This document shows, in pieces, positions 1 to 64,000 of a stretch of DNA of 64,000 nucleotides. Position numbers and translations under genes: made by a program. A model generated the notes under the pieces. The model saw nothing but the letters and a program-made list of their open reading frames with translations, did not search any database and was not told the DNA's origin. Where the stretch lies: contig NZ_JAIVLR010000002.1 in NCBI RefSeq assembly GCF_020524765.1, positions 708,501 through 772,500 of the forward strand. The letters run 5' to 3'. Source of the stretch: Qipengyuania gaetbuli (GTDB lineage Bacteria > Pseudomonadota > Alphaproteobacteria > Sphingomonadales > Sphingomonadaceae). How positions within the stretch are numbered: position 1 is the first letter of the stretch; every line of letters begins with the position of its first letter.

Positions 1-322
1 CCGCGCCGAAGCCGAAGCGCTTCGCCAGGAATATGCCGACAAGATCGCCGGTGCCGAAAAGGATGCCGAAGCCATGCTCGCCAATGCGCAGCATGAAGCC
101 GACGCGATCCTCGAAAAGGCGGAAGCCGACAGCCAGGCCATGGTCGAGCGTCGCAAGCGCATGGCGGAAGACAAGATCGCTGCCGCAGAGCGTGAAGCGG
201 TCGAGGACGTCCGCAACCGTGCCGCGCTCGCCGCAACTGCTGCGAGCCGCGCGCTGATCGCCGACAAGCACGACGCCGATGCCGACAAGGCGCTGGCAGA
301 CAAGGTCATCGCCGGCATCTGA
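1..322 (+). CDS. atpF: F0F1 ATP synthase subunit b (C-terminal part, cut by window edge)
   Basis: Peripheral-stalk subunit of the membrane ATP synthase, linking F0 to F1. Only the last 106 residues are present and the reading frame is open to the left edge. What is visible is a long, charged Ala/Glu/Lys/Arg helix with no Gly or Pro, typical of the b or b' stalk, ending in the short hydrophobic tail KVIAGI. A strong terminator follows directly, so this is probably the last gene of the F0 operon, which in alphaproteobacteria is usually b. The b' paralogue cannot be excluded because the membrane anchor is outside the window. Confidence 0.85.
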   Translation, partial: RAEAEALRQEYADKIAGAEKDAEAMLANAQHEADAILEKAEADSQAMVERRKRMAEDKIAAAEREAVEDVRNRAALAATAASRALIADKHDADADKALADKVIAGI

Positions 323-344
323 CGGTCCGACCTTTCAAAGCACG

Positions 345-384
345 AAAAAGCGCGCGAGGCCATCGGGTTTCGCGCGCTTTTTTT
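345..384 (+). terminator. Rho-independent terminator after atpF
   Basis: Perfect inverted repeat AAAAAGCGCGCG/CGCGCGCTTTTT with a 14-base loop, running into seven T residues. It lies 23 bases after the atpF stop codon. Confidence 0.85.
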
Positions 385-440
385 CTTTCAATCCGGGATT
401 GCCACGCTATTGCGAAGCGTTAGCAAAAAAGGATCGTTTC

Positions 441-998
441 GTGAATCGTGTCTTCCTCACCAAGCTGCATCTCATCGCGGCTGCCATCATGTTCCCTGCC
501 ATACTGATGTTCCTCGTTACGGGGGCGCTTTACACGTGGGGCAACACCGGTGAATGGCGGGAAGAGACGGTCCTTGTGCCGCTCGAGCAGCCGCTAGCGG
601 AAGACGAGGCACAGCTGAAGCAGATCGCGCTTGCAGGCCTTGCGCAGCAGGGCCTTTCAGCGCCGAGTGGGAAGACCAAGGTCAGCAACGAGGATGGCGA
701 GATTTCGCTGTCCTGGTCGGGCGCGCGCAGCGAGGCGAAAGTGGTCGCGAACGATGATCCGCTGGTCGCCGAAGTCGAGGTGAAGGAAGCTTCGCTTCAC
801 CGCTGGCTGGTACAGTTGCACAAGGCGAAGGGTAGCACGGCTTTCAAGATTTACGCGACGGTCCTGGCAATCGTCCTCTTCCTGCTGGTGCTCAGCGGCG
901 TGATCATGGGCCTGCAGGTCAAGGCGCTGCGCAAGCTTACGATCACCTGGAGCATCGTGGGGAGTGCCGCATTCGTGGGCTTCGTCCTGCTGGGCTAG
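441..998 (+). CDS. PepSY-domain-like small membrane protein
   Basis: 185-residue predicted inner-membrane protein. One membrane segment lies near residues 8-28, followed by a soluble region of about 100 residues, then two C-terminal membrane segments (about 135-157 and 166-185). This layout resembles PepSY-associated membrane proteins of iron-reductase or siderophore loci. The GTG start at 441 was chosen because GGAT lies 6 bases upstream and the first membrane segment follows; the frame is open further upstream, but there it runs into the terminator of the preceding gene. The 3' end overlaps the convergent quinone-reductase gene by 4 bp. The exact role is unknown. Confidence 0.6.
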   Translation: MNRVFLTKLHLIAAAIMFPAILMFLVTGALYTWGNTGEWREETVLVPLEQPLAEDEAQLKQIALAGLAQQGLSAPSGKTKVSNEDGEISLSWSGARSEAKVVANDDPLVAEVEVKEASLHRWLVQLHKAKGSTAFKIYATVLAIVLFLLVLSGVIMGLQVKALRKLTITWSIVGSAAFVGFVLLG

Positions 999-1969
999 GG
1001 TTCCAGCACGATCTTCCCGACGATCTCTCCTGCCTCCATCGCTTCGAAGGCTTCGCGCCATCGGGCGAGGGGCAGGGTACGGTCGATATGGGGGCTGATC
1101 CGGCCTTCGCTTGCCAAGCGCTCCAGTTCGGCGGCGATCCGCGTGGCGCGGTCGGGGAAGTGACGCGCATATTCTCCGGCCCGTACGCCGACCACCGAGA
1201 ACCCCTTGATCAGCGGGATATTGACCGCGATTTCGGGAATGCGACCGGCCACGAAGCCGACGACCAGTAGCTTCCCGCCAAAGGCGACGCAGCGGGTGCT
1301 CTCGTCGAAAACGTCCCCGCCGATAGGGTCGAAGACCACGTCGCAGAGCCTGCCACCGGTAAGTTCCGCTACCTCTTCACGGAAGCGGCCCGTGTTGAGG
1401 ATTACCGCGTCCGGGGCGGCGATCCGCTCGAGTGCGGCCTGCTTATCCTCGCGGTGCGAGGCGGCAATGACCCGGGCTCCGAGTGCTTTGGCCAGATCGC
1501 AAGCCGCAAGCCCGATCCCGCCGCTCGCGCCGTGAACCAGCACTGTCTGGCCTTCCTGCAATCGGCCTAGCTCGACCAGGGCGACATAGGCCGTGTGATA
1601 GGCTGCGCCCATGGCCGCCGCCTCGGGAAAGCCTAGGCCGGCCGGGACGGGCCTGAGCGACGAGACGGGAAGGGCCACGAGATCCGCAAAGGCACCGGTT
1701 TTCGCGCCGCCCATGACGCGGTCACCGGGCGTGAAGCCGCTGCCTTCATCGGCCTCGACCACTTCGCCTGCCATTTCGAGGCCGCTGACGAAGGGCACGT
1801 CCGGCTTGAACTGGTAGGTTCCGCGGGTCATCAGCAGGTCGGGATAGTTGAGCGAAGCCGCACGCACCCTGACGAGGACTTGCCCCTCTTCCCGCACGGG
1901 GTCGGCGATATCCTCGATCTGCGTCCCCGAAAGGTCGGACGACAGCGACCGGACGACGAGTGCCTTCAT
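995..1969 (-). CDS. NADPH:quinone oxidoreductase family protein (zinc-free MDR)
   Basis: 324-residue medium-chain dehydrogenase/reductase. The nucleotide-binding motif HGASGGIGLAA near residue 145 starts the Rossmann fold, and the N-terminal GroES-like domain contains SLNYPDLLMTRG, typical of quinone reductases (QorA type). The cysteine/histidine zinc ligands of alcohol dehydrogenases are absent. Members use NADPH to reduce quinones or activated double bonds; the substrate cannot be read from sequence. It starts 4 bp after gloB ends, so the two are probably co-transcribed and may share a role in handling reactive carbonyls. Confidence 0.8.
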   Translation of the reverse strand: MKALVVRSLSSDLSGTQIEDIADPVREEGQVLVRVRAASLNYPDLLMTRGTYQFKPDVPFVSGLEMAGEVVEADEGSGFTPGDRVMGGAKTGAFADLVALPVSSLRPVPAGLGFPEAAAMGAAYHTAYVALVELGRLQEGQTVLVHGASGGIGLAACDLAKALGARVIAASHREDKQAALERIAAPDAVILNTGRFREEVAELTGGRLCDVVFDPIGGDVFDESTRCVAFGGKLLVVGFVAGRIPEIAVNIPLIKGFSVVGVRAGEYARHFPDRATRIAAELERLASEGRISPHIDRTLPLARWREAFEAMEAGEIVGKIVLEP

Positions 1970-1973
1970 GGCG

Positions 1974-2729
1974 TCAGAAGTTGTCCTTGGCTGCCCGGAG
2001 CGCCGCGAATGTCTCCGCGGGCGTGCTGCCGCCCCAGCGATCGCGCAGTTCCGCGCTGTCCGCGCGCAGGAAGGGATTGGTGATCAGTTCGCGCGACAGG
2101 ACGGTGGGAACGGTCGGTTCACCCTTGGCCCGCTTCTCTTCCACCCGGGCGGCGTAGAGCTGCAGCTCGGTATTGTCGGGATCCGCGTGCAACGCGAACT
2201 TCGCATTCGATGCCGTATATTCGTGCGCGCAGTAGAGCAGCGTGTTTTCGGGCATCTGCCTAATCCGCTCCAGGCTGTGCCAGAACTGGTCGGGCTTGCC
2301 TTCGAACATCCGCCCGCAGCCGAGTGCGAAGACGCTGTCGCCGACGAAGGCGAGGTCGGCTTCGGGAATGTGGTAGGCGATATGGCCGTTGGTGTGGCCC
2401 GATACGTCGATCACGCGCGCGTGCCAGCGGCCCAGTTCGACCTTGTCGCCATTGCCCACGACGCGGTCGATCGGCGTCAGGCGCTCGACTTCCTGCGGGG
2501 CGACGACCTTGGCGCCGGTGGCCTCGACGATGGCCTTGTTCCCGCCGGCATGGTCCGGATGCCAGTGCGTGTTCCACACCTGCGTGATGCGCCAGCCCTT
2601 CGCATCGGCCTGCCTCAGGTATTCCGCGCCGTCGGGCGTATCGATCGCGGCGGTTTCGCCGCTTTCGGGATCGTGGAGGAGGAAGCCGTAATTGTCGGCA
2701 AGGCAGGGAAACTGGTGAACCTGTAGCAT
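1974..2729 (-). CDS. gloB: Hydroxyacylglutathione hydrolase (glyoxalase II)
   Basis: 251-residue metallo-beta-lactamase-fold enzyme that hydrolyses S-D-lactoylglutathione to D-lactate and glutathione, the second step of methylglyoxal detoxification. The metal-binding motif THWHPDH lies at residues 54-60. Further ligands sit in SGHTNGH, VGDSVFALGCGR and YCAHEYT, the last with the His and Tyr that contact glutathione. Length matches the family (about 250). It is the first gene of a two-gene unit with the quinone reductase. Confidence 0.93.
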   Translation of the reverse strand: MLQVHQFPCLADNYGFLLHDPESGETAAIDTPDGAEYLRQADAKGWRITQVWNTHWHPDHAGGNKAIVEATGAKVVAPQEVERLTPIDRVVGNGDKVELGRWHARVIDVSGHTNGHIAYHIPEADLAFVGDSVFALGCGRMFEGKPDQFWHSLERIRQMPENTLLYCAHEYTASNAKFALHADPDNTELQLYAARVEEKRAKGEPTVPTVLSRELITNPFLRADSAELRDRWGGSTPAETFAALRAAKDNF

Positions 2730-2763
2730 GGCCGGCAGCCTACGCCCGTTGCCCCCTATAGGA

Positions 2764-2797
2764 AAGGCCCGCCTGCTCGGGTGAGCAAGCGGGCCTT
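2764..2797 (-). terminator. Hairpin terminator downstream of rpsA
   Basis: A 9-bp outer stem (AAGGCCCGC/GCGGGCCTT at 2764-2772 and 2789-2797) encloses a second 5-bp stem. On the minus strand the stem is followed by TTTCCTAT, a short interrupted U-tract, about 30 bases after the rpsA stop. Confidence 0.65.
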
Positions 2798-2827
2798 CCT
2801 GATTACCCTGATGAAGGGAGGAAGAGC

Positions 2828-4531
2828 TTAATCTTCCTTCTTCTTCAGCGCTTCGCCGAGGATGTCGCCGAGCGAAGCACCCGAGTCCGACGAACCGAAC
2901 TGTGCGACTGCTTCCTTTTCTTCGGCGATCTGGCGAGCCTTGATCGAGAAGGTCGGCTTCTTCGAACGATCGAAGCCGGTGACCATCGCGTCGACCTTGG
3001 CGCCGGGCTGGAAGCGATCCGGACGCTGTTCGTCGCGGTCGCGGCCGAGGTCCGAACGCTTGATGAAGCCGGTCGCGCCGTCTTCGCCGACCTGCACTTC
3101 GAGACCGCCATCGCGGACTTCGAGCACGGTCACGGTGACGACCTGGTTCTTGCGCAGCGAGCTGCCGGCGCCGGCTTCGGTCGGAGCACCCTTTTCGAGC
3201 TGCTTCATGCCGAGGCTGATGCGTTCCTTCTCGACGTCGACGTCTAGAACGACGGCTTCGACCTGCTCACCCTTGCGGTGCAGGGCGAGGGCGTCTTCAC
3301 CCGAAATGCCCCATGCGATGTCCGACATGTGGACCATGCCGTCGACGTCGCCCGGAAGACCGATGAAGAGACCGAATTCGGTGGCGTTCTTGACTTCGCC
3401 TTCGACCTTCGTGCCGACCGGATGGGCTTCGGCGAACTCTTCCCACGGATTGCGCTGGGCCTGCTTGAGGCCGAGGCTGATGCGACGCTTTTCGCTGTCG
3501 ACTTCCAGGACCATGACTTCGACTTCCTGCGAGGTCGAGACGATCTTGCCCGGGTGGACGTTCTTCTTGGTCCAGCTCATTTCCGAAACGTGGACCAGGC
3601 CTTCGATGCCCGGCTCGATTTCGACGAATGCACCGTATTCGGTGATGTTGGTGACGGTGCCCGTCATCTTCATGCCGACCGGGTACTTGGCGGCGACGCC
3701 GTCCCACGGATCCGATTCCAGCTGCTTCATGCCGAGGCTGATGCGCTGGGTGTCTTCGTTGATGCGGATGATCTGGACGGTCACGGTCTGGCCGATTTCG
3801 ATCATTTCGCTGGGGTGGTTGACGCGCTTGTAGCTCATGTCGGTGACATGGAGCAGGCCGTCGATGCCGCCGAGGTCGACGAAGGCACCGTAGTCGGTGA
3901 TGTTCTTCACGACGCCGTCGATCACCTGGCCTTCGGTCAGCTTGTCGATCAGTTCGCTGCGCTGTTCTGCACGTGTCTCTTCGAGGACCGCGCGGCGCGA
4001 GACGACGATGTTACCGCGGCGACGGTCCATCTTCAGGATCTGGAAGGGCTGCGGCATGTCCATCAGCGGGGTGACGTCGCGCACGGGGCGGATGTCGACC
4101 TGCGAACCGGGCAGGAAGGCCACGGCGCCATCGAGGTCGACGGTGAAGCCGCCCTTGACGCGGCCGAAGATGCGGCCGTCGACGCGCTTGCCTTCGCCGA
4201 ATTCGCTTTCAAGCTTGTCCCATGCAGCTTCGCGGCGTGCGCGGTCGCGCGACAGCATGGCTTCGCCGTCGGCGTTTTCGATGCGGTCGACGAACACTTC
4301 GACTTCCGAGCCGACTTCGAGGCCGTGCTCGTCTTCGCCGCGCATGAATTCCTTGAGGTCGACGCGGCCTTCGCTCTTCAGGCCGACGTCGATGTGGGCA
4401 TAGCCGTTTTCGATTGCGGTAACGGTGCCCTTGACGACACGGCCTTCGAAGCCGCCGTCATCGGCGCCGCCGAGCTGCTCGTCGAGCATTGCCGCGAAAT
4501 CGTCGCGGGTGGGGTTGGCTGAGGTTGCCAT
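2828..4531 (-). CDS. rpsA: 30S ribosomal protein S1
   Basis: 567-residue S1 protein that binds mRNA on the 30S subunit and helps unwind and place it for initiation. Repeated OB-fold S1 modules are visible, with recurring G-x-V and Y-G-A-F-V/F-G-L-F-I cores (for example YGAFVDLGGIDGLLHVTDMS and YGAFVEIEPGIEGLVHVSEMS); length fits six repeats. The last ~40 residues are a charged tail ending KKKED. AGGA lies about 10 bases before the ATG. In many proteobacteria rpsA follows cmk; here a small secreted-protein gene and a 419-bp leader lie between them. Confidence 0.97.
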   Translation of the reverse strand: MATSANPTRDDFAAMLDEQLGGADDGGFEGRVVKGTVTAIENGYAHIDVGLKSEGRVDLKEFMRGEDEHGLEVGSEVEVFVDRIENADGEAMLSRDRARREAAWDKLESEFGEGKRVDGRIFGRVKGGFTVDLDGAVAFLPGSQVDIRPVRDVTPLMDMPQPFQILKMDRRRGNIVVSRRAVLEETRAEQRSELIDKLTEGQVIDGVVKNITDYGAFVDLGGIDGLLHVTDMSYKRVNHPSEMIEIGQTVTVQIIRINEDTQRISLGMKQLESDPWDGVAAKYPVGMKMTGTVTNITEYGAFVEIEPGIEGLVHVSEMSWTKKNVHPGKIVSTSQEVEVMVLEVDSEKRRISLGLKQAQRNPWEEFAEAHPVGTKVEGEVKNATEFGLFIGLPGDVDGMVHMSDIAWGISGEDALALHRKGEQVEAVVLDVDVEKERISLGMKQLEKGAPTEAGAGSSLRKNQVVTVTVLEVRDGGLEVQVGEDGATGFIKRSDLGRDRDEQRPDRFQPGAKVDAMVTGFDRSKKPTFSIKARQIAEEKEAVAQFGSSDSGASLGDILGEALKKKED

Positions 4532-4950
4532 ATGTAAGTAGTCCTACGTTCGTTTTGCTACCGGCCACCGGTTTTACCGGGGTCTTTCACCGTCTGCCTG
4601 TGCACGATTGCACGGGCCGTACGGGGCAAGAGGGCCGTGATCTCCGCGAGGCCGGATGCCGCCGCGAAGGTCCTTTCGATCTCGGAGATGTTCGGGACGG
4701 GCGCGCGCCTAGTGCAAACCCCTGCGGAAAGCAAGGGAAATGCACCCCTTCGCCCTACAGGATGGAACACATGGAACACGGTCCAGGCGGAAAAAGCCCA
4801 GGCCCGGCGAAGCAGCGGGAAAGGCGCGTGTTTCGGCGGGTTCGTGGCGATCTTTCGGGACATGGAGGATGCCCTGCCACGCCTTCGCCCCTGTAGGAAA
4901 GCGGGCGCTCCGGCAAATCTCCGCCGCGCGCCCGCCAGTCCCTCAGATCG
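4532..4950 (-). other. Long untranslated stretch upstream of rpsA
   Basis: 419 bases with no convincing gene. A 101-codon minus-strand frame (4558-4863) has biased, Arg/Pro-rich composition and no good ribosome-binding site, so I do not call it. The stretch most likely holds the rpsA promoter and a long 5' leader. S1 represses its own mRNA in enterobacteria, so a structured leader is plausible, but no clear -35/-10 pair or conserved fold was identified. Confidence 0.4.
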
Positions 4951-5322
4951 TCACCACGCGTCGTATCCGCTGCGCGAATGGTTGGTGGCGCAATCGGCGA
5001 ACCGCGCCTGCAGCTTGGCGGGCGTCGAATTGGGATCCGACAGCCCATCGCGCCACGCATCCCATGCCGCGCCGAACTTGGCGGCGTTCTCGGTCTTGCC
5101 GATCCACCAGAACATCGTCTGGTCCTGGTCCTGGATCGGGGTGAGGATGGTGGCGGTATAGCCGTAGGACCGGCCCCACTGGTTGAAGTCCTTCACGATC
5201 GCCATGTACTTGCCGATCGGGCAGGTGTCTTTCAGCTTGGTCCCGATGACATCCCAGTGTTCCGCCTGTGCGGGGGATGCGGTCAGGCCGACCAGGGCTG
5301 CAAGGATAAGCATCTTCTTCAT
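4951..5322 (-). CDS. Small secreted protein of unknown function
   Basis: 123 residues. The start at MKKMLILAAL gives a clean Sec signal peptide (KK, hydrophobic core, SPAQA cleavage site near residue 20), so the mature product of about 100 residues should be periplasmic. Two mature cysteines (in KDTCPIG and FADCATN) could form a disulphide. Trp and Tyr are frequent. A longer in-frame start at 5424 is rejected because it would bury the signal peptide. I do not recognise the family. It lies between cmk and rpsA on the same strand but with gaps of more than 150 bases on both sides. Confidence 0.7.
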   Translation of the reverse strand: MKKMLILAALVGLTASPAQAEHWDVIGTKLKDTCPIGKYMAIVKDFNQWGRSYGYTATILTPIQDQDQTMFWWIGKTENAAKFGAAWDAWRDGLSDPNSTPAKLQARFADCATNHSRSGYDAW

Positions 5323-5487
5323 AGCTTCTCTCCCGTTGAGGGACAGAAAAAGCGCGGTTCGCACACGTCGCGGGCCGTGTTTCGCTGTCCTGCAGCGACC
5401 CATGCGCGACCTTTTGGCGACCACTTTTTGCGAAGGCGGACTATCTGCGCCTGTTGCGCGGGCTTGGCAAGCCTGCTGGCCGGTGCC

Positions 5488-6123
5488 TTACGGGCAGGGC
5501 TGCTGGCCGGTCAGGGCATTCACCGCTTCGAGCGCCGCGGCAAAGGCTTCCTCCCGGTCGAGCGCGCTGGTGTCGATGACCAGCGCATCTGCTGCCGGGA
5601 CCAGCGGCGCAACGGCGCGGTTGCGGTCGCGCTCGTCGCGGCGGCGCAGGTCGTCCTCGATCTCGGCCAGCGTGACGGGCACGCCGCGATCGCGCATTTC
5701 GAGGAAGCGGCGCTGGGCGCGCGCCTCTACGCTGGCGGTCACGAACAGCTTCGCCTCGGCCTCGGGGGCAATCACCGTCCCGATATCGCGCCCGTCGAGC
5801 ACCGCGCCGCCCTTCTGCGTGGCGAAACTGCGCTGGCGTTCGAACAGCGCCTGGCGCACCGCGGGGTGGACCGAGACTCGGCTGGCGAGCCCGCCGGTTT
5901 CCTCGTCGCGCAAATGCGGGTCGTCCAGCAGGCTGTCGGGAAAGGCGGTCGCAGCAAGCGCGTCGCCGCTATCGTCCGGGTCTCCGCCGTCGAGGAACAC
6001 CTGCCGCCCGACTGCGCGATAGAGCAGACCGGTGTCGAGATGCGGCAGGCCGAAATGCGCGGCGAGGGCCTTGGCAATCGTGCCCTTGCCCGAGGCGGTT
6101 GGTCCGTCGACGGCGATAATCAT
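5488..6123 (-). CDS. cmk: Cytidylate kinase
   Basis: 211-residue kinase converting CMP/dCMP to the diphosphate with ATP. The protein starts MIIAVDGPTASGKGT with the P-loop at residues 7-15. The CMP-binding region DGRDIGTVIAPEAE and the lid arginines in QRRFLEMRDRG are intact. Length is normal for the family (about 210-230). The ATG overlaps the stop of the upstream membrane-protein gene by 4 bp, and aroA overlaps that gene in turn, so aroA, the small membrane protein and cmk form one translationally coupled unit. Confidence 0.95.
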   Translation of the reverse strand: MIIAVDGPTASGKGTIAKALAAHFGLPHLDTGLLYRAVGRQVFLDGGDPDDSGDALAATAFPDSLLDDPHLRDEETGGLASRVSVHPAVRQALFERQRSFATQKGGAVLDGRDIGTVIAPEAEAKLFVTASVEARAQRRFLEMRDRGVPVTLAEIEDDLRRRDERDRNRAVAPLVPAADALVIDTSALDREEAFAAALEAVNALTGQQPCP

Positions 6124-6380
6124 TCGGGCCTGCTGCGCGACTTGAGCGCCTTCCACAAGCCCCACAGCGCAATCGCCGCCCAGAAACCTTCCAGCACGAG
6201 GCTCGGCCAGTTGGTGTGCACCAGCAGTGATACGGTGAGCAGCGCAGCGCCGAGGAGGTTGGTGCCGTGGAGGATGAAGGGGTTCGGCTCGTCCTTCCAC
6301 CTCAGATAGGCATAGGCGGCGATGATGCAGGCCATGCCGACGAAGCCGACGGCGGTGTAGATGTCGAAAGCCTCGCTCAC
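6120..6380 (-). CDS. Small three-helix membrane protein (CBU_0592-like)
   Basis: 86 residues with three predicted membrane helices (about 8-26, 38-56, 60-78) separated by short polar loops, and a basic C-terminus (KSRSRPE). The arrangement resembles the CBU_0592-like family of small integral membrane proteins of unknown function. It is sandwiched between aroA and cmk with 4-bp overlaps at both ends, so translation is coupled, but there is no evident functional link to either enzyme. Confidence 0.75.
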   Translation of the reverse strand: MSEAFDIYTAVGFVGMACIIAAYAYLRWKDEPNPFILHGTNLLGAALLTVSLLVHTNWPSLVLEGFWAAIALWGLWKALKSRSRPE

Positions 6381-7684
6381 GCGGAGGCTTCTTCCAGCAG
6401 CGCCATGAAGTTGGGGAAGCTGGTGGCGATGGGCTCGGTGCTGTCGATCTCGACACCCGCCGCGCTAGCCAGGCCGGCAACCGCCATGCTCATGGCGATG
6501 CGGTGGTCGAGATGGGTGGTGACGGGGCCGCCGCCTGCCAGCGGCTTGCCGCCGGTGCCGCGGATGAGCAGGCCGTCCTCGCGCTCCTCGACGCTGGCGC
6601 CGGCGAGCGACAGCGCGGTTGCCATGGCGGTCAGGCGGTCGCTTTCCTTGACCCGCAATTCGTCGAGGCCGCTGGTGATGGTAGTGCCTTGCGCCAAGGC
6701 AGCGGCAACGAAGAGGACGGGGAACTCGTCGATCATGCTCGGCGCGATGTCGGGATCGACCTCGATGCCCGTGAGCTGTGCATGGCGCACGCGCAGGTCC
6801 GCGACCGGTTCGCCGCCGACCTCGCGTTCGTCGAGGTAGTCGATATTCGCGCCCATCTGCTTCAGCACGCGGAAGATGCCGTCGCGGGTCGGGTTGAGGC
6901 CGACGTTCTCGATCACCAGATCGCTGCCCGGAACCACGCTGGCGGCCACCGCGAAGAAGGCGGCAGAGGAAGGATCGCCCGGGACGGTGATGTCGCAGGG
7001 CGTCATGTCGACGGGGCCGGTCAGCGAGATGTGCTTTTCGCCTTCGATCTCTTCGACGCGCACGTCGACGCCGAAACCGCGCAGCATCCGTTCGGTATGG
7101 TCGCGGGTCGGCACCGGCTCGATCACCGTGGTGGTGCCGGGCGTATTGAGGCCGGCGAGCAGGACCGCGCTCTTCACCTGCGCGCTGGCGACGGGCAGGC
7201 GATAGGTCATCGGGACGGCCGGTTGCAGCCCTTCCATGACCAGCGGCAGCGTGCCGCCGGGGGAGGAGGTGAAGCTCGCGCCCATGATGCAAAGCGGATC
7301 GATCACGCGGCCCATCGGGCGCTTCGACAGGCTGGCATCGCCGGTAAAGGTTGCGGTGATGCCGTGGCTGGCGACGAGGCCCATGAGCAGGCGGGTGGAG
7401 GTGCCCGAATTGCCCATGTCGAGCGCGCCTTGCGGCTGGAGCAGCGTGCCCACGCCCACGCCGTCGACCACCCAGGTGTCGCCGTCCTTCTCTATGCGGG
7501 CGCCCATGGCGCGCAAGGCGGCGGCGGTGGAAAGCACGTCCTCGCCCTCCAGCAGGCCGGAAATACGGCTGCGGCCCACCGCCAGCGCGCCGAACATGAG
7601 CGAGCGGTGGCTGATCGACTTGTCGCCGGGCACGCGGATGCGTCCGGTCAACGGGGTTCGGGGCAGGAAACGGTGTGCGGTCAA
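6377..7684 (-). CDS. aroA: 3-phosphoshikimate 1-carboxyvinyltransferase (EPSP synthase)
   Basis: Catalyses the sixth step of the shikimate pathway, transferring the enolpyruvyl group of phosphoenolpyruvate to shikimate 3-phosphate. Clear motifs are GDKSISHRS near the N-terminus, GNSGTSTRLLMG, and KESDRLTAMA near the C-terminus. The start is uncertain. The TTG at 7684, with GGAA 7 bases upstream, gives 435 residues and only about 13 residues before the conserved GRIRVPGDKS, as in relatives. An ATG at 7789 and a start at 7846 in the same frame would add Arg/Pro-rich residues without a clear ribosome-binding site. It heads a coupled unit with the small membrane protein and cmk. Confidence 0.93.
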   Translation of the reverse strand: MTAHRFLPRTPLTGRIRVPGDKSISHRSLMFGALAVGRSRISGLLEGEDVLSTAAALRAMGARIEKDGDTWVVDGVGVGTLLQPQGALDMGNSGTSTRLLMGLVASHGITATFTGDASLSKRPMGRVIDPLCIMGASFTSSPGGTLPLVMEGLQPAVPMTYRLPVASAQVKSAVLLAGLNTPGTTTVIEPVPTRDHTERMLRGFGVDVRVEEIEGEKHISLTGPVDMTPCDITVPGDPSSAAFFAVAASVVPGSDLVIENVGLNPTRDGIFRVLKQMGANIDYLDEREVGGEPVADLRVRHAQLTGIEVDPDIAPSMIDEFPVLFVAAALAQGTTITSGLDELRVKESDRLTAMATALSLAGASVEEREDGLLIRGTGGKPLAGGGPVTTHLDHRIAMSMAVAGLASAAGVEIDSTEPIATSFPNFMALLEEASA

Positions 7685-7855
7685 CGGTTTTTCCGGTAAG
7701 GGAAGGGCACTTGCGCGCGGGTCTTTGACAGTGGCAATGGCTTCTGGCAAGGCGCGCGCGCTGTTGATTCCTGCGCAGCGGGAACCCATCAATACAATTA
7801 CGAATTCACACGGCCCTCGCCACAGGCGCGGGGGCGGCAAAGCCAAGGATTACAC

Positions 7856-8197
7856 ATGGTCAAACCGGAATGGGGCACCAAGCGGACCTGCCCGAAGTGC
7901 GGCACCCGCTTCTACGATCTGACGAAGGACGAGCCCGTCCACTGCATCGAATGCGCCGAAGAGTGGTTCCCCGAACCCGTGCTCAAGTCGAAGCAGCCGA
8001 TTCTCGCCGAAGAAGAAGCGAAGAAGAAGGACGCCGAAGCCGACGCCGATCTGGGCGGCGACGACGATGACGATCTGGACATCGACATCGACGAAGACGA
8101 TGATTCGCCCGACAATGAAGTCGACCTCGGCGGTGACGACGACCTCGGCGTCGAGACCAAGTCCAAGGGCGACGACGACGACGTCGACGAAAGCTAA
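7856..8197 (+). CDS. TIGR02300 family (FYDLN acidic) protein
   Basis: 113 residues. The N-terminal 45 residues carry two CxxC-type pairs (CPKCGTRFYDL and CIECAEEWF), which look like a small zinc ribbon, followed by a Lys-rich linker and then about 60 residues that are overwhelmingly Asp/Glu. This matches the alphaproteobacterial TIGR02300 family, whose function is unknown. It is divergent from aroA across a spacer of about 170 bases and is followed by tRNA-Ala. Confidence 0.9.
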   Translation: MVKPEWGTKRTCPKCGTRFYDLTKDEPVHCIECAEEWFPEPVLKSKQPILAEEEAKKKDAEADADLGGDDDDDLDIDIDEDDDSPDNEVDLGGDDDLGVETKSKGDDDDVDES

Positions 8198-8290
8198 TTT
8201 AGCTGTTGCAATGCGGGAGGCCTGCTTATATTGGGCGCCTCCCGCAAGGGTGGCACGTTCTTTTCAAAGTCGTGTCGTCTGAAATGGTTC

Positions 8291-8366
8291 GGGGCCTTAG
8301 CTCAGCTGGGAGAGCGCCTGCATGGCATGCAGGAGGTCAGCGGTTCGATCCCGCTAGGCTCCACCA
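8291..8366 (+). tRNA. tRNA-Ala (anticodon GGC)
   Basis: 76 bases forming a full cloverleaf: acceptor stem GGGGCCT pairs with AGGCTCC (one G-U), D-loop AGCTCAGCTGGGAGAGC, anticodon stem CCTGC/GCAGG with loop ATGGCAT (anticodon GGC), T-arm GGTTCGATC, and an encoded 3' CCA. Confidence 0.97.
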
Positions 8367-8465
8367 TTTTTACCCGAGTGCGATGGTAGCAGGCCGTGGC
8401 GACGGCTGCGGCTTGCTTCCACCACACCCGGGCATACGTTTGGGTTCCATAGGGGTCTGACCCCA

Positions 8466-8500
8466 CGCTGGCCGACGAGTTCTCGTCCGCCGGCGTTTTT
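8466..8500 (+). terminator. Rho-independent terminator after tRNA-Ala
   Basis: A stem of 7 bp (CGCTGGC/GCCGGCG with one G-T pair), a C-C mismatch and 5 more bp (GACGA/TCGTC), followed immediately by TTTTT. It lies 100 bases after the tRNA and 45 bases before ffh, separating the two transcripts. Confidence 0.75.
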
Positions 8501-8545
8501 CGCGTTTATTCGGGCCTCGACGGGTTCGGAAGGAGAAGAACAGAC

Positions 8546-10051
8546 ATGTTCGACAATCTGTCCGACCGGCTCGGCAATGTCTTCGACAAGCTCAAGGGCC
8601 GCGGCTCGCTGTCGGAGAACGACGTTCGCGAAGCCATGCGCGAAGTGCGCATCGCGCTGCTCGAAGCCGACGTCGCCCTGCCGGTGGTGCGCCGCTTCAT
8701 CGACGCGGTCACCGAAAAGGCCATCGGCTCGGAAGTCCTGAAGTCGGTCACGCCCGGCCAGCAGGTCGTCAAGATCGTCAATGACGAGCTGGTCGAAATG
8801 CTCGGCGGCGACGGCGACGATGCCGAATCGCGCGAACTGAACTTCTCGGCCAAGCCGCCGGTCGTCATCATGATGGTCGGCCTGCAGGGTTCGGGTAAGA
8901 CGACCACGACCGCCAAGCTCGGCAAGCTGCTCAAGGAAAAGCACGGCAAGAAGGCCATGATGGCCTCGCTCGACGTGAACCGTCCGGCCGCGCAGGAACA
9001 GCTCAAGGTGCTGGGCGAGCAGGTCAGTGTCGCCACGCTGCCGATCATTGCCGGCCAGCAGCCGGTTGACATCGCCCGCCGCGCCATGGAAAGCGCCAAG
9101 CTGCAGGCCGCCGACGTGCTGCTGCTCGATACCGCAGGTCGTCTCCACGTCGACGAGGCGCTGATGGCCGAGATGAAGGCGATCGCCTCCGTCTCCGCGC
9201 CCACCGAAGTGCTGCTGGTGGTCGACAGCCTGACCGGCCAGGACGCGGTCAACGTCGCGCAGAGCTTTACCGGCGAAGTGCCGCTGACCGGCGTGGTGCT
9301 GACCCGCATGGACGGCGATGCGCGCGGCGGTGCGGCGCTCTCGATGCGCTATGTCACGGGCAAGCCGATCAAATTTGCCGGTACCGGTGAAAAACTCGAC
9401 GCGATCGAGGCCTTCGATCCCAAGCGCGTTGCCGGCCGCATCCTCGGCATGGGCGACGTGGTCAGCCTGGTCGAAAAGGCCGCGGCGACGATCAAGGAGG
9501 AAGAGGCCGAAGCCCTCGCCAGGAAGATGGCGAAGGGGCAGTTCGACCTCGACGATTTGCGCATGCAGCTCAAGCAGATGCAGAGCATGGGCGGCCTCGG
9601 CGCGCTTGCAGGCATGATGCCGGGCATGAAGAAGGCCAAGGCGGCGATGCAGCAGTCGGGCATGGACGATCGCGTGCTGCTGCGCATGGACGCGATCATC
9701 GGCTCGATGACGCCGAAGGAACGCAAGCGTCCCGAACTGATGAACGCCAAGCGCAAGAAGCGCGTGGCGGCAGGCTCGGGCACCGACGTGCAGACCGTCA
9801 ACAAGGTGCTCAAGATGCACCAGGAGATGGGCCGCGCGATGAAGCAGATCAAGAAGATGGGCGGCCTCAAGGGTCTCGGCGCGCTGTTCGGCAAGGGTGG
9901 CCTCGGTGCCGCGATGCCGGGTCTCGGCGGTCCGGGTGGTCCGGGCCCGATGGGCGGCCTGCCGGGCCTTGGTTCCGGCGGCGGCAAGGGTCCTTCGGTG
10001 GACCCGGACACGCTGCCCGCCGACCTGCGTGATTTATTGAACAAGAAATAA
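8546..10051 (+). CDS. ffh: Signal recognition particle protein Ffh (SRP54)
   Basis: 501-residue GTPase that binds signal sequences of nascent membrane proteins with SRP RNA and delivers ribosomes to FtsY. The N domain (1-90) is followed by the G domain with P-loop GLQGSGKTTTTAKLG near residue 112, DVNRPAAQEQL, DTAGR and TRMDGDARGG. The methionine-rich M domain begins near residue 330 (GGLGALAGMMPGMKKAK). The C-terminus is an unusually Gly/Pro/Met-rich tail. It is 38 bp before rpsP and likely in one operon with rpsP-rimM. Confidence 0.97.
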   Translation: MFDNLSDRLGNVFDKLKGRGSLSENDVREAMREVRIALLEADVALPVVRRFIDAVTEKAIGSEVLKSVTPGQQVVKIVNDELVEMLGGDGDDAESRELNFSAKPPVVIMMVGLQGSGKTTTTAKLGKLLKEKHGKKAMMASLDVNRPAAQEQLKVLGEQVSVATLPIIAGQQPVDIARRAMESAKLQAADVLLLDTAGRLHVDEALMAEMKAIASVSAPTEVLLVVDSLTGQDAVNVAQSFTGEVPLTGVVLTRMDGDARGGAALSMRYVTGKPIKFAGTGEKLDAIEAFDPKRVAGRILGMGDVVSLVEKAAATIKEEEAEALARKMAKGQFDLDDLRMQLKQMQSMGGLGALAGMMPGMKKAKAAMQQSGMDDRVLLRMDAIIGSMTPKERKRPELMNAKRKKRVAAGSGTDVQTVNKVLKMHQEMGRAMKQIKKMGGLKGLGALFGKGGLGAAMPGLGGPGGPGPMGGLPGLGSGGGKGPSVDPDTLPADLRDLLNKK

Positions 10052-10089
10052 TCTGATTACCGATATTTACATTCGAAAGGTGAAGTAAA

Positions 10090-10581
10090 ATGGCAGTTGC
10101 AATTCGTCTGTCGCGCGGTGGCGCGAAGAAGCGTCCTTACTACCGTATCGTCGTGTCGGACACGCGCAGCCCGCGTGACGGCAAGTACCTGGAGCAGATC
10201 GGCACCTACAACCCGATGCTGCCGAAGGATTCGGGCGAGCGCGTGAAGCTCGACGAAGACCGTGCACGTCACTGGCTCTCGGTTGGCGCGCAGCCGACCG
10301 ACCGCGTCCACCGCTTCCTCGATGCCGCCGGCATCCTCGAGCGTGCGCCGAAGAACAACCCCAAGAAGGGTGAGCCGGGCGAAGCCGCCAAGGAACGCGC
10401 CGAAGAAAAGGCCGCCAAGATCGCTGAAGCCGAAGAAGCCGCCAAGGCTGCCGAGGAAGAAGCCGCTGCAGCTGCAGCCGCTCCGGCCGAAGAAGAAGCA
10501 CCCGCCGAAGAAGCCGCTGCTGAAGAAGCTGCTGCTGAAGAAGCTCCGGCTGATGAAGCGGCCGAAGAAAAGGCCGAGTAA
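10090..10581 (+). CDS. rpsP: 30S ribosomal protein S16 with long acidic tail
   Basis: 163 residues. The first ~80 are the conserved S16 core ([19 protein letters not shown] at the N-terminus), which stabilises the 16S rRNA 5' domain. The remaining ~80 residues are a low-complexity Ala/Glu/Lys extension, roughly doubling the E. coli length (82); such tails are common in alphaproteobacterial S16. The start has GAAAGGTGAAG just upstream. Followed 9 bp later by rimM. Confidence 0.97.
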
Positions 10582-10590
10582 GCCCTTTCG

Positions 10591-11076
10591 ATGCAGGACA
10601 AGCCCGTCACGCTGGCAGCCGTCACCGGTGCGCATGGCGTGGCGGGCGAAGTCCGTCTGAAGCTGTTTGGCGAAGGGTTCGAAGCCCTCAAGCCGCACAA
10701 GAGCTTCAACGGGGGAGCCCTGACGCTCTCCAAGGTCCGCAGCGACAACAAGGGCGGCGCCATCGCGCGCTTCGCCGAAGTCCCGGACCGCACGGCCGCC
10801 GAGAAACTGCGCGGCACCGTCCTGACCGTCCCGCGATCCGCTTTGCCGGCACTGGACGAAGGCGAATTCTATTATTCCGACCTCTTGGGCCTTCCCGTCG
10901 TCACCGACACGGGCGAGGACATCGGCCGCGTCTGTGCGGTCGAGAACTTCGGCGCGACCGAGATCGTCGAGATCGAGAAGCACGACGGCAAGAAATTCAT
11001 GGTCCCGCTGACGCAGCAGGCCGTGCCGGCTTGGGATGCCGAGAAGCTGACCGTCAACGCGGATTTCGTCGATTAG
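10591..11076 (+). CDS. rimM: Ribosome maturation factor RimM
   Basis: 161-residue assembly factor for the head of the 30S subunit, acting around S19 and 16S rRNA. The N-terminal beta-barrel begins [19 protein letters not shown]. The C-terminal PRC barrel contains [20 protein letters not shown] and ends before the stop with [10 protein letters not shown]. It follows rpsP closely, as in most bacteria, but trmD does not follow directly. The 3' end overlaps the convergent flavoprotein gene by 4 bp. Confidence 0.95.
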
Positions 11077-11993
11077 CGCCTGAGCGCACGTTTCTGAGCC
11101 AAAGCATTGCGGATGGCCGTGGAGGCGACGCCTGCCTGTCCCATCGCATGGCCGATCTGGTCGAGGCCCACCACCACGTCGCCTGCCGCGTAAAGGCCCG
11201 GCACGCTGGTTTCGAGATGGTCCGTCACACCGATGCTGCCGTCCTCGCTGACACTTGCCCCGCATGACTTTGCAAGGCCCGACCTGATGACCGACCCCAG
11301 CGCGGGATAGACGCTGTCGAAGGCCATCCGCCCTTCGGCAGTATCGAAAGCCAGTTGCCCGTTCTCGATCGCGAAATTGCCGCAAGGTCCAGCGACGCGG
11401 GCGATCCCCGCCTTGTCGAGGGCGTTCGAGCACTGGTCGGACAAATCGTGGTCGCCGCCGGGCGAAACCAGCGTGAGGTCGGCGGTGAAGGTGCGCACGA
11501 ATTGCGCCTCGGCCGTGCCGTGGTCCGACGTGCCGATCACGGCGACCCTCTTGTCGGTCACCTCGTAGCCGTCGCAAACCGGGCAATAGCGCAGCAGGCC
11601 GCGCGACAGGGCCTCGTCATGCAGCTGGTCGTCCATACCTTCGGGACGGTTGTTGACCACGCCTGTCGCCAGCAGGACGGTGCGGGCGCGATAGATCTCC
11701 TCGCCGCAGGTCACGGTGAAGCAATCGTCAGGTTTGGAGAGGTCGGTCACGCGCTTGGGCTCGCGCAGGGCGCCGTATTTCGCCGCCTGTTCGCGCATCC
11801 GTTCCAGCAGTTCCTCGCCGTTGATGCCGTCGGGAAAGCCTGCGTGGTTGTGACTGCGCGGGATCCAGCTGGCACGGCTGGTGCCGCAATCGAACAGGCG
11901 GATGCCGAGGTGGTAACGCGCGAGATAGATCGCGGCGGTCAGCCCTGCAGGCCCTGCGCCCACGATGATGCAGTCGTCGATATGCTCGCTCAT
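11073..11993 (-). CDS. NAD(P)/FAD-dependent oxidoreductase (thioredoxin-reductase-like)
   Basis: 306 residues with an N-terminal FAD dinucleotide fold ([19 protein letters not shown], about residues 9-27), a redox-active CxxC in [11 protein letters not shown], and the C-terminal FAD signature [19 protein letters not shown]. This is the layout of the low-molecular-weight thioredoxin reductase family. Sequence around the CxxC (CPVCDGYE rather than CATCDG) suggests one of the TrxR-like flavoproteins of uncertain partner rather than TrxB itself. It lies antisense inside the usual rimM-trmD neighbourhood. Confidence 0.8.
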
Positions 11994-12049
11994 GCCTGCG
12001 TGAACGCGCGGGATGGCAAAACGGTGCCGCCCGCGCTAACCGGACCGCC

Positions 12050-13003
12050 ATGACCACACTCCAAGTCGCAATCGTGCAGGCAGCGCCTGTGCCGCTCGCC
12101 ATCGGCGACGGGATCGACAAGGCCCTACGCCTTGCGCGCGAAGCGATCGAGGGAGGGGCGAAGCTGGTCGCGTTCGGCGAGACTTTCCTCGGCGGTTATC
12201 CGCTGTGGCTCGACGAGGCGCCGGGCGCCGCGCTGTGGGACCATCCCGGCACGCGCGCGCTGCACCGCATCCTGCTGGAGCAGGCGGTGGTCGCGAATGA
12301 CGAGCGGCTGCTGCCCCTGCAGGAACTTGCCGACGAAAGCGGCGCAGTGATCAGCATCGGCGCGCATGAGCGGATGCGGCAGAGCCTTTACAACAACCAG
12401 ATGACCTTCCGGCCCGGCCTGCCGGTGCTCGACCACCGCAAGCTCGTTCCCACCCATGGCGAACGGCTGGTATGGATGCGCGGCGACGGCTCGACGCTGG
12501 GCGTCCATCAGGCGGAGTGGGGCAGCGTCGGCTCGCTCATCTGCTGGGAGCACTGGATGCCGCTCGCCCGCGCAGCGATGCACAATCTCGGTGAAAGCGT
12601 GCACGTGGCCGCCTGGCCGACCGTGCGCGAGCAATACGCCATTGCCAGCCGCCATTACGCGATGGAGGGCCGCTGCTTCGTGCTGGCGGCAGGGCTGGTA
12701 CAGGCGAAGGACGATCTCTTCAACGGGCTGGAGCGGGCCGGTGGTAACGACGAGGCACGCGAACTGATTGGGGCAATCAAAGCGGACACGCTCAACCGCG
12801 GCGGCTCGCTGATCGCCGCGCCCGATGCGCGGATCATCGCGCAGGCAGGCGAAGTCGAGGAAACGCTGTTCGCAGAGCTCGATCTGGACGAGATCGGCCA
12901 CGGGCTAGCCAGCCTCGATACCGATGGCCACTATTCGCGGCCGGACGTTTTCGAACTGACTGTCGACAGGAAACCCAAAGGAGGGGTCACGTGGGCGAAC
13001 TGA
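12050..13003 (+). CDS. Nitrilase family carbon-nitrogen hydrolase
   Basis: 317-residue cytosolic hydrolase. The Glu-Lys-Cys triad is visible: Glu in FGETFLGGYPLW, Lys in HRKLVPTHGERLVW, and Cys in LICWEHWMPLAR. The last two resemble true (branch 1) nitrilases, which convert nitriles to carboxylic acids plus ammonia, more than the amidase branches. The natural substrate is unknown. It begins 57 bp from the divergent flavoprotein gene and its 3' end overlaps the next gene by 13 bp. Confidence 0.85.
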   Translation: MTTLQVAIVQAAPVPLAIGDGIDKALRLAREAIEGGAKLVAFGETFLGGYPLWLDEAPGAALWDHPGTRALHRILLEQAVVANDERLLPLQELADESGAVISIGAHERMRQSLYNNQMTFRPGLPVLDHRKLVPTHGERLVWMRGDGSTLGVHQAEWGSVGSLICWEHWMPLARAAMHNLGESVHVAAWPTVREQYAIASRHYAMEGRCFVLAAGLVQAKDDLFNGLERAGGNDEARELIGAIKADTLNRGGSLIAAPDARIIAQAGEVEETLFAELDLDEIGHGLASLDTDGHYSRPDVFELTVDRKPKGGVTWAN

Positions 13004-13335
13004 GTTGGGGAATTGTCATTCTGGCCGGCTTGGCCCTTGTCGGACTGGCAGTCGTGCTGGGCGTGTACTGCGGCGTGGCCCTGCTGGTGTCGGCGGGGGT
13101 CAGGAGTATCCGTCCCCAGTCCAGTGCCCGATGGTCCTCCCTCTTGGGCTCATCACTCCTGCCCGTTCTCAGCGTGATCCTCTTCCTCGCAGCCTTTTCG
13201 ACAGCGCTGGAACCCGATTTTCGCGGGCCCGAGGTCCTCGGCATCGCCATCGTGGGCATGGTAGCCATGTTTTCGGTGATCGTGGGCTGGCCGGTGAGCT
13301 ATTTCGTGGCGCACCGGGTCATGGCCCGTCGTTGA
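12991..13335 (+). CDS. Small membrane protein of unknown function
   Basis: 114 residues with three predicted membrane helices (about 6-32, 50-68, 80-105). The GTG start at 12991 is supported by the strong ribosome-binding site AAAGGAGGGG just upstream, inside the end of the nitrilase gene, so translation is probably coupled. I do not recognise the family. It precedes trmD by 13 bp. Confidence 0.7.
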
Positions 13336-13348
13336 TCGTTTTGCCCCG

Positions 13349-14074
13349 ATGACCTTCGCCGCAACAATCCTCACTCTCTATCCCGAGATGTTTCCCGGCC
13401 CGCTGGGCATCAGCCTTGCCGGCCGCGCGCTCGAGCGGGGCGACTGGTCGTGTCAGACGGTCCAGATCCGCGATTTTGCCACGGACAAGCATCGCACGGT
13501 CGACGATACGCCTGCTGGCGGCGGGGCGGGCATGGTGCTCAAGCCCGATGTGATCGGCGCGGCGATCGCCAGCGTCGCGGACGAACGCCCGATCCTCGCC
13601 ATGACGCCGCGCGGCAAGCCGATCACGCAGGAGCGTATCCGCGAGATCGCCGAAGGGCCGGGCGTCGCCATCCTGTGCGGCCGGTTCGAAGGCTTCGACG
13701 AGCGCATTTTCGAGGCCTATCCGCAGATCGAGCAGGTCAGCCTTGCCGATATCGTCCTGTCGGGCGGAGAGCCCGCCGCACTGGCGATTCTCGACGCTTG
13801 CATTCGCCTGCTTCCCGGAGTAATGGGCGCGCCCACAAGCGGGCACGAGGAGTCGTTCGAGGACGGTCTCCTGGAATACCCGCAATATACCCGACCTCAG
13901 GAATGGGAAGGGCGCACGATCCCTGAAGTGCTGCGATCGGGGGATCATGCGAAAATCGCTGCTTGGCGCAAGGCAAGGAGCGAAGAAGACACACGGTTAC
14001 GCAGGCCGGACCTTTGGGATCGCTACAGTGGCGATCGGGACCAGCCTGCCTCTGGCGCGCGGCGAAAAGACTAG
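13349..14074 (+). CDS. trmD: tRNA (guanine-N1)-methyltransferase
   Basis: 241-residue SPOUT enzyme that makes m1G37 in tRNAs reading CNN and some other codons, preventing +1 frameshifts. Conserved segments are [12 protein letters not shown], the AdoMet trefoil-knot region [24 protein letters not shown] and YTRPQEWEG. Length is typical (about 240-250). It is 11 bp from rplS, keeping the conserved trmD-rplS pairing, but separated from rimM by about 2.3 kb. Confidence 0.96.
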
Positions 14075-14084
14075 GACTTAGGTC

Positions 14085-14453
14085 ATGAACCTGATTCAGC
14101 AGCTCGAAGCGGAAGCTATCGAGAACCTCGGGAAGGACATCCCCGAATTCCGTGCCGGTGACACCGTCCGCGTTGGCGTGAAGGTCGTCGAAGGCCAGCG
14201 CGAGCGTGTCCAGAACTTCGAAGGCGTTGTCATTGCCCGCTCGAACCGCGGCATGGGCAGCAACTTCACCGTCCGCAAGCTTTCGTTCGGCGAAGGCGTG
14301 GAACGCGTGTTCCCGCTCTACAGCCCGATCGTCGACAGCATCACCGTGGTCCGCCGCGGCGTCGTGCGTCGTGCAAAGCTGTATTACCTGCGCGGCCGTA
14401 CCGGCAAGCGCGCTCGTATCGCGGAACGCAAGGTCAACGCCCCCAAGGCGTAA
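14085..14453 (+). CDS. rplS: 50S ribosomal protein L19
   Basis: 122 residues, at the 30S-50S interface. Recognisable core: [35 protein letters not shown] and RSN/FTVRK followed by [26 protein letters not shown]. Followed 23 bp later by a terminator hairpin, so it is the last gene of the trmD unit. Confidence 0.97.
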
Positions 14454-14476
14454 ACCTCGCAAGCAATGCGAATTCG

Positions 14477-14514
14477 AAGGGCGGTCCTGCGGGGCCGCCC
14501 TTTTCGTTTGGGCT
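14477..14514 (+). terminator. Rho-independent terminator after rplS
   Basis: Stem AAGGGCGG/CCGCCCTT with a 10-base loop, followed by TTCGTTT. Positioned 23 bases after the rplS stop. Confidence 0.8.
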
Positions 14515-14561
14515 GCCCTTGCGGAACGTCAGGAAGATACTCGTTCCAAAGGCGAAAAAAT

Positions 14562-14591
14562 AAGGGCGGTGCTCCTGAAAGCACCGCCCTT
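14562..14591. repeat. 12-bp perfect inverted repeat (hairpin)
   Basis: AAGGGCGGTGCT and AGCACCGCCCTT separated by 6 bases. No U-tract follows on the plus strand (TGTCACG). On the minus strand the stem is followed by ATTTTTTCG, so it could act as a terminator for transcripts coming from the right, or as a second structure behind the rplS terminator. Confidence 0.6.
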
Positions 14592-14819
14592 GTCACGTGG
14601 GGATCATGATGAGCCTTGCGGCCCGGTCTGATGCCTCCGGGAGCCAGTGAGCCGGAAAGAGGCTCCCGATGACAGGGACCCTTGTGGCGGCAAGGCGTTA
14701 AGGGGATTTAAGGAAGCGCGCTTAAGGCCAAATTAGGCATGAAATTGCCTGTCGGCGCGAATCCTTGCCTTTCGCCGCGCGGCTTGCGAGAGCGGGCCGT
14801 CGCAGAATGGGAGAGACAC

Positions 14820-17066
14820 TTGCGCAAACTGACCTTCGCCGCTGTCCTGGCGCTCGGCACCTGCCTTGCAGCGCCCGCACTGGCCCAGAACAACAGCAAC
14901 ACCGGGGAAACCGCGCCCATGGATCTCACCTTCGAACGCGTCTTCGCCTCGCCCTCGCTCGACGGACCCGCACCGCGCCAGGCCAAGCTGTCGCCCGACG
15001 GCCGCTATCTCACCCTGCTGAAGAACCGCGAGGACGACCGCGAGCGCTACGATTTGTGGGCCTACGACCGCGAAAAGGGCGACTGGTCCATGCTGGTCGA
15101 CAGCGAGAAGCTGGGCACGGGCCGCGAACTGTCCGAAGACGAGAAGATGCAGCGCGAACGCGCCCGCGTCGGCAGCCTCAAGGGCATCATTAGCTACCAG
15201 TGGACCAAGGAAGGCGACGCCGTCCTCGTGCCGCTCGACGGCGATCTCTACCTCGCGCGCATCGGCGGCGAGGTCATCCGGCTCACCGATACGGAGGAAA
15301 GCGAACTCAATCCCTCGCTCAGCAGCACAGGTGCCTATGTCAGCTTCGTGCGCGACCGGCAGCTGTGGGTCGGTGACGTCGGGGCAGAGGCAAGCCCGGT
15401 AACCCCGAAGGAAGGCGATGCAATCCGCTGGGGCGAGGCGGAATTCGTCGCGCAGGAGGAAATGGCGCGCCTCACCGGTTATTGGTGGAGCCCCGACGAC
15501 CGGCGCATCGCCGTCGAACGCTTCGACGAGAGCATGGTCGGCATCGTCACGCGCGCCGCGATCGGCGCGACCGGCACCAAGGTCTTCGACCAGCGCTATC
15601 CTGTCGCGGGCAGTCCCAACGCGGTGGTCGAGCTGTTCGTGATGGACCCCGACGGCCAGAACCGCGTGAAGGTGGATCTCGGCGAGAATGCCGACATCTA
15701 CCTTGCCCGCGTCGACTGGGCGCCGGACGGTTCGGCGCTCTACGTCCAGCGCCAGAACCGCGAGCAGACCGTGCTCGATGTGCTCAAGGTCGATCCCGCC
15801 ACCGGCAAGACCGAGGTGCTCTTCACCGAAACCGCGGCGATGGAGGATTACTGGATCAACCTGTCCGACGACTACAAATGGCTCGACGACGGCAGCCTCA
15901 TCTGGTGGTCGGAACGCGACGGCTTCGGGCACCTTTACCGCTATGCCGATGGCAACTGGACCCAGCTGACCAAGGGCGAATGGGTCGTCACCAAGCTGCT
16001 CGGCGTCGACCAGGAACAGGGTCGGGTCTATTTCCAGGCGACCAGAGACGATGTGCTGGCCCAGCAGATCTACGCCTTCAACCTTGCCAATCCGGGCGAG
16101 GTCGAGCGGCTGACCGACCTGTTCTACACCAATGCCGGCACGATGGACGGCAAGGCGCAGACCCTGCTGGTGACCCGTTCGAACGACGACATCCCGCCGC
16201 AGAGCTACATCGCCGACGGGCAGGGCAACCAGCTTGCCTGGATCGAGCGCAACGAGCTTACCGCAGACCACCCTTACGCGCCCTATCTCGCCAGCCACCA
16301 GCCCACGCAATACGGCGTGCTCCCGGCAGAGGACGGGACGCTGCTCTACTGGGAAATGGTCACGCCCCCGCTGGAGCCGGGCAAGAAATACCCGGTCTAT
16401 TTCTACCACTACGGCGGACCCGGTCCGCAAACCGTCAACAAGGGCTGGAACGGCGCCTTGCGGCAGGCGATCGTCGACAAGGGCTACATCTGGTTCGCGC
16501 TCGACAACCGGGGAAGTGCAAACCGCGGGGTGAAGTTCGAACAGCCGATCTACCGCGCGATGGGCGGGGTCGAGGTGCGCGACCAGAAGGCGGGCGCCGA
16601 ATTCCTCACCCAGTTCGATTTCGTCGACGCGGGCAAGATTGCCATCGATGGCTGGTCCTATGGCGGTTACATGACCTTGAAGCAACTCCAGGCCGATCCG
16701 GGCCTCTATGCCGCGGGCATTTCCGGCGCGCCGGTGACCAAGTGGGAGCTTTACGACACCCATTACACCGAACGCTACATGGGCACGCCGCAGGCCGACG
16801 CGCAGGCTTATGAGAAGGCATCGGCCATTCCCGATGCGGCGAAGATAACCGATCCGCTGCTGATCATCCACGGCATGGCCGACGACAACGTCGTGTTCGA
16901 AAACGCGACCGAGATCATCTCGAAGATGCAGGAAGCCAACGTGCCGTTCGAAATGATGCTCTACCCCGGCTACACCCACCGCGTGTCGGGCGAGCAAATC
17001 AGCCCGCACCGTTACAACACCGTGTTCCGCTTCCTTGAAGCGCACGGGGTTACGCCTCCGGAGTGA
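14820..17066 (+). CDS. S9 family dipeptidyl peptidase IV-like serine peptidase
   Basis: 748-residue exported peptidase that should remove N-terminal X-Pro or X-Ala dipeptides. The TTG start at 14820 (GGGAGAGA upstream) gives a proper signal peptide (LRKLTFAAVLALGTCLAAPALAQ); a longer frame from 14739 would hide it. Residues ~40-480 form the DPP IV beta-propeller, with the double-Glu motif in GEAEFVAQEEMARLTGYWWS that binds the substrate N-terminus. The alpha/beta hydrolase domain holds the nucleophile Ser near 612 in GWSYGGYM, Asp in HGMADDNVVFENA, and His in YPGYTHRV. Complete and intact. Probably periplasmic. Confidence 0.93.
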   Translation: MRKLTFAAVLALGTCLAAPALAQNNSNTGETAPMDLTFERVFASPSLDGPAPRQAKLSPDGRYLTLLKNREDDRERYDLWAYDREKGDWSMLVDSEKLGTGRELSEDEKMQRERARVGSLKGIISYQWTKEGDAVLVPLDGDLYLARIGGEVIRLTDTEESELNPSLSSTGAYVSFVRDRQLWVGDVGAEASPVTPKEGDAIRWGEAEFVAQEEMARLTGYWWSPDDRRIAVERFDESMVGIVTRAAIGATGTKVFDQRYPVAGSPNAVVELFVMDPDGQNRVKVDLGENADIYLARVDWAPDGSALYVQRQNREQTVLDVLKVDPATGKTEVLFTETAAMEDYWINLSDDYKWLDDGSLIWWSERDGFGHLYRYADGNWTQLTKGEWVVTKLLGVDQEQGRVYFQATRDDVLAQQIYAFNLANPGEVERLTDLFYTNAGTMDGKAQTLLVTRSNDDIPPQSYIADGQGNQLAWIERNELTADHPYAPYLASHQPTQYGVLPAEDGTLLYWEMVTPPLEPGKKYPVYFYHYGGPGPQTVNKGWNGALRQAIVDKGYIWFALDNRGSANRGVKFEQPIYRAMGGVEVRDQKAGAEFLTQFDFVDAGKIAIDGWSYGGYMTLKQLQADPGLYAAGISGAPVTKWELYDTHYTERYMGTPQADAQAYEKASAIPDAAKITDPLLIIHGMADDNVVFENATEIISKMQEANVPFEMMLYPGYTHRVSGEQISPHRYNTVFRFLEAHGVTPPE

Positions 17067-17151
17067 CGCTTTAGTGCCCGCAATCGAATGTGCGCTTGCG
17101 GGCGCGAAACCAATCGCTATCTCGGCGGCGCATAGATTTTGGAGAAGTGCA

Positions 17152-18177
17152 TTGGGTTATCGTGTTGCCGTGGTCGGCGCGACCGGGAATGTCGGTCGCG
17201 AAATGATGCAGGTCCTCGCCGAGCGCGAGTTCCCCTGCGACGAAGTGGCGGCCGTCGCCTCCAGCCGTTCCGTCGGCACCGAGGTCGAGTTCGGCGACAC
17301 GGGCAAGATGCTCAAGTGCAAGAATATCGAGCATTTCGACTGGGCCGGCTGGGACATCGCCCTGTTCGCCGCCGGCAGCGGTCCGGCCAAGGAATATGCG
17401 CCCAAAGCGGCGGCAGCAGGCTGCGTGGTGATCGACAACAGCTCGCTCTACCGCATGGACCCGGACGTTCCGCTGATCGTGCCCGAGGTGAACCCGGACG
17501 CGATCCACGACTATGCCAAGAAGAACATCATCGCGAACCCCAACTGCTCGACCGCGCAGCTGGTCGTCGCGCTGAAGCCGCTGCACGATGCAGCGACGAT
17601 CAAGCGCGTGGTCGTTTCGACCTACCAGTCGGTTTCCGGCGCGGGCAAGGCAGGCATGGACGAGCTGTTCGAGCAGAGCCGCAACATCTTCGTCGGCGAT
17701 CCGACCGAACCGGTGAAGTTCACCAAGCAGATCGCCTTCAACGTGATCCCGCACATCGACGTCTTCCTCGACGATGGTTCGACCAAGGAAGAATGGAAGA
17801 TGGTGGTCGAGACCAAGAAGATCCTCGACCCGAAGATCAAGCTGACCGCCACCTGCGTGCGCGTGCCGGTCTTCGTGGGCCATTCCGAAGCGGTGAACAT
17901 CGAATTCGAGAACGAGATTTCCGCCGAACAGGCGCAGGACATCCTGCGCGAGGCGCCCGGCATCATGCTGGTCGATAAGCGCGAGGACGGCGGCTACACG
18001 ACCCCGATCGAGGCAGCCGGCGACAGCGCGACCTACATCAGCCGCGTTCGCGAGGATGCGACGGTCGAGAACGGCCTCACCCTGTGGTGCGTGTCGGACA
18101 ATTTGCGCAAGGGCGCAGCGCTGAACGCGGTGCAGATCGCGGAACTCCTCGGCCGCGAATGCCTTAAGAAGGGATGA
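17152..18177 (+). CDS. asd: Aspartate-semialdehyde dehydrogenase
   Basis: 341-residue NADP-dependent enzyme producing L-aspartate 4-semialdehyde, the branch point to lysine/diaminopimelate, threonine and methionine. TTG at 17152 was chosen: GGAG lies 8 bases upstream and the product begins LGYRVAVVGATGNVGREM, with the Rossmann motif in place. The catalytic Cys is about residue 132 in NPNCSTAQL, and the second conserved region is STYQSVSGAGKAGMDEL. Length fits the family (about 340). The stop overlaps the next gene's ATG by 4 bp. Confidence 0.95.
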   Translation: MGYRVAVVGATGNVGREMMQVLAEREFPCDEVAAVASSRSVGTEVEFGDTGKMLKCKNIEHFDWAGWDIALFAAGSGPAKEYAPKAAAAGCVVIDNSSLYRMDPDVPLIVPEVNPDAIHDYAKKNIIANPNCSTAQLVVALKPLHDAATIKRVVVSTYQSVSGAGKAGMDELFEQSRNIFVGDPTEPVKFTKQIAFNVIPHIDVFLDDGSTKEEWKMVVETKKILDPKIKLTATCVRVPVFVGHSEAVNIEFENEISAEQAQDILREAPGIMLVDKREDGGYTTPIEAAGDSATYISRVREDATVENGLTLWCVSDNLRKGAALNAVQIAELLGRECLKKG

Positions 18178-18746
18178 TCAGGCACACCCTCCCGCTCGCC
18201 GCTCTTGCACTTGCTCTCGCTGCCTGCGGCGGGGCTGAGACGGCGCCAAGCGGTGATACCTCTTCAGGCGCGCAGCAGGCCCCTGCTGCCGACCGGTTCG
18301 AAGGCACGAAGCTGGTGGTCAATGCGAACGGCGTGGCAGGCGCCAGCGCGGACAGCGCCATGGTGCTGCGGTTCGGTTCGCCCCGCGCCGATGTCGAGAA
18401 GCTGGCCCAAAGCGCCTGGGGCGCGGCCGGCGAAACCTCGCGGCAAGAGGAATGCGGGGCAGGGCCGATGGACTTCGTCTCCTACGGCCCGCTGCAACTC
18501 GCTTTCCAGGACGACAAGTTTGCCGGCTGGTTCCTCCAGACCGGTGAAGGCGTGGCGACTTCGGACGGCATCCGTCCGGGCGTGACGATCGATGCGCTCA
18601 AGTCGGAACGGCAGGTGCGCGAGATCGAAAGCACGCTGCCGGGCGAGTTCGAATATACCACCGGTGATTTCGGCACGATCCGCGGCTTTTCGGAAGGTGG
18701 CACAATCACGGGCCTGCAAGCCGGATTGAGCTGCTTCTTCCGCTGA
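18174..18746 (+). CDS. Lipoprotein of unknown function
   Basis: 190 residues. N-terminus MIRHTLPLAALALALAACGG is a lipoprotein signal with the lipobox LAAC (Cys ~18). It is followed by a Ser/Ala/Pro-rich linker (about 20-40) and a compact domain with two further cysteines (EECGAG, LSCFF). Translation is coupled to asd through an ATGA overlap. I do not recognise the domain; no link to aspartate metabolism is evident. Confidence 0.75.
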   Translation: MIRHTLPLAALALALAACGGAETAPSGDTSSGAQQAPAADRFEGTKLVVNANGVAGASADSAMVLRFGSPRADVEKLAQSAWGAAGETSRQEECGAGPMDFVSYGPLQLAFQDDKFAGWFLQTGEGVATSDGIRPGVTIDALKSERQVREIESTLPGEFEYTTGDFGTIRGFSEGGTITGLQAGLSCFFR

Positions 18747-18771
18747 GGCGCTGCGCCTGTATAAGGCGCAC

Positions 18772-19419
18772 ATGACACTGCACGCAGAGCTCTATTTCAG
18801 CTTCCGCTCGCCCTACAGCTACTTGTCTGTGGACCGCTATCGCACCATGGCCGAGGAGTACGATCTCGAGATCGCCCTGAAGCCGGTCTATCCGCTGGCG
18901 ATCCGCCAGCCCGATTTCTTCGAGCGCAATCATCCCAACTGGCTGGGCTACACCATGCGCGACATGATGCGGGTGGCTCAGTTCCATGGCATTCCCTTCG
19001 GCGCACCGCGGCCCGATCCCATCGTCCAGAACATCATGACCCGCGAGATTGCGGAGGACCAACCTCGTATCCGGCGCGTGACGCGCATGGGGCAGGCTGC
19101 GGCGAGGCGCGGCAAGGGCCTCGTCTTCGCTGCCGAAGCCGGCCGGATGATCTGGGGCGGCCAAGAAGGCTGGGACGAAGGTGGGCATCTCGAGCGCGCA
19201 CTGGAATCGACTGGTCTCGATGCGTCCGAAATTGCAGCCGAGATCGAAGCCGAGGCAGAAGCGCTCGACACCGAAATCGCGGCCAACCAGTCCAGCCTAG
19301 AGGCCGCAGGCCATTGGGGCGTGCCGACGCTGGTGTTCGAAGGCGAACCCTTCTTCGGGCAAGACCGCATCGACATGGTCAAATGGCGCATGGAGCAAAA
19401 GGGGCTGGCCAAGCGATGA
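18772..19419 (+). CDS. 2-hydroxychromene-2-carboxylate isomerase/DsbA-like (kappa-GST) protein
   Basis: 215-residue thioredoxin-fold protein. N-terminal YFSFRSPYSYLS has the serine that activates glutathione in kappa-class GST and HCCA isomerases in place of a CxxC. The cis-Pro loop GVPTLVFEGEPFFGQDRID near the C-terminus is characteristic. HCCA isomerases act in naphthalene-type aromatic degradation, but no other degradation gene is nearby, so a general glutathione-linked role is equally likely. Overlaps the next gene by 4 bp. Confidence 0.82.
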   Translation: MTLHAELYFSFRSPYSYLSVDRYRTMAEEYDLEIALKPVYPLAIRQPDFFERNHPNWLGYTMRDMMRVAQFHGIPFGAPRPDPIVQNIMTREIAEDQPRIRRVTRMGQAAARRGKGLVFAAEAGRMIWGGQEGWDEGGHLERALESTGLDASEIAAEIEAEAEALDTEIAANQSSLEAAGHWGVPTLVFEGEPFFGQDRIDMVKWRMEQKGLAKR

Positions 19420-19865
19420 CCGTAAAACGGGCGATGAGCGGCGGCTGCCAGTGCGGCGCCGTCCGCTACACGGCGCAGATCGATGTCAGCCAGGCTTATC
19501 TATGCCATTGCCGAATGTGCCAACGCGCTACCGGCGGCGTTTCGATCGCCTTCATCGGCCTGCCGAAATCGGACATTCAGTGGGAAAGCGGGCCCGACTG
19601 GTATTCCAGTTCGCCGATAGCGCAGCGCCCATTCTGCAGCCGCTGCGGGACACCGCTCGGCTTCGCCTTCAACGACGGCGAAAACATGGACGTCACCGTG
19701 GGCAGCCTCGACGAACCATACGGGATCGAGCCGCATTGGCATTTCGCCTCGGAGAAGATCCACGAAAGCTGGATCGATACCTCGGGTCTCAAGCGGATTC
19801 CCCTGAGTGAACACACTGCGCTGAACCAGCGCTGGATCGATGCGACCGGCGAGGTACCCGAATGA
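19416..19865 (+). CDS. GFA family (glutathione-dependent formaldehyde-activating type) protein
   Basis: 149 residues. The zinc-binding cysteine pattern of the GFA/CENP-V fold is complete: GGCQCGAVRY, YLCHCRMCQRATG, and PFCSRCGTPLGF. The ATG at 19416 overlaps the preceding stop; an in-frame upstream extension to 19314 lies entirely inside the previous gene and is not used. The specific activity (formaldehyde-glutathione adduct formation or other) cannot be inferred. Confidence 0.87.
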   Translation: MTVKRAMSGGCQCGAVRYTAQIDVSQAYLCHCRMCQRATGGVSIAFIGLPKSDIQWESGPDWYSSSPIAQRPFCSRCGTPLGFAFNDGENMDVTVGSLDEPYGIEPHWHFASEKIHESWIDTSGLKRIPLSEHTALNQRWIDATGEVPE

Positions 19866-20620
19866 AGACCGAACGCTTCGCCAGTTTCGACGGCACGCAG
19901 CTTGCTCTCCACCGGCACGGTAACGGGCGTCCGCTGGTCCTGCTGCATGGCCTCTTTTCCAGCGCTGAGATGAACTGGATCAAATGGGGGCACCACGAGG
20001 CCATCGCGGACAAGGGCTACGAGGTCCTGATGCTGGACTTTCGCGTCCACGGAGAGAGCGAGGCCCCGCGCGAGCCGGAGAAATACCCGCTCAACGTGCT
20101 GGTGCGCGATGTGGCCGCGGTGGTGGATCACCTGGGGCTCGAGGACTACGATCTCGGCGGGTTTTCGCTGGGTGCGCGCACCTCGCTTCACGCGGTCGCG
20201 CACGGCGTGCTGCATCCTGCGCGGTTGATCGTGGGCGGGATGGGAACGGCGGGCCTTGGCGAATGGGCCAAGCGCAGCGCCTATTTCAAGCGCGTCATCG
20301 ACGAGTTCGAGAACATCCCGCGCGGCGATCCGGCCTATTTCTCGATGCAGTTCCTCAAATCGCAGGGCGTGGACCGGGTGGCGGCGCGGCTGCTGCTCGA
20401 CACCATGCCCGATCTCGACCTTGGCCTGCTACCCAACGTCACCATGCCGACGCTGGTGGTCTGCGGCGACGAGGACCGCGACAACGGCTCGGCACCTGCG
20501 CTCGCGGAATTGCTGCCCAATGCGGATTACATCGAAGTGCCGGGCACGCACATGGGCAGCGTGACCAAGCCCGATCTCGGGTTGGCGATGGCAAATTGGC
20601 TGGGGGTAAAGGATGGATAG
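19862..20620 (+). CDS. Alpha/beta hydrolase
   Basis: 252 residues. The oxyanion-hole segment VLLHGLFSSAEMNW is near residue 23 and the nucleophile elbow GGFSLGARTSLH near residue 100. The acid is in VVCGDEDRD and the His in VPGTHMGSV. The fold is complete and cytosolic (no signal peptide). It resembles esterases or haloperoxidase-like hydrolases; substrate unknown. Overlaps the GFA gene by 4 bp and the following gene by 8 bp, so four consecutive genes from 18772 form a tight operon. Confidence 0.85.
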   Translation: MKTERFASFDGTQLALHRHGNGRPLVLLHGLFSSAEMNWIKWGHHEAIADKGYEVLMLDFRVHGESEAPREPEKYPLNVLVRDVAAVVDHLGLEDYDLGGFSLGARTSLHAVAHGVLHPARLIVGGMGTAGLGEWAKRSAYFKRVIDEFENIPRGDPAYFSMQFLKSQGVDRVAARLLLDTMPDLDLGLLPNVTMPTLVVCGDEDRDNGSAPALAELLPNADYIEVPGTHMGSVTKPDLGLAMANWLGVKDG

Positions 20621-21149
20621 CAGGCATTCGAACTGGCGGAATTTCTGGCTGCTCTGGCTGACGGGGATCGTCATCATCGTCGCGCTGGTGAGCCAGAACG
20701 ATCGCCTGGTCACCGACATCGCACCGCAAGGGATGATCGATCACCAGGTCGCGGCCACCGCCCAGCGCGTCGAGGACATTCACGCAAGCTGGCGGGCGTC
20801 CGGGGCGATGGATTTCTTCAGGATCGCCATCCTGTTCGACCTGCTGTTCATCGTCCTTTACAGCACGGGCGGCGTCATGGGCGGCAAGCTCATCCGGCAG
20901 GCTGCGCGCTCGGACCTGCTGAAGGCGCTCGCCGGGCTTGCGATCCTTGCCTACGCCGCTTTCGGCATCCTCGATTTCACCGAGACTTTCTGCCAGGCCA
21001 TCCAGGGCTTCGTGACGGGCGGCAACGACACGCTGGCCGCGATCGCCGCCACGGCGCAGCAGCCCAAGATGGCCGCTTTCTTCATCGGCTTCCCCTCGCT
21101 TGTCGTGGCCCTGGCCTGGTTCGGGGTAGAGCGACGTCGAAGCGCTTGA
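20613..21149 (+). CDS. Membrane protein of unknown function
   Basis: 178 residues with about four predicted helices (13-29, 68-86, 105-125, 152-170). Between helices 1 and 2 is a polar loop of about 40 residues. I do not recognise the family. It is translationally linked to the hydrolase gene upstream by an 8-bp overlap. Confidence 0.7.
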   Translation: MDSRHSNWRNFWLLWLTGIVIIVALVSQNDRLVTDIAPQGMIDHQVAATAQRVEDIHASWRASGAMDFFRIAILFDLLFIVLYSTGGVMGGKLIRQAARSDLLKALAGLAILAYAAFGILDFTETFCQAIQGFVTGGNDTLAAIAATAQQPKMAAFFIGFPSLVVALAWFGVERRRSA

Positions 21150-21219
21150 TTAAGGCGGGTTGCAGGTGCAATCCGGTAGCAGAAGAAACCAGTCGCATTT
21201 CCCCCACGAGAGGACATCC

Positions 21220-23082
21220 ATGAAATTCGCCCCCGTCGCCGTATCCGCCATCGCCATGTCGCTGGCTGCCTGCACCAGTGCGCAGGCCGAACCCGTCGCC
21301 AGCGCGCCGCTCGCGCCCGTCGCTTCGGAAGATCCCTTTCCGATGACGCCGGCCGGTGCCGCCGCATGGGTCGCCATGGTGGAAAAGGACCTGTTCGACT
21401 TCTCGGTCGAATTCGGCCGCGTGTCGTGGATCAACTCGACCTACATCATGCATGACAGCGATGCGCTGGCTGCCAAGTACGGCGCAGTCGCGACGGAAAA
21501 GTCGGTCGCCTATGCCAACAAGGCGGCCGAATATGCCCGCGTGGCCAGTCTCGACCCCGAAGTCGCCCGCAAGCTCGACATCCTGCGCAACGGCATCGTG
21601 ATGCCTGCCCCGGTGCGTGACGGCGCGGCCACTGAACTCAACGAGATCGCGACCAGCCTCAACAGCCAGTACGGCAAGGGCAAGGGCACGCTGAACGGCA
21701 AGGAAATCAGCGGTTCGGACATCGAGGCCGAGATGGGCAATCCCGAGCGTACGCCGGCCGAACTGGCCGAGATGTGGACCAGCTGGCATGACAATGTCGG
21801 TGCGCCGATGCGCGGCGATTACCTGCGCATGATCTCGATCGCGAACGAAGGTTCGAAGGAGCTGGGCTTCAAGGACCTCGGCGCCATGTGGCGTTCGAAC
21901 TACGACATGGATCCCGACCAGTTCGCCGCCGAGACGGAGCGGATGTGGCAGGAAGTGAAGCCGCTTTACATGGCGCTCCACACCTATGTCCGGTCGAAGC
22001 TGAACGAAAAGCACGGCGATGCGGTGCAGCCCGCCACCGGCCCGATCCGTGCCGACCTGCTTGGCAATATGTGGGCGCAGGAATGGGGCAATATCTACCC
22101 GCTCGTCGCACCGGCAGGGGCGGGTGACATCGGCTACGACCTCACCGACCTGATCGAGAAGAAGGGCGTCGACGAAGTCGGCATGGTCCGTGTTGGCGAG
22201 GATTTCTTCTCCTCGCTCGGCTTCAAGGAACTGCCCGCAACCTTCTGGGAACGCAGCCAGTTCGTGAAGCCGCAGGACCGTGAAGTCGTCTGCCATGCCA
22301 GCGCCTGGGACATCGACAATGTCGACGACTTGCGCATCAAGATGTGCATCAAGAAGAACGCCGACGACTTCATCACCATCCACCACGAGCTGGGCCACAA
22401 CTACTACCAGCGTGCCTACAACCAGCAGGACTACCTGCACCTCAACGGCGCGAACGACGGCTTCCACGAAGCCATCGGTGACATGGTCGCGCTGTCGATC
22501 ACGCCCGAATATCTCGTCCAGATCGACATGCTCGATCCCAAGGACGTGCCGAGCGCGGACAAGGACATCGGCCTGCTGCTGCGCCAGGCGATGGACAAGG
22601 TGGCCTTCCTGCCGTTCGGCCTGATGGTCGACCGCTATCGCTGGGGCCTGTTCGACGGCTCGATCCCGGCTGACAAGCTCAATGCCGGCTGGACGGACCT
22701 GCGCCTCCAGTACCAGGGCATTACGCCGCCCGTCGCGCGTGACGAGAGCAAGTTCGATGCCGGTGCCAAGTACCACATCCCCGGCAACGTGCCGTACACC
22801 CGCTATTTCCTCGCGCGGATCCTGCAGTTCCAGTTCTACAAGGCAGCCTGCGACCAGGCGGGCTGGGAAGGACCGCTGCACCGCTGTTCGTTCTACGGCA
22901 ACGAGGAAGTCGGCAAGAACCTCAATGCCATGCTCGAAATGGGCGCCAGCAAGCCGTGGCCCGACGCGCTGGAGGCCTTCACCGGCGAACGCCAGATGAG
23001 CGGCAAGGCCATGGTCGAATACTTCGCCCCGCTGATGGCGTGGCTGGAAGAGCAGAACAAGGGCAAGCCGCAGGGGTGGTAA
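21220..23082 (+). CDS. M2 family (ACE-like) peptidyl-dipeptidase
   Basis: 620-residue exported zinc dipeptidyl carboxypeptidase related to angiotensin-converting enzyme. The start at 21220 begins a lipoprotein-type signal (MKFAPVAVSAIAMSLAACTS, Cys ~18), so the enzyme is probably membrane-anchored facing the periplasm. The zinc motif HELGH lies at residues 389-393. The third ligand Glu417 in DGFHEAIGDMVALS is 24 residues after the second His, the same spacing as in ACE. The C-terminal region has the conserved PYTRYFLARILQFQFYKAAC. Intact. Followed 2 bp later by the beta-propeller gene. Confidence 0.93.
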   Translation: MKFAPVAVSAIAMSLAACTSAQAEPVASAPLAPVASEDPFPMTPAGAAAWVAMVEKDLFDFSVEFGRVSWINSTYIMHDSDALAAKYGAVATEKSVAYANKAAEYARVASLDPEVARKLDILRNGIVMPAPVRDGAATELNEIATSLNSQYGKGKGTLNGKEISGSDIEAEMGNPERTPAELAEMWTSWHDNVGAPMRGDYLRMISIANEGSKELGFKDLGAMWRSNYDMDPDQFAAETERMWQEVKPLYMALHTYVRSKLNEKHGDAVQPATGPIRADLLGNMWAQEWGNIYPLVAPAGAGDIGYDLTDLIEKKGVDEVGMVRVGEDFFSSLGFKELPATFWERSQFVKPQDREVVCHASAWDIDNVDDLRIKMCIKKNADDFITIHHELGHNYYQRAYNQQDYLHLNGANDGFHEAIGDMVALSITPEYLVQIDMLDPKDVPSADKDIGLLLRQAMDKVAFLPFGLMVDRYRWGLFDGSIPADKLNAGWTDLRLQYQGITPPVARDESKFDAGAKYHIPGNVPYTRYFLARILQFQFYKAACDQAGWEGPLHRCSFYGNEEVGKNLNAMLEMGASKPWPDALEAFTGERQMSGKAMVEYFAPLMAWLEEQNKGKPQGW

Positions 23083-23084
23083 GG

Positions 23085-24092
23085 ATGCGGACACTCGCTC
23101 TCCTCGGTCTTTCGGTTGCGGCCTGCGCGCCGGTAGCCGGGGAGGCGCCGTCCGCGCCGGCTCCGGCGGGTGTGTCGGGTGCGCTGTTCGTGGCCGGCAA
23201 GTTCGAGAACCGGCTCGCCAAGGTCGACCTGGCCACGGGCGAGCAGGTGGTCTCGGTCGAAAGCTGTGCTAATCCGCACGAACTCGCGACCTCGCCGGAC
23301 GACCGCTACGTCGCGCTGGCCTGCTATGGCGGGACGACGGTCGATATCTTCCGTACGTCGGACCTCGGGCTGGTCGCCAGCCACAATCTCGGTCCCAATG
23401 CACGGCCGCACGGGATCGTCTGGCACTCCAACGGGCACATCTATGTGACCGCCGAGGGCCAACAGGCGGTCCACGTGCTGTTCAATCCCCAGAAGGGGAA
23501 AAGCGACGTGAGCCTTTCGTTTGCCACTGGCAAGCGGGGCAGCCACATGCTGGCGGTCTCGCCTGCGGCCGATGTCGTCTGGACCACCGATCTCGGGTCA
23601 CGCACCGTCACCCGCGTCGCGCTGCGCGGTGAAGGACCGCCGCTGTCGGTTGAAGTGGGCGAAGAGCCGGAAGGCATCGCTCTCAGCCCCGACGGCAAGA
23701 CACTGTGGGTTTCGGCTCGCGGTTCGGACAAGGCCTTCGCGCTCGATCCGCAGACCATGGAAATCCGGCAGGAAGTCGACACGGGCGACTTTCCCTTGCG
23801 CATCGCGATCCGCCCGCAGGGCGATTTCGCTGTGACCAGCGACCTTGCGGATGGCGGCCTCACTGTCATCGACCTTTCCACCGGGAAGGCCGTGCGCAGC
23901 ATCGCCGTGTCCAGCCGCGAGGAAGCCGAAGCGAAGACGCAGGTGACCATCCTCTGGTCGCCCGACGGCAAGCGCATCTACGTGGCGGAGACGACGGCGA
24001 ACACCATCGCGGAAGTGGATTTCGCAACCGGCAAGGTGCTGCGCAGGCTCCCGGGTGAAGGCGGAGGTGACGGAATGGCGGTTATCCAGTGA
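23085..24092 (+). CDS. YncE-like beta-propeller lipoprotein
   Basis: 335 residues. The start at 23085 gives a lipoprotein signal (MRTLALLGLSVAACAP, Cys ~15). The rest is a run of repeats built on V-D-x-A/S-T-G, SPDGK and LW/IYV strands, typical of seven-bladed YncE/lactonase-like propellers. No catalytic signature is evident. It lies 2 bp after the M2 peptidase and its stop overlaps the GTG of the RimB-like gene, so it bridges two functional blocks in one transcript. Confidence 0.8.
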   Translation: MRTLALLGLSVAACAPVAGEAPSAPAPAGVSGALFVAGKFENRLAKVDLATGEQVVSVESCANPHELATSPDDRYVALACYGGTTVDIFRTSDLGLVASHNLGPNARPHGIVWHSNGHIYVTAEGQQAVHVLFNPQKGKSDVSLSFATGKRGSHMLAVSPAADVVWTTDLGSRTVTRVALRGEGPPLSVEVGEEPEGIALSPDGKTLWVSARGSDKAFALDPQTMEIRQEVDTGDFPLRIAIRPQGDFAVTSDLADGGLTVIDLSTGKAVRSIAVSSREEAEAKTQVTILWSPDGKRIYVAETTANTIAEVDFATGKVLRRLPGEGGGDGMAVIQ

Positions 24093-24550
24093 GCAAGTCG
24101 AAGGACCTTTCTGTCGTCGGCTGGCGCGAGCTGGTCCATTTGCCGGAGCTCGGTCTGCACGGCGTACCTGCCAAGATCGACACCGGTGCGCGCACGTCCT
24201 CGCTCCACGGCGAAGTAATCGAGGAATTCGAGCGTGACGGCGAGAAATTCGTCCGTTTCGCGGTCGATTTCGGCGCGCAGCACGTCCGTCAGGTGTGCGA
24301 GGCGGTCCACGTCGATATCCGCGGTATCACCAGTTCCAATGGCGAGACGCAATATCGCTATGTAATCAAGACGCCGTTGCGTATTGGCGACCTCGAATTC
24401 CGTGCCGAGATCAGCCTCGCCAATCGTGCGGACATGAGATTTCCCATGCTGGTCGGCCGATCTTCGCTGCGTCGCCGATTTGTCGTGGACTCGGGATATT
24501 CCTGGCTCCAGACGCCCGAAATGAAGACCAAGAAAGGCCACAAGCCATGA
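24089..24550 (+). CDS. RimB-like retropepsin-fold protein (putative ATP-dependent zinc protease family, COG4067)
   Basis: 153 residues. The motif [13 protein letters not shown] near residues 27-39 is the DTG-type signature of the PF05618 family, which belongs to the aspartic-protease-like clan despite its zinc-protease name. The second conserved region is [15 protein letters not shown]. In Pseudomonas the relative RimB works with RimK in regulating glutamate addition to ribosomal protein S6. Here it is coupled to rimK by a 4-bp overlap and starts with GTG inside the previous gene's stop (GTGA). Confidence 0.85.
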
Positions 24551-25452
24551 AGATCGCCATGCTGGCGCGTAATCCCAATCTCTATTCGCACCAGCGCCTT
24601 GTCGAGGCGGCGGAGGCGCGTGGCCATACGCTCGAAATCCTCAACACCACGCGTTGCACGGTGCACATCGCGAGCCACCGGCCGCAGGTGTTCTACAATG
24701 GCGAAAAGGTCGCCCGCTACGACGCGGTGATCCCGCGCATCGGGGCCTCGATCACGAATTATGGCCTGGCGATCCTGCGCCAGTTCGAAATGCAGGGCTG
24801 CTGGCCGCTGAACGAAAGCGTCGCCATCGGCCGCAGCCGCGACAAGCTGCGCTCGATGCAGATCCTTGCCAAGCACGGCCTCGGCCTGCCGCTCACGGCC
24901 TATGCCAACGACCCCAAGCAGGCGGAAGAAATCATCAAGGCGGTCAAGGGCCCGCCGGTGGTCATCAAGCTGCTCGAAGGCACGCAGGGCATCGGCGTCG
25001 TGCTGGCCGAAACCATGTCATCGGCCAAGTCGGTGATCGAGGCTTTCCGCGGGGCCAACGTCAATATCCTCGTGCAGGAATTCATCAAGGAAGCGGGCGG
25101 CACCGACATCCGCGCGCTGGTCGTGGGCGGCAAGGTCGTGGCGACGATGAAGCGCACCGGTGCGGCGGACGACTTCCGCAGCAACCTCCACCGCGGCGGC
25201 AGCGCCGAACTCATCAAGATCACGCCGGCCGAACGCGCCACGGCGGTTAATGCAGCCAAGCGCATGGGCCTCAACGTCTGCGGCGTCGACATGCTGCGGT
25301 CGAACCACGGTCCCGTGATCATGGAAGTGAACTCCTCGCCCGGCCTCGAAGGCATCGAGAAGGCGACCGGCAAGGACATTGCCGGCATGATCATCGAGTT
25401 CATCGAGAAGAGCGCCAAGGACGGCAAGACCAAGACCAAGGGAACGGGCTGA
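24547..25452 (+). CDS. rimK: RimK-type ATP-grasp glutamate ligase
   Basis: 301-residue ATP-grasp ligase that, in E. coli, adds glutamates to the C-terminus of ribosomal protein S6. ATP-grasp features are [41 protein letters not shown], and the magnesium-binding [15 protein letters not shown] near the C-terminus. The start at 24547 ([14 protein letters not shown]) overlaps the rimB-like stop; a frame open further upstream is entirely within that gene. Length is normal (about 300). The target gene rpsF lies 4 kb away in this window. Confidence 0.92.
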
Positions 25453-25461
25453 ACCCTTCCT

Positions 25462-26235
25462 TCAGGCGTTTCTTGCCGTGAGCCCCCCGTCCACGGGTAT
25501 CACCGCTCCGGTAATGTAGCTGGCTGCGGGCAGCACCAGCGACAGGATCACATGCGCGACCTCTTCAGGCTCGCCATAGCGCCTCAGCGCGGTTCGGCGG
25601 CGGGCAAAGGTTTCCTTGTGTTCTTCCGGCACGGCCTGCGTCATCGCGGTGCGGATGGGGCCAGGGCACACGCAATTGACCGTGATGCCTTCGGGGCCGA
25701 GATCGACCGCCAACCCGCGCGTCAGTCCGGTCACGCCGGTTTTCGCCGCCACATAGGGGGTATCGCCGGGGGTTGCGCCGAGACCTTCGGTGGAGGCGAT
25801 ATTCACGATCCGCGGCGCATCGCTGGCGCGCAAATGGGGTAGGGCGGCGCGCACGGTCCGCTGGTGCGCGGTCAGCATGACGGCCAGCGCGCGGTGCCAG
25901 ACTTCCTCGTATTCCTCGCCCGCATCCAGCGCACAGAAGCTGGAGACGCCGGCATTGTTCACCAGGATATCGATCCCGCCGAAATCCGCTGCGATCTGGC
26001 TGACGACCGAGGCGACGGCGTCCTTGTCGGCGACGTCCAGCGCGTAGGGCCTCGCTTCGTCGCCGCACTCACGCGCCACCGCCTCGCAGGCCGCGAGGTC
26101 GCGGTCCGTCACGGCAACGCGCGCGCCTTCTTTAGCGAACAGCAGCGCGGTTGCGCGCCCCATGCCGCTGGCAGCGCCGCTAATCACGGTGGTGCGGCCC
26201 GCGATCGAACGGGAGCGGTTTACAGCTTCGGTCAT
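25462..26235 (-). CDS. SDR family oxidoreductase
   Basis: 257-residue short-chain dehydrogenase. Cofactor motif SGAASGMGRA near residue 20, NNAG near 90, Ser in NIASTEG, Tyr/Lys in PYVAAK, and a C-terminal SYITGAVIPVDGG. The acidic residue after the second strand (VTDRD) suggests NAD preference. Substrate unknown. ATG at 26235 is preceded by GAGGGGATGTC. Converges on rimK with a 9-bp gap. Confidence 0.85.
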   Translation of the reverse strand: MTEAVNRSRSIAGRTTVISGAASGMGRATALLFAKEGARVAVTDRDLAACEAVARECGDEARPYALDVADKDAVASVVSQIAADFGGIDILVNNAGVSSFCALDAGEEYEEVWHRALAVMLTAHQRTVRAALPHLRASDAPRIVNIASTEGLGATPGDTPYVAAKTGVTGLTRGLAVDLGPEGITVNCVCPGPIRTAMTQAVPEEHKETFARRRTALRRYGEPEEVAHVILSLVLPAASYITGAVIPVDGGLTARNA

Positions 26236-26339
26236 GACATCCCCTCTTTGCAGGGGGCGTTATCACGCAATTCCCCGGTGGTGGGAAGCGCAAGTCAGCC
26301 GGAAACGCATCTTGAGTAGCTAGCGCTCTTCGACCGGGC

Positions 26340-27053
26340 TCAATTTTTGGCGGCGACGGTAAAGCGCACTTCAAGCGGCCTGACGTAACTCACGGCCTGA
26401 CCATCGACCACCAACGGCGCCAAAGGAACGCCGCGGACCATCTGGCACGCTGCGGCGGAATAGGCAGCCGCGCTAGCAACCTCGGTGTCGGTCGGATCGG
26501 CGGCGCAATTGTCGATCTGCCCTTCGGTATCGATGGTCACGAGGACGCGCCTGTCCAGTGTGCTTCCACTGGCGCCTGGAAGCGCTTCGACATCGAGTGT
26601 GAGATCGGGGTTCGAGACCCGCACGGTTTCACCTGTATAGGGCTCGTACTCCGGAATTCTCGAAAGCCGGACAGGTGACTGGAGCATGGCACCTACCAGC
26701 TCGAAACTCACCCCGGGCGCCTCCAGTTTCTGGATAGTCGGCCCCTCCTTGGAATCGATGTAGAAATAGCGCACCAGTACCCGTGCGATTCCGTAACTTG
26801 GTTCGCCGGTGTTGTTTTTCGCAGGCTGGAAGGTCGCACCCGACTGCAACTTGCAGATCATTTTGGCGAGATCATCGTCGCCGAAGGTCGCGAGCGTACG
26901 GCAGTCTATCGAGCGCCCAGCAGGGTCGACGACCATCTCGATATAGGCTGTGGCCGAGCTTCGAGCCCGCGCCGCCGTGTCCGGATAGCTGGGCACGAGC
27001 TCCAGCAATTTCGGCGTGGCGAACACAGCGGCGGCGGCGAGCAAGATTTCCAT
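26340..27053 (-). CDS. TonB C-terminal-like domain protein, no membrane anchor
   Basis: 237 residues. Two segments resemble the TonB C-terminal fold. One (about 32-85) has V-D-P-x-G-R-x-x-D-C and an ATFQPAKN motif; the other (about 165-237) has IDTEGQIDNCAADP, a C-x-M pair and RGVPLAPLVVDG. Each carries the Cys pair common in sphingomonad TonB-like proteins. The N-terminus (MEILLAAAAVFATP) could be a short signal peptide, but there is no long membrane anchor or Pro-rich region. The upstream ribosome-binding site is weak. I infer a periplasmic protein; partner unknown. Confidence 0.6.
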   Translation of the reverse strand: MEILLAAAAVFATPKLLELVPSYPDTAARARSSATAYIEMVVDPAGRSIDCRTLATFGDDDLAKMICKLQSGATFQPAKNNTGEPSYGIARVLVRYFYIDSKEGPTIQKLEAPGVSFELVGAMLQSPVRLSRIPEYEPYTGETVRVSNPDLTLDVEALPGASGSTLDRRVLVTIDTEGQIDNCAADPTDTEVASAAAYSAAACQMVRGVPLAPLVVDGQAVSYVRPLEVRFTVAAKN

Positions 27054-27100
27054 GATCCCAAGGGGATAGGAAACCGCCTCGCCCGCGACAATCCCAATTT

Positions 27101-28540
27101 CTACCGGAAGGGCGGCTCGTTGAAAGCGCGCAGCTTGCGGCTATGGAGGCGCGGGCCCTCCTCGCGCAGCAGGCGGCAGGCGGTGACACCGATCTGGAGG
27201 TGGGCCGCGATGGCTTCCTCGTAGAACTTGTTCGCCTGGCCGGGCAGCTTGATTTCGCCGTGGAGCGGCTTGTCCGAGACGCACAGCAGCGTGCCGTAGG
27301 GAACGCGGAAGCGATAGCCCTGGGCAGCGATGGTGGCGCTTTCCATGTCGATGCCGACCGCGCGGGAGAGCGAGAGGCGGCGGGCCGAGCTGGTGTAGCG
27401 CAGTTCCCAGTTACGGTCGTCGGTGGTGACGACGGTGCCGGTGCGCATGCGCTTCTTCAGGTCGCTGCCGTGTTCGCCCGACACCTCTTCCGCTGCGCCT
27501 GCCAGAGCCTGCTGGACTTCGGCGATGGCCGGAAGCGGGATTTCCGGCGGCAGCACCGGGTCGAGCACGTGGTCGTCGCGCAGGTATGCGTGGGCGAGGA
27601 CGTAGTCGCCGATCTTCTGGCTCGGGCGAAGGCCGCCGCAGTGGCCGATCATCAGCCATGCCTCCGGGCGCAGCACCGCAAGGTGGTCGCAGATCGTCTT
27701 CGCGTTGGACGGACCGACGCCGATATTGACCAGCGTGATCCCGCCGCCGTTTTCGCCCACCAGGTGGTAGGCAGGCATCTGGTGGCGGCGCCATGCCGTG
27801 TCGGACAGCTGCGCGCGGGCATTGTCGGTCGCCTGGGTCAGCAGCAGGCCGCCGGCACCGGCCAGCGCGGTGTAACCGTTCCTGCCCAGCTGCGAGCCTG
27901 CCCAGTCGACGAACTCGTCGACATAGCGGTGGTAGTTGGTGAACAGGATGAAGCGCTGGAAGTGCTGCGGGTCGGTGCCCGTGTAGTGGGCCAGTCGCGC
28001 AAGGCTGAAATCGGTGCGCAATCCGTCGAACAGCGACAGCGGGATCGGGTCGTCCGGATTGTCGAGTTCGATGCCGTCGGCCAGCTCGTCGCCGATGTCG
28101 GCAAGGTCGGTCGAAGGGAAGTGACGGGCGATCTCGTTGGGGTCGATGCCCGCAAGTACCGCACCGGCTTCGCCATCGAGGACGTAGGGGAAGGGGATTT
28201 CCTGCCGCGAGGAACCCACTTCGACCTCGACCTCGTAGTTCGAACCGATCAGTTCGAGCTGTTCGCGCAGGTAATTGCGGAACAGGGCGGGGCGGGTCAC
28301 CGTGGTCGCGTAGAGGCCCGGCATGTTGAGCCGGCCGAAGGCGCGGTTGGCACCGTCGGGCATCACGCCGCCGCGGAACAGCAGGCGAAGTTCGGGATAC
28401 GCGTAGCTGCCGTCCTTGCGCCGTTCGGCGGCGGGCAGTTCGCGGGTCTTGCCGAAAGCGATCACGTCGTCGCGCAGGCGGTGGATGGCCGCATCGTAGA
28501 CGGATTCAAGCTTGTCGATGATCTGGTCGATCGATTCCAT
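27101..28540 (-). CDS. amn: AMP nucleosidase
   Basis: 479-residue enzyme splitting AMP into adenine and ribose 5-phosphate, controlling adenylate pools. The N-terminal regulatory half is followed by a nucleoside-phosphorylase-fold catalytic domain containing GGITLVNIGVGPSNAKT, MIGHCGGLRPSQKIGDYVLAHAY and GIDMESATIAAQGYRF. Length matches E. coli Amn (484). AGGAGA lies ahead of the ATG at 28540. Confidence 0.94.
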   Translation of the reverse strand: MESIDQIIDKLESVYDAAIHRLRDDVIAFGKTRELPAAERRKDGSYAYPELRLLFRGGVMPDGANRAFGRLNMPGLYATTVTRPALFRNYLREQLELIGSNYEVEVEVGSSRQEIPFPYVLDGEAGAVLAGIDPNEIARHFPSTDLADIGDELADGIELDNPDDPIPLSLFDGLRTDFSLARLAHYTGTDPQHFQRFILFTNYHRYVDEFVDWAGSQLGRNGYTALAGAGGLLLTQATDNARAQLSDTAWRRHQMPAYHLVGENGGGITLVNIGVGPSNAKTICDHLAVLRPEAWLMIGHCGGLRPSQKIGDYVLAHAYLRDDHVLDPVLPPEIPLPAIAEVQQALAGAAEEVSGEHGSDLKKRMRTGTVVTTDDRNWELRYTSSARRLSLSRAVGIDMESATIAAQGYRFRVPYGTLLCVSDKPLHGEIKLPGQANKFYEEAIAAHLQIGVTACRLLREEGPRLHSRKLRAFNEPPFR

Positions 28541-28606
28541 GGCTGGTTTTTCTCCTGGCTCTTTGTTGTTTTCGTGACACCTCCTGCCACAGGAAGGCGC
28601 CTGTTA

Positions 28607-28640
28607 CAAAAAGGGCGCGGAGACCGAAGTCGCCGCGCCC
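28607..28640 (-). terminator. Rho-independent terminator after rplI (minus strand)
   Basis: Stem GGGCGCGG/CCGCGCCC (28613-28620 and 28633-28640) with a 12-base loop. On the minus strand it is followed by TTTTTG. It lies 24 bases after the rplI stop and ends the rpsF-rpsR-rplI transcript before amn. Confidence 0.85.
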
Positions 28641-28663
28641 TGATTGTCCGGTTGTCGAAGAGA

Positions 28664-29281
28664 TCAGCCCTCGGCGTTCTCTTCGTCGCCACCTTCGAGC
28701 ATGTCGGCGGGAATTTCGCCGGGCTCGAGGTTGGGTTCGATGCGGGTTGCTTCGGCCTGCTCTTCGATCTCGCGCTGTTCGTCTTCGAACATCTGCGCAA
28801 GGACGTCGACGCCCTGGCTCTGCAGCTCGGCTTCGTCGTCCGAACGGGCGACGTTGGCCTTGATGGTGACCGAGACTTCGGGGTGGAGGTCGATGCGCAC
28901 GTCATGCATGCCGATCGTCTTGATCGGGTTGCCCATGATGACCTGCTTCTTGTCGATCTCGTGACCCTTTTCGGCAAGGCCGTTCACGATGTCGCGAACG
29001 TTGACCGAGCCGTAAAGCTGGCCGGCGTTCGACGAAGCGCGGATCAGGGTGATTTCGACACCGTCGACCTTTTCACCGGCCTTTTCGGCTTCGGTGCGGC
29101 GTTCGGCGTTTTCCTTTTCCAGGCGATCGCGGTTGGCTTCGAAGACCTTCTTGTTCGCCTCGTTGGCGCGAAGGGCCTTCTTCTGCGGAAGCAGGTAGTT
29201 GCGTGCGTAGCCGTCCTTCACGGTGACGACGTCACCGATCGTGCCGAGCTTTTCGATGCGCTGAAGGAGAATGATATCCAT
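28664..29281 (-). CDS. rplI: 50S ribosomal protein L9 with acidic extension
   Basis: 205 residues. The N-terminal domain [19 protein letters not shown] and the long connecting helix with [12 protein letters not shown] are canonical. The C-terminal domain ends near residue 150, and a further ~50 mostly acidic residues follow (ending DEENAEG), longer than the ~150 of E. coli L9. Third gene of the S6-S18-L9 operon, 12 bp after rpsR. Confidence 0.96.
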
Positions 29282-29293
29282 GATGTCTTCTCC

Positions 29294-29518
29294 TTACTTC
29301 ACGATGTACGGCAGCAGGCCGATCTGGCGGGCGCGCTTGATGGCCTTGGCCAGCTCACGCTGCTTCTTCGCGCTGACGGCGGTGATGCGGGACGGGACGA
29401 TCTTGCCACGCTCGGACATGAAGCCCTGGAGCAGACGGACGTCCTTGTAGTCGATCTTCGGCGCGTTCTTGGCGGCGAAGGGGCACGACTTGCGGCGGCG
29501 GAAAAACGGGCGGGCCAT
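29294..29518 (-). CDS. rpsR: 30S ribosomal protein S18
   Basis: 74 residues, basic, beginning [14 protein letters not shown], with the rRNA-binding segment [43 protein letters not shown] (spans most of the protein). It pairs with S6 on the 30S platform. The ATG shares one base with the rpsF stop (TGATG), so the two are coupled. Confidence 0.97.
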
Positions 29519-29883
29519 CAGTCACGCTCCTCACGTTCACGGCGCTTCTTCGAGTCGCGCTCGTTCTTGCGCATCATGACCGACGGGCCGGTTTCATGCT
29601 CGTCGACGGCGATCGTCATGTAACGGATCACGTCTTCGTTGATGCGGGTCTGGCGTTCGAGTTCGGCAACGACGGAGCCGGGGCCCTCGATGTTGAGCAG
29701 AACGAAATGCGCCTTGCGGTTACGGTCGATCTTGTAGGCGAGGTTCTTGAGACCCCAAGTCTCGGTCTTGGTGACCTTGCCATTGTTCGCTTCGACGATT
29801 TCGGTCGCCGTGGCGGCGAGCTGGTCTACCTGAGCCTGGCTCAGGTCCTGTCGCGCCAAGAAGACATGCTCGTAGAGAGCCAT
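29518..29883 (-). CDS. rpsF: 30S ribosomal protein S6
   Basis: 121 residues beginning [20 protein letters not shown], with [18 protein letters not shown] typical of S6. Binds 16S rRNA together with S18. The C-terminal tail is basic/acidic mixed ([10 protein letters not shown]) and ends in Arg-Asp, not in the Glu-Glu that RimK extends in E. coli, although a RimK gene is present in this window. Confidence 0.97.
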
Positions 29884-30088
29884 GCTCTTGTCCTTTCACT
29901 TGCTGGCCGATCGCTGGCTGATCCGCGGGATTGCGGGGCCCCTCCGGCTTTCTTCATATCCGTCGCCCGGAAGCGAGGGATGCGCGCACATAGCGGGATT
30001 CTGCGCGAATGCAAGCCAAACTCTCCCCTTGCCGGGGCGGAACGTGCGGGGCAGGGGGCCGTTGCCCGTGAAACTGAGGAGATAATGC

Positions 30089-31051
30089 GTGCCCGGCGGA
30101 CTTGTAGCGCTTCTTGACGACATTTCGGTTATCGCCCGCACCGCGGCGGCATCCATCGACGATGTCAGCGTGGCGGCCGGCAAGGCCAGCAGCAAGGCGG
30201 CGGGCGTGGTCATCGACGATGCTGCCGTAACCCCGTCCTACGTGACCGGGCTCGATCCCAAGCGCGAGCTGCCGATCATCTGGAAGATCACCAAGGGCAG
30301 TTTCAAGAACAAGCTGCTGATCCTGCTGCCCGGCGCATTGCTGCTGAGCCAGTTCCTGCCTTCGGCGATCATCTTCATCCTGATGCTGGGCGGTGCCTAC
30401 CTGTCCTTCGAAGGGGCGGAAAAGGTTCTGGAGAAGCTCGGCGGCGAAAAGCACGGCAAGACGCTGGACGACGTGATCGAGGATCCGGCCAAGTTCGAAA
30501 GCCAGCGCGTCAATGGCGCAATCCGCACCGATTTGATCCTGTCGGCAGAGATCATGGCGATCACGCTCAACGAAGTGGCCGCAGAATCGCTCTGGATCCG
30601 GGCAGGCGTGCTGGCCGTCGTGGGCATCGGCATCACGGTCGTCGTCTATGGCGCGGTGGCCCTGATCGTAAAGATGGACGATGTCGGCCTGCACCTGGCA
30701 GAGCGGGAATCGAGCGCAGCGCAGGGCTTCGGCAAATTCCTGCTGCGCGCCATGCCATGGTTACTGACGGCGCTGTCGTTCATCGGCACCATCGCCATGC
30801 TGTGGGTGGGCGGAGGCATCATCCTTCACGGCCTCCACGAACTCGGCATCCATGGCCCGTCCGACTGGGCACATGGCATCCAGCACGCGGTGGAAGCGGT
30901 GACCGGCGGGCTGTCGGGTATTCTCGGCTGGGCGACCTATGCCGCCATCTCGGCCCTGGTCGGCCTGGCCATCGGGTTCGTCATCGTATTCTTGCTGCAC
31001 AAGGTCTTCGGCTTCGGCCACGGCGTGGGCGAAGGCGCCGAAGCGCACTGA
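30089..31051 (+). CDS. DUF808 family membrane protein (YedI-like)
   Basis: 320 residues. The N-terminal region (MPGGLVALLDDISVIARTAAASIDD to DAAVTPSYVTGL) is the hallmark of DUF808, followed by about six to seven membrane helices and several short Gly-rich loops. Function unknown. The GTG start at 30089 has AGGAGA 8 bases upstream. It is divergent from rpsF across a 205-bp spacer in which I see no gene. Confidence 0.9.
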   Translation: MPGGLVALLDDISVIARTAAASIDDVSVAAGKASSKAAGVVIDDAAVTPSYVTGLDPKRELPIIWKITKGSFKNKLLILLPGALLLSQFLPSAIIFILMLGGAYLSFEGAEKVLEKLGGEKHGKTLDDVIEDPAKFESQRVNGAIRTDLILSAEIMAITLNEVAAESLWIRAGVLAVVGIGITVVVYGAVALIVKMDDVGLHLAERESSAAQGFGKFLLRAMPWLLTALSFIGTIAMLWVGGGIILHGLHELGIHGPSDWAHGIQHAVEAVTGGLSGILGWATYAAISALVGLAIGFVIVFLLHKVFGFGHGVGEGAEAH

Positions 31052-31054
31052 GCG

Positions 31055-32482
31055 TCAGGACAGGCGTTCGAACACGCGCTGCGCGAATTCACTGAGCGTA
31101 TCGTCGCGCGCGCCCATGACCACGATGCGGTCGCCCGGGCGCGCCATGCTGACCAGCCGGTCCTCGACGTCCTTGCGGGCTGGGACGTGCTCGGCATGGC
31201 CGCCGGCCTCGCCGATCAGCGCGATGATGCGCTCGCTCCCTTCGCTGCGATCGACGGTCCCGCCGAAGTAGACGGGGTCGGACAGGATCACGAGGTCGTC
31301 CTCGCCAAGCTCGGCGGCGAAGGTCTGGGCCAGTTCGGCACCCATCTGGCGCAAGGGGCCGTAGCCGTGTGGCTGGAAGAAGGCGATCACGCGGCCCGGA
31401 TGCGCTTTCAGCGTTCGTAGGGTGGCGGCGCATTTTTCCGGATTGTGCCCGAAATCGTCGATCACGGTGATGGCAGCGTGCGTGGTGCCGACAATGTCGA
31501 ACCTGCGCGCAAGGCCCTTGAAACCGGCCAGCGCCTGCACCGACTCCTGCACCGAAACACCGGCCGCGGCCGCTGCGGCAATCGCGGCGAGCGCATTGGC
31601 GAGGTTGTGCCGGCCGGGCATTTCGAGGCGAAGCGGATACTGGCTGCCATCGTGCCGGTCGACGACCAGCGCCGCCTGGCGCACCGGCCCTTCGGCGATG
31701 CTGTCGGGGACGATGCCGATCTGCGCCTTTTCCTGCTCGATCCCGAAGGTGATGACTTCCTTCGCATGCGGCAGCAGGGCGAGCGCCTCTGGATCGTCGG
31801 CATTGATGACCGAGATACGACTGCGCGAGAGGTAGTCGCCGAACAGCTGGCGCAATTCCTCCATGCTCTTGTGGTCGAGGCTGACGTTGAGCAGCACGCC
31901 CACAGCTGGGCGATACAGCGCGATGGACCCGTCGCTTTCGTCCACCTCGCTGACATAGAGGCTCTGCGATCCCACCACAGCGCTTGCGAAAGGCCGGTCG
32001 GGCGAGACGAAGTTCTTCATCACCGCGCCGTTCATGATGGTCGGAGCGCGCCCGGTCGCTTCCAGGATCCAGCCGAGCATGCCGGTAACGGTCGACTTGC
32101 CGCTCGTCCCTGCGACGGCGAGCCCGGCCCCGCTGGTGTTGAAGAGGATCGAATTGAGCTCCGCGCGGGTAAGCCGCAGGCAACCGAGCTCCGTGGCGCG
32201 TTGGATTTCCGGAACCGTGTCCTCGATCGCGGCCGAAGCGACGACGATCTGGTCGCCCGATATGATCCCGCTGCCGTCCTGCGGGTGGAGTTCGAAGCCC
32301 TGCCGTTCCAGCGCGGCGAACTTGGCCGGCGTGCGCCCCTGGTCGTGGCTGCGGTCGGAACCGGCCACGCTGCATCCGCGTCCTTTCAGGATCTGCGCAA
32401 GCGGCAGCATTCCCGATCCGCCGATGCCGACGAAGAAGAACGGGCGGGCAAACAGGTCTTCGGGGCTGGGGAAGTCAGTCAT
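31055..32482 (-). CDS. Mur ligase family protein (MurC/Mpl type)
   Basis: 475-residue three-domain peptidoglycan ligase. The N-terminal UDP-MurNAc-binding motif is VGIGGSGMLPLAQ, the ATP-binding loop AGTSGKSTVTG near residue 110, then DESDGS, and the C-terminal region IDDFGHNPEKCAATL plus FQPHGYGPLR. The P-loop carries Ser where most MurC/Mpl have His (GTHGKTT). The neighbouring divergent LD-carboxypeptidase, which yields tripeptide in wall recycling, favours Mpl-like attachment of recycled peptide to UDP-MurNAc. A MurC paralogue with another role is the alternative. Start at 32482 chosen over an in-frame 32746 that runs into the divergent gene. Confidence 0.8.
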   Translation of the reverse strand: MTDFPSPEDLFARPFFFVGIGGSGMLPLAQILKGRGCSVAGSDRSHDQGRTPAKFAALERQGFELHPQDGSGIISGDQIVVASAAIEDTVPEIQRATELGCLRLTRAELNSILFNTSGAGLAVAGTSGKSTVTGMLGWILEATGRAPTIMNGAVMKNFVSPDRPFASAVVGSQSLYVSEVDESDGSIALYRPAVGVLLNVSLDHKSMEELRQLFGDYLSRSRISVINADDPEALALLPHAKEVITFGIEQEKAQIGIVPDSIAEGPVRQAALVVDRHDGSQYPLRLEMPGRHNLANALAAIAAAAAAGVSVQESVQALAGFKGLARRFDIVGTTHAAITVIDDFGHNPEKCAATLRTLKAHPGRVIAFFQPHGYGPLRQMGAELAQTFAAELGEDDLVILSDPVYFGGTVDRSEGSERIIALIGEAGGHAEHVPARKDVEDRLVSMARPGDRIVVMGARDDTLSEFAQRVFERLS

Positions 32483-32535
32483 CGCGGTCTCGCTATGCAG
32501 TTGCAGCCGCCAAGACAAGCAGGCATGACGCAGGC

Positions 32536-33375
32536 GTGCACCGTCCCGTCCGAAAAGTCGCCATTTGCGCCCCCGCAACGCCTTTGAAACGCGAATATGC
32601 GGAGCGCGTGACCGCGCTGGCGGTGGCCGAGTTTCCGGACCTCGATCTGCATTTCCACGAACAATGCTTTGTCGAGGAAGGGCATTTTGCCGGGCCCGAC
32701 GAACTCCGCCTTGCTGCCTTGCTCGAATGCGCGAACGATCCGGCAATCGGCACGGTGTGGTTCGCCAAGGGCGGCTACGGGTCGAACCGCATCACGCAAG
32801 GTTTCCTCGACCATGCGAACGAGGCGGCGAAGGCCAAGACCTATGTCGGCTATTCGGACTGCGGAACCTTGCTCGGCGCGCTCTACCGCAATTCCATTGG
32901 CCACGCGGTCCATGCGCCCATGCCCTGCGACCTGGCTCGTGAAGGCGGGGAGGATGCGATCCGGCGCGTACTCGCCTGGTTCGGCGGCGACAATGGCGGA
33001 CTTGAGCCGGGCCTTGGCGAAACGCCTGCCGTCGCTTTCAACCTCTACACGCTCGCCATGATCCTCGGCACGCCCTTCATGCCGGACCTTTCGGGGCACG
33101 AAGTGCTGATCGAAGAGGTTGCCGAGCATGAATATGCCATCGACCGGCTGTTCTTCCACGTTACTGCGCAGCTGGAAGGCGTGGCAGGCATCCGCTTGGG
33201 CGAGGTCACGGCCATCCCCGAAAACGACCGGCCCTTCGGCGCATCGGTAGTGGAAATCGCGCAGGACTGGTGCAGCCGTAGCGGCATTCCTTATCTCGGC
33301 CGCGCAGAGATCGGGCACACCGCTACCAACAGGATCGTGCCCTTCGGCCTTGAGGCGAGCGGCACACGGGCCTAA
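32536..33375 (+). CDS. LD-carboxypeptidase (S66 family)
   Basis: 279 residues. Serine peptidase that removes the terminal D-Ala from murein tetrapeptides during recycling. Nucleophile Ser107 lies in VGYSDCGTL; the Glu is in EEVAEHEYAIDR and the His in IGHTATNRIVPFG. All three match the S66 pattern. Start is GTG at 32536. It is divergent from the Mur ligase across 53 bp, a compact recycling pair. Confidence 0.9.
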   Translation: MHRPVRKVAICAPATPLKREYAERVTALAVAEFPDLDLHFHEQCFVEEGHFAGPDELRLAALLECANDPAIGTVWFAKGGYGSNRITQGFLDHANEAAKAKTYVGYSDCGTLLGALYRNSIGHAVHAPMPCDLAREGGEDAIRRVLAWFGGDNGGLEPGLGETPAVAFNLYTLAMILGTPFMPDLSGHEVLIEEVAEHEYAIDRLFFHVTAQLEGVAGIRLGEVTAIPENDRPFGASVVEIAQDWCSRSGIPYLGRAEIGHTATNRIVPFGLEASGTRA

Positions 33376-33401
33376 GCGCCGCTCCCGAACAGGAGAGTAA
33401 C

Positions 33402-34340
33402 ATGACTGCATTCATCTTTCCCGGACAGGGAAGCCAGAAGGTCGGCATGGGCGTGGAGCTCGCCGAAGCCAGCGCGCATGCCCGCGAGGTGTTCGAGGAA
33501 GTCGACGACGCGCTGAACCAGAAGCTTTCCGCCGTGATGAAGGACGGCCCCGAAGGCGAATTGACGCTTACCTCCAACGCCCAGCCTGCGATCATGGCCA
33601 ACTCGATTGCCACCCTGCGCGTGCTGGAAAAGGAATTCGGCGTCGTGCTGGCCGACAAGGCCGCCTGCGTCGCGGGTCATTCGCTGGGTGAATACAGCGC
33701 GCTGTGCGCGGCGGGCGCTTTCGGCCTTGCCGAGACCGCCAAGCTTCTGCGCCTGCGCGGTATCGCCATGCAGGACGCTGTGCCGATCGGCGTGGGCGCG
33801 ATGGCCGCGCTGCTCGGCGCCGATATCGAGAAGGCAACCGCGCTCGCCGCTGCCGCTGCCGAAGGGCAGGTGTGCGAAGTCGCCAACGACAACGATCCCA
33901 CGCAGGTCGTCATTTCCGGCCATGCCGAAGCGATCGACCGGGCCATCGAACTGGCCAAGGATCACGGCATCAAGCGCGGCATCAAGCTGCCCGTGTCGGC
34001 GCCATTCCACTGTTCGCTGATGGAACCGGCCGCCCGCCGGATGGAAGCCGCGCTGGCGGAAACCGCGCCTTCGGCTTTCACCGTGCCGATCTTCGCCAAC
34101 GTCACCGCATCGCGCGTCACCGATCCTGCCGAGGAACAGCGCCTGCTGGTCGAACAGGTGACCGGCCGCGTGCGCTGGCGCGAAAGCGTCATCGCCATGC
34201 GCGAGGCGGGTATCGAACGCTTCGTCGAACTGGGCGGTAAGGTACTCGGCCCGATGGTCGGGCGCATCGACAAGGAGGCGGCGACCGTCAGCCTCGTCAA
34301 CATGGAAGACCTCGAGAATTTCGCCAAGGAGAACGCATGA
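33402..34340 (+). CDS. fabD: Malonyl-CoA:ACP transacylase
   Basis: 312-residue enzyme moving malonyl from CoA to acyl carrier protein for fatty-acid synthesis. FPGQGSQKVGMG at residues 6-17; nucleophile Ser94 in AGHSLGEYSA; active-site His in LPVSAPFHCSLM. Length typical (about 310). The last codons overlap the fabG start by 4 bp (ATGA), so the two are coupled. AGGAGAGTAAC precedes the ATG. Confidence 0.96.
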   Translation: MTAFIFPGQGSQKVGMGVELAEASAHAREVFEEVDDALNQKLSAVMKDGPEGELTLTSNAQPAIMANSIATLRVLEKEFGVVLADKAACVAGHSLGEYSALCAAGAFGLAETAKLLRLRGIAMQDAVPIGVGAMAALLGADIEKATALAAAAAEGQVCEVANDNDPTQVVISGHAEAIDRAIELAKDHGIKRGIKLPVSAPFHCSLMEPAARRMEAALAETAPSAFTVPIFANVTASRVTDPAEEQRLLVEQVTGRVRWRESVIAMREAGIERFVELGGKVLGPMVGRIDKEAATVSLVNMEDLENFAKENA

Positions 34341-35092
34341 TGTTCAGCCTCGAAGGAAAGACCGCCCTCGTCACCGGCGCCAGCGGCGGCATCGGTTCCT
34401 CCATCGCCCGCGCTCTTGCGCGTCAGGGCGCCCGCCTTGCGCTGTCCGGCTCAAACGCGGCCAAGCTGCGCGCCTTCCGCGAGGAGCTGAACGACGAATT
34501 CGGGCACGACCATGTCGAGATCACCTGCAACCTGTCCGACACGAAGCAGGTGGAAGAACTGATCCCGGCGACCGTCGACACGCTCGGCCGGATGGACATC
34601 CTCGTCAACAATGCCGGCATCACGCGCGACAACCTCGCCATGCGCATGAAGGACGAGGAATGGGACGAGGTGATCCGCATCAATCTCGAGGCGAGCTTCC
34701 GCCTGATGCGCGCCAGCGCGCGTCCCATGATGAAGGCCAAGGGCGGCCGCATCATCTCGATCACCAGCGTTGTCGGCCACACCGGCAATCCGGGCCAGAT
34801 GAACTATACCGCGGCGAAGGGCGGCCTCACCGCCATGTCGAAGAGCCTCGCGCAGGAACTCGCCAGCCGCAACATCACGGTGAACTGCGTCGCACCGGGC
34901 TTCATCCGCACGGCGATGACCGACGCGCTGACCGACGACCAGAAGGGCGCGATCAATTCGCGTATCCCGATGGGCCGCATGGGCGAGGGTGACGAGATCG
35001 GCGCTGCAGTGGCCTATCTCGCCAGCGACGAGGCTGCCTATGTCACCGGCCAGACCATCCATGTGAACGGCGGCATGGCGATGATGGGATAA
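34337..35092 (+). CDS. fabG: 3-oxoacyl-ACP reductase
   Basis: 251-residue NADPH-dependent SDR reducing 3-oxoacyl-ACP. TGASGGIGSSIARALA near residue 13, NNAG at 90-93, catalytic Ser144, Tyr157 and Lys161 (MNYTAAKGG), and a C-terminal YVTGQTIHVNGGMAM. Placement directly after fabD supports the FabG assignment over generic SDRs. acpP does not follow; the next gene is dnaN after 156 bp. Confidence 0.95.
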   Translation: MMFSLEGKTALVTGASGGIGSSIARALARQGARLALSGSNAAKLRAFREELNDEFGHDHVEITCNLSDTKQVEELIPATVDTLGRMDILVNNAGITRDNLAMRMKDEEWDEVIRINLEASFRLMRASARPMMKAKGGRIISITSVVGHTGNPGQMNYTAAKGGLTAMSKSLAQELASRNITVNCVAPGFIRTAMTDALTDDQKGAINSRIPMGRMGEGDEIGAAVAYLASDEAAYVTGQTIHVNGGMAMMG

Positions 35093-35248
35093 ACCCCTTT
35101 TATCCCCAAGGAATCGGTCATGTAGCGGGCTGGCAGGGCGCTCAAGCCTTGCCCCCGCATACCGCCCCGCTAGGGTGGATATCCGTATTCCGGCGCTCAG
35201 GGGCGATTCCGGCCCTTCGCGCGCCCAACAGGGACGAAAGAAGGACCC

Positions 35249-36373
35249 ATGAAGGCCACTATCGAACGCGCAACGCTGCTGCGCTGTCTCTCCCACGTGC
35301 AGTCGGTCGTCGAACGCCGCAACACCATCCCGATCCTGTCGAACGTGCTCATCGAAGCCGAAGGCGACGGGCTGAAGGTCATGGCGACCGACCTCGATTT
35401 GCAGGTGGTGGAGCACATGGACGCCGCCAGCGTGGAATCGTCCGGCGCGATCACCGTTTCGGCCCACCTGCTGTTCGACATCGCGCGCAAGCTGCCCGAA
35501 GGTAGCCAGGTCAGCCTCGAAACCGCGGAAAACCGCATGGCAATCAAGGCCGGGCGCAGCCGCTTCTCGCTGCCGACGCTGCCGCGTGACGATTTCCCGG
35601 TGATCGTGGAAGGCGACTTGCCGACCAGCTTCGAACTGCCGGCCAAGACCCTTGCCGAGATGATCGACCGCACGCGGTTCGCCATCTCGACCGAGGAAAC
35701 CCGCTACTATCTCAACGGCATCTTCCTGCACGTGTCGGACGAAGACCAGCCGGTTTTGAAAGCTGCGGCGACCGACGGTCACCGCCTTGCACGCTTCACC
35801 CTGCCGCGTCCGGCAGGCGCGGAAGGCATGCCCGACGTCATCGTGCCACGCAAAGCCGTGGCCGAACTGCGCAAGCTGCTGGAAGAAAAGATGGACGGCA
35901 ACGTCCAGATCGACCTGTCGGCCAGCAAGATCCGCTTCACCCTTGGCGGTGAAGGCGGCGTGGTCCTGACCAGCAAGCTGATCGACGGCACTTTCCCGGA
36001 TTATTCGCGCGTCATTCCGACCGGCAACGACAAGCTGCTGAAGCTCGATCCGCGCACGTTCCACGAAGGCGTCGACCGCGTGGCGACGATCGCCACCGAA
36101 AAAACCCGCGCAGTGAAGATGGGCCTCGAGAAGGACAAGGTCGTGCTGACCGTGACCTCGCCCGACAACGGCACCGCGACCGAGGAACTGCCCGCCGAAT
36201 ATGGCGCGGACGGGTTCGAAATCGGCTTCAATGCCAGCTATCTCAAGGACATCCTCGGCCAGATCGACAGCGACACGGTGGAAATCCACCTGGCCGATGC
36301 AGGCGCACCGACGCTGATCCGCAAGGACGACAACAGCCCGGCGCTTTACGTCCTGATGCCGATGCGGGTTTAA
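35249..36373 (+). CDS. dnaN: DNA polymerase III sliding clamp (beta subunit)
   Basis: 374 residues forming three clamp domains. N-terminus MKATIERATLLRCLSHVQSVVERRNTIPILSN is typical, VLMPMRV closes the protein, and the conserved LPTLPRDDFPV lies near residue 110. The dimer ring tethers polymerase III to DNA. The upstream 156 bp presumably holds its promoter. No dnaA or recF neighbours are present. Confidence 0.96.
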   Translation: MKATIERATLLRCLSHVQSVVERRNTIPILSNVLIEAEGDGLKVMATDLDLQVVEHMDAASVESSGAITVSAHLLFDIARKLPEGSQVSLETAENRMAIKAGRSRFSLPTLPRDDFPVIVEGDLPTSFELPAKTLAEMIDRTRFAISTEETRYYLNGIFLHVSDEDQPVLKAAATDGHRLARFTLPRPAGAEGMPDVIVPRKAVAELRKLLEEKMDGNVQIDLSASKIRFTLGGEGGVVLTSKLIDGTFPDYSRVIPTGNDKLLKLDPRTFHEGVDRVATIATEKTRAVKMGLEKDKVVLTVTSPDNGTATEELPAEYGADGFEIGFNASYLKDILGQIDSDTVEIHLADAGAPTLIRKDDNSPALYVLMPMRV

Positions 36374-36401
36374 TCCTCGCAAAGGCCATTTCCTGCCGCT
36401 A

Positions 36402-36430
36402 GCGTCTCTCCCCGCAAGAAGGAGAGACGC
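36402..36430 (+). promoter_or_regulatory. Perfect 10-bp hairpin covering the ribosome-binding site of the DUF2855 gene
   Basis: GCGTCTCTCC (36402-36411) and GGAGAGACGC (36421-36430) are exact complements with a 9-base loop (CCGCAAGAA). GGAGAG is the only Shine-Dalgarno-like sequence before the ATG at 36432, and it would be paired in this hairpin. No U-tract follows, so it is not a conventional terminator for dnaN. Confidence 0.5.
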
Positions 36431-36431
36431 C

Positions 36432-37511
36432 ATGCAGCAGGTTCACGTCGACAAGTCTAAACTGGCCAGTGCCGAGCTGGTCGATATGGACCCGGGCGCG
36501 CTGGCCGATGGCGGCGTGCGGCTGGCAGTCGAAAGCTTCTCGGTCACGGCGAACAATGTGACCTATGCCGTGGTCGGGGACGGCTTCGGCTACTGGAATT
36601 TCTTCCCCGCACCCGATGGCAAGGGCATCGTGCCGATGTGGGGGCATGCGCGCGTCGTAGAAAGCAACAGCCCAGATTTCGCGGTGGGTGAGCGGGTTTA
36701 CGGCTACCTCCCCATGGCGAGCCACCTCGACGTGATCCCGGGCAAGGTAAGCGCGTCGGGCTTCGTCGACATGGCGCCGCACCGCCAGCCGATGAGCCCG
36801 ATCTACAACCAGTATTCGCGCCTCGCTGCCGATCCCGAACACGATCCGGCGCGCGAAGGCGAGCGGATGATCTTCGGACCGCTGTTCAAGACCGGCTTCC
36901 TGATCGAGTATTTCATGCGCTCGCAGGACTGGTTCGGGGCAGGGCAGGTCGTGCTGACCAGCGCATCGTCCAAGACCGCCATGGGGCTGGCCAGCGTTGC
37001 CAGGCGCCGCTCGCCGTCGGTTCGTCGCATCGGCCTGACCTCTGCCGGTAACGTCGATTTCGTGAAAGCGAGCGGCCTCTATGACGAGGTGCTGTCCTAT
37101 GACGAAGTTTCCAGCATCTTGCCGGAGCCCAGCGTTACCGTCGACTTCGCAGGCAATGCCGGACTGCTCGGCCAGCTGCATCACCATTTCGGCGAAGCGC
37201 TGAAATACTCCTGCCTCGTCGGCGCGACCCATATCGAGGAGCGCGGCGGCGGCCTTGGCGGCGGCGCGAGCCTTCCCGGTCCGACGCCCACGCTGTTCTT
37301 TGCGCCCGACCATGCCGTCGCCCTGTTCAAAGAACACGGCCCTGAAAAGGCTGGCGCTATGGTCGCGGAAAGCTGGCACGGCTTCCTCGAGGACGCCGGC
37401 GGCTCGATCGAGATCGAGCGTCACCAAGGCCTCGGCGCGGCGCGCGACATCTTCGTCGAGATGCTGGGCGGAAAGGTCGATCCCGCAAAGGGGATCGTGA
37501 TCGAACCCTAG
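36432..37511 (+). CDS. DUF2855 family protein
   Basis: 359 residues. The sequence (VTYAVVGDGFGYWNFFP, GMIVPMWG-like segment, and QVVLTSASSKTAMGLA) matches DUF2855, a family distantly related to medium-chain dehydrogenases but lacking a clear GxGxxG. Function unknown. It converges with the following dehydrogenase gene (4-bp overlap of the 3' ends) and is preceded by the hairpin above. Confidence 0.85.
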   Translation: MQQVHVDKSKLASAELVDMDPGALADGGVRLAVESFSVTANNVTYAVVGDGFGYWNFFPAPDGKGIVPMWGHARVVESNSPDFAVGERVYGYLPMASHLDVIPGKVSASGFVDMAPHRQPMSPIYNQYSRLAADPEHDPAREGERMIFGPLFKTGFLIEYFMRSQDWFGAGQVVLTSASSKTAMGLASVARRRSPSVRRIGLTSAGNVDFVKASGLYDEVLSYDEVSSILPEPSVTVDFAGNAGLLGQLHHHFGEALKYSCLVGATHIEERGGGLGGGASLPGPTPTLFFAPDHAVALFKEHGPEKAGAMVAESWHGFLEDAGGSIEIERHQGLGAARDIFVEMLGGKVDPAKGIVIEP

Positions 37512-38518
37512 ATTTCGATCGCGATCTTGCCGAAGTGACCGCCGCTCTCCTGGTGGCGGAACGCATCGGCGAGTCGTTCCAGCGGAAAGGTATCGCTGAT
37601 GACCGGTTTGATGCCGTTCGCCTCGATGGCGGCGATCATGTCCTGCTGCATCTTGCGGCTGCCCACCGTCAGGCCCTGGACCTTGAGGTTCTTGGAAAAG
37701 AGCAGAGCGGTCTGCACCGGCCCGGCAAAACCTGCCAGCACGCCGATCAGCGCCACGTGGCCACCGACGCGGGTCGCCAGCATCGACTGGTCGAGCGTGC
37801 CCGCGCCGCCGATCTCCACCACGCAGTCGACGCCGCGGCCACGCGTAATGGCCAGCGCCTGCGCGCCCCAGGCTTCGGTTTCGCGGTAATTGATGAGGTG
37901 GTCGGCACCCATAGCCTTCACCCGCTCAAGCTTCTCGCCCGATGAGCTGGTGGCGATGACCGTTGCACCCGCCGCTTTTGCAAACTGCAGGGCGAAAATC
38001 GAAACACCGCCGGTCCCCTGCACCAGCACGGTGTCGCCGGGCTTGAGCGAATAGTCCACGAACAGCGCGCGCCATGCGGTCAGCGCCGCGCAGGTCAGCG
38101 TCGCCGCCTCCGCATGGCTGTATCCGGCGGGTGCGCGCGTGAACCAGTGGGTGGGCGCGGTGACTTTCTCGCACGCATAGCCGTCGATCCCGTCGCCCGG
38201 CACGCGCGTGAAGGCGGTCTGCGGCGGTTCGCCGTCGATCCAGTCGGGGAAGAAGGTGCTGACCACGTGATCGCCGACCGCGAATTCGGTGACGCCTTCG
38301 CCGACCGCGCTCACCGTGCCGGCGCCATCCGACATGGGAATGCGGCTCTGCTGCGTCGGGATCATGCCCTTCACGACGGCATAGTCGTGATAGTTGAGCG
38401 AACTCGCCTTCAGGTCGACCGTGATCTCGCCGGGCCCCGGCGCGGCGGGGGCGTCGACATCGACGAATTCCAGGGCTTCGAGGGTGGAGGGCGATGCGCC
38501 GGTGCGGATCGCCTTCAT
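37508..38518 (-). CDS. Zinc-type MDR alcohol dehydrogenase-like protein
   Basis: 336-residue medium-chain dehydrogenase. GroES-like N-terminal domain (SSLNYHDYAVVKG) and nucleotide-binding motif VQGTGGVSIFALQFAKAAGA near residue 165. Structural-zinc cysteines are absent, so it is closer to quinone reductase/enoyl reductase-like members than to classical zinc ADH. The start at 38518 ([10 protein letters not shown]) overlaps the end of the amidohydrolase gene by 4 bp; an open frame reaching 39025 lies inside that gene and is not used. Confidence 0.83.
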   Translation of the reverse strand: MKAIRTGASPSTLEALEFVDVDAPAAPGPGEITVDLKASSLNYHDYAVVKGMIPTQQSRIPMSDGAGTVSAVGEGVTEFAVGDHVVSTFFPDWIDGEPPQTAFTRVPGDGIDGYACEKVTAPTHWFTRAPAGYSHAEAATLTCAALTAWRALFVDYSLKPGDTVLVQGTGGVSIFALQFAKAAGATVIATSSSGEKLERVKAMGADHLINYRETEAWGAQALAITRGRGVDCVVEIGGAGTLDQSMLATRVGGHVALIGVLAGFAGPVQTALLFSKNLKVQGLTVGSRKMQQDMIAAIEANGIKPVISDTFPLERLADAFRHQESGGHFGKIAIEI

Positions 38519-40266
38519 TCTGCCGCCTCCGCCAGTTCGGCGCGTTGCGGACCGCGGATCAGCCCGCCCGGCGCTTCGCCGGTCCATTTGCCTTCGCGGA
38601 AGGTCACGACGCCGTTCTTGATCGTGGCGACGTAGCCATCGGCTTTCTGCAGCAGGCGCTTGCCGCCTGCAGGCAGGTCGAAGGCAAGCCACGGCTTGCC
38701 CAGCTTCAGCCGGTCCATGTCGATGATGTTGATGTCGGCAAGATAGCCGGGGGCAAGGACGCCACGATCCTCGAGCCCATAGAGCCTTGCGGTATCGGCA
38801 CACTGGCGCTTGATCGCGTTTTCCAGTCCGATCGTACCGCGCGAGCGATCGCGCACCCAGTGTTGCAGCATGAAGGTGGGCGAGGCGGCATCGCAGATCG
38901 TCCCGCAATGGGCGCCGCCGTCCGACAGCGAATTCACTGTATCGTCGGCGTGCTGGAGATCGTGGAGGAAGTCGAGATTGCCATCCGCGTAATTGAGGAT
39001 GGGCAAGTAGATGAAGCCCTTGCAATCGTCGCGGCAGAGCAGGTCATAAGCGTACTCGTCGCCCGAAACGCCTGCCTTGGCGGCGCGGGCCATGATGCTT
39101 TCCTCGGCGGTCGGCTCGTAATTGAAGTCCGGGTCCATCTCGAACTGCATGTTCCAGCCGCCGCAAACGACCATGATCAGGCCGATGATGTCCTGGTTGA
39201 CCTCGGAAAAGTCGTGCTGCTCGGAAAGGAGCCTGGCCTTGAATTCCGGGTCGAGCAGCTTCGCCTTCTGCTCTTCCCACGGAAGCTCGGCGATTTCCTG
39301 CCAGCTTGGCTTGAGGCGGAAGGGGTGCACGGTGCCCTGCCACGCCATGACGATGCCGTTTCCGCGCAGCGCGATCTGGGCGACGATGTTCGCGCCATTG
39401 TCGTTCTCCGCGCGCATCGAGGCGATCTGCTCGTCGAGCGGCATTTCCTTGGCGATGGACTGCAGCGCGGCGAAAGTAACGGGAAGGCCGGTTTCGCGGC
39501 TCAGCTTGCCCATCCAGCCGAACTCGTCCCATTCGCGCATCATGTCGCTGGCCATTTCGAACACGCCGTGACCTGCGCGGCCCATGGCGCGGCCGATCTC
39601 GACCAGTTCTTCCGCGGTGGCCGTGGTACCGGGGACGACCTCGCCGTCGACATCGCGGTGAAGTACGGTGCGCGAGGTCGAGAAACCGAGCGCACCGGCC
39701 CGCACGCCTTCTTCGACGATGGCGGACATCTTCGCGATGTCATCCTCGGTCGGGATGGCGCCCGGACGCTCCCTGTCGCCGAGCACGTAGGCGCGGACCG
39801 AACCGTGCGGGACATGGGTGCCCACGTCGACCGTGCGCGGCAGCTTTTCGAGCGCATCGAGATATTCGGGGAAGGTCTCCCAGTCCCAGCTCATGCCTTC
39901 GGCCAGCGCGGTGCCGGGAATGTCCTCGACCCCTTCCATCAGGCCGATCAGCCATTCGTGCTTGTCGGGCTTGGCCGGGGCAAAGCCGACGCCGCAATTG
40001 CCCATGACGACCGTGGTGACACCGTGCCAGCTGGACGGGGCCATTTCCTGATCCCAGGTCGCTTGCCCGTCGTAATGCGTGTGGATGTCCACGAAGCCCG
40101 GCGTCACCAGCAGGCCTGCCGCATCGATCTCTTCCGCCGCGTCGCCAGAGACTTTGCCGACCTGCGCAATCAGGCCGTCCTTGATGGCAATGTCGCCGGT
40201 GAAACGCGCTGCGCCGGTTCCGTCGACGATTGTGCCGCCACGGATGATCGTATCGAATGTGGGCAT
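38515..40266 (-). CDS. Amidohydrolase family protein (N-acyl-D-amino-acid deacylase-like)
   Basis: 583-residue metal-dependent hydrolase of the D-aminoacylase group. N-terminal [12 protein letters not shown] leads to the metal motif [16 protein letters not shown] near residue 60, and [18 protein letters not shown] follows, all typical of the D-aminoacylase/AmidohydD branch. C-terminal [11 protein letters not shown] closes the beta-sandwich. Likely substrate: an N-acyl or cyclic amide; unknown. The start at 40266 has GAGGATC upstream; an extension to 40308 is not needed. Coupled to the dehydrogenase. Confidence 0.87.
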
Positions 40267-40327
40267 GTGGTGATCCTCTCTCTCGGAAGAGAAGGTTCCA
40301 CATTGCAACCGATATGTCTAGCGCGCT

Positions 40328-41821
40328 TTAGGGGGTTCGCTCGGGCATCCGCACGGCGAGCAAAATCCCGAGCCCGATGACGAACAGCAGCGAGATTGCG
40401 GCCATGCCGATGCGCTGGTCGCCCGACCAAAGGGTGAACTGTTCTACCAGCAGCGGACCCATCCAGACGGTGATGGTGCCGGCGATGGCATAGAGCCCGA
40501 AGAACTCGCCGCTGCGCCCGGGCGGGGCAAGGGTGACGAGCATGGTCCGGCTGGACGAGATGCTGGCAGTGGCGGTTACGGCAATGACGCTGATCGAGCA
40601 GAGGTAGACGAGGTCGGAAAGCGTCGGGAAGACGACACCGTCCCAGACCGTGAAGTTCGCGACCGTGCCGAACAGCAAGCTGTCCTGCGTGATGCTGAGC
40701 TGGAACAGGCCGACCACGATCATCGCGAAGATTTCGAGCGCGAGCGCGCGTTTGACGCCGACTTTCTCCTCCAGCCAGCCGCCGAAAATGCCCCCCGCGA
40801 AGGCCCAGGCACTGGCGAAGATCGCGTAGCAGAGCATCTCGAGGAAATTCCATTCGAGGAACAGCGCTACATAGACTGCACCAAGTGCCAACAGGGCAGC
40901 CATGGCGTCGGCATAGAACATCCGCGCGACGAGGAATTTCAGCAGCTCGCGGTAGGTGGCCGCCTCGCGCACCGTGCGCCAGACGCTGCGCGTCCCGTCG
41001 CGGAAGGCCACGCGCCAGCTAGCGCCGGGAACGCCGGGATCCTTTGCATGGAGGAAGAAGTGGATCGAAAACAGCGCCAGCCACACGGCGCAGATGGGGC
41101 CGGCGAGCCGGGCGTGTTCGAATTTGGCGAGATCGAGACCGAATTGCGGCTCGGCAAAGGGCCAGCCGACCATGGCGGGCAGGACGAACAGCAGGGCGAT
41201 GGCGGCAAAGATCAGCGTCGCAGCGCCATTGCCGAGGCCCAGGCCGAGCCCGGAAATCATCGCCAGCCTGCGCGGTTCGCCCGACACGCTCAGCATCGCG
41301 TTATGGGTGACCTCGGAATAGGTGTAGCTGACATAGGCGATCACCAGCAGCGCCATGATAATGCCGACCGGCAAGCCTTCGCCGCCCGGCATGGCGAACC
41401 ACAGCATTGCCGAGCACAGCGTTATGAGCCCGAGGAATATGGCGAGGATCGGCTTCAACCGCCCACCGCGATCCAGCGCTGCACCTAGAAACGGAGCGGT
41501 CAACGCGGCAATCAGGCCCGCCCATTTCGTGACCGATGCGATCGTCGCCTGACCCTGCGCATTGGCAGCGGCGCGGGCCTCGTCAGGGGGAAGGTCATCC
41601 AGCGCACCGCTTGCCAGCAGGTCCGCCCCGATGATGTCGCGCGCGAAATAGGGCGCGAAAATGTAGATGACGATCAGGATGTAATAGGGATTACGAGCCC
41701 ATTCGAAGCTGGCCCACGCAAGGCCGGTCCGGCCGAGCGCACCGCCTTCACCGGTCGAGTGGCGGACCGGCTGGCTGGCCAGGGGATTGGCGGCAAGTGC
41801 GGGATCGGTGGCTATCGTCAT
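40328..41821 (-). CDS. UMF1-type MFS transporter
   Basis: 497 residues, about twelve membrane helices. SYTYSEVTHNAMLSVSGEPRRLAMISGLGLGLG (about 135-170) and an Atg22/UMF1-like central loop suggest this branch of the major facilitator superfamily. Substrate unknown; amino acids are a possibility for the family. The start at 41821 (MTIATDPALAANPLA) was chosen; a frame open to 41926 lies inside the next gene. It follows the PHA depolymerase on the same strand. Confidence 0.8.
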   Translation of the reverse strand: MTIATDPALAANPLASQPVRHSTGEGGALGRTGLAWASFEWARNPYYILIVIYIFAPYFARDIIGADLLASGALDDLPPDEARAAANAQGQATIASVTKWAGLIAALTAPFLGAALDRGGRLKPILAIFLGLITLCSAMLWFAMPGGEGLPVGIIMALLVIAYVSYTYSEVTHNAMLSVSGEPRRLAMISGLGLGLGNGAATLIFAAIALLFVLPAMVGWPFAEPQFGLDLAKFEHARLAGPICAVWLALFSIHFFLHAKDPGVPGASWRVAFRDGTRSVWRTVREAATYRELLKFLVARMFYADAMAALLALGAVYVALFLEWNFLEMLCYAIFASAWAFAGGIFGGWLEEKVGVKRALALEIFAMIVVGLFQLSITQDSLLFGTVANFTVWDGVVFPTLSDLVYLCSISVIAVTATASISSSRTMLVTLAPPGRSGEFFGLYAIAGTITVWMGPLLVEQFTLWSGDQRIGMAAISLLFVIGLGILLAVRMPERTP

Positions 41822-41846
41822 TCCCCTCCCGACCCCGTTGCCCCGT

Positions 41847-42713
41847 TCAGGCGGCGCGGCCCAGTTCTTCGCTGGTGTCCGGTGCGTCGAGGAAGTCGCG
41901 CAGCGCCTCCACGCTTTCATCGGCATGGGTCAGCAGGAACAGGTGTCCGCCACCCTTCAGCACCTTGAGCTGCGAATTGCGAATAGCCGAGGCCAGGATC
42001 CTGCCATTGATCAGCGGGACGATCTGGTCGTCGTCACCCATCATGATCAGCACTTCCTTCGAAAGGAAGGGCAAGGCGGGCAGGCTGGTCCAGCCCAGCA
42101 TGGCAAGCAGCTGGTAGAGATAGCCACGCGGCGACGGCGGCTTGAGGCGGCCGATGTGGCTGTCCTTCTGGTGTGCCGCACCGTCACGGTCCACGCCGCC
42201 GTAAAGCGTGGCGAAGTGTTCGTTCATGAACTCGGGATCGATGTAGCGGCGCGGGTCCGCCATCTTGGACAGCGCCGCCGGATTGCCGGGTACCATCAGC
42301 ATGCCCGGCGTCGTCGCGGCCAGCACCAGCCTGCGTGTGCGCTTGGGATGCTGGAGCGCGAAGTGCTGTGCCATCGCGCCGCCCCAGGACACGCCCATGA
42401 CGTCGCACAACTCCACGCCGAGGTGGTCGAGGACCTGCGATGCGGTCCAGCACATGGTGAAGGGGTTGTAGGGCATCACCGGGTCCGGACTTTCGCCGGT
42501 GCCGGGCATGTCGAACATGACGAAGCCGCGCTCGGTCAGCATTTCGGCGAGCGGCGCGACCGCCTCGATATTGGCGCCGATGCCGTTGAAGAACAGGATC
42601 GGCGGATGGTCCGATTTCTCGCCCAGCCGCCAGTGCGCAACGCGCAACGACCTGCCGCCTGCTTCGATCATCTCGACCGTCGCGGTCAGGCTTCCCTTGT
42701 TCGATGCGCTCAC
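41847..42713 (-). CDS. phaZ: Intracellular poly(3-hydroxyalkanoate) depolymerase (PhaZ type)
   Basis: 288-residue alpha/beta hydrolase. LFFNGIGANIEAVAPLAE, nucleophile in MGVSWGGAMAQHFALQ, GGGHLFLLTHADE and LVLAATTPGMLMVPGNP follow the pattern of the Pseudomonas medium-chain-length PHA depolymerase rather than general esterases. The GTG start at 42713 is preceded by AGGA with 7-base spacing; a TTG at 42728 is the alternative. It lies 31 bp downstream of phaC, so PHA synthesis and breakdown genes are paired. Confidence 0.85.
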   Translation of the reverse strand: MSASNKGSLTATVEMIEAGGRSLRVAHWRLGEKSDHPPILFFNGIGANIEAVAPLAEMLTERGFVMFDMPGTGESPDPVMPYNPFTMCWTASQVLDHLGVELCDVMGVSWGGAMAQHFALQHPKRTRRLVLAATTPGMLMVPGNPAALSKMADPRRYIDPEFMNEHFATLYGGVDRDGAAHQKDSHIGRLKPPSPRGYLYQLLAMLGWTSLPALPFLSKEVLIMMGDDDQIVPLINGRILASAIRNSQLKVLKGGGHLFLLTHADESVEALRDFLDAPDTSEELGRAA

Positions 42714-42744
42714 GTGTGTGTCCTGCAACCTGCCGACGGAAATG

Positions 42745-44433
42745 TCAGCACGCCTCCATAACGTAGAGACCGGGGGCGGGGTCCAGCGGTTCGTATTCCT
42801 TGTTCCCCAGTTTCGCAGGTGCTTTCTTCTGCTTGCCGGCGCGGGCCTGCACCCATTCCATCCAGTATGGCCACCAAGACCCTGAAACTTCTTCGGTTCC
42901 CTTCAGCCACTCGTCCGCAGTGTCGGGCAGCTTCTTTTTCGGGTCCTTCTGCACATAATAGCGCGCCTTGGGGTTTCCGGGCGGGTTGAGGATCGCCTGC
43001 ATATGGCCCGAGTGCGACAGGACATAGGTAATGTCTTTCGAGCCGAAGAGCTGCGTCGAACGGTAAGTGGCCTTCCACGGGGTGATGTGATCGGTCACGC
43101 CGCCAAGGATAAACAGGTCGCTCGTCACCTTCGACAAATCGACCTTGTGGCCGACCATTTCCACCTCGCCCTTCTTGGTGAAGGCGAGTGATTCGAAGGC
43201 GTGCAGGAAATCACCCATGAGGGCTGCCGAAAGGTTGGTCGCATCGGCATTCCAGAACAGCACGTCGAAAGCGGGCGGGTCCTGGCCGAGCAGGTAGTTG
43301 TTGATCACGTAGTTCCAGATCAGGTCGTTCGGGCGCAGCCACGCGAAGCCGCGTGAGAGGTCGTCACCCTTGATGACGCCCTTCTTGGCGGCGCGGCGCT
43401 TTGCCAGCGCGAGGCCGTTTTCGCTGACGAGAGAACCTGCCTCGATATCGTTCTGCTTGGGGTGCAGCACGCAGACCATGAGGGTGAGCGCGCCGAGCAG
43501 ATCGTCCTTGTCCGAGGCCATCTTGCTGGCGAGCATCGAGGCGGTCTGGCCGCCCGAGCAGCCTGCGGACACGTTGACCTTCTTCGAGCCGGTGATCTTG
43601 CTGACCGCTTCCATCGCCTCGCGGCAGGAGCGGACGTAGTCGGTCATGTCCCAGTGGCCCTGTTCCTTGCTGGGGTTCTTCCAGCTGATCACGAAGGTCT
43701 GGATGCCGTTGTCGAGCTGGTACTTCACCACCGATTTTTCGGGCGACAGATCGTTGATGTACATCTTGTTGATCTGCGGCGGGATGGTGAGCTGCGGGAT
43801 CTCGTACACCTCGTCCGTGGTCGGGGCATATTGCACCAGTTCCATCATCTCGGTGCGCAGGACGACAGAACCCTTCGATGTCGCGATATTTTCGCCCAGC
43901 TTGAACGGTTTCTTGTCGACCTGGCTGACCATGCCCTTGTTGTGGACCATGTCGTCATAGGCGTTCTTGAGGCCCTTGATCAGGCTGAGGCCGCCGCTGG
44001 TGATCGCCATCTTCTGGGCCGTCGGGTTGCCGACCAGCGTATTGGTCGGGGCAAGCCCGTCGATGATGATATTCGAGATGAAGCGGGCGCGGTCCTTTTC
44101 GAGCTCGTCGAGCTCCAAATCCTCGAGCCATTTCGAAGCGCCCTTCTGGACGGCAAGGTAGTACTGCATGCCGGCGCGCATGAAGGGGTTGTATTGCCAA
44201 GCCGGGTCCTGGAAACGCTTGTCTTTCGGATCGGGGGCAAGATCGCTCTGGCCGGTCATGATCTTGACCATGTCCTGACCCATGTCCTGGCCGTGTTTCA
44301 TCAGCCGCTGGGGATCCGACGCCGTTTCGCGCAGCATGACGGCAACCGCTCCGAAGATATCCTCGCGTGTGAGGCCGATAAGCGGGCCAAGAGCGCTGGT
44401 GGACTGGGCGGCTTCGTCTTCGAGCTGTGCCAT
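42745..44433 (-). CDS. phaC: Poly(3-hydroxyalkanoate) synthase (class II-like)
   Basis: 562-residue granule-bound polymerase of 3-hydroxyacyl-CoA. DGLAPTNTLVGNP in the N-terminal half; nucleophile Cys292 in SAGCSGGQT; catalytic Asp in GGVTDHITPW; His in LSHSGHMQAI followed by NPPGNPKARYY. The tail of the nucleophile box and the NPPGNPKA block are closest to class II (medium-chain) synthases, though the residue two before Cys is Ala where G is usual. No phasin or phaE partner is seen. Confidence 0.9.
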   Translation of the reverse strand: MAQLEDEAAQSTSALGPLIGLTREDIFGAVAVMLRETASDPQRLMKHGQDMGQDMVKIMTGQSDLAPDPKDKRFQDPAWQYNPFMRAGMQYYLAVQKGASKWLEDLELDELEKDRARFISNIIIDGLAPTNTLVGNPTAQKMAITSGGLSLIKGLKNAYDDMVHNKGMVSQVDKKPFKLGENIATSKGSVVLRTEMMELVQYAPTTDEVYEIPQLTIPPQINKMYINDLSPEKSVVKYQLDNGIQTFVISWKNPSKEQGHWDMTDYVRSCREAMEAVSKITGSKKVNVSAGCSGGQTASMLASKMASDKDDLLGALTLMVCVLHPKQNDIEAGSLVSENGLALAKRRAAKKGVIKGDDLSRGFAWLRPNDLIWNYVINNYLLGQDPPAFDVLFWNADATNLSAALMGDFLHAFESLAFTKKGEVEMVGHKVDLSKVTSDLFILGGVTDHITPWKATYRSTQLFGSKDITYVLSHSGHMQAILNPPGNPKARYYVQKDPKKKLPDTADEWLKGTEEVSGSWWPYWMEWVQARAGKQKKAPAKLGNKEYEPLDPAPGLYVMEAC

Positions 44434-44510
44434 GGGTATTCCGGGTCCCTTTCGTTCGTTCTTATGTCTATATCACTAAGCCAACACGTGTCGCTGCGCC
44501 AGCGTTCCGA

Positions 44511-45818
44511 TTATCCGCGCGCTGCAATCATGTCGGCGATATCGACGAATTTCTCGCGCGGGGCGCCTTCGCGCGCTGCGGCGGCTTCGGCTTCCTCGAT
44601 CTTTTGCCAATCGCGGAAAGTCACGATGTCGAGCCCTCGAGCCGCTGCCAATTCGTCGAACCCCTCGCGCCCGCGCTTGCGATTGCCCTGTCCGATGTCC
44701 TCTGCCACCAGGTCGATGACGCCATAGCCGTCGGGCCGGTTGGTACCGATGGTGCCGGTAGGTCCGCGCTTGGCCCAGCCGACACAGTAAAGGCCGGGAA
44801 GGATCCGGCCGTCGTCATTGGCGAACTTGCCCTGCCGTTCATCGAACGGGACACCTTCGATCGAAGAACTGCGATAGCCGATGCAGGTGATGACCAAGTC
44901 CGCGGGTACGCGGTACGTCTCCCCGGTGCCCAGGGCGCGGCCTTTCTCGATCACGGTCTTCTCGACCTCGACCGCGCTGACCTTGCCGTCCTTCCCCTCG
45001 AAGCTGACGGGGTTGGCGAAGAAATCGAACTCGATCCCGATTGGGGTCTCGCCATGAATGCTGGCCGGGATTGCCGCGAAATCGCGCAGCAGCGTAACCG
45101 ATTTGCGCAGGCCCGGCTCGAGGATGAGATCGTCGTCCACAGGCGGCAGGTCTTCAGGGTCGACCATCGGGCTGGCCCGTTCGAGATGCATGAGTTCGCC
45201 CAGTTCCTTGGGTGTCATCATGATCTGGTGCGGGCCCCGCCGACCGAGGATTGTCACCGTTTCGAGCTTCGAGCCGCGCAGGGCGGACAGCGCGTGTTCG
45301 ACAATGTCCGATCCGGCCATCTCGCCCTCTGTCTTGGACAGGATGCGGGCCACGTCGAGCGCGACATTGCCCATGCCGATGGCGACCGCGTGCTTGCCGG
45401 AGAAATCCGGATCGAGCGCGGCGAAATCGGGATGGCCGTTGTACCATCCGACGAAGGCCGCGCTGCCGAAAATATTGCCGAGATCTTCCCCCTCGACCCC
45501 CAACTGTCGGTCGTGCGGTGCGCCGGTGGCAAAGACGACCGCATCATAGAGGTCCTGCAGTTCCGGGACGGTCACATCGCTTCCGACGGTGACATTGCCG
45601 ACGAACCGGACATTTTCGGTGAGCGCCGTCTTTTCGTATCGCCTCGCCACGGCCTTGATCGACTGGTGGTCGGGAGCGACTCCGGTGCGGATCAGGCCGT
45701 AGGGCACGGGGAGCTTGTCGAAGACATCGATGCGGGCATCGTCGCCCCACTTCTTGCCTGCCGCTTCTGCAGCGTAATAGCCTGACGGACCCGAGCCGAT
45801 AATGGCGATGTGACGCAT
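44511..45818 (-). CDS. FAD-dependent ferredoxin--NADP reductase (adrenodoxin-reductase/FprA type)
   Basis: 435 residues. N-terminal FAD motif IIGSGPSGYYAAEA, then the family signature PVPYGLIRTGVAPDHQSIK near residue 45; NADP-binding AIGMGNVALDVAR near 155; C-terminal GWAKRGPTGTIGTNRPDGY. These are typical of the mitochondrial adrenodoxin reductase/mycobacterial FprA family, which moves electrons between NADPH and ferredoxins. The start at 45818 (MRHIAII) is used; a frame reaching 45890 lacks support. The ferredoxin partner is not in the window. Confidence 0.88.
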   Translation of the reverse strand: MRHIAIIGSGPSGYYAAEAAGKKWGDDARIDVFDKLPVPYGLIRTGVAPDHQSIKAVARRYEKTALTENVRFVGNVTVGSDVTVPELQDLYDAVVFATGAPHDRQLGVEGEDLGNIFGSAAFVGWYNGHPDFAALDPDFSGKHAVAIGMGNVALDVARILSKTEGEMAGSDIVEHALSALRGSKLETVTILGRRGPHQIMMTPKELGELMHLERASPMVDPEDLPPVDDDLILEPGLRKSVTLLRDFAAIPASIHGETPIGIEFDFFANPVSFEGKDGKVSAVEVEKTVIEKGRALGTGETYRVPADLVITCIGYRSSSIEGVPFDERQGKFANDDGRILPGLYCVGWAKRGPTGTIGTNRPDGYGVIDLVAEDIGQGNRKRGREGFDELAAARGLDIVTFRDWQKIEEAEAAAAREGAPREKFVDIADMIAARG

Positions 45819-46000
45819 CTGCGGTCCTCTCCCCCGCTGAATGAAAAGCGACAATGCCTTTGGAAACCGCGCTGTGCAAGCGCGGGCCATCCCGCGCTCA
45901 CATGTGGGTGCGATGGTTATGCATTGGGTAAGTATTTTCGATTAGGAAACGCGCAACGCCCGGCTTCGACCGGGAAACAAGGTTGCTATCGGATATTGGG

Positions 46001-48229
46001 ATGAGCGGATTTTTCTCGAAGCGGTCGAAAGCCAAGGCCGGGGCATCGGGCAAAGGCGGCAAGGTTGCCGCTGCGAATGATACCGACGCGCCCCGTATGC
46101 TTTCGCGCCTTGAACTGCTCGACAGTTTCGAAAACGCCGGGCTGGGCTGGTTCTGGGCCAGCGACAGCGAAGGTCGCCTCATCTACCTTTCGCCTGCCGC
46201 GCTCAAGGAACTCGGTTTCTCCGAGGATGACGTCGTGGGCGCACCGTTGGCCGAATTTTTCCTGCAGGACGATGAGTGCACGCGCGAAGGGCGACCGTTC
46301 AAGTTCGTAGTGTCCGCGCGCGGTTCCATTTCCCACCACCCGGTGCAGATTGCCGGAGGGGGCAAGGAAAGCGGCCAATACTGGGAACTGTCAGGCGTAC
46401 CGCAGTACGATGCCGGTCGGAACTTCCTCGGCTATCGAGGCAGCGCCAAGGACATAACGTCCTCTCGTTCATCGCGCCTCGATGCGGAACGTATGGCTCA
46501 GTTCGATTCCCTTACCGGCCTTGCCAACCGCCACCGCATGAACAAGCGGTTGGAATCGACGCTCAAGGCGTTCCAAGCCTCGCAGCGCAGTTGCGCGCTG
46601 CTGATGCTCGACCTCGACCGCTTCAAGCAGGTCAACGATACGCACGGCCATCCGGCTGGAGACGAATTGCTCAAGCAGGTGGCCAACCGGATCGAACGGA
46701 TCATCGGCAACAAGGGCGAGATCGCGCGCCTAGGTGGTGACGAATTCCAGGTCATGTTGCAGGATATGGATGATCGCGCAGAACTTGGCGAACTGGCCGA
46801 TCGCCTGATCAAGATGATCTCGCAGCCCTACCAGATCAACAACACCCGCGTCTCGATCGGCACGTCGGTCGGTGTGGCTGTGTCTCCGTTCGATGGCGTC
46901 GAGCCCGAAGAACTGGTCAAGGCTGCCGACCTCGCTCTCTATGGTGCGAAAGCCAAGGGCAAGGGTTGTTACCGCTTCTACAATATTGACATGCGGGACG
47001 GCGCGCAGACCCGCAACCGGATCGAGATGGACTTGCGCCAGGCGATCGAGGACGGCGACCTGCGCATGTTTTACCAGCCGATCGTCAAGGCGAAGGACCA
47101 CACGCTCCATTGCCTCGAGGCGCTGATGCGCTGGGAACACCCGGAACGGGGCTTTATCCCGCCCTCCCAATTCATTCCCGTAGCCGAGGAAATCGGCATG
47201 ATCACGGAACTGGGTGATTGGGCACTGCGAGAAGTTTGCCGCGATGCAGCCAAGTGGCCGTGCGAATTGCGCGTTGCAGTCAACGTGTCGGCGATCCAGT
47301 TTGCCAATGACGACTTCCCCAAGAAGCTGAAGGAAGTACTGCGCGAGACAGGCATGCCGGCAAGCCGCCTCGAACTCGAGATCACCGAGAGCGTGTTCGT
47401 TGGCGATGCAGATCGCACGCAGACCATGTTCGAGGAATTGAAGCGCATCGGTGTACGCCTCGCGCTGGACGATTTCGGCACTGGCTATTCCTCGCTCAGC
47501 TACTTGCAGAAGGCCCCGTTCGACAAGATCAAGATCGACCAGGCTTTCGTTCGCGGTGCAACCGAGAAGGGCAACAACAATCCGGCCATCATGTCGGCCA
47601 TCGTGAACCTTGCCGAATCTCTCGGCATGGAGACCGTTGCCGAGGGCGTCGAAACGAAGGACGAGCTGGAACTCGTGGAAGCACGCGGCGCCAGCCACAT
47701 CCAGGGCTTCATTTTTTCGCCTGCGATCAACAACGAAGAACTGCTCGATCGCCTTGGAAGCCAGCAGCTGCAGTACGAACCGCGCGGTCCCGAGCGCTTC
47801 CGTGCAGAGCGCAAGAGCGTCTATCGCCGTGTCGGCCTGATTCACGAGGATCACCGCTATCATGTGATGATGCGCGATCTTTCGAAGACCGGTGCCCGCG
47901 TGGAAGGGCTGCTCAACGTCCCTATTGGTACCCACGTGGTTCTGGATCTTGGCGGCGGCCAGCTGGCTGTTGGCACTGTCCGCCGTTCGGATGGTTTCAC
48001 GCAAGGCCTCGAATTCGAGACGCCGCTCATCAGCGACGGTTCGGACGGCCTTTGTACGCGGCACCGCGTTTCGCCCTACGAAATAGCAGCCGCGGCGAAC
48101 CAGCCACTCGCGAGCCTTCCGGAAGACCCTTACGCTATCCTTATGGCCGAAAACATCGCCAACGGGACGCGCAGGCAGTTCCTGGAAGTCGACACCAGCA
48201 ACCGGTCACGCAAGAAAAAAGCCGGTTGA
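46001..48229 (+). CDS. PAS-GGDEF-EAL-PilZ cyclic-di-GMP protein (intact EAL)
   Basis: 742 residues. A PAS domain (~45-150) precedes GGDEF (RLGGDEFQ, motif at 245-249), then EAL with its catalytic set: Glu373 (EAL), Asn428, Glu460/463 (EITES), Asp490-Asp491 (DDFGTGYSS), Lys511/Asp513 (IKID) and Glu548 (AEGVET). A C-terminal PilZ-like domain (603-690) carries DLSKTGARV. No RxxD I-site precedes GGDEF. It should be able to break down, and possibly make, cyclic-di-GMP. Its PilZ arginine box reads K-x-x-x-R. A close tandem paralogue follows 92 bp later. Confidence 0.9.
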   Translation: MSGFFSKRSKAKAGASGKGGKVAAANDTDAPRMLSRLELLDSFENAGLGWFWASDSEGRLIYLSPAALKELGFSEDDVVGAPLAEFFLQDDECTREGRPFKFVVSARGSISHHPVQIAGGGKESGQYWELSGVPQYDAGRNFLGYRGSAKDITSSRSSRLDAERMAQFDSLTGLANRHRMNKRLESTLKAFQASQRSCALLMLDLDRFKQVNDTHGHPAGDELLKQVANRIERIIGNKGEIARLGGDEFQVMLQDMDDRAELGELADRLIKMISQPYQINNTRVSIGTSVGVAVSPFDGVEPEELVKAADLALYGAKAKGKGCYRFYNIDMRDGAQTRNRIEMDLRQAIEDGDLRMFYQPIVKAKDHTLHCLEALMRWEHPERGFIPPSQFIPVAEEIGMITELGDWALREVCRDAAKWPCELRVAVNVSAIQFANDDFPKKLKEVLRETGMPASRLELEITESVFVGDADRTQTMFEELKRIGVRLALDDFGTGYSSLSYLQKAPFDKIKIDQAFVRGATEKGNNNPAIMSAIVNLAESLGMETVAEGVETKDELELVEARGASHIQGFIFSPAINNEELLDRLGSQQLQYEPRGPERFRAERKSVYRRVGLIHEDHRYHVMMRDLSKTGARVEGLLNVPIGTHVVLDLGGGQLAVGTVRRSDGFTQGLEFETPLISDGSDGLCTRHRVSPYEIAAAANQPLASLPEDPYAILMAENIANGTRRQFLEVDTSNRSRKKKAG

Positions 48230-48321
48230 TCGGGGACATTTACGCTTGGTGTTAGGCTAAAAATAACCATTCCAGCCTAGACCTCGTAAAGAGAGTTCAA
48301 CGTTTTCGAGGTCGACCCGCC

Positions 48322-50508
48322 ATGGGGGCCATGCCCTTTTCCAACCTGTTTTCCTCGCGCAAGGACGCGGGCGATGTGGTTGGCCAGTGCACATTTGCGG
48401 TCTCCGACAAGGCGCGGATCGTCGACGAAATCGAAGCGAGCGGCGTGCTGGGTTTCTGGGCCACCGACCGCCAGGGCAACGTCGCCTACATTTCTCCTGC
48501 CATTGCCGCACGCCTCGGATCGACGCAGGATGACCTGATCGGAACCCCGCTCCAGCAAGTCCTCATCCCGATCGAAGGAGAGACGGATGGCCGTTCGCTC
48601 GGCCTGAAGCTCAATACCCGCAAATCCTTCGCAAATTTGTCGACGCAGGCCCAGGCGCCGGGCAATGATGCGGTGCTCAGCCTTTCTGGCCGCCCATTTT
48701 ACGACGAGCAGACGGAATTTTCCGGTTTCCGCGGCAGTGTCGTCGACGTCACTGAAGAATTCCGCGCCGAAGAGGAGGCCAACCGCCTCGCCAAGTTCGA
48801 TTCGCTGACCGGCCTCGCAAACCGGCACCGGATGGAGCAGCGCATCGATTCCACGCTGCATGCCTTCTGCGCCGCCAAGCGAACCGCTGCGCTCATGATG
48901 CTCGACCTCGACCGGTTCAAGCAGGTCAACGATACTCTCGGCCATGCCGCCGGCGACCAGTTGCTCCAGCAGGTGGCGGACCGCCTTCGCAGCGCTGTCG
49001 GCAGCCGCGGCGAGATCGGACGTCTCGGTGGCGACGAATTCCAAGTCCTCATCCCCGACATGGATGACCGCGGCGAGCTGGGCGAAATCGCCAAGAAGAT
49101 CATCCAGATGCTCTCGCAGCCTTATTCGGTCGAAGAAGGTCGTTGCACCATCGGTTGCTCTGTCGGGGTGGCGATCGCACCCTATGACGGCGTCAAGCGC
49201 GAGGAACTGACCCGTGCGGCAGACCTAGCGCTTTATGCCTCGAAGAACGGCGGACGCGGCCAGTTCCGCTTCTATGCGGCGGACCTCGAGCACGAAGCAA
49301 ATCTGCGCAAGCGGATGGAAGAAGACCTCGCCAGCGCGATCGAGAATGGCAACTTCACCATCGAATACCAGCCGGTGGTCGAACTGGGCTCGAACAAGGT
49401 CATCGGCCTCGAAGCGAAATATTCCTGGGAAGACGAGGACCGCGGCCGCGTCTCGCCCGAAACTTTCCTTCCCATTGCCGAAGGCAGCCGCCTGATCGTT
49501 CCGATCGGCGAATGGGCTTTGCGCAGGGCCTGCGAGGACGCGGTGAAGTGGCCGGGTAGCCTGCGCCTCTCGCTCAACATCTCGCCGGTCCAGTTCGAAG
49601 CCAACGGATTTGTCGAGCTGGTCGGCAAGATACTGGACGAAACGGGCCTCGATCCGTCGCGTCTCGAACTCGAACTCAACGAGTCGGTCCTGCTCGGCGA
49701 TGCCTCCAAGGTCGACGCTGCCCTCGGTCAGCTGTTCAAGCTGGGCGTGCGGCTGACGCTGGACCAGTTCGGCACGGGCATGTCCTCGCTTGCCTATCTG
49801 CGCCGCGCCCCGTTCAATACGCTCAAGATCGGCGCGAAGTTCTTCGAACCGGTGCTCGGAAACGATCTCGGCGACATGGACCTAGTGCGCGCGGTGGTGG
49901 CTCTCGCCAATGCAATGGGCATGGAAACGGCCGCGTCGGGCGTGCATGCGTTGCCGTTGATGGAAGAGCTGCACCACCTCGGCGTAAATCAGGTGCAGGG
50001 CTACGTCTTCTCCGACGCCATCGGTCACGACGCCGTGATGCAGGAAATCACGAGCGGCGAGTGGGTGCTCAAGCCTACCGACCAGGGAAGCCAGCGCGCC
50101 AATCGCCGCACCGTTTTCCGCCGCATCGGCCTGATCCACGAAGACCATTACTACGACGTGACGCTGCGCAACCTGTCGCGCACGGGGGCCATGATCGAAG
50201 GGCTCGAAGACGTGCCGGTGGGTACGATGTTCGTGCTCGATTTCGGTGGTGGCCAGCTGGCTGTGTGTACCGTGCGCCGGACGATGGGGGATACGCAGGG
50301 TCTCGAATTCGAGCAGGAACTGGTCGACGACGGGGCGGGCGGTCTTTGCACCCGGCACCGTGTCAGCCCCTACGAACTCGCTGTTGCCGGTGCGCCCTTG
50401 CAGGCCCTCCCGGCCGGCAAGCACGCCATGGCAGAACAAGCGCCGGCCAATGCCGGTTTCGCCAAGTTCAAACTCTCGCCCAACGCGCCCAGCCAGAACC
50501 AGAACTGA
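48322..50508 (+). CDS. PAS-GGDEF-EAL-PilZ protein with degenerate EAL domain
   Basis: 728 residues, same architecture as the preceding gene and clearly paralogous (GGDEF and PilZ regions align along their length). GGDEF is intact (236-240), so cyclase activity is possible. The EAL domain has lost key residues: EAL is EAK (364-366), the metal pair is Asp481-Gln482 (DQFGTG), KID is KIG (502-504), and AEGV is ASGV (Ser539). Phosphodiesterase activity is therefore unlikely. The PilZ-like end (RTVFR, NLSRTGAMI) has the usual R-x-x-x-R and N-x-S-x-x-G. Both paralogues appear soluble with no membrane segment. Confidence 0.9.
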   Translation: MGAMPFSNLFSSRKDAGDVVGQCTFAVSDKARIVDEIEASGVLGFWATDRQGNVAYISPAIAARLGSTQDDLIGTPLQQVLIPIEGETDGRSLGLKLNTRKSFANLSTQAQAPGNDAVLSLSGRPFYDEQTEFSGFRGSVVDVTEEFRAEEEANRLAKFDSLTGLANRHRMEQRIDSTLHAFCAAKRTAALMMLDLDRFKQVNDTLGHAAGDQLLQQVADRLRSAVGSRGEIGRLGGDEFQVLIPDMDDRGELGEIAKKIIQMLSQPYSVEEGRCTIGCSVGVAIAPYDGVKREELTRAADLALYASKNGGRGQFRFYAADLEHEANLRKRMEEDLASAIENGNFTIEYQPVVELGSNKVIGLEAKYSWEDEDRGRVSPETFLPIAEGSRLIVPIGEWALRRACEDAVKWPGSLRLSLNISPVQFEANGFVELVGKILDETGLDPSRLELELNESVLLGDASKVDAALGQLFKLGVRLTLDQFGTGMSSLAYLRRAPFNTLKIGAKFFEPVLGNDLGDMDLVRAVVALANAMGMETAASGVHALPLMEELHHLGVNQVQGYVFSDAIGHDAVMQEITSGEWVLKPTDQGSQRANRRTVFRRIGLIHEDHYYDVTLRNLSRTGAMIEGLEDVPVGTMFVLDFGGGQLAVCTVRRTMGDTQGLEFEQELVDDGAGGLCTRHRVSPYELAVAGAPLQALPAGKHAMAEQAPANAGFAKFKLSPNAPSQNQN

Positions 50509-50571
50509 GCGCGTTGCAGCGCTCTAATTCCGGCTGACAGCGCAGTTTTGCGCCGCTAAAGGCGCGGGGCA

Positions 50572-52389
50572 ATGACTGACCTTTCCAAGATCCGCAATTT
50601 CTCGATCATCGCTCATATCGATCACGGCAAGTCGACGCTCGCCGACCGGCTGATCCAGTTCACGGGCGGGCTGACCGACCGCGAGATGTCCGAGCAAGTC
50701 CTTGATAACATGGACATCGAGAAGGAGCGCGGCATCACCATCAAGGCGCAGACCGTGCGCCTCAACTACACCGCCAAGGATGGCGAGACCTATGAGCTCA
50801 ACCTCATGGACACGCCCGGCCACGTCGACTTCGCCTACGAGGTCTCGCGCTCCCTGGCAGCCTGCGAAGGCGCGCTGCTGGTGGTCGACGCCGCGCAGGG
50901 CGTGGAAGCCCAGACCCTCGCCAACGTCTACCAGTCGATCGAGCACGACCACGAGATCGTCCCCGTCATCAACAAGATCGACCTGCCCGCCGCCGAACCC
51001 GACAAGGTCCGCGCCGAGATCGAGGACATCATCGGCCTCGACGCATCGGACGCCGTCCTCACCAGCGCCAAGTCCGGCATCGGCATCGAGGATACGCTGG
51101 AAGCCCTCGTCGCCCGCATCCCGCCGCCGCAGGGCGACCGCGATGCACCGCTGAAGGCCATGCTGGTCGATTCATGGTACGACCCCTACCTCGGCGTGGT
51201 CATCCTCGTGCGCGTGATGGACGGGGTGATCAAGAAGGGCCTCAGCATCAAGTTCATGCAGGGCGGCACGCAGCACCTCATCGACCGCGTCGGCTGCTTC
51301 ACCCCCAAGCGCACCGACCTGCCCGAACTCGGGCCGGGCGAGATCGGCTTCATCACCGCCCAGATCAAGGAAGTCGAACAGGCCCGCGTCGGCGACACCA
51401 TCACCACGGTGAAGGGCGGGGCGGACAAGGCGCTGCCCGGCTACAAGGAAGTGCAGCCGGTGGTCTTCTGCGGCCTCTTCCCGGTCGACGCGGCCGAGTT
51501 CGAGAAGCTGCGCGAAAGCATCGGCAAGCTGCGCCTCAACGACGCCAGCTTCAGCTACGAGATGGAAAGCAGCGCCGCGCTCGGCTTCGGATTTCGCGCC
51601 GGCTTCCTCGGCCTGCTGCACTTGGAGATCATCCAGGAACGCCTGAGCCGCGAATACGACCTCGACCTTATCACCACGGCCCCGTCCGTGGTGTACCGCG
51701 TGCACCTCGCCCATACCAAGACCGAGGATGCCAAGGTCATCGACATCCACAACCCCGCCGACTGGCCGGACGTGAACCGGATCGACATGGTGGAGGAACC
51801 GTGGATCAAGGCGACGATCTACACGCCCGACGATTATCTCGGCGCGATCCTGAAGCTGTGCCAGGACCGCCGCGGCATCCAGACCGACCTCACCTATGTC
51901 GGCGGCCGCGCGCAGGTGACCTACGAGCTGCCGCTGAACGAGGTAGTGTTCGATTTCTACGACCGCCTGAAGTCGATCAGCCGCGGCTATGCCAGCTTCG
52001 ATTACGAACAGATCGGCCTGCGCGAAGGCGACCTCGTGAAGATGAACATCCTCGTCAACAACGAGCCGGTCGACGCGCTATCGCTGATCGTCCACCGCGC
52101 TGTGGCGGAAGAACGCGGCCGCGGCATGTGCGAACGGCTGAAGGATCTCATCCCGCGCCATTTGTTCAAGATCCCGATCCAGGCCGCGATCGGCGGCAAG
52201 ATCATCGCCCGCGAAACCATCGCCGCCCTTCGCAAGGACGTCACCGCCAAGTGCTACGGCGGCGACATCACGCGCAAGAAGAAGCTGCTGGAGAAGCAGA
52301 AGAAGGGCAAGGCCCGGATGCGCGAGTACGGGAACGTGAGCATCCCGCAGGAGGCGTTTATTGCCGCGCTGCGGATGGGGGAGGAGTGA
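50572..52389 (+). CDS. lepA: Elongation factor 4 (LepA)
   Basis: 605-residue translational GTPase that back-translocates or helps assemble stalled 30S/70S ribosomes. P-loop [14 protein letters not shown] near residue 13, [28 protein letters not shown], and the LepA-specific C-terminal domain with [18 protein letters not shown] and an extended [15 protein letters not shown]. Ends with a normal C-terminus ([15 protein letters not shown]), so the gene is complete despite abutting the AT-rich island 13 bases later. Confidence 0.97.
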
Positions 52390-52430
52390 AGCGGCTGATT
52401 GGAATAAAAAAATTTGATGCAAAAATGATT

Positions 52431-53090
52431 CTATGTGAAGGAAATGAAAGACAAATTTCTCTCGCCTTCAGTGATTGAATCGGAAAATTTATAATCAATA
52501 GCTCGTTTGTCAAAATCGCATGAGAAATAAACCGAGTTATAAAAATTCCGCAATACGAATTGAATGAACCGATAAGGGGTCAGGGGGGCCTGAACTGGAA
52601 TTCTGCAGCCCTTGTACTGTCCAAGTGTCAGGTGAGATCTAGGGTGATCCGGATCTTTGTGGTCCTTCGGGTCCGCCGAAAAATCGAACCGCACCGGAAA
52701 TTTGACCGAGTGTTTCCCGACTATATCAGCGAAGAGCTCATCCTTCATGTATAGTTCTGGATCCGAGTCGAAGATTTCGAGAATTGGCGATGGAAAGAGG
52801 GCCAGTCTATGTTTGGCAAGCGAGCCTTTTTCGAAAGTGTAGAGAAACTGGATCAACCCCCCGTCGAGCATTCGAATGTGATACGAGACCGATGACCGCA
52901 GAGCGTGATAAACTTCGTGGTAGGGTAAATCACGCAGACTCACTGACAGATCTGGTGAGTCCCCAATAGTTATGAGAGTTTGCTCACCGGACGTTTTTTG
53001 CGAAGGAAACGTTTGATGATCGGATAGGCCCTCTTTCACGAGGGTAGAAATTATGTCGTTAATTTGGTTGACGATTTGCCCGATTTTCAC
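52431..53090 (-). CDS. DUF2290 family protein
   Basis: 219 residues, mixed helix/strand, no signal peptide or membrane segment. The C-terminal part reads HPRSHLTLGQYKGCRIPVQ followed by PYRFIQFVLRNFYNSVY, which I recognise as DUF2290; function unknown. Several His, Asp and Glu (for example DPKDHKDPDHPRSH) could bind metal, but no established catalytic motif is seen. Its ATG overlaps the stop of the upstream helicase by 4 bp, indicating coupling. Base composition is AT-rich relative to neighbours. Confidence 0.8.
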   Translation of the reverse strand: MKIGQIVNQINDIISTLVKEGLSDHQTFPSQKTSGEQTLITIGDSPDLSVSLRDLPYHEVYHALRSSVSYHIRMLDGGLIQFLYTFEKGSLAKHRLALFPSPILEIFDSDPELYMKDELFADIVGKHSVKFPVRFDFSADPKDHKDPDHPRSHLTLGQYKGCRIPVQAPLTPYRFIQFVLRNFYNSVYFSCDFDKRAIDYKFSDSITEGERNLSFISFT

Positions 53091-55213
53091 TTTGCAAACA
53101 TTGCCTTCAAGCGTTCGCGCAGATCTTCAGGGAGGTCTTCAACTTTCACATCTCCTCCCTCAAGCGCCTCTATTACTCCTTGCAGGTCACTTACCTTTGC
53201 GTCCACACGCTGTCTTTCTGATCGCGTTAGATCACGGTTGACTATTTTCAGCGCCTTTTTGGTTTCCTCATCGGGATACACAAAGTCGAGGCGGAATTGA
53301 TGTTCCTTCACTCGCTCGAACTCCTCGCAAAGCCCACGCATTTCACTTCCAACGCCAAGAACGCGTACCCACGCTTTTGATCGCGTAATAGCAGTGAACA
53401 ATCTGTTGCGGATGATCGCACGGGTGCCAGGAAGTGTCGCATCGAAGCAGTCGTCTGCGTTTACAATGTAGACCATTCCGGCCTCGTTGCCTTTGGCCCG
53501 AAAGATTCCGGTGAAGGTTACGACATCCCGTTCGAAAAAGACATCAGGAGAGGTGGAAACGCCTGCCAGTGAGGAATTAACACCTTCACTCATAAGGCGT
53601 GCCCGAGCCTCACCAACAACCTTTCGAGTCCTAAACGGGTCTGGGTTTATGACTACAATATCCTCAGGCAAGAGTTCGTCTTCCCGAAGGTTTCTTAGGA
53701 TATTTTCGACAAGCCAGTCATCTTGGTCTTTCCTAGAATCAAAGGCTTTAAATTGGATCAGGTCGGAAACAGGCGAATGATTTTCGAGAAAAAGAGGGCT
53801 CGTTTCGTCAGTTCGATGAAGTGAGACATATTCTCCGTCTGCCAACGAACCTTCGCGGACTCTATAACCGACATCTTGCCACAACTGATTCTGTTCAAAA
53901 ATCTGGATCAGGCCACCGGGTTCGCGATAGATACCGAATCCTAGTGCGTGCGCAGTCGCTAGCACAGGCCTCGAATTGCGATAACACTTCTCAAGAATGA
54001 TATCTTGGCGGGGCTGCCCCGAAGCAGTGGGTGTGAACTCTACGATTGGGTTCCCATTCGCATCACTTCCGAACAATTCTTCGGGTCCCGGAAGAGAAGC
54101 GTTGGTTAGTGATTGAAGTTCGTCATAAGCGTAAACTAAACGATGCGGGGCACGAAGAATAGAGTAACAAAGCCGTATGAAGGAGGATGGAAGATCTTGA
54201 GCCTCATCGACAAGAATCGCATCATAGACCGGTTCGATTTTTCTTGCTGACAACACTGCTTCTTCGCAGGCGCCAGCAAATTCTTTCCCTTCGCCAAATG
54301 CCCCCTGTGCGGAGCGGAAATCGCGATAAGCTAACTCATTTGATTTTACGAAATTAAAATATATCCCTTCCGATCTAGGAGAACCCCACGAATGCAGAAT
54401 TCGAATTTTGCTCCAGTCCGGTTCTTCGCTTGTCTGTTCGAAAACAAATGACGTAATGAGGCGTTCAAATTGTCCTTTTAGAGACCGAGTATTAAAAGTT
54501 ATCGCGATGTGCCAGTCGGGATTTTGGGCGTGAAGATAAGCAACTTTGAGTGCGAGTACGATTGTCTTGCCAGATCCCGCTAGGCCGCGAATACGCTGCA
54601 CACCTTCAACCGTTTCGACAACCGCGGCGTTCTGATTCTCGTCTAGGTTCGCAATAGACTCATTTAAGCGATGTAGTTTTGCGCCCCGTGAATTATCATT
54701 CTCGATACTACGCTTGCGCTTAGTTTTTCTTACTGTGGTCAGCGACTGTATCGCCGCGGCCAAGGCGGGAAATCGTTCTTGGTCGTCCCATTCGAGCTTT
54801 AGGATCTCTTTCGGAAGATCTGCGCTGCCTACTACGAGGTATTCATCATCTAACGGCTCAACCGCAGCGCTTGGAGCGAATGTAATGACCTCGATTTTCG
54901 CTGCAAGCTCGCGGCGTTTCATCAAATTCGGATATTGCAGAAGCTTTGACTTGAGCTTGGCGAACAAATCGTCTTGTCGTTCTTGATATGCTCCGAGCTC
55001 TTTTCCTTCGACAAGATCGAAGGCGATCGCCCCACGCGTCGGGCTGAGAAGCAACGCGTCGAAAGGGAACGCCCCTTCCGGGGTCCCGATGATCGGGTAC
55101 CCGATGTAGAGGGTTCCGTCCTCATCGCCAAGTGTCGCCAAGGTATCAGCAAGTTGCCTCGCTGAGACAGGCTTTGTGGTGCTTCCCCATACGGTATCCA
55201 TAGGCGAATGCAT
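53087..55213 (-). CDS. Superfamily 1 (UvrD-like) helicase with possible NERD/PD-(D/E)xK-like N-terminus
   Basis: 708 residues from ATG 55213. Helicase motifs in order: Walker A GLAGSGKT (210-217), Walker B VDEAQD (335-340), YDELQ (~364), LEKCYRNSRP (~408), FRAKGNEAGMVYIV (~571) and RLFTAITRSKAW (~604), a full SF1 UvrD/Rep-type set. The first ~120 residues (FDALLLSPTRGAIAFDLVEG) resemble a nuclease-related domain; Asp52 and Glu69-x-Lys71 could be a PD-(D/E)xK active site. First of the two island genes. The frame is open upstream to 55387 but would overlap the HTH gene, and start support at 55213 or 55201 is only moderate. Confidence 0.85.
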   Translation of the reverse strand: MHSPMDTVWGSTTKPVSARQLADTLATLGDEDGTLYIGYPIIGTPEGAFPFDALLLSPTRGAIAFDLVEGKELGAYQERQDDLFAKLKSKLLQYPNLMKRRELAAKIEVITFAPSAAVEPLDDEYLVVGSADLPKEILKLEWDDQERFPALAAAIQSLTTVRKTKRKRSIENDNSRGAKLHRLNESIANLDENQNAAVVETVEGVQRIRGLAGSGKTIVLALKVAYLHAQNPDWHIAITFNTRSLKGQFERLITSFVFEQTSEEPDWSKIRILHSWGSPRSEGIYFNFVKSNELAYRDFRSAQGAFGEGKEFAGACEEAVLSARKIEPVYDAILVDEAQDLPSSFIRLCYSILRAPHRLVYAYDELQSLTNASLPGPEELFGSDANGNPIVEFTPTASGQPRQDIILEKCYRNSRPVLATAHALGFGIYREPGGLIQIFEQNQLWQDVGYRVREGSLADGEYVSLHRTDETSPLFLENHSPVSDLIQFKAFDSRKDQDDWLVENILRNLREDELLPEDIVVINPDPFRTRKVVGEARARLMSEGVNSSLAGVSTSPDVFFERDVVTFTGIFRAKGNEAGMVYIVNADDCFDATLPGTRAIIRNRLFTAITRSKAWVRVLGVGSEMRGLCEEFERVKEHQFRLDFVYPDEETKKALKIVNRDLTRSERQRVDAKVSDLQGVIEALEGGDVKVEDLPEDLRERLKAMFAK

Positions 55214-55268
55214 CTCGCACGATGGTAGAAGTAAGACAACTACCTTCGCATGTTTGTAGGTTGCGTTT

Positions 55269-56093
55269 CTAATCCCACCCCTCATCCTTGAGCGTCCGCA
55301 AGCGCAGGCGGTTTTCCTCTTCCTCGGCTTCCATTTCCGCGACCTCGTCGTCCCACCACTCGGGTAGCTGGACCTCGCCGTCCTCACGCGTCCGGCGGGC
55401 GTGGTTGGGGTTGTACATTTCGTGCTCGGGATCGCGGCGGGGGTTGTAGCCTTCGGCGCGATCGGCGGCGATTGCGGCTTCCAGCGCCTCGCGCGCGGCG
55501 CGCACGCGGGGGCTTTCGATGGCTTCCTCCCGCGCGCGGATCGCGTCGATCTTGGCGTTGATCGATTCTATCGTCACCGCCTCCTGCTTCAGCTGCTCGG
55601 CGGCGCGTTCGGCCTCCCATTCCTTGCGCCATTGCTTGCGCAGGCGGGTCAGCTCCATCTTGTCGACTGCGTTCCCGCCGCCCTGGCGCAGCGCGCTGCG
55701 GCCATCGGCAAAGCGATCGGGCGAGCGGTTCCTCAGCATGAACATGAGCAGGCGGTCGTTATGCGAAATGCGCGTGCCGACGAGCTTGCCGTAGGAGTAC
55801 ACGGGCACCTCCACCCCGTTTAAGGCGCGGTCCATGGCGACATCCTCGATCCGGCGCATGCCGAAATCGAGCGCGGCTTCCCAGGCGGCGGCGAATTCCT
55901 CTGCCCCCGGCTGGCGGCGCAAGTGGTAGGCGCCATGCGTGCTGCGCCCCACCGCGCGGCAGGCCGCGGTGACGGAGCCGGTATCGGCCAGCGCCTCGAT
56001 AAAGGCGCGCTGGACTTCGGGTTTCCACCCGTTGCTGCGGTCTTTGAGGCGAGGGACGGGGGCGAAGGCGGGGAGGAGTTTGGGTGTGCTCAT
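55269..56093 (-). CDS. HTH plus coiled-coil protein, terminase-small-subunit-like
   Basis: 274 residues, GC-rich like the chromosome. The N-terminal third (WKPEVQRAFIEALADTGSVTAACRAVGRS) looks like a helix-turn-helix of the kind found in phage terminase small subunits. Residues ~130-230 are a charged Ala/Glu/Arg coiled coil, and the C-terminus is acidic with EWWDDEVAEMEAEEEE. Function unknown; a nucleic-acid binder is my inference. Its stop is at the very edge of the AT-rich island. No terminase large subunit or other phage gene is nearby. Confidence 0.6.
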   Translation of the reverse strand: MSTPKLLPAFAPVPRLKDRSNGWKPEVQRAFIEALADTGSVTAACRAVGRSTHGAYHLRRQPGAEEFAAAWEAALDFGMRRIEDVAMDRALNGVEVPVYSYGKLVGTRISHNDRLLMFMLRNRSPDRFADGRSALRQGGGNAVDKMELTRLRKQWRKEWEAERAAEQLKQEAVTIESINAKIDAIRAREEAIESPRVRAAREALEAAIAADRAEGYNPRRDPEHEMYNPNHARRTREDGEVQLPEWWDDEVAEMEAEEEENRLRLRTLKDEGWD

Positions 56094-56129
56094 CCGCGAG
56101 GATGGAGCAGAAAAGCGCAGTGTAGGAAA

Positions 56130-58673
56130 CTAGCCGAGAATGCGGGCGAGCACGCCTTCGAGAGCGCGCTTGTCATACGGCTTGGTCAGGACGGGGGCGT
56201 CGGCGAATTGTTCGAGCAGGCCCGATGCCTCGCCATAGCCGGTGGCAAATGCGAAGGGGATGCCGCGCGCGGCGAGTTCCTGCGCGACCTCGATGCTGGT
56301 TTCCGTGCCCAAATTGACGTCGAGCACCGCGTAATCGGGCGATGCTTCCGTCACGAATTCCAGCGCCTGCCGGACGGTGGAGGCGGTGAGCACCTTCTGC
56401 GCGCCCAGCTCCAACAGGAAATGTTCGCTATCCATGGCGATGATGAGGTTGTCTTCCACCAGCAGCGCCGTCCCGCCGAAACTGGCGGAGGGCTTTGCGG
56501 CCGTGCTCGAGGGGGCAGGGGCGGGCTGGGCCACACGGCTTTCGAAGCCCTTCACATGGCGGTCGGGAATGTAGAATTCCGCCTCCACACCCTTCAGCGG
56601 GAAGGAGATGTCGGCCTTGCCGCCCAGTTCGAAGGGGATCGAGCGTTCGATCACGGTCGAGCCGAAGCCGCGGCGCATGGGCGGCCTCACCACCGGCCCG
56701 CCGCGTTCCTTCCAGGTGATGATCGCGCCGCCGTCCGGCTGCTTCTCCAGCCCGATCTCGATCGAGCCGCTGGAATCGCTGAGCGCCCCGTATTTGGCGG
56801 AGTTGGTGGTGAGCTCGTGGAACACCAGCGCCAGCGTCGAAAGCGCGTCGGGATGTATGATCGCATCGGTATCCGGCAGGTGGACGCGGTGCTGCTTGTC
56901 GCCGAGATAGGCGGCAACCTCTGTCTCGATCATGCCGCACAGCGAGGCCGCTTCCCATGTCGCGCTGGTGATGAGGTCGTGCGCGCGGGCGAGGGCATGG
57001 ATGCGGTCGCCGACGACCTGGGTGAATTCCGATACGGTCGAGGAGTCCGACTTGCCTTGGTCGACCAGCCCGCGGATGAGGTTGAGGATGTTGCGCACGC
57101 GGTGGTTCAGCTCCGCGACGAGCAGTTCCTGCTTCTCCTGCGCCCGCTTGCGGTCGGCATTGGCGGCATCCGACAGGCGCAGCACGACTTCGAGCAGGGT
57201 GATGCGGATCGCCTCCGCCACCTGCCGTTCGGCTGCGGTCCATTCGGCGCTGTGGCCCGAGACCGTGTCGGTCCACGCCTCGAAACTCTTGCGGGGGGTC
57301 AGGCGCACGCCGTTGGGGCCGACTTCGACCGGCTTTTCGGGATTGCCCGCCCAAGTGACCGTGCGGGCGACTTCCCGGCGGAACAGGATGACGTAGTCGC
57401 GCGGACTGCGCGAGACGGGCAGTGCCATCAGCCCGGCTGCCCGCTCGACGAAATCGGCGGCGGGCGGATAGGCGCGCTGCAGGCAGTCGGTCGCGTAAAC
57501 ACTGCTGGTCTGCGTCGTGTTGAGGAAGCGCACCAGCGCCATGGTTTCTTCGCGCGTCGGGGTGACGCCGAACTGGCAGAATTCCCCGTCGACCCAGCCG
57601 ATCGCGCCATCGAATTCGATCAGCCGGCGCAGTTCGTCCACGATGACGTCGAAATCATCGACGATGGACCCGCCCTCGGCCAGCTTGCGCATCAGCGCAT
57701 TGTGCGAATCCCGCGCTCGTTCGGCTTCCTCAAGCGCGCTGCGGGAGGTCACCTGCGTCAGCAGGAAACCGAACATCTGGCCGAACAGGTCGCAGGCCGA
57801 ACGCGCCGCATAATCGAGCTTGCGCGGGGTGTTGTGATGGCAGGCGAACAGGCCCCACAGGCGGTCGCCGTCCATGATGCTGACCGACATGGAGGCTGCA
57901 ACGCCCATGTTGCGCAGGTATTCGAGGTGGATCGGCGATACGGCCCGCAGCGTGCTCAGCGACAGGTCCACCGGCTCACCGGAGGTGCCCGTTTCTGGCA
58001 GGATCGGGGAGACCCTGTCACCTACATCGCTGATGATGCGAATGGGCGACCGCTTGTACAGGGCGCGGGCCTGTTTCGGTATGTCGGAGGCGGGATATCG
58101 CAGACCGAGAAACGGCTCCATGCCTTGGGCGAGCGCCTCGGCGATCACCTCGCCGGAATCGTCGGGGGCGAAGCGGTAGACCATCACCCGGTCGAAGCCG
58201 CAGAGCGCCTTCATGAAGCGGGCGGCATTCTTGCAGAGTTCGGTGACGTCGCGGCTGGTTTTCAGCCGTTCCACCATGCCGCGAACCTGCGGCAGTGCGT
58301 CCTTGCGCCTACCGGGTTCCAGCACGGGTTCGAGTTCGACGATGATCGACTGCCCAGAGCGGTGCACGGCGACATGGAAATGCCGCTCGTCCCCGTCGCG
58401 CACCTGCAGATCGTAACACCTGCCGACCGCATCGGGCGAGGAGAGCGTCTGGATTTCGGTCCTGATTTCGTGGAGCGCCGCGTCGGAAAAATAGCTGCGC
58501 AGCGGATTGCCGATCATGTCCTGCGCGGCGATGCCGAGATGCTCTTTGGCATTGGCCGAAGCATGCAGGACCAGCCAGTCGGGCGACAGGGCAATCAGGC
58601 AGCCGAAGCTCTGGACATGGCCGAGCTGGTGGATCGGCTCGCGCTCGCAATTTGTGAGATCGACCTCCATCAC
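56130..58673 (-). CDS. Bacteriophytochrome HWE-family histidine kinase with fused receiver domain
   Basis: 847-residue red/far-red photoreceptor. PAS-GAF-PHY photosensory core with the biliverdin-binding Cys at residue 9 (TNCEREPIH) and MGVAASMSVSIM in GAF. An HWE-type kinase follows: H-box LNHRVRNILNLIRG, N-box FHELTTNSAKYGALS, and the W-x-E in WKERGGP. The last ~120 residues are a receiver domain (LLVEDNLIIAMD, phospho-Asp in VLDVNLG, Lys in LTKPYD). It overlaps the heme oxygenase gene by 4 bp and probably controls a light-dependent output via an unlinked regulator. Confidence 0.92.
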   Translation of the reverse strand: MMEVDLTNCEREPIHQLGHVQSFGCLIALSPDWLVLHASANAKEHLGIAAQDMIGNPLRSYFSDAALHEIRTEIQTLSSPDAVGRCYDLQVRDGDERHFHVAVHRSGQSIIVELEPVLEPGRRKDALPQVRGMVERLKTSRDVTELCKNAARFMKALCGFDRVMVYRFAPDDSGEVIAEALAQGMEPFLGLRYPASDIPKQARALYKRSPIRIISDVGDRVSPILPETGTSGEPVDLSLSTLRAVSPIHLEYLRNMGVAASMSVSIMDGDRLWGLFACHHNTPRKLDYAARSACDLFGQMFGFLLTQVTSRSALEEAERARDSHNALMRKLAEGGSIVDDFDVIVDELRRLIEFDGAIGWVDGEFCQFGVTPTREETMALVRFLNTTQTSSVYATDCLQRAYPPAADFVERAAGLMALPVSRSPRDYVILFRREVARTVTWAGNPEKPVEVGPNGVRLTPRKSFEAWTDTVSGHSAEWTAAERQVAEAIRITLLEVVLRLSDAANADRKRAQEKQELLVAELNHRVRNILNLIRGLVDQGKSDSSTVSEFTQVVGDRIHALARAHDLITSATWEAASLCGMIETEVAAYLGDKQHRVHLPDTDAIIHPDALSTLALVFHELTTNSAKYGALSDSSGSIEIGLEKQPDGGAIITWKERGGPVVRPPMRRGFGSTVIERSIPFELGGKADISFPLKGVEAEFYIPDRHVKGFESRVAQPAPAPSSTAAKPSASFGGTALLVEDNLIIAMDSEHFLLELGAQKVLTASTVRQALEFVTEASPDYAVLDVNLGTETSIEVAQELAARGIPFAFATGYGEASGLLEQFADAPVLTKPYDKRALEGVLARILG

Positions 58674-59224
58674 GCGTTCGCCATGGAGGGGGCAGGCGAC
58701 AATGCGCGCGCCTCTTCGCCGTAAAGCGCGAAGACCCGCTGCGCATCGTCCGCGATGTCGGTCAATTCAGCATCCCAATGCCCGGTTTCCAGTTCTTCGC
58801 ACAGCAGCGACCAGACCGGTCCCGAGCCTTCGTCGGTGAAGTAACCGCGCACGTCATCGTTCCAGCGGACGGCCTGCTTGTCGAGGCGGCGCGAAATGAC
58901 CCGTGCACCCAGCCGCGAACCCAGCACGACATAGGCGATCGCAAGGGGGTGGAGTGCCTCTGCCTGCCGCGGGGTTTTCGCCCTTTCCGGCAGGTCGAGC
59001 GCATCGCGCGATCGGCTAGCCAGCGAGCGCAAGCGCAGGATCTCGTCCCTGTATGCGGGATGATCCGAAAGAGCTGGAATCAAACGATCCATCGCACCGA
59101 TATGCGCGGTCAGGATCGCGTCCATGCCTTCTCCGGTGGCCATGTCGAAGACGTCGAAAGCCGCTTCCACGGCGGTATGTTCGCCGCGGGTTTCCCGGTT
59201 CAGATATTGGCGTCCCGTTGTCAC
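58670..59224 (-). CDS. Biliverdin-producing heme oxygenase
   Basis: 184 residues. NRETRGEHTAVEAAF (proximal His16) and AIAYVVLGSRLGARVISRR are the heme oxygenase signature. It makes the biliverdin chromophore for the phytochrome encoded directly downstream, to which it is translationally coupled. Bacterial BphO type, length normal (about 190). The upstream 214 bp to proA contain no gene. Confidence 0.9.
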   Translation of the reverse strand: MTTGRQYLNRETRGEHTAVEAAFDVFDMATGEGMDAILTAHIGAMDRLIPALSDHPAYRDEILRLRSLASRSRDALDLPERAKTPRQAEALHPLAIAYVVLGSRLGARVISRRLDKQAVRWNDDVRGYFTDEGSGPVWSLLCEELETGHWDAELTDIADDAQRVFALYGEEARALSPAPSMANA

Positions 59225-59438
59225 TGCATATGGATCGGACCCGATCCCTCCGTCTTGTCCGGCACGACTAATTCCGTCCGGACACCCCCCATTTTGTCGC
59301 GCCGGTACAACGCTGCATTATTACCGCATTGCAATAGCTTAAGACCATCAACTACCAAACCGGAAACTGGTTTCCGCGAGGCGCAAGAAAGACTTGGGGC
59401 ACGGCTCGGGTCTCTTGCAGAATATTCCGAAACCTCAG

Positions 59439-60704
59439 TCAGGGCCGCGTCTGTCCGCTGCCGTGTACGAGGTATTTGAAGCTGCACAGCTGTTCGAGGC
59501 CGACCGGCCCGCGCGCATGCATCTTGCCGGTGGCGATGCCGATTTCCGCGCCCATGCCGAACTCGCCGCCGTCGGAGAACTGGGTGGAGGCATTGTGCAT
59601 GACGACAGCGCTGTCCACGCCGAGCAGGAAGCGGCGAGCGGCCTCGTCGTCATCGGTCAGGATCGCGTCGGTATGATGGCTCGAGTGGTCTTCGACCCAC
59701 GCGATCGCTTCGTCCAGCCCGTCCACGATTTTCACCGAGGCGATGGGGCCGAGGTATTCGGTGTCCCAGTCTTCTTCGCTGGCAGGGGCGATGCGCCCGT
59801 CGATAGCGACCGCTTCCGCGTCGCCGCGCAGTTCGCAATCGGCTGCCATCGCGTCGGCGAGGGCGGGGACTGCTTGGCCCGCAAGGCTGCGGTCGATCAC
59901 GATGCTTTCGGTCGCCCCGCAAACGCCTGTGCGACGCAGCTTTGCGTTGCGGATGACGTCCACTGCCTTCGCGACGTCGGCGGCTTCATGGATGTAGCTG
60001 TGGCAATTGCCGTCGAGGTGGAGAAGCGTGGGCACGCTTGCCTGGTCGCGCACTAGTTCGACGAGGCCGCGCCCGCCGCGCGGGATGACGAGGTCGACGA
60101 ACTTGTCGGCCTTGAGCAGTGCTGCCACCGCTGCACGGTCGGTCGTCTGTACGGTCTGTACCGCATCGCGCGGAAGTCCGGCAGCCTCGAGGCCGGCCTG
60201 CATGCAGTCGACGATGACGCGCGTGGAATGGCGGCTTTCGCTACCCCCGCGCAGGATGACGGCGTTGCCGCTCTTGAGGCACAGAGCCGAAGCGTCCGCG
60301 CCGACATTCGGGCGGCTTTCGTAGATCATGCCGATGACCCCGATAGGTACGGCGACGCGTTCGATCTTGAGGCCGTTGGGCCTCTCGAACGTCGCGAGCG
60401 AGCGGCCCACGGGATCGGGCAGTTCGGCAATTTCCTCCAGCGCATTTGCCATGCCTTCGATCCGCTCATCGTCAAGGCGCAAGCGGTCGATGAAGCTGTC
60501 GGGCTTCTTGCCCGCGACGCTTGCGACATCGCGATCGTTCGCCTCGATCAATTCGGCACTCGCGCTGCGGAGGGCCCTGGCTGCTTCGCGCAACGCTGCG
60601 TTCTTGGCGTCGGTGCTGGCGGAAACAAGGCGGCGCGCAGCCTTGCGGGCGCGCTGGCCTAGCTCGTGAATATGGATCTGGGGGTCGAGTGCCTGGTCGG
60701 TCAT
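59439..60704 (-). CDS. proA: Gamma-glutamyl phosphate reductase
   Basis: 421-residue aldehyde-dehydrogenase-fold enzyme reducing gamma-glutamyl phosphate to glutamate semialdehyde in proline synthesis. Typical segments: [41 protein letters not shown], and the catalytic Cys in [36 protein letters not shown] near the end. Length matches the family (about 417). It lies 46 bp downstream of proC. Confidence 0.95.
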
Positions 60705-60750
60705 GTGGATTCTCTTGTCTGTTCGTGTGCGGGGCGGGTGCTGCCGCTGG

Positions 60751-61518
60751 TCAGCGCAGCTCTACCGCCCTGTCATAAGCCGCCTGCAATGTAGCACGCA
60801 GACGATCGGTTAGGCCATCGTCGCCGTTGAGTGCGGCGAGGCCGGCGGCGGTAGTGCCGCCCTTGCTGGTGACGGAGTTGCGCAACTCCTCCAGCGACAG
60901 CGCGCCCGGCTCGCTCGCCATGGCGATTGCGCCGCCGATTGTGCCCAGCACCATTTCGCGCGCCTGCTGTTCGGTGAAGCCCTGTTCCATCGCGGCCAGC
61001 GCATATGCGCGGGCGATTTCGAAGACGTAGCCGGGGCCCGAACCTGCAACTGCCGTTACGCGGTCGAGTTCGTCCTCGCTGGCGACGGTTACGGTCGTCC
61101 CCGCGCGGGCCATGAAGTCCTGCACATGGGCGGTATGCGCCGCGGTAGCACCCTCGGCGGGGTAAATGCCGCTGACGCCTTGCCCGATGGCTGCGGGGAG
61201 GTTCGGCATGACGCGCACGACCGGCGCGCCGTTCATCGCCTGCGAGAGGCGGCCGGCGGAATAACCCGCCGCAATGGACAGGACATAGCCGCCCGGCGCG
61301 AGGTTTGCGGCATAGGCGGGCATGATGTCGTCGATCATCTGCGGCTTCACCGCGATCACCATGCAATCGAAGCTTTCGCCTTCGATTTCGGTACGATCGG
61401 ACGCGAGCCGCGCGCCGCCGGGCACGCTTTTCTGGCCGGGATCGACCACGGTGATCGACTCCGGACCCTTGGCCCATTGACCCAATAGAGCGGATCCCAT
61501 CTTTCCGCATCCGACCAT
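60751..61518 (-). CDS. proC: Pyrroline-5-carboxylate reductase
   Basis: Last step of proline synthesis, NAD(P)H-dependent. From ATG 61518 the product has 255 residues beginning [13 protein letters not shown]; conserved [24 protein letters not shown] and a C-terminal [13 protein letters not shown] are present. An in-frame ATT at 61536, preceded by AGGA with 7-base spacing, would restore the first beta-strand ([13 protein letters not shown]) as in relatives. No ATG, GTG or TTG fits there, and no good ribosome-binding site precedes 61518. I report the conservative ATG but believe ATT is likelier. Confidence 0.93.
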
Positions 61519-61747
61519 GAGTACCGTATTGATAATGGTTGTTTCCTGTTCTCGCGTCGGTACGCGATTTTTCCAAATGGATGATACTTCAAATTACTTT
61601 GAGCACTTGGCGTAGTAACGGATTGATTTCGCGTTGTAGACACATCTATTCAGTGCATTCGAAATTCATCGGATTTGCCATTGTGCGCTGCACCATGAGT
61701 ATCTATATCACTTTCCGATTATTTCAAGGTTGAATCATTTTTCTATT

Positions 61748-62896
61748 ATGGCTTCACGCAAGACACTCGTCGTTAAAATCGGATCCGCGCTGCTGGCAAA
61801 TCAGGATTTGCTTACCCCCCGTTACGGTTTCCTTCAGCGCTTGATGGAAGATATCGCTGCGCTCAGGGCCGAGGGCTGGAATGTGCTTGTGTGTTCCTCC
61901 GGATCGGTCGCGTTGGGGCTGCGCATTATCGGTGAAACGCCGCAAAGCGCGGGCGTGTCCGACAAGCAGGCGGCAGCTGCCTGCGGAATGCCGCTGCTGC
62001 TCAACGCCTACAAGCAGGTCGGGCACGAATTCGGTTTTGACATCGCGCAGGTGCTGCTGACGCTCGGCGATTTCGAGGATCACCGTCGCTTCCTCAATAC
62101 GCGCAATACCGTTCATCGCCTGCTCGAAGCGGGCGTCATGCCGATCGTGAACGAGAACGACACGATCACGACCGAGGAAATCCGCGTCGGCGACAACGAC
62201 CGGCTCGCGGCCAAGGTCGCCCAGATGGTCGGGGCGAGCGACTTCATCATCCTCACCGGCGTCGACGGGCTGTATGACCGCAATCCGGACGATCCGGACG
62301 CGCGCTTCGTGGAAGAGGTCGAGGACGTGTCGCAATACATGGATGCGACCAAGGGCAAGAGCACGCTCGGCACGGGCGGGATGGCAACGAAGCTGCAGGC
62401 GGCGAACATGGCGCAGGAAGCGGGCGTCACTACGTGGATCGCGCAGGGCGAGGTCGACCGGCCGCTGTCACGTGTGCTGTCAGGCGAGGGCAGGGCCACG
62501 AGGGTCATGCCCAATCCCGAACCCCTTTCCGGCTGGGACAGCTGGATCGCCAACCGCTTGCAGATGGCAGGCAGCCTCGTAGTGTCGGAGAAGGTAGCCG
62601 ATGAAGTGGCGCAGGGCGGCCGCCCGATCCGCCGGGCGGACGTGGTATCCGCCGACGGCGATTTTACTCGCGGCGACGTGCTGCATGTCTACGACAGCAA
62701 GGGCATAGAGCGCGCGCGCGGCCTGTCCGATTTCACCTCGGAAGAACTACGCGTGATGATCAACAACCCCGATACCGATGCCGAACAACTGCTCGGCTAT
62801 CGCACCAAGGGCGAGATCATCCGCGACAACAACCTCGTCGCGCTCGATACGCGCCACCTGCTGTGGGACGCGCCCGCAGCGCTCAGCGAAGGCTAG
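61748..62896 (+). CDS. proB: Glutamate 5-kinase
   Basis: 382-residue first enzyme of proline synthesis, phosphorylating glutamate. N-terminal amino-acid-kinase domain: TLVVKIGSALLANQ, SSGSVALGLRI, and IVNENDTITTEEIRVGDNDRLAAKVA; C-terminal PUA domain begins near residue 280. The ATG at 61748 is chosen; a TTG at 61730 in the same frame is the alternative, and neither has a strong ribosome-binding site. It is divergent from proC-proA, completing the pathway within 3.5 kb. Confidence 0.94.
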   Translation: MASRKTLVVKIGSALLANQDLLTPRYGFLQRLMEDIAALRAEGWNVLVCSSGSVALGLRIIGETPQSAGVSDKQAAAACGMPLLLNAYKQVGHEFGFDIAQVLLTLGDFEDHRRFLNTRNTVHRLLEAGVMPIVNENDTITTEEIRVGDNDRLAAKVAQMVGASDFIILTGVDGLYDRNPDDPDARFVEEVEDVSQYMDATKGKSTLGTGGMATKLQAANMAQEAGVTTWIAQGEVDRPLSRVLSGEGRATRVMPNPEPLSGWDSWIANRLQMAGSLVVSEKVADEVAQGGRPIRRADVVSADGDFTRGDVLHVYDSKGIERARGLSDFTSEELRVMINNPDTDAEQLLGYRTKGEIIRDNNLVALDTRHLLWDAPAALSEG

Positions 62897-62899
62897 GCC

Positions 62900-63079
62900 T
62901 CAGACAGCCGCGTTCGCGCTCGCCATGGCGCTGTCGGCGGTGTTGAAGGTCGTCGAGACCTCGCCGCCCAGCGACTGGAGCGCCGTGATGGAAGCGACCG
63001 CGATAAGCGCGGCGATCAGGCCGTATTCGATGGCCGTCGCACCGCTGCGATCCTGACCCAGGCGTTTGAAGAACTGCAT
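62900..63079 (-). CDS. Flp family type IVb pilin
   Basis: 59 residues. After a short basic leader (MQFFKRLGQDRSG) comes ATAIEYGLIAALIAVASITALQSLG, the hydrophobic helix of Flp pilins with Glu at position 5 of the mature chain. Cleavage by a CpaA/TadV-type prepilin peptidase is expected after the Gly. The start at 63079 was chosen over an in-frame 63118 start. No tad/cpa assembly genes lie beside it. It converges with proB with a 3-bp gap. Confidence 0.88.
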   Translation of the reverse strand: MQFFKRLGQDRSGATAIEYGLIAALIAVASITALQSLGGEVSTTFNTADSAMASANAAV

Positions 63080-63189
63080 CGCAAGCGACTCCCTGAAAGG
63101 CCGGCCCACTCCCGGCAAATATGAGCCGGGAGCGGTTAATCGCGCCTTCCCGATTGCGATTGACGCGGATTAACGATGCGCGCGCCAAC

Positions 63190-63216
63190 GGGCGGCGGGG
63201 ACCTTGCCCGCCGCCC
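63190..63216 (-). terminator. Strong GC hairpin after the small secreted-protein gene
   Basis: Perfect 10-bp inverted repeat GGGCGGCGGG/CCCGCCGCCC with a 7-base loop, 24 bases past the minus-strand stop at 63240. No U-run follows, so factor-independent termination is only possible. Confidence 0.45.
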
Positions 63217-63239
63217 GCAGGTTGCAGCGTATCGTCGGC

Positions 63240-63557
63240 CTAGTCGTCTTTCAGGTCGTTTCCGCGATTGGGGTTGCAGGCGAACCCGGGAATCGGGAAC
63301 TGCGTGCGCGGATCGATCTGCGAAGGATCGATCCAGCCCGCAGGCCCGACCAGCTGGCCGTAATTCTGCGTCCGGTAACCGGGATCGCGCGGATCGCCGT
63401 CGAGGTCGTTGAGACCCGAATAGACGCATTCGGACCGGCCATTGATGTCCAGCGGCTGCCCGTTGCCTTTCACTTCCCCTGCAGATGCAGCCGTCCCCGT
63501 CCCAAGGGCAAAAAGCCCAATGGAAACAGCGGCTGCGCGTGTGATGGTCTTGTACAT
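63240..63557 (-). CDS. Small secreted protein of unknown function
   Basis: 105 residues. MYKTITRAAAVSIGLFALGTGTAASAGE is a clear signal peptide (cleavage near residue 26). The mature part is short and rich in Gly, Asp, Asn and Pro with two cysteines (SECVYSG and GFACNP) that could pair. I do not recognise the family. It is divergent from the start of bamD, across about 200 bp with no gene. Confidence 0.7.
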   Translation of the reverse strand: MYKTITRAAAVSIGLFALGTGTAASAGEVKGNGQPLDINGRSECVYSGLNDLDGDPRDPGYRTQNYGQLVGPAGWIDPSQIDPRTQFPIPGFACNPNRGNDLKDD

Positions 63558-63757
63558 GGCTTCACCTCTCTCGAAGAAAGTACTGAAGCGACCTGTCGTT
63601 TTTTGGATTGCCGCGACTCTCTCTCTCGCCGCGGCGCAGGGAAAATACGCCTTTCACCCGAAAAATCCAGCATCGGGAGGGGAAGGGCGCGATGATGGTG
63701 GAAGCCGTGACAACTTCACTTGGCGTTCAGCGGGGGTCTGGTTATAGGCTCGCCACC

Positions 63758-64000
63758 ATGACGACCCATTCGCGTATCGCTCGCAAGCTCGCCCTCGGTG
63801 CCCTTATCGGTGCCACGCTCGTAACTGCCGGCTGCGCCAGCCGCGGCGGGGATGGGCCGAAGGATACTGCATACGTCGCCCGCGATGTCGAAACGCTCTA
63901 TGCCGAAGCCAAGGGCCGGCTCGATCGCAACCAGCCGCAGCTTGCCGCCGCGCTGTTCGACGAGGTGGAGCGCCAGCACCCCTATTCGCCCTGGGCCCGC
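63758..64000 (+). CDS. bamD: Outer membrane protein assembly factor BamD (N-terminal part, cut by window edge)
   Basis: First 81 codons of a lipoprotein. The signal reads RKLALGALIGATLVTAGCAS with the lipobox TAGC; the Cys would be lipid-anchored to the outer membrane. It is followed by the first TPR of BamD (ETLYAEAKGRLDRNQPQLAAALFDEVERQHPYSPWAR). BamD is an essential part of the BAM complex that inserts beta-barrel proteins. The rest is outside the window. Confidence 0.9.
   Translation, partial: MTTHSRIARKLALGALIGATLVTAGCASRGGDGPKDTAYVARDVETLYAEAKGRLDRNQPQLAAALFDEVERQHPYSPWAR

Follow-up and report, generated by a model that had tools for sequence, protein, structure and literature searches.

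Within the 64,000-nucleotide stretch of the Qipengyuania gaetbuli genome analysed here (hereafter the window), the segment at 52390–55268 carries two minus-strand genes, and no other plausible gene was seen in it. The larger gene (53087–55201) encodes an SF1 (UvrD-like) helicase of 704 aa when read from the ATG at 55201, and an alternative ATG at 55213 would give 708 aa. The smaller one (52431–53090) encodes a DUF2290 protein of 219 aa from a GTG start, which overlaps the stop codon of the helicase gene by 4 bp (GTGA). The limits 52390 and 55268 are those of the interval bounded by the neighbouring stop codons, and the genes themselves occupy about 52431–55201. The left neighbour is lepA (50572–52389, plus strand), for which 55 of the 60 genus genomes, this one included, gave a match at E ≤ 1e-250. 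The right neighbour is an HTH gene resembling that of a terminase small subunit, TerS (55269–56093, minus strand; family phrog_4044), which adjoins lepA in relatives. Farther to the right lies a gene that we take from its sequence to be proA (59439–60704, minus strand), which was compared by eye with locus L070 and which is the neighbour of lepA in one relative, G020.

The base composition falls abruptly between lepA and the HTH gene, with 48.5% GC in the segment against 64.0% and 67.6% in these two genes, and the GC3 values of the enclosed genes (0.48 and 0.51) differ likewise from those of the flanking genes (0.91 and 0.85). The window as a whole has 63% GC, compared with 48% for the segment; only 10 of 253 1-kb windows fell below 54% GC, and all of these start at 52001–54251 and nowhere else in the 64 kb. 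The preliminary description had pointed to this fall in GC and to two overlapping genes with nothing beside them, and both observations were borne out. Being low in GC and dissimilar to the matching segment of two close relatives, the segment is referred to here as an exchangeable cassette. A smaller GC dip is present at 61250–62000, presumably the proC–proB junction; since L067 (perhaps also L066) dips in a similar place, this one looks native.

The two proteins match, over their full length, the models of one anti-phage system in PADLOC. The helicase scored 1066 bits against PDLC03002 ('Helicase'), covering residues 7–708 of 709, and the smaller protein scored 260 bits against PDLC02999 ('DUF2290'); its assignment to DUF2290, proposed earlier, is also supported by Pfam PF10053 (E 2.1e-45, 155 bits). 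Although the pair had at first been thought not to be assignable to any named system, the helicase + DUF2290 system of Rousset et al. (2022, PMC9122126) fits, and as judged by these matches the pair almost certainly belongs to it (Rst_HelicaseDUF2290). Both genes, their order, their close coupling and the full-length model matches are shared with the published system, and it counts as a divergent new member of an anti-phage system that was already known. The defence role suggested in the preliminary description is probably right. In the passages of Rousset et al. concerned, a helicase + DUF2290 pair from a P4-like satellite conferred T7-specific inhibition; this activity was published for another member and not for the pair at 52431–55201. 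The same passages place the published members in P4-like satellites or prophage hotspots, whereas the pair described here occupies a chromosomal hotspot between lepA and the TerS-like gene.

The helicase carries the full set of SF1 motifs that had been claimed for it. Among 51 aligned helicase homologues, its own sequence included, GSGKT (Walker A), DEAQD, YAYDELQ, CYRN and TAITRSK (motif VI) are invariant or nearly so, and the protein is best taken as a predicted active motor.

The coupling of the two genes extends far beyond this genome. A scan of the genome contigs with a single protein as query gave no match, and a scan with a DUF2290 alignment gave 127 relatives, the best 80 of which were used together with 3 from viral contigs, resulting in 83 loci. 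Adjacency in other genomes, a check named in the preliminary description, was found in 80 of these 83 loci, where the C-terminus of a helicase is encoded on the same strand no more than 600 bp upstream. Among the 65 pairs for which both frames were recovered, the genes overlap by 4 bp in 17 and by 1 bp in 11. The DUF2290 relatives at L110, L131 and L154 have no helicase match and might be stand-alone or remnant copies. DUF2290 is rare, being present in 4 of 385 genomes of a class sample and in 9 of 398 of a phylum sample (the genome studied here is counted in both), and in 11 of the 12 distinct class and phylum loci a helicase frame was recognised upstream by eye, the exception being a stretch of 1,955 bp. 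In addition, 12 plasmid records matched DUF2290, and all 7 that were examined have a gene of about 2.1 kb for an 'ATP-binding domain-containing protein' just upstream. In a Thioflavicoccus plasmid (L087), a helicase–DUF2290 pair is located inside a BREX operon, between a DNA methyltransferase gene and a PglZ-domain gene. No DUF2290 match was found among the phage records of the annotated collection.

Among the 83 loci, the closest pair is on viral contig L170, with 74% identity for the helicase and 61% for DUF2290. This pair also forms a GC trough (51% vs 65% and 68%), and it is flanked by genes recognised by eye as repressor-like and tail-type. As for the wider neighbourhood, 121 PADLOC families were matched at E 1e-15 near the pair and 75 far from it, in a comparison of 80 with 80 proteins (one longest frame per zone) from those 40 of the 80 genome-contig loci with room on all sides; families rather than proteins were counted and both sets contain defence genes, so that the excess near the pair is suggestive only.

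Within the genus, the helicase was found in only 2 of 60 genomes, including the one studied here, and the other copy is 34% identical. The preliminary description had regarded the presence of the pair at the same place in most relatives as evidence against its reading; with the helicase in so few genomes, the locus is not conserved.

The borders of the cassette were mapped by blastn of the window against two close relatives, G010 and G011, with an E limit of 1e-3. On the lepA side, the sequences are 97.3–97.4% identical up to 52387–52391, at the stop codon of lepA, after which no match was obtained; on the other side, similarity returns at 55269, the stop codon of the HTH gene, at 95.6–95.8%. 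The window, G010 and G011 thus hold three different cargoes in the same junction. Moreover, HTH proteins are at least 90% identical in 16 of 528 pairs of loci, and in only 1 of these 16 pairs do the loci have a cargo protein in common, the HNH protein described below being left out of account. The cargo is therefore replaced much more rapidly than the sequences on either side, a pattern in keeping with homologous recombination between these flanks. From the borders, cassette swapping is likely to occur by homologous recombination within the conserved genes on both sides. A gene transfer agent of the RcGTA type was considered as a vehicle and rejected: the GTA_TIM marker was present in none of the 60 genus genomes, with a positive Caulobacter vibrioides control, a result that covers clusters carrying the GTA_TIM protein.

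The junction between lepA and the HTH gene is filled in 44 of the 60 genus genomes (32 relatives with fetched intervals, the window and 11 judged from match coordinates), with a length of 1851–6120 bp and a median of 3139 bp; these lengths are estimates, since several HTH genes were matched only in part. In all 32 relatives in which lepA and the HTH gene are close together, the interval is filled and has 46–59% GC. Five further genomes have no HTH gene in the sequence that follows lepA, and in none of them was a 500-bp window below 53% GC found within 3 kb of lepA; these 5 and the 44 filled genomes are those covered by the counts of junction states. In G020, proA follows about 57 bp after lepA, and in the other four of these genomes the place is taken by genes with a normal GC content. 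An empty junction in close relatives had been looked for on the strength of the preliminary description, and this expectation held in part: G020 does have a lepA–proA junction without the HTH gene or any cargo, but the junction is filled in most of the genomes.

The cargo of this junction is highly diverse. Cargo proteins no shorter than 140 aa number 83 (two are those of the window, and some may be spurious frames) and cluster into 60 families; when a recurrent HNH protein is disregarded, the 32 loci with such proteins, namely the window and 31 relatives, form 24 cargo clusters that have no protein in common. The HNH protein is conserved and occurs in 10 loci (e.g., L033:2431–3333) beside unrelated cargo, perhaps as a semi-resident component of the slot. 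The interval of G031 (L051), 3.1 kb long with 46% GC, has no frame of at least 140 aa and perhaps contains decayed cargo. Of the 81 cargo proteins that do not belong to the window, 50 were searched against Pfam; 37 of these gave a match at 1e-3, two of them (the L039 reverse transcriptase and L062:642–1286) under Pfam's own cut-off, and 13 gave none. The matched cargo includes DNA methyltransferases in 11 loci (EcoRI, Eco57I, MmeI, type ISP, Dcm and D12 types), GmrSD_N with HNH, reverse transcriptases in 2 loci and GHKL ATPases in 3, as well as SIR2_2, PLD, AIPR, HD, ParA- and ParB-type proteins and DUF4411 with an M78 peptidase. MazG_C with base-modification domains, a DEAD-type helicase and another UvrD helicase are also present. 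Many of these families serve defence, and the junction is a cassette-swap hotspot with cargo largely of defence type. Among the proteins without a Pfam match at 1e-3 are L037:1898–2653, L043:3002–3604, L049:3485–4327, L050:3014–3985, L050:4092–4955, L061:3487–4296, L063:3648–4463 and L064:604–1464; such proteins, several of which are adjacent to methyltransferases or a SIR2 protein, are candidates for unknown nucleases or defence parts.

The HTH protein at the right border of the hotspot resembles phage terminase small subunits, with a match to phrog_4044 (terminase small subunit) at E 1.8e-20; it has no match up to E 1 in Pfam, PADLOC or NCBIfam. The TerS-like gene has paralogs in the genus among the matches listed, and one of them bounds a second variable slot upstream of rpsL. 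This slot was delimited in 18 loci (17 of 20 regions plus L053), with a length of 2174–3891 bp and a median of 3155 bp, and it also differs between G000 and G011, where its flanks are 97.8% and 94.8% identical. The other helicase–DUF2290 pair of the genus is found here, at 9470–12461 of L053 in G001, between the str operon (rpsL side) and the TerS paralog. By eye, the cargo of this slot (L184–L198, L201, L202) includes OLD-like ATPases (L184, L188), a TIR-like protein (L185) and a D12-type methylase (L187). Variable segments of low GC, about 2 kb long, also lie directly upstream of further TerS paralogs at L220–L223, L226 and L227.

This recurrent border raises the question of whether the cassette and the TerS-like gene form one mobile unit, minimal and satellite-like or phage-derived, in which TerS would promote packaging or exchange, instead of being a fixed anchor next to cargo that is swapped passively. 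In favour of such a unit are the phrog_4044 match, a filled interval wherever TerS follows lepA (33 of 33 compared), the lack of low-GC windows beside lepA in all five TerS-less genomes, and the narrow spread of interval sizes at the two hotspots, with medians of 3.1 and 3.2 kb. In addition, 14 of 17 str-operon loci and 6 of 6 loci of a third group have a 1-kb window below 53% GC no farther than 3.5 kb from TerS, the second figure being biased because that group was assigned partly after the GC profiles had been viewed. However, in two other sets of paralogs only a minority of loci show cargo of this kind (2 of 13 and 4 of 15); in the same order of sets, windows more than 4 kb from TerS were below 53% GC in 0 of 406, 15 of 143, 0 of 308 and 8 of 330 cases, a comparison that sets loci (near) against windows (far). 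The association of TerS with low-GC cargo is thus true of some paralogs and not of all. In addition, similarity between close relatives with different cargo spans the whole TerS gene, TerS distance tracks LepA distance weakly (rho 0.21, with 19 of 999 permutations as high), no integrase was seen among the Pfam-named cargo proteins, and no TerS relative was found in named phage and plasmid records at E 1e-5. Taken with these points, a single mobile unit is unlikely.

A related proposal is that, in this genus, TerS-like DNA-binding proteins mark a set of chromosomal slots and take part in their working (one slot following lepA, one upstream of rpsL and perhaps a third), with defence cassettes of about 3 kb and 1–3 genes passing between species without an integrase of their own, by packaging in particles and subsequent recombination in the flanks. 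We put this forward as a speculation that is more probably wrong than right by a wide margin. If it were true, the cassettes would owe their narrow size and their recurring TerS border to being packaged and carried by a phage-like particle before they recombine through the flanks, and the helicase–DUF2290 pair would fill two such slots in two species. A literature search did not find the arrangement of a terminase-like gene bordering defence cassettes, most subscription journals being outside its coverage. In the passages concerned, both the core defence hotspots (PMC10250203) and the lateral transduction of defence islands (PMC12829572) resemble the lepA slot in that variable defence cargo occupies fixed chromosomal places. 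Unlike the cases in those passages, the cassettes described here are small and narrow in size, and a TerS-like gene borders at least two separate places.

We return to the reading that we consider probable as a whole, namely that a pair of the known system was acquired as a cassette into the lepA–TerS hotspot, where cassettes of about 3 kb would replace one another. As to how the pair might act, the helicase may load on DNA intermediates of phage (or plasmid) replication and, with ATP, license DUF2290, an effector that would probably act on nucleic acid, in the manner of GajB and GajA in Gabija or of HamB and HamA in Hachiman. The chances of this sensor–effector scheme, drawn by analogy, are about even. 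The pair is not Gabija itself, in which the partner is the GajA nuclease: here the partner matches DUF2290 models only, the cassette has no third gene, and the best GajB model gives 31.6 bits on the helicase against 1066 for the system's own model. With Hachiman, as far as its published passages go, the pair would share a two-gene logic of sensor helicase and small effector, but HamB is an SF2 Ski2-type helicase in those passages and the helicase here is SF1. The HamA protein of Hachiman belongs to another family, DUF1837.

The DUF2290 protein has a set of conserved residues. In 69 sequences, D76, H94, R134, D136, H149, H153, R163 and E210 are invariant; when 5 more distant members are added to 11 others, D76, R134, H149, H153 and R163 stay invariant, and H94 and E210 are lost in the 5 distant members. 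These residues look like a putative active or binding site. A fairly confident structure model was obtained with a pLDDT of 84.8 and a pTM of 0.83, for which neither Foldseek nor VIA-align gave a convincing fold relative (PDB, BFVD), and sequence searches found no solved relative. Since the fold searches gave no convincing match, the designation of DUF2290 as an effector acting on nucleic acid draws on conservation and analogy.

DUF2290 might instead be related, in elaborated form, to TumE (DUF6516), the toxin of TumE–TumA loci that blocks translation; the system would then be an abortive-infection toxin restrained and then released by the helicase. By eye, the motifs DG[AS]..Q, R[FY]D and H..H resemble each other in the two families, the sheet-and-helices outline is like that described for TumE, and the bicistronic order is as in TumE loci. 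The likeness is confined to this level, since profile comparison was not significant: against 11 TumE sequences of one kind, hhalign gave probabilities of 1.1% and 0.8%, and 0.0% (global) and 3.4% (local) after removal of an insertion, and none of the 69 DUF2290 members matched PF20126 up to E 10. Kinship with TumE is thus very improbable. Repair is a frequent role of SF1A UvrD-like helicases, but the pair is extremely unlikely to be a chromosomal host module for repair or replication restart that plays no part in defence, given the two genus genomes with the helicase, the 48% GC inside a 63% GC window, the relatives of the pair on plasmids and viral contigs, and the restriction-modification and other defence-type genes that the host's relatives carry at the same place.

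As a pair of genes, the helicase and DUF2290 are ordinary, and it is the slot beside a terminase-like gene that is worth following. The helicase + DUF2290 system has been reported as anti-phage without a mechanism in the published passages concerned, and a diverged member adds an alignment that points at residues. At two or more fixed addresses, the genus accommodates small interchangeable cassettes, the borders of which are visible between close relatives. As 13 of the 50 cargo proteins scanned had no Pfam match, these slots offer a cheap route to new defence systems. Moreover, they provide a handle on the movement of chromosomal defence genes, which was called poorly understood in a passage of PMC12829572.
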